NCBI GenBank assembly: GCA_016926315.1
Contig: JAFGOU010000397.1
Location: forward strand, 1-8,077
Reading direction: 5' to 3'
Length of the DNA stretch: 8,077 nt
Source of the DNA: Chitinispirillaceae bacterium
Lineage (GTDB): Bacteria > Fibrobacterota > Chitinivibrionia > Chitinivibrionales > Chitinispirillaceae
Below the pieces are notes generated by a model, which saw only the letters and a list, made by a program, of their open reading frames with translations, made no database searches and had not been told where the DNA came from. Shown in pieces: positions 1 to 8,077 of the stretch (positions within the stretch are counted from its first letter, which is position 1; each line of letters begins with the position of its first letter). Both the position numbers and the translations under genes were made by a program.

Positions 1-254
1 GGGCGACAAAAAAAACACTGCTGGTAGAAAAAATAGAGTGCTATTCAGCCAGTAATATGCTGATTAAAACACTGGAATTTAAAGAAGTTAAAGATTTCGG
101 CAACGGGTTAAAGCGTCCATCGGTGATTGAAACGTATAGTTCTCTTTACAAGGGATACCGATCGATAATGATCTATGCCGGTGTAAAAGCGCGAAGTTTT
201 CCGGATGAAGCGTTTACCTTGAATTATCTGTCGAAACTGGGCGATCTTAAATGA
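1..254 (+). CDS. C-terminal part of LolA-like outer-membrane lipoprotein-sorting protein (TP0789-type), 5' end outside window
   Basis: The frame is open from the left edge (first whole codon at position 3), so the ATG at 57 is an internal methionine and not the start. About 83 residues remain. The pattern of an acidic/aromatic strand (VEKIECYSASNMLIKTLEF), then a strand around KRPSVIETYSSLYKGYRS, then the ending FPDEAFTLNYLSKL, matches the last strands of the LolA-like fold proteins annotated as outer membrane lipoprotein-sorting protein (PF17131, TP0789 type). In that family the closing DELFTxxYL motif is typical. These periplasmic proteins are thought to bind lipid or lipoprotein acyl chains and are often encoded next to an RND/MMPL exporter and a beta-barrel. 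Here the stop overlaps the start of the next gene (ATGA at 251-254), which implies translational coupling to the barrel gene. Family assignment is from remembered motif shape, with no search run. Confidence 0.75.
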   Translation, partial: ATKKTLLVEKIECYSASNMLIKTLEFKEVKDFGNGLKRPSVIETYSSLYKGYRSIMIYAGVKARSFPDEAFTLNYLSKLGDLK

Positions 255-1525
255 GGCATTTCCTGGTAATCATGCTGGCGCTTTGCTCTGCTTCATTGCC
301 GGGCGCTGAGGAATATTCCTTTGAGATTCCTGAGGACAAGGATGACGGTAAGCTTGAATGGAGCGGAAATCTTGACGGGAAATATTCCGTTCTTCGAATG
401 CAAACATCTTCTCCCCTGTACCGGCTTCAGTTCATGGGTCAGGACTTAGTATCGGAATGGCTTTCACAATACCGGCTTGATCTCTACATGAACGCTGATT
501 ATCAGACAAAGGACATGGGTTTTCATGTTAAAACGCATGGCACCCATTACAACGATGCAGGGACGGTTTTTGAGCTGTTTGAAGCGTACGGCAATTGGAA
601 TCTGTCCATCAATTCTTTTGTTCAAGCCGGCAAAAAAAGGTACAATTGGGGCAAGGGCTACGCCTTTAATCCTGTCGGATATGTCAATCCAAGGAAAGAA
701 CCTGAAAATCCGGAACTGGCGCAGGCCGGGATTTTATCCTTTAATTTTGAAACGGTCAAAAGTTTCCAATTCAATGGTCTGAAAACTTTCGCATTGACCG
801 GTGTGGTGATACCGCCCCGTGATCTGATCAACAACCGTTACGGACAGATTAAAAACACCGACATAGCTGTAAAAAGCTACCTTCTCATGTGGAATATCGA
901 CATCGACGTTATGGGGTACTACAGTAGAATAAACCCGATGCGGATCGGCGCGGACTTTTCAACCAATGTAAAGGAAAACATAGAAATTCATGGGGAGGCG
1001 TCATATTTTAACGATGCGTCAAAACATGCAATCGACAACAATGCTCTTTTGCGAACCGCGATGAACGGCTGCTCATATCTTATGGGATTCCGCTATCTGA
1101 ATAAGTGGAACACCACGATCATTGCGGAGTATTATCATAACGATGCGGGATTAACGCAAACGGAATATGAAAGCTATGTCGCTTTTATCCAAAACAGCGT
1201 TAACAGCCCCAACGAAGACCTGCAAAAAAAAGCGCTATCTTATAGCAAGATGTATTTCAACGGCAGCACAAAATTGCAAGACTACGCTTACCTCAAAATC
1301 AGTCAGCCCGAACCGTTTAACCTCCTCTATTTTACACCATCCGTTTTTACGATTGTTAATATCAATGACCATAGTTTACAAATGGCGCTATCTTTGAGTT
1401 ACAAACCCGTCGCTGATTTTGAACTCCTAATATGGCCGACATTGCTGTTAGGTGACGATGGCACCGAGTTTGGTTCCAAACAAGTTCAGCAACTGTTGGA
1501 TGTGTGGATGAGGGTATATTTTTAA
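251..1525 (+). CDS. outer-membrane beta-barrel protein (porin-like), 424 aa
   Basis: An N-terminal signal peptide (MRHFLVIMLALCSASLPGA, likely cut after A19) is followed by long alternating polar/hydrophobic stretches rich in aromatic residues. The protein ends in RVYF with a C-terminal Phe, the usual Bam-recognition signature of outer-membrane barrels. A motif at residues 127-160 (GKKRYNWGKGYAFNP, then PRKEPENPELAQAG) resembles the conserved WGxGYxFNP region of barrels encoded beside LolA-like/RND transporter genes. The start at 251 is chosen because ATG overlaps the upstream stop as ATGA and opens directly on the signal peptide; no strong Shine-Dalgarno is visible, in line with coupled translation. 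The likely role is an outer-membrane partner of an envelope lipid or lipoprotein export system whose other parts lie left of the window. The substrate is unknown. It is convergent with the ferredoxin operon and need not be related to it. Confidence 0.85.
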   Translation: MRHFLVIMLALCSASLPGAEEYSFEIPEDKDDGKLEWSGNLDGKYSVLRMQTSSPLYRLQFMGQDLVSEWLSQYRLDLYMNADYQTKDMGFHVKTHGTHYNDAGTVFELFEAYGNWNLSINSFVQAGKKRYNWGKGYAFNPVGYVNPRKEPENPELAQAGILSFNFETVKSFQFNGLKTFALTGVVIPPRDLINNRYGQIKNTDIAVKSYLLMWNIDIDVMGYYSRINPMRIGADFSTNVKENIEIHGEASYFNDASKHAIDNNALLRTAMNGCSYLMGFRYLNKWNTTIIAEYYHNDAGLTQTEYESYVAFIQNSVNSPNEDLQKKALSYSKMYFNGSTKLQDYAYLKISQPEPFNLLYFTPSVFTIVNINDHSLQMALSLSYKPVADFELLIWPTLLLGDDGTEFGSKQVQQLLDVWMRVYF

Positions 1526-1569
1526 GTGCCGATGAGGTTGATTACCCGCACACCCTGGCCTGCTGAGGG

Positions 1570-1704
1570 ATGAAAGATGAAAAAATGCAGGTGCTGATTA
1601 TCATTTCCGCGCTTTTGCCTTCATTGCATACCTCCAGAAGATTGGTTCACGCGGAGACGCGGAGACGCGGAGACTATCCCCCCATTTTTACCATTATCCC
1701 ATAA
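1570..1704 (+). CDS. doubtful 44-codon ORF with signal-like N-terminus, possibly a broken gene start
   Basis: Starting 44 bases after the barrel stop, an ATG preceded by GAGGG (very close, at 1565-1569) opens a 44-codon frame ending in TAA at 1702-1704. Residues 6-19 (MQVLIIISALLPSL) form a hydrophobic core like that of a signal peptide. The rest is translated from the GCGGAGAC repeat block and gives the low-complexity stretch HAETRRRGD. It could be the 5' end of a third operon gene that was cut off by insertion or expansion of the repeat, or a chance ORF. Nothing identifies a product. Confidence 0.2.
   Translation: MKDEKMQVLIIISALLPSLHTSRRLVHAETRRRGDYPPIFTIIP
1651..1674. repeat. GCGGAGAC tandem repeat, three perfect 8-bp units
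   Basis: Three exact head-to-tail copies of GCGGAGAC at 1651-1658, 1659-1666 and 1667-1674, preceded by TTCAC. The look, TTCAC followed by GCGGAGAC or GCRRAGRC octamers, is like dispersed intergenic octamer repeats seen in many environmental bacterial genomes (recollection, not a search result). A related ACTCACGCAGAG string occurs near 2010. Confidence 0.85.
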
Positions 1705-1762
1705 CCCAGCATAGCTGGATAAGAGTCTGTAGCTCACAAAATCTACGCAAAAAGAAGCCTTT

Positions 1763-1811
1763 CTCGAGCCTGCCCGCCGTCGCCGGAGCGCTTTGGCAGA
1801 GGCAGGTCGAG
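1763..1811. repeat. GC-rich imperfect hairpin
   Basis: The left arm CTCGAGCCTGCC (1763-1774) pairs with the right arm GGCAGGTCGAG (1801-1811) with a single bulged G at 1768. The 26-base interior is itself GC-rich and contains GCCGTCGCCGG and GCGCTTTGGC. No T-run follows on the plus strand, so it does not look like a standard rho-independent terminator. It resembles a small dispersed palindromic repeat element, but only one copy is in the window. Confidence 0.6.
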
Positions 1812-1920
1812 GGGTAAGTTTTCTTCACACACACTCTAACTCCCGACCTGTCGGCGCGCCTGATTTTTTCCATTGATCCTTTGTCGCCGACGGTCTCTCT
1901 CTTTCCTCTTTTTTTTCTTA

Positions 1921-1948
1921 TCCCTTGTCCCTTCTCCCTTCTCCCTTG
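1921..1948. repeat. TCCCTTS 7-bp tandem repeat in a polypyrimidine tract
   Basis: Four head-to-tail 7-mers: TCCCTTG, TCCCTTC, TCCCTTC, TCCCTTG. They follow a run of C/T (from about 1893) that includes CTCTCTCTTTCC and a T-run. It is a low-complexity tract, perhaps prone to slippage, with no function visible. Confidence 0.8.
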
Positions 1949-2156
1949 TCTTCATAAAATCACCCCTGCCGCTCCATAAAGCAAGCGTTTCACTCTGTTG
2001 CTAGGCAGACACTCACGCAGAGGGTAGTCACGTTTTATTTCTGATATTGATGGCCAGGAGGCATAATTTCGGCTGGGTACAGGTTTGGATCATGAAGTCC
2101 GTCATGGTGGGGTCGTCGGCGTTTTAGAAACCGAAGGGAATTCTTGTCGAACCCCT

Positions 2157-2660
2157 CTACCTCCCCATCCCCGCGACCCCGCCCATCGCCAGCCCGATCA
2201 GCGCGAGTGTAAGGAAGACGAGCGCCACGCCTGCAAGGCGGGATTTTGGCGCGATGTTGTGCAGCCTGGCGCCGATGCTTGCAAAGCAGAGGAGCCCGAG
2301 GCCGTAGCCGATCCAGAGTTCCAGGGTGGAAAGCAGGGGCGCAAGAAGCGATTGCTGGGGCGGTTTCCACCACGCGGCGGCGATCATGAGCGCGGCCATG
2401 GAGGCAAAAAAGAGAACGCTGTTCTCTTTTTCATGCGCGCGGCGGTTGATATGCGCATAGACCCGGTACATGACCAGCGCGGCGGCGGTTGACACGGTGG
2501 TGATAAGGAGCGGGAGCAGGAAATGGAGGCGCAACAGCGTGAGCAGTTGCGCCAGGAGGTGGTCGGTCAGGCTTGTGGCTGCCAGCAGGGGCAGGAGCAG
2601 GGCCCAGAGCAGGAATGTCCGGTGCTGGTGCGTGTGGGTGAAGAGATACATGCTCTCCAC
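2157..2660 (-). CDS. small membrane protein distantly like RnfA/RnfE (NqrD/NqrE family)
   Basis: 167 residues with about five hydrophobic segments (roughly 15-32, 48-65, 82-98, 112-130, 142-164). The C-terminal half resembles RnfA/RnfE: IGYGLGLLCFASIGARL followed by a short polar loop (HNIAPKSRLAGVALVFLTL) and LIGLAMGGVAGM parallels the family pattern of AAIRERL, ADVPxPFRG, then LALVTAGLMSLAFMGFxGL. It is shorter than the usual ~190 residues and apparently lacks one N-terminal helix. It also lacks the two intramembrane cysteines that bind an iron-sulfur cluster in RnfA/E; its only Cys is at 125. The N-terminus carries HTHQHR. The start is uncertain: GTG at 2660, 11 bases after the upstream stop, or ATG at 2651, with GGAG only 3 bases before that ATG. 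It is last in the operon, next to the polyferredoxin, which suggests a membrane role in electron transfer. The homology call is from memory of the motif. Confidence 0.6.
   Translation of the reverse strand: MESMYLFTHTHQHRTFLLWALLLPLLAATSLTDHLLAQLLTLLRLHFLLPLLITTVSTAAALVMYRVYAHINRRAHEKENSVLFFASMAALMIAAAWWKPPQQSLLAPLLSTLELWIGYGLGLLCFASIGARLHNIAPKSRLAGVALVFLTLALIGLAMGGVAGMGR
2407..2431. repeat. perfect 11-bp inverted repeat with A- and T-tracts, inside the Rnf-like gene
   Basis: AAAAAGAGAAC (2407-2417) and GTTCTCTTTTT (2421-2431) are exact reverse complements separated by a 3-base loop (GCT). Transcribed from either strand, this gives a short stem with a U-rich 3' arm, like a weak bidirectional intrinsic terminator. 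It lies in the coding sequence for residues near 77-85 of the membrane protein, so it may be chance or may cause partial termination in the last operon gene. Confidence 0.6.
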
Positions 2661-2671
2661 TATTTTTTGTA

Positions 2672-4264
2672 TTATTTTTCTTCCTCCTCTTCCTCCCTCT
2701 TATTCTCTTCTGCTTTTTCTTTCCTTAATCTCGCGATTTTCTCCCTTTTTTTATTAGAGATAAACGGTCCGGTCATTATTCTCCGTTCGCCATGCGACTG
2801 GAGGCGGATTGCGGGGACCGTGGAGACGGGGCAGAATGTTTCGCATTTTCCGCAGCCGATGCAGAGGTCCTTGTCGACAACCGGTCCCCGGCGCGTGATT
2901 TCTCCGAGGGTCTGCTCAACTTCGTCGATCGCCTGATAGGGGCAGCGCGTCATGCAGATGAGGCAGTGCAGTTCATTGCGCCATGCGAGGCAGCGGTCTT
3001 CGTCGATAAAGGCGGTGCCGATCTTAACAAACGGTTTATCGTTTTTGGACACGGGTCTGATCGCGACCGTGGGGCATACACAGGTACAGGCAGTGCATGA
3101 CGGTTCGCAATAACCGATCGACGGAACGAGCCGGGGCGTGTTCAGGCGGATAAGACCGTCGCCGAACCCGCACGGATTGAGCGCATGGTTGGGACATGCC
3201 TTTATGCATTCACCGCAGGCAATGCATCGTGTCAGAAACTCGGATTCGGGGAGCGATCCCGGCGGCCTGATCAGTTCGCCGGCTGATGCGGGAACCGCTC
3301 TACCGCCGCGGATCATGGGAGGCGCAACAATACCGGCGAGTATTCCAGCGATAAGGTGGCGTCGTACAAGGTTCGGGCCTTTGATTTCCTGCTTACGGGG
3401 TAGTGAAAAAGCGATGACACTGCACGCACGGGTATTGCTTGAGCAGAGCCCGCACAGGATGCATTCGGCGGTTGAGGTCATGGCAATGTTGTTGGGATCG
3501 ATCGCCCTGGTCGGGCATTGCCTGGTGGCGCATGAACGGCAGGAGTTGCATTTTTCATGGTTTATCCGGCGGTGCAGTATGGGAATCCTGCTTAAAATCC
3601 CGAAGAAAGCTCCGCTCGGGCAGACATACTGGCACCAGAACCTGCAGTCCCAGAACCCGCCGATGAAAACGGCAATGAAGAGGGCGGCGGCGACCAGGCT
3701 TCCGGGCATGGCGATATCGAGCGCGCGTAGGGGCGGAGCATCGTCGAACAGGGAAGAAGTTACGAACGCAGCGAAATTTTTTCCCTCAATCTCCAGGATA
3801 CGGTACGCCGGATCAATAATAAGCGTGATCATGCGCGTTGCGATGGAAATAGGATCCATAAAGAACGGGAAAAGCAAGCCGAGAATGGCGAGCGCGGTCA
3901 GAGCGGTAAGCAGTATATATTTAAGTCGCTGTAGATATTGGTGGGGTCGGCGTGATATGTGGCGCGCCTTGCCGATGATGAATTTGTCCGTAAAGTCAAT
4001 GGCCGCGCCCAAGGGGCAGACAAAGCCGCAGAAGACCCGTCCGAAGAGCAGGGTGACGATGGTCACTATCAGGGCGCCCCAGAGCATGGAATAGATAATA
4101 GTGCGGGAGGCGAGCGAGGTTAGCAGGGCGGTCAATGGGTTGAGCTGGAGGAACCATTCGCCGGGTGTTTTCTGCGCCAGCCCTTCGCGGTTGAAGTAAA
4201 AGAGAAACAGCACAAAAAGTGAAAAGAAGATGATCTGCGAAACGATTCTGATCTTCCGGGTCAT
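2672..4264 (-). CDS. NapH-NapG fusion: membrane-anchored polyferredoxin with six [4Fe-4S] motifs
   Basis: 530 residues. The NapH-like half (about 1-290) has four to five membrane segments. It carries the two cysteine loops typical of NapH/CcoG-type proteins, GRVFCGFVCPLGA (C79, C83) and CRFWCQYVCPSGA (C207, C211, C215), and two ferredoxin motifs (C239, 242, 245, 250 and C268, 271, 274, 281). A second hydrophobic segment at 301-318 opens with RRHLIAG, like a buried Tat signal. The NapG/MauM-like half follows, with four motifs: C347-350-353-357, C386-390-393-397, C425-434-437-441 (with the family's CLAW spacing) and C468-471-474-478. In Nap systems, NapH and NapG pass quinol electrons to the periplasm; here they are one chain and no nitrate reductase is present. 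The last 25 residues are Lys/Glu-rich and end in a run of Glu. The start is ATG with AAGGGAG 10 bases upstream, 22 bases after the permease stop. Confidence 0.9.
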   Translation of the reverse strand: MTRKIRIVSQIIFFSLFVLFLFYFNREGLAQKTPGEWFLQLNPLTALLTSLASRTIIYSMLWGALIVTIVTLLFGRVFCGFVCPLGAAIDFTDKFIIGKARHISRRPHQYLQRLKYILLTALTALAILGLLFPFFMDPISIATRMITLIIDPAYRILEIEGKNFAAFVTSSLFDDAPPLRALDIAMPGSLVAAALFIAVFIGGFWDCRFWCQYVCPSGAFFGILSRIPILHRRINHEKCNSCRSCATRQCPTRAIDPNNIAMTSTAECILCGLCSSNTRACSVIAFSLPRKQEIKGPNLVRRHLIAGILAGIVAPPMIRGGRAVPASAGELIRPPGSLPESEFLTRCIACGECIKACPNHALNPCGFGDGLIRLNTPRLVPSIGYCEPSCTACTCVCPTVAIRPVSKNDKPFVKIGTAFIDEDRCLAWRNELHCLICMTRCPYQAIDEVEQTLGEITRRGPVVDKDLCIGCGKCETFCPVSTVPAIRLQSHGERRIMTGPFISNKKREKIARLRKEKAEENKREEEEEEK

Positions 4265-4286
4265 GGGGACATTGCTCCCTTCGGCG

Positions 4287-5267
4287 CTATTTTAAGAAAA
4301 AGACATCGCCTTTTTTTGGATTGAAACGGAAATGATACCTGCGCAAGAAAGATACCGCATTCGCGATGCTGTCCTGGTGCATGGATCGATTGTTCGAAAT
4401 AATGATCACGAAACGCCCGGCTGTTCGCAGGGGAGCGCCGTTCTTGTCAGTAATGCCGTGCGGGTCGGTTATTATGTAGCAGGTGTCAGCGAACTTTCCT
4501 CCCGCACTGCCGACGTACACCTTGCCGGTCCGGTTTGAGGCGAGTGCGGACGCGCATCGCTCCGCCGCCAGGGAGTCCTTCATAATGACGTACATGGGCG
4601 TGTCGTCGAGCAGCGTAATGATGGGTCGCGGGTCGAAGCGGGTCATGGCGAGTTTATAGGTGATATACCCTGCGTTGCCTATGAACCAGAGGCCGACGCC
4701 GATGGCGGCGATTCGCGCGATGGTACGGAACAGTTTCTTGCGGCCGAGCATGCCGACAAATGAGAGCGGGACCAGGAATATGCTCGTACCGGCAAAAAAC
4801 GCGGCAAAGAAAAACATGCCGGCAACAGGGCCTGAAAGCGTAAAGGACCGGCTGAGTGCGAGGAGAAACGGGGGGCACACGTTAAGCCCGGTCACGATTC
4901 CCAGGAGCAGGGGCCACTCGGCGAAACGGCTCCATTTCGAAGGACGGCAATTGCCTTCGCATCCCCTGCTGCGTAGTGCCGAAACGATCAAGAACCCGGA
5001 AAAGAGAAGATAGGCGGTAATGGTGAAATAGTCCCTTTGCAGATCGGCAAACTGACGGCCGAACGCGCCGGCAATTGCGCCCACGAGTAGATACGTGATA
5101 AACCTTCCGGCCGAGAGTTCGAGCAGCGTGGTCACGTATCGGAGCGTGGTCCGGTTTTTTACCATGAGAAACGGCGCGTATACCGGTCCACACGTGGCAA
5201 GGCAGACCGGACCAGTGGCAATCCCCAGTGCAAACCCTTCGGCTAAAAAATGAAACGGTTCTACCAT
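4287..5267 (-). CDS. DsbD/TauE-SafE-type permease with paired cysteines and extra C-terminal domain
   Basis: 326 residues. Residues 1-205 form about six membrane helices. GPVCLATCGPVYAPFL (C22, C26) in the first and GLNVCPPFLLAL (C131) in the fourth match the two cysteine-proline motifs of the DsbD/CcdA transmembrane domain (the sulfite exporter TauE/SafE-annotated DsbD_2 type). A loop pair, CEGNC (C103, C107), lies between. In relatives such motifs carry reducing equivalents across the inner membrane. Residues 210-326 form a soluble alpha/beta-looking domain that I do not recognise (GKVYVGSAGGKFADTCYII, Cys 238 and 263). The start overlaps the barrel stop by seven bases (5261-5267) with no separate ribosome site, so it is probably translated by coupling. 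A thiol-reducing role for the ferredoxin operon, for example keeping exported cluster cysteines reduced, is inference; efflux of a small anion is the alternative. Confidence 0.8.
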   Translation of the reverse strand: MVEPFHFLAEGFALGIATGPVCLATCGPVYAPFLMVKNRTTLRYVTTLLELSAGRFITYLLVGAIAGAFGRQFADLQRDYFTITAYLLFSGFLIVSALRSRGCEGNCRPSKWSRFAEWPLLLGIVTGLNVCPPFLLALSRSFTLSGPVAGMFFFAAFFAGTSIFLVPLSFVGMLGRKKLFRTIARIAAIGVGLWFIGNAGYITYKLAMTRFDPRPIITLLDDTPMYVIMKDSLAAERCASALASNRTGKVYVGSAGGKFADTCYIITDPHGITDKNGAPLRTAGRFVIIISNNRSMHQDSIANAVSFLRRYHFRFNPKKGDVFFLK

Positions 5268-6517
5268 GCATTCAGGCCAGTATATATGCTGCTCCGTGAA
5301 GCAAAGAGCGGATGACGGTCATAGCTACGTAAGTTCCAACCGGTATAGAACTCCATCCGTGGTTTGAGGGAATACTGCAGTTCCAGCTTCATGTCGCTGC
5401 GATAAAAGCGCAAAGACGATTCGCCGGGTACAATGCTCATGAATCCCTCGAAACCCGGGGAGATGCCCAGGTGGGGAAAAAGCATGATCGTGCCGGCGAC
5501 CTTGGCGCCCTGACGCGGGAACAGGACGCCGGTGGTGCCGAAATAATCGAACCCCAGCATAGAATTGTTTTTAAAAAGTTTGTTGATCTGAGCTTGATAG
5601 AAAACTTTGTGGATTTGTTGCCCAAGTTCCATTCTTGCAAGCCCTTTAAGATAAAGGTTGCCTTTTTGCCTCTTGACAATCCTGCACGAGAGGTCGGTGG
5701 CGAGACCCGTGGCATAGGTATCCCCTTGCATGACGGCGCTCTGGAGCAGCCGCTCTCGGGCAAACCATTCAATCTGCATTTTTGACTTGAGCATCCGGTG
5801 GTCGCCCGATATTCCTCCCCAGAACCGGTTGATATCGTACCCATTGTATCCGGTTAAATCGTCCTTACGCAGCCAACCGGCATTAAGGCCGAAATCGTCG
5901 TTCAGAGAGAACGATCCGGCGATGTCAGTCCAGAGGTCGGATTCGTTATACCGGCCGAACGGCGGCGAGAGCGCTATAAAGGGTTGTGTATAGGGATCGC
6001 CGGGAATAAGCTTATACGTGAACCTGAACATGGTTGCTTTTGAAGAAATCTCCATGCGGGTATTTTCGTATTTCCAGGCGCCATTGACTGTATTGATCAT
6101 TTCCGGCAGATAGTACGCGCCCAAAAATTGACGGTAACAGGGCGTTGGAAAGGCCTGGGCATAGGGGAGTATTTCATTGGAAAATCCCGCCAAAAAAACC
6201 CCAATTAATTCATAATCAAGAATTCCAGCATAGAGATAATTATTAAAAGGTAGCTGATATTCGGGGAACAGGTTGGTATGGTTGGTTCCGCGCAGCCGGT
6301 AATCGAGCAGAAGCTGCGTACTCGTCGTTATGGTGCGACAGGCGGAAATCGTGGTATTCAAGAGCATGCCTTCGGAATTCCGTCCGGTGTCGATAAAGGG
6401 GTGGGGCTTTACCATAAAATACGCGGCTTTGCTTTCCAGTTGGATGATCGGTTCGACGGCCATGAGCGGAAATAGAAAACCAGTTGCCACGAACAGTACA
6501 ATGCAGAATTGCCGCAT
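5261..6517 (-). CDS. outer-membrane beta-barrel inside the ferredoxin operon
   Basis: 418 residues from the start chosen here. MRQFCIVLFVATGFLFPLMA is a good signal peptide, cut about after A20. The mature chain shows alternating, aromatic-rich beta strands with short polar turns, and it ends in GLNAW with the terminal aromatic residue expected of Bam substrates. The length would suit a barrel of about 16-20 strands. I do not recognise a family; similarity to MtrB-type sheath proteins is not evident by eye, and the only cysteines are isolated (for example in SACRTI, TPCYRQ, LSCRIV). An in-frame ATG at 6565 would add 16 residues and also has a Shine-Dalgarno; 6517 is preferred because the signal peptide then begins at residue 1. 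It is flanked on both sides by redox genes and overlaps the permease gene by seven bases, so a role as outer-membrane conduit or docking site for the exported ferredoxins is likely but unproven. Confidence 0.85.
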   Translation of the reverse strand: MRQFCIVLFVATGFLFPLMAVEPIIQLESKAAYFMVKPHPFIDTGRNSEGMLLNTTISACRTITTSTQLLLDYRLRGTNHTNLFPEYQLPFNNYLYAGILDYELIGVFLAGFSNEILPYAQAFPTPCYRQFLGAYYLPEMINTVNGAWKYENTRMEISSKATMFRFTYKLIPGDPYTQPFIALSPPFGRYNESDLWTDIAGSFSLNDDFGLNAGWLRKDDLTGYNGYDINRFWGGISGDHRMLKSKMQIEWFARERLLQSAVMQGDTYATGLATDLSCRIVKRQKGNLYLKGLARMELGQQIHKVFYQAQINKLFKNNSMLGFDYFGTTGVLFPRQGAKVAGTIMLFPHLGISPGFEGFMSIVPGESSLRFYRSDMKLELQYSLKPRMEFYTGWNLRSYDRHPLFASRSSIYTGLNAW

Positions 6518-6577
6518 GAAGGCGTCCTGCGTTTCAATGGAGTTTCGTTGATGGCGAATAATCATGAGGCGTCCTTT
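6518..6577 (-). promoter_or_regulatory. two near-identical ribosome-binding/start sites for the barrel gene
   Basis: On the minus strand AAAGGA (6572-6577) is followed by CGCCTC and ATG at 6563-6565. In the same frame 48 bases later AGGA (6525-6528) is followed by CGCCTTC and ATG at 6515-6517. Both spacings (6 and 7 bases) are good. The first Shine-Dalgarno overlaps the TAA of the preceding lipoprotein gene. The second start opens directly on the signal peptide; the first adds MIIRHQRNSIETQDAF. Confidence 0.6.
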
Positions 6578-6857
6578 ATTGAATCGCGTTGGTCGGGCAG
6601 ACCTCGACGCAGCGGCCGCATTCGACGCATTTGGTTGGATCGATGACCGCTTTTCGGTCGATGATCCTCACTGCGTCGACGATGCATACGGCGGAGCATT
6701 CGGCGCACCCGATGCAACGCTCTTCGTCAACCGCAAGGTAGGCGCCGCCCGGCTTCAGGTTGCACCCGGAGAGGAGCAGCGCACTGATAATGAACAGGGC
6801 GGTAAAACCCGCTACTCGGTGTTCTCTCCGTCGTTTCCCGGTTTCTCGATTTCGCAT
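6576..6857 (-). CDS. ferredoxin lipoprotein, 2x[4Fe-4S]
   Basis: 93 residues. A basic N-region (MRNRETGKRRREHR) precedes a hydrophobic core and the lipobox LSGC (acylated C32), with Asn at +2, which does not match the Asp inner-membrane retention rule of enteric bacteria. Two four-cysteine motifs follow: C48-51-54-58 (ending CIV, without the usual Pro) and C77-80-83-87 (ending CP), separated by the linker VIDP. The protein is therefore predicted to be a membrane-tethered periplasmic 2x[4Fe-4S] ferredoxin. The start at 6857 lies inside the preceding gene (46-base overlap). The in-frame ATG at 6893 would put 12 extra residues before the charged N-region and is less likely. No usable start occurs after the upstream stop, so the overlap appears real. 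A GGAG lies 10 bases before 6857. Ten bases separate the stop from the first possible start of the barrel gene. Confidence 0.9.
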   Translation of the reverse strand: MRNRETGKRRREHRVAGFTALFIISALLLSGCNLKPGGAYLAVDEERCIGCAECSAVCIVDAVRIIDRKAVIDPTKCVECGRCVEVCPTNAIQ

Positions 6858-7117
6858 TGTCCAATAGCTCCATAGGAACAGACCGCCTTGCACTTTCGGC
6901 AGCCGGTACAGGTTTCTGGATCAATAAGTGCCTTGCCCCTGACCATATCGATTGCTCCGACCGGACAGATTCCCCAGCAGTCCTTACATCCGACGCACCG
7001 GTTGGCAATCACGACAAAAACGCGGGATGATTTTTGCGCCGAAACAGAGAGCGGAAGGGTCAGCGTCAGGAAGAATTTAAGCAGGGATCGTCTGGTCATG
7101 GGGTGTGCAAAACTCAT
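6812..7117 (-). CDS. exported ferredoxin with Tat-like signal, 2x[4Fe-4S]
   Basis: 101 residues. TRRSLLKFF at 8-16 matches the twin-arginine pattern (S/T-RR-x-F/L-L-K). A moderately hydrophobic stretch follows, and a cleavage site is likely after SVSA (A27). The ferredoxin part has C41-44-47-51 (CP) and C70-73-76-80 (CSY, without Pro) with the linker LIDP, and an unpaired Cys at 88. Tat export would carry the protein across already folded with clusters inserted, as for NapG. The start at 7117 is chosen because AGGAG lies just upstream (spacing 3, tight); ATG at 7099 (MTRRSLL) has no ribosome site but would give a more standard Tat signal. The gene is six bases after the previous stop and overlaps the next gene by 46 bases. 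Confidence 0.9.
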   Translation of the reverse strand: MSFAHPMTRRSLLKFFLTLTLPLSVSAQKSSRVFVVIANRCVGCKDCWGICPVGAIDMVRGKALIDPETCTGCRKCKAVCSYGAIGQCEIEKPGNDGENTE

Positions 7118-7123
7118 GTTCTC

Positions 7124-7483
7124 CTATCGTTTCCATCCAATGGCGGCATACGGACAGACCTGAAAGCAGACGCCGCATCGAGTGCATTTGTCGGTATTGA
7201 TTAAAAAGTCCACATCGGGTTGGGGAAAGTTTGGATTTGGAGTCACCACCGAGTCAATAGCGCGCTGCGGACAGACCGGGAAACAGGCACCGCAACCCGA
7301 GCATAGTACGGGATCGATAATCGCCACGGCGTCCGTATTGATTCCGGAAACGCGGGCTTTTTCAATGGAATCGGAACATCCCGAAAGCGCGGCGCCGGTC
7401 GCGGAAAAAACAAGAGCGAGCAGCAGAAGCACTTTGCCGTGGATCCGGTTTTTTGGTGAAAAACCTTGGTTCAAAGCACTCAT
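7124..7483 (-). CDS. ferredoxin lipoprotein, 2x[4Fe-4S]
   Basis: 119 residues. The N-terminus MSALNQGFSPKNRIHGK is followed by a hydrophobic core and the lipobox ALSGC (acylated C36). Ser at +2 and Asp at +3 fit onward sorting to the outer membrane by the enteric rule, though that rule may not hold here. Ferredoxin motifs are C61-64-67-71 (CP) and C100-103-106-110 (CP). The linker is longer than in the sister proteins (39 residues between first cysteines against about 29) and is Pro/Asn-rich, TPNPNFPQPDVDF. The start is fixed by the ATGA overlap with the preceding gene (7480-7483); reading the frame further upstream only gives an arginine-rich shadow of that gene. It is probably a periplasmic electron carrier tethered to the inner or outer membrane. 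Confidence 0.92.
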   Translation of the reverse strand: MSALNQGFSPKNRIHGKVLLLLALVFSATGAALSGCSDSIEKARVSGINTDAVAIIDPVLCSGCGACFPVCPQRAIDSVVTPNPNFPQPDVDFLINTDKCTRCGVCFQVCPYAAIGWKR

Positions 7484-7761
7484 TTTTTCTTCACTTTCTT
7501 TTTCTCCTCGACCTTGATCGCCTCTTCGGGGCACTCCTCCACGCAAAGGCCGCACTGGTTGCATAGTGCCGGGTCGATCCAATGCATCTTTTTCCCGTCC
7601 TTGGTCAGTGCCTTGATCGCTTTTTCCGGGCACGCCTTGACGCACTTGCCGCACTGGTTGCAGATGGTCTGATCTATGACATGGGAAACGATCTTTTTCG
7701 CCGCATACACCGACACCGCCATGAACAACGCGCATCCTAACACAATGATCATCTTTTTCAC
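7480..7761 (-). CDS. small exported ferredoxin, 2x[4Fe-4S], GTG start
   Basis: 93 residues. MKKMIIVLGCALFMAVSVYA reads as a Sec signal peptide, probably cut after A20, or an uncleaved anchor. VLGC at 7-10 is too early and too buried in the hydrophobic core to be a convincing lipobox. Two canonical motifs are present: C34-37-40-44 (CP) and C67-70-73-77 (CP), with linker WIDP. The C-terminus is very basic (KVEEKKKVKKK), which could bind lipid head groups or an acidic partner. The GTG start is supported by AAAGGAG six bases upstream; the ATG three codons later would be too far from it. The stop overlaps the next start as ATGA. It lies 55 bases after the FN3-ferredoxin stop, the longest gap inside the operon. 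Confidence 0.92.
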   Translation of the reverse strand: MKKMIIVLGCALFMAVSVYAAKKIVSHVIDQTICNQCGKCVKACPEKAIKALTKDGKKMHWIDPALCNQCGLCVEECPEEAIKVEEKKKVKKK

Positions 7762-7767
7762 AAGCGT

Positions 7768-7774
7768 CTCCTTT
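7768..7774 (-). promoter_or_regulatory. strong Shine-Dalgarno deciding a GTG start
   Basis: AAAGGAG on the minus strand sits six bases before the GTG at 7759-7761. This fixes the start of the 93-residue exported ferredoxin at GTG and not at the ATG at 7752. Confidence 0.8.
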
Positions 7775-7816
7775 CAGTGTTTAAAAATTATTTCATGCAA
7801 ACTCGTTTCGGTATTA

Positions 7817-8077
7817 TTACCGTAAAACAATATATCCGTAGGGGCACGAAGGAACGCAGTCCCCGCATCCATCGCACAGCGCCGGATCTATAACATAGAC
7901 GCTTCCGCTCGCCTTAATCGCTCCCTTTGAACATGAATTGCGGCAGCGGTCGCAGCCCCGGCACTGTGTGATATACGCCTTGAGCGTGTTGCCCGAGGTC
8001 GTAGCGCTTATGGTCGTGGATTTTGTGGAGGTACCGTTGGCATTGACTGCGGCGACCGCGTAGTAGTAGGTGGTCGA
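7817..8077 (-). CDS. FN3-ferredoxin fusion protein, C-terminal 86 residues (5' end outside window)
   Basis: The frame runs off the right edge and has no start codon in the window. Visible residues 1-29 (TYYYAVAAVNANGTSTKS, then TTISATTSG) are the last two strands of a fibronectin type III domain, with the family's Y-x-V-x-A-x-N-x-x-G-x-S pattern. After a six-residue linker comes a ferredoxin with C39-42-45-49 (CSK, without Pro) and C68-71-74-78 (CP), linker VIDP, ending YGYIVLR. Two stop codons in tandem (TAA TAA, 7814-7819) end it. FN3 domains in bacteria are typical of exported or surface proteins, so this is probably an extracytoplasmic protein carrying its clusters at the C-terminus, perhaps with more domains upstream. 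It is the first gene of the operon that can be seen, 55 bases before the next. Confidence 0.9.
   Translation of the reverse strand, partial: STTYYYAVAAVNANGTSTKSTTISATTSGNTLKAYITQCRGCDRCRNSCSKGAIKASGSVYVIDPALCDGCGDCVPSCPYGYIVLR

Follow-up and report, generated by a model that had tools for sequence, protein, structure and literature searches.

We analysed a window of 8,077 nucleotides from a Chitinispirillaceae bacterium (contig JAFGOU010000397.1). Nine genes, all on the minus strand, fill positions 2157-8077, and the largest gap is 55 bases, as the preliminary description of this DNA had stated. The features are as follows.

FN3-ferredoxin C-terminal fragment, 7817-8077, minus strand: Fer4 families above cut-off; 5' end beyond the window.
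FdA, 7480-7761, minus strand: putative Sec-like exported 2x[4Fe-4S] ferredoxin with a Lys-rich tail; Fer4 58.4 bits.
FdB, 7124-7483, minus strand: lipoprotein-like 2x[4Fe-4S] ferredoxin in a variable slot; lipobox-like ALSGC.
FdC, 6812-7099 (or from an ATG at 7117), minus strand: basic, putatively exported 2x[4Fe-4S] ferredoxin with a Tat-like TRRSLLK start.
FdD, 6576-6857, minus strand: tiny lipoprotein-like 2x[4Fe-4S] ferredoxin directly before the barrel.
Barrel, 5261-6526 (or to 6565), minus strand: predicted 20-stranded outer-membrane beta-barrel of a family without a Pfam name.
DsbD_2/CcdA-like membrane protein, 4287-5267, minus strand: PF13386, with Cys22, Cys26 and Cys131.
NapH-NapG fusion, 2672-4264, minus strand: membrane polyferredoxin with six four-Cys sites.
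Membrane protein, 2157-2660, minus strand: about five hydrophobic segments by hydropathy; probably outside the core.

The ferredoxins, barrel, DsbD permease and NapH-NapG fusion are as first described and the genes are tightly packed, but we count three overlapping junctions (4, 46 and 7 bases) and not four, a number that varies with the start codons picked. The "Rnf-like" label of the 2157-2660 protein does not hold, since its score with the RnfA model TIGR01943 is 17.2 bits, where 229.3 is the cut-off. Nor does this gene appear to belong to the set: tblastn finds no match to it among the fetched loci, and it probably lies outside the core. An exported 424-aa protein encoded on the plus strand (251-1525) was considered as a second barrel and rejected, being unlike the operon barrel and having no relative in the fetched loci. 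A plasmid search gave distant matches only, with less than 60% identity.

By motif scan every one of the five small proteins has a pair of four-Cys [4Fe-4S] motifs, ten together, and the NapH-NapG fusion has six, in agreement with the earlier total of 16. A Fer4-type Pfam family scores above its cut-off in all six of these proteins. With such a score and two Cx2Cx2Cx3C motifs each, the small proteins have the sequence features of 2[4Fe-4S] ferredoxins, and their bound clusters are a prediction. The open reading frames chosen in the window contain no CXXCH, which bears out the claim that the locus is free of this haem motif. Export signals were assigned by sequence rules alone: a Sec-like signal is predicted for FdA (N-terminus ..VSVYAAKK..), lipobox-like signals for FdB and FdD, and a Tat-like one (TRRSLLK) for FdC. 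The putative mature part of FdD is about 62 aa long and stops right after the second cluster motif. It resembles clostridial 2[4Fe-4S] ferredoxins (1fdn, 1clf), with which the window copy aligns, in size and cluster spacing; unlike them, it is predicted to be exported, is lipoprotein-like and adjoins a barrel.

The barrel family occurs in 8 of 167 Fibrobacterota genomes, all of them among the nine genomes with this type of DsbD (hypergeometric 7e-13, uncorrected for relatedness). A match in G160 (E 0.003, within a 2353-aa frame) was taken as chance and excluded from the eight. We compared 13 modules, namely the window and 12 loci (L141-L152) retrieved by the barrel alone and not by the ferredoxins. 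In every one of the 13, FdC and FdD immediately precede the barrel. Because of this order and the overlap of barrel and DsbD genomes, the neighbourhood is beyond chance. Three genomes carry two or three modules each. Modules without an adjoining DsbD or fusion occur in G001, G002, G003 and G037, of which G002, G003 and G037 hold complete modules beside the reduced ones; in G034 the DsbD gene lies 7 kb off. Short DsbD relatives are found in G035 and as a second copy in G034, and inspection called no small ferredoxins near them. The fusion is in place at only 5 of 13 modules. The proposed co-occurrence of the barrel, two or more exported ferredoxins and the fusion was recovered, as seven of the eight barrel genomes contain a fusion at E ≤ 1e-60; the eighth, G030, where 8 of 18 candidates were scored, gave no fusion match. 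Of the 71 loci L010-L080, 40 had their genomes searched for the barrel, in a run without a positive control, and none gave a match (0/40).

Both cluster motifs are regularly spaced in 13/13 FdC and 13/13 FdD. Our lipoprotein rule, which is loose, tags FdD in 13/13 modules together with three FdC and one FdA, and an RR motif occurs in only 3/13 FdC. The cores of FdC are basic throughout (net charge +2 to +11, 13/13), and those of FdD range from -3 to +2. FdA is seen in 9/13 modules, with the copies of L143 and L145 having no regular cluster cysteines, and a ferredoxin-type FdB in 6/13. In L143, L145, L149 and L151 the FdB slot holds a lipoprotein-like protein without a cluster motif; an FN3 identity was dropped for the first three, which match no Pfam family, and Pfam finds fn3 in that of L151. 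At the position of the FN3-ferredoxin, L141, L142, L146 and L147 encode proteins of 824-868 aa that carry 5-7 FN3 stretches and have cluster motifs at the C-terminal end, the Fer4 scores of the L147 protein being under the cut-off.

The AlphaFold2 model of the barrel (418 residues, pLDDT 87.3, pTM 0.75) has 20 strands and no plug domain. Counting only strand positions with at least 70% conservation, 16 charged residues point toward the lumen and two outward. A structure search returned generic outer-membrane barrels, with siderophore receptor barrels among the best matches; MtrB is not among the structural matches listed, an absence that carries no weight. At E 0.1 no Pfam family matches the barrel, MtrB/PioB (PF11854) included, and its profile has no sequence relative in the PDB (best E 0.52). 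Distances in the barrel tree correlate with those in the FdD tree (r = 0.74, p = 0.0002, 12 of 13 modules), and the within-genome copies in G002 and G037 separate alike in barrel and FdD. The FdC tree has no significant congruence with either: r = 0.19 and p = 0.10 against the barrel, r = 0.16 and p = 0.22 against FdD. The barrel had been counted as part of the set, and the 13/13 synteny behind two exported ferredoxins, the 20-strand prediction and the FdD-matching tree argue that it is no passer-by.

In an alignment of 23 sequences, the columns of all six four-Cys sites of the NapH-NapG fusion are invariant. Against curated NCBIfam models it scores 84.5 of 269 bits for NapG and 69.1 of 213.05 bits for NapH, significant and under the cut-offs; its AlphaFold2 model (pLDDT 44) was set aside as evidence. 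The protein thus has the NapH-like membrane part, the NapG-like cluster part and the conserved Cys sites of the NapGH quinol dehydrogenase of periplasmic nitrate reduction, but it is a single fused chain scoring far under the curated cut-offs, the window has no nitrate reductase, and no menaquinone marker was found in eight related genomes. Since the fusion is widespread, we discarded it as a hallmark of the system. In a survey of the best 80 of at least 508 NapH-NapG loci, many of which end at contig edges, only L001, L007 and L008 have same-strand small ferredoxins at a distance of up to 9 kb, and this DsbD type too is confined to these three. At L078 a lone single-cluster ORF lies on the other strand, and L065 has no ORF above the script threshold. 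Among 555 ORFs of at least 300 aa at these 80 loci, the script scored one, in L007, as having at least two exported small ferredoxins upstream, and this ORF is a homologue of the window barrel, which again speaks for more than chance. The script is not fully sensitive: of the 12 fetched modules it gave nine a score of two or more, and it missed the second ferredoxin of the L008 barrel (module L145), although that barrel is itself one of the 555 ORFs. The related fusion of L002 has a Tat-type DUF362 protein (PF04015) behind it, so fusions elsewhere may serve other periplasmic partners. Similar-looking Tat-type proteins, judged by appearance, adjoin the fusion in L003, L004, L006 and L009.

The DsbD_2 domain (PF13386) scores 66.6 bits against a cut-off of 24.9, and the three cysteines, which lie near two membrane segments, are invariant in the four aligned sequences, the window's included. 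These features are shared with CcdA/DsbD; the gene differs in lying beside exported ferredoxins, and most copies carry an extra C-terminal region after the membrane part.

Paired-CXXCH (PF09699) and MtrB/PioB (PF11854) matches were found in none of the eight barrel genomes, which are metagenome-assembled and of unstated completeness; these two families made up the haem-system check, and PF11854 had no control above cut-off. In G001, the 8 kb or so around the barrel hold a gene for a protein resembling ResB, of cytochrome c biogenesis, as well as two ORFs that contain two CXXCH apiece, so this genome may possess c-type haem. The preliminary description had electrons enter from quinol, and this step is now doubtful: MqnA is found in 0/8 barrel genomes and MenD above cut-off in 0/8. 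Weak MenD matches in seven of the eight are read as other ThDP enzymes because the model also rings in all 14 controls, and the UbiA family, present in 8/8, was uninformative as quinone evidence. Cultivated Chitinispirillum is described in PMC4814513 as fermentative and without respiration genes. RnfC is above cut-off in 7/8 barrel genomes, which fits ferredoxin-based energetics.

In our view the module is best explained as an electron conduit that spans the outer membrane and uses no haem, at a probability of about one half; it would probably rid fermenters of electrons from ferredoxin. Electrons would pass from a reduced carrier in the cytoplasm, ferredoxin most likely or perhaps quinol, to the NapH-NapG polyferredoxin, whose NapG half would be oriented to the periplasm. 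FdC and FdA would act as periplasmic shuttles from the fusion to the lipoprotein ferredoxin FdD, which may be a redox plug docked on or inside the 20-strand barrel, and the long FN3-repeat protein with its C-terminal ferredoxin would form the outside terminus. By analogy with CcdA/DsbD in cytochrome c maturation, the DsbD_2 protein would carry thiol electrons across the inner membrane and keep the cluster cysteines reduced. [4Fe-4S] proteins normally fold in the cytoplasm and then leave by Tat. Export of the lipoprotein-like ferredoxins looks to be by Sec, which would require their clusters to be assembled beyond the cytoplasm. The full version of this scheme, an all-Fe-S envelope wire without haem or quinone that runs from ferredoxin through the fusion and FdC to FdD in the barrel and on to the FN3 stalk, with clusters assembled externally on DsbD_2-reduced cysteines, is tentative and on balance doubtful.

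Other roles can be imagined for the same parts. One is iron assimilation, in which Fe(III) would be reduced by the ferredoxins, either periplasmically or on the cell surface, and iron let in by the barrel, a task that exported reductants would serve and that the siderophore receptor matches would suit. The plugless 418-residue model, the generic nature of the fold matches, and the lack of any iron-transport family in the subset of neighbours run against Pfam make this unlikely. We give a similarly low, slightly smaller chance to electron supply for a periplasmic or surface reductase encoded elsewhere, after the manner of NapGH and NapA, with the barrel passing substrate only. The kinship of the fusion to NapG/NapH and the DUF362 neighbour in L002, pointing to other periplasmic partners, speak for such a role; but two to four exported ferredoxins plus ferredoxin-tipped FN3 proteins exceed a reductase's needs, FdD co-diverges with the barrel, and the neighbours searched against Pfam, part of the total, include no recognisable periplasmic reductase.

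Electrons might instead flow inward, from partner cells or minerals to the cytoplasm. The parts could be used in either direction and known conduits run both ways (PMC6148476), yet fermentative relatives, as we reason from PMC4814513, need electron sinks and not sources, and we find this direction improbable. Equally improbable, in our estimate, is that these Cys-rich proteins bind metals or thiols for detoxification or storage, with no electron transfer and with DsbD serving thiol chemistry. The DsbD_2 linkage would suit such a function, and Sec-type export makes periplasmic clusters problematic; against it stand the regular spacing of both motifs in every FdC and FdD, the alignment of the window FdD with 1fdn and 1clf, and the polyferredoxin in the same operon.

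To our knowledge, all known Gram-negative outer-membrane electron conduits rest on multihaem cytochromes. Like the porin-cytochrome systems (MtrCAB, OmbB-OmaB-OmcB, ExtABCD, PCC3), the proposed conduit unites a barrel, a periplasmic carrier and a putative redox lipoprotein in a single operon that has paralogous copies; it differs from them in having Fe-S motifs in place of haem motifs, far smaller carriers, a barrel without a Pfam MtrB_PioB match, an FN3 stalk protein and a DsbD_2 gene. Geobacter conduits, duplicated likewise, are defined in PMC6148476 by three elements, each with an Fe-S counterpart here: a predicted barrel represents the integral outer-membrane beta-barrel, ferredoxins occupy the place of the periplasmic multihaem c-type cytochrome, the window ORFs having no CXXCH, and FdD, with a lipobox-like site by our loose rule and two [4Fe-4S] motifs in 13/13 modules, is a candidate for the outer-membrane lipoprotein with a redox cofactor. 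The pairing of PioAB with the high-potential Fe-S protein PioC also joins a periplasmic Fe-S protein to an outer-membrane conduit, but that conduit is itself a multihaem cytochrome in a barrel (PMC5566968). The open-access literature searched contained no barrel-ferredoxin conduit.

The module is small and defined, and therefore testable. Genome surveys of extracellular electron transfer count CXXCH motifs (for example PMC11495043), and a barrel-ferredoxin conduit, if real, would be invisible to them. It would also raise the question of how [4Fe-4S] clusters form outside the cytoplasm, and would bring external disposal of electrons within reach of fermenters that PMC4814513 describes as lacking a respiratory chain. 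Should the all-Fe-S wire prove true, strict fermenters would gain an external electron sink.

The operon comprises nine ORFs, all on the minus strand and spanning 8077 down to 2157 of the window. In order of transcription, they encode the following products.

First, minus strand: C-terminal part of an FN3-ferredoxin protein (Pfam ferredoxin call)
Second, minus strand: FdA, a ferredoxin with a Sec-like signal (Pfam ferredoxin call)
Third, minus strand: FdB, a lipoprotein-like ferredoxin (Pfam ferredoxin call)
Fourth, minus strand: FdC, a ferredoxin with a Tat-like TRRSLLK start (Pfam ferredoxin call)
Fifth, minus strand: FdD, a lipoprotein-like ferredoxin (Pfam ferredoxin call)
Sixth, 5261-6526, minus strand: exported protein without a Pfam family, the predicted outer-membrane barrel
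Seventh, 4287-5267, minus strand: DsbD_2 protein (Pfam)
Eighth, 2672-4264, minus strand: NapH-NapG fusion, near NapG and NapH in NCBIfam
Ninth, 2157-2660, minus strand: membrane protein

This inventory bears out the preliminary description of five small ferredoxins, an exported barrel candidate, a DsbD-type protein, and a NapH-NapG fusion, with Pfam backing the ferredoxins and DsbD_2. The reported lack of haem motifs also holds, as no CXXCH occurs in the ORFs chosen in the window. The Rnf-like label of the last gene was dropped because its NCBIfam score lies far below the RnfA cut-off. Matches of the fusion to NapG (E 6e-24) and NapH (E 4e-19) are both far under the curated cut-offs; its closest relative is a metagenome protein (85% identical), and most named relatives among the matches listed are MAGs of Fibrobacterota, Chitinispirillaceae, and Chitinivibrionales, which makes Fibrobacterota the most likely origin of the window. 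A 424-aa exported barrel-like protein at 251-1525 on the plus strand is convergent with the operon; it matches no Pfam family, does not resemble the operon barrel, and has no relative in the fetched loci.

Scanning one genome per species, we found the fusion in at least 508 places across many phyla and analysed the best 80. Among these 80 of at least 508, it mostly occurs without small ferredoxins: only three loci (L001, L007, and L008) have same-strand ferredoxins within 9 kb, the same three alone have the DsbD type nearby, and L007 and L008 contain the barrel. The L007 barrel is homologous to that of the window (26% over 213 aa, E 4e-15). Related fusions at L002-L004, L006, and L009 show a different association, with Tat-type proteins of ~300 aa and very large exported proteins; the Tat-type protein beside the L002 fusion is DUF362 by Pfam, and the other four look alike by appearance.

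A barrel profile gave strong matches in 8 of 167 Fibrobacterota genomes (E 3e-39 or better; one more, marginal match was left out of this count) and no match in 40 genomes outside the phylum. Against 5.8 billion proteins, with candidates restricted to those sharing short words, it returned 13 clusters, including the window's own. The DsbD profile (E ≤ 1e-15) selected 9 of the 167 genomes, namely the eight barrel genomes and G035, an overlap with a chance of 7e-13 for independent genomes, which these related genomes are not. The fusion is present at E ≤ 1e-60 in seven of the eight barrel genomes; the eighth, G030, has none at this threshold among 8 scored of 18 candidates.

We read 13 modules, the window and 12 others (L141-L152); L152 and L153 are two G003 contig ends that apparently carry the halves of one split barrel gene. 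FdC and then FdD, tiny exported 2x[4Fe-4S] proteins, precede the barrel in all 13. With the fusion in seven of the eight barrel genomes, the proposed co-occurrence of barrel, fusion, and at least two exported ferredoxins is upheld. Mature FdD has 61-69 residues by our cleavage rule, the chain ending just past the second cluster. In every module the FdC core is basic (net charge +2 to +11), and FdD cores range from -3 to +2. The upstream genes vary more: FdA is present in 9/13 modules, with cluster cysteines lost or shifted in L143 and L145, and a ferredoxin-type FdB in 6/13, its slot in L143, L145, L149, and L151 holding a lipoprotein-like protein without a cluster motif. Counterparts of the window's first gene in L141, L142, L146, and L147 (824-868 aa) each contain five to seven FN3 stretches and carry cluster motifs at the C-terminus; that of L148 is a 274-aa lipoprotein-like ferredoxin.

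DsbD directly follows the barrel in 7/13 modules, and the fusion follows DsbD in 5/13. Neither adjoins the barrel in L141 (G002), L144 (G001), L147 (G037), L152/L153 (G003), or L150 (G034), where DsbD lies 7 kb away; L142 (G002), whose contig stops at the barrel, was left out of this group. These modules suggest that one entry point may serve several outlets. As a control, our script scored 555 ORFs of at least 300 aa in the 80 fusion loci and found one with at least two exported small ferredoxins upstream, the L007 barrel; it overlooked one ferredoxin of the L008 barrel, so the true count is at least two, both of this barrel family. A known reductase accounting for the components, the possible refutation named earlier, did not emerge, as no terminal reductase was recognisable among the module neighbours run against Pfam. 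Other neighbours include an FN3 protein (L152:6427-7596) and a DUF2271 protein (L144:8047-8868) matching a type IX secretion C-terminal sorting domain over and slightly under the cut-off, respectively, and beta-propeller (Lactonase/YNCE) proteins at L143:430-1713 and, with two CXXCH motifs, L144:3270-5171.

Barrel and FdD trees, built from 12 of the 13 modules, agree with each other (distance correlation 0.74, p 0.0002 by permutation); module copies within G002 and within G037 split alike in both. The FdC tree agrees with neither barrel (0.19, p 0.10) nor FdD (0.16, p 0.22); this may be noise, as FdC is very short, or it may mark a looser partnership. An AF2 model of the barrel from a 20-row alignment has 20 strands (mean pLDDT 87.3, pTM 0.75). 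Orienting residues by hydropathy alternation, we count 16 lumen-facing versus 2 outward charged residues conserved at ≥70%. We estimate a backbone radius of ~19 Å from standard barrel geometry; plugs of about 150 residues are accommodated in 22-strand receptors, so there would be room for a ferredoxin of 60 residues, and FdD may be seated inside the barrel.

The main difficulty for a conduit is cluster assembly. A twin-arginine motif occurs in FdC of only the window, L146, and L148, and the other FdC and lipoprotein-like ferredoxins look Sec-exported. Because Sec passes unfolded chains, their clusters would have to form outside the cytoplasm. DsbD_2 fits such a process, as it keeps Cys22, Cys26, and Cys131, tracks the barrel across genomes, and has relatives that deliver thiol electrons during the maturation of cytochrome c; we hypothesize that it has a role there. 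G002 has a second full-length DsbD_2 copy (L154), whose cluster also encodes a NUBPL-type iron-transfer ATPase, a pyridine-nucleotide-disulphide oxidoreductase, a CbiA/MinD-type ATPase with a ferredoxin domain, a Nitro_FeMo-Co protein, and a radical SAM protein.

Across the eight barrel genomes we found no match for paired CXXCH (an E. coli control matched), MtrB/PioB (no control over cut-off), or MqnA, and no MenD over cut-off; RnfC is over cut-off in seven and TatC is present in six. The 20 kb around the G001 barrel encode a ResB-like protein and contain two ORFs that each have two CXXCH, which counts against a strictly haem-free cell; the ResB-like protein (L144:538-1665), of a cytochrome c biogenesis family, is about 7.5 kb from the barrel. 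At L148, a 2-oxoacid:ferredoxin oxidoreductase-type subunit adjoins the fusion on the other strand. Chitinispirillum alkaliphilum, which belongs to the phylum and is in cultivation, is described as a fermenter that has Rnf and [FeFe]-hydrogenases and lacks genes for aerobic or anaerobic respiration (PMC4814513). The quinol entry step proposed earlier is therefore doubtful given this relative, the lack of any MqnA match and of a MenD match over cut-off, and the presence of RnfC in seven of the eight genomes. We favour cytoplasmic ferredoxin as the donor; a quinone made by another route may serve instead.

Three elements served to recognise Geobacter conduits: a multihaem cytochrome in the periplasm, a barrel in the outer membrane, and redox lipoproteins (PMC6148476). 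Each of these slots has a putative counterpart in the ferredoxin-barrel module. In contrast, the module carries iron-sulfur motifs and an unrelated barrel; it is outside the Geobacter conduit family and may work similarly. No description of a barrel-ferredoxin conduit was found in the open-access literature searched. The gene set itself is real; it is conserved and has been multiplied. A haem-free conduit is its best single explanation, at slightly better than even odds (about 0.52) and well short of proof. Through such a conduit, electrons may flow outward to a partner cell or an acceptor outside, a natural need of a fermenter.
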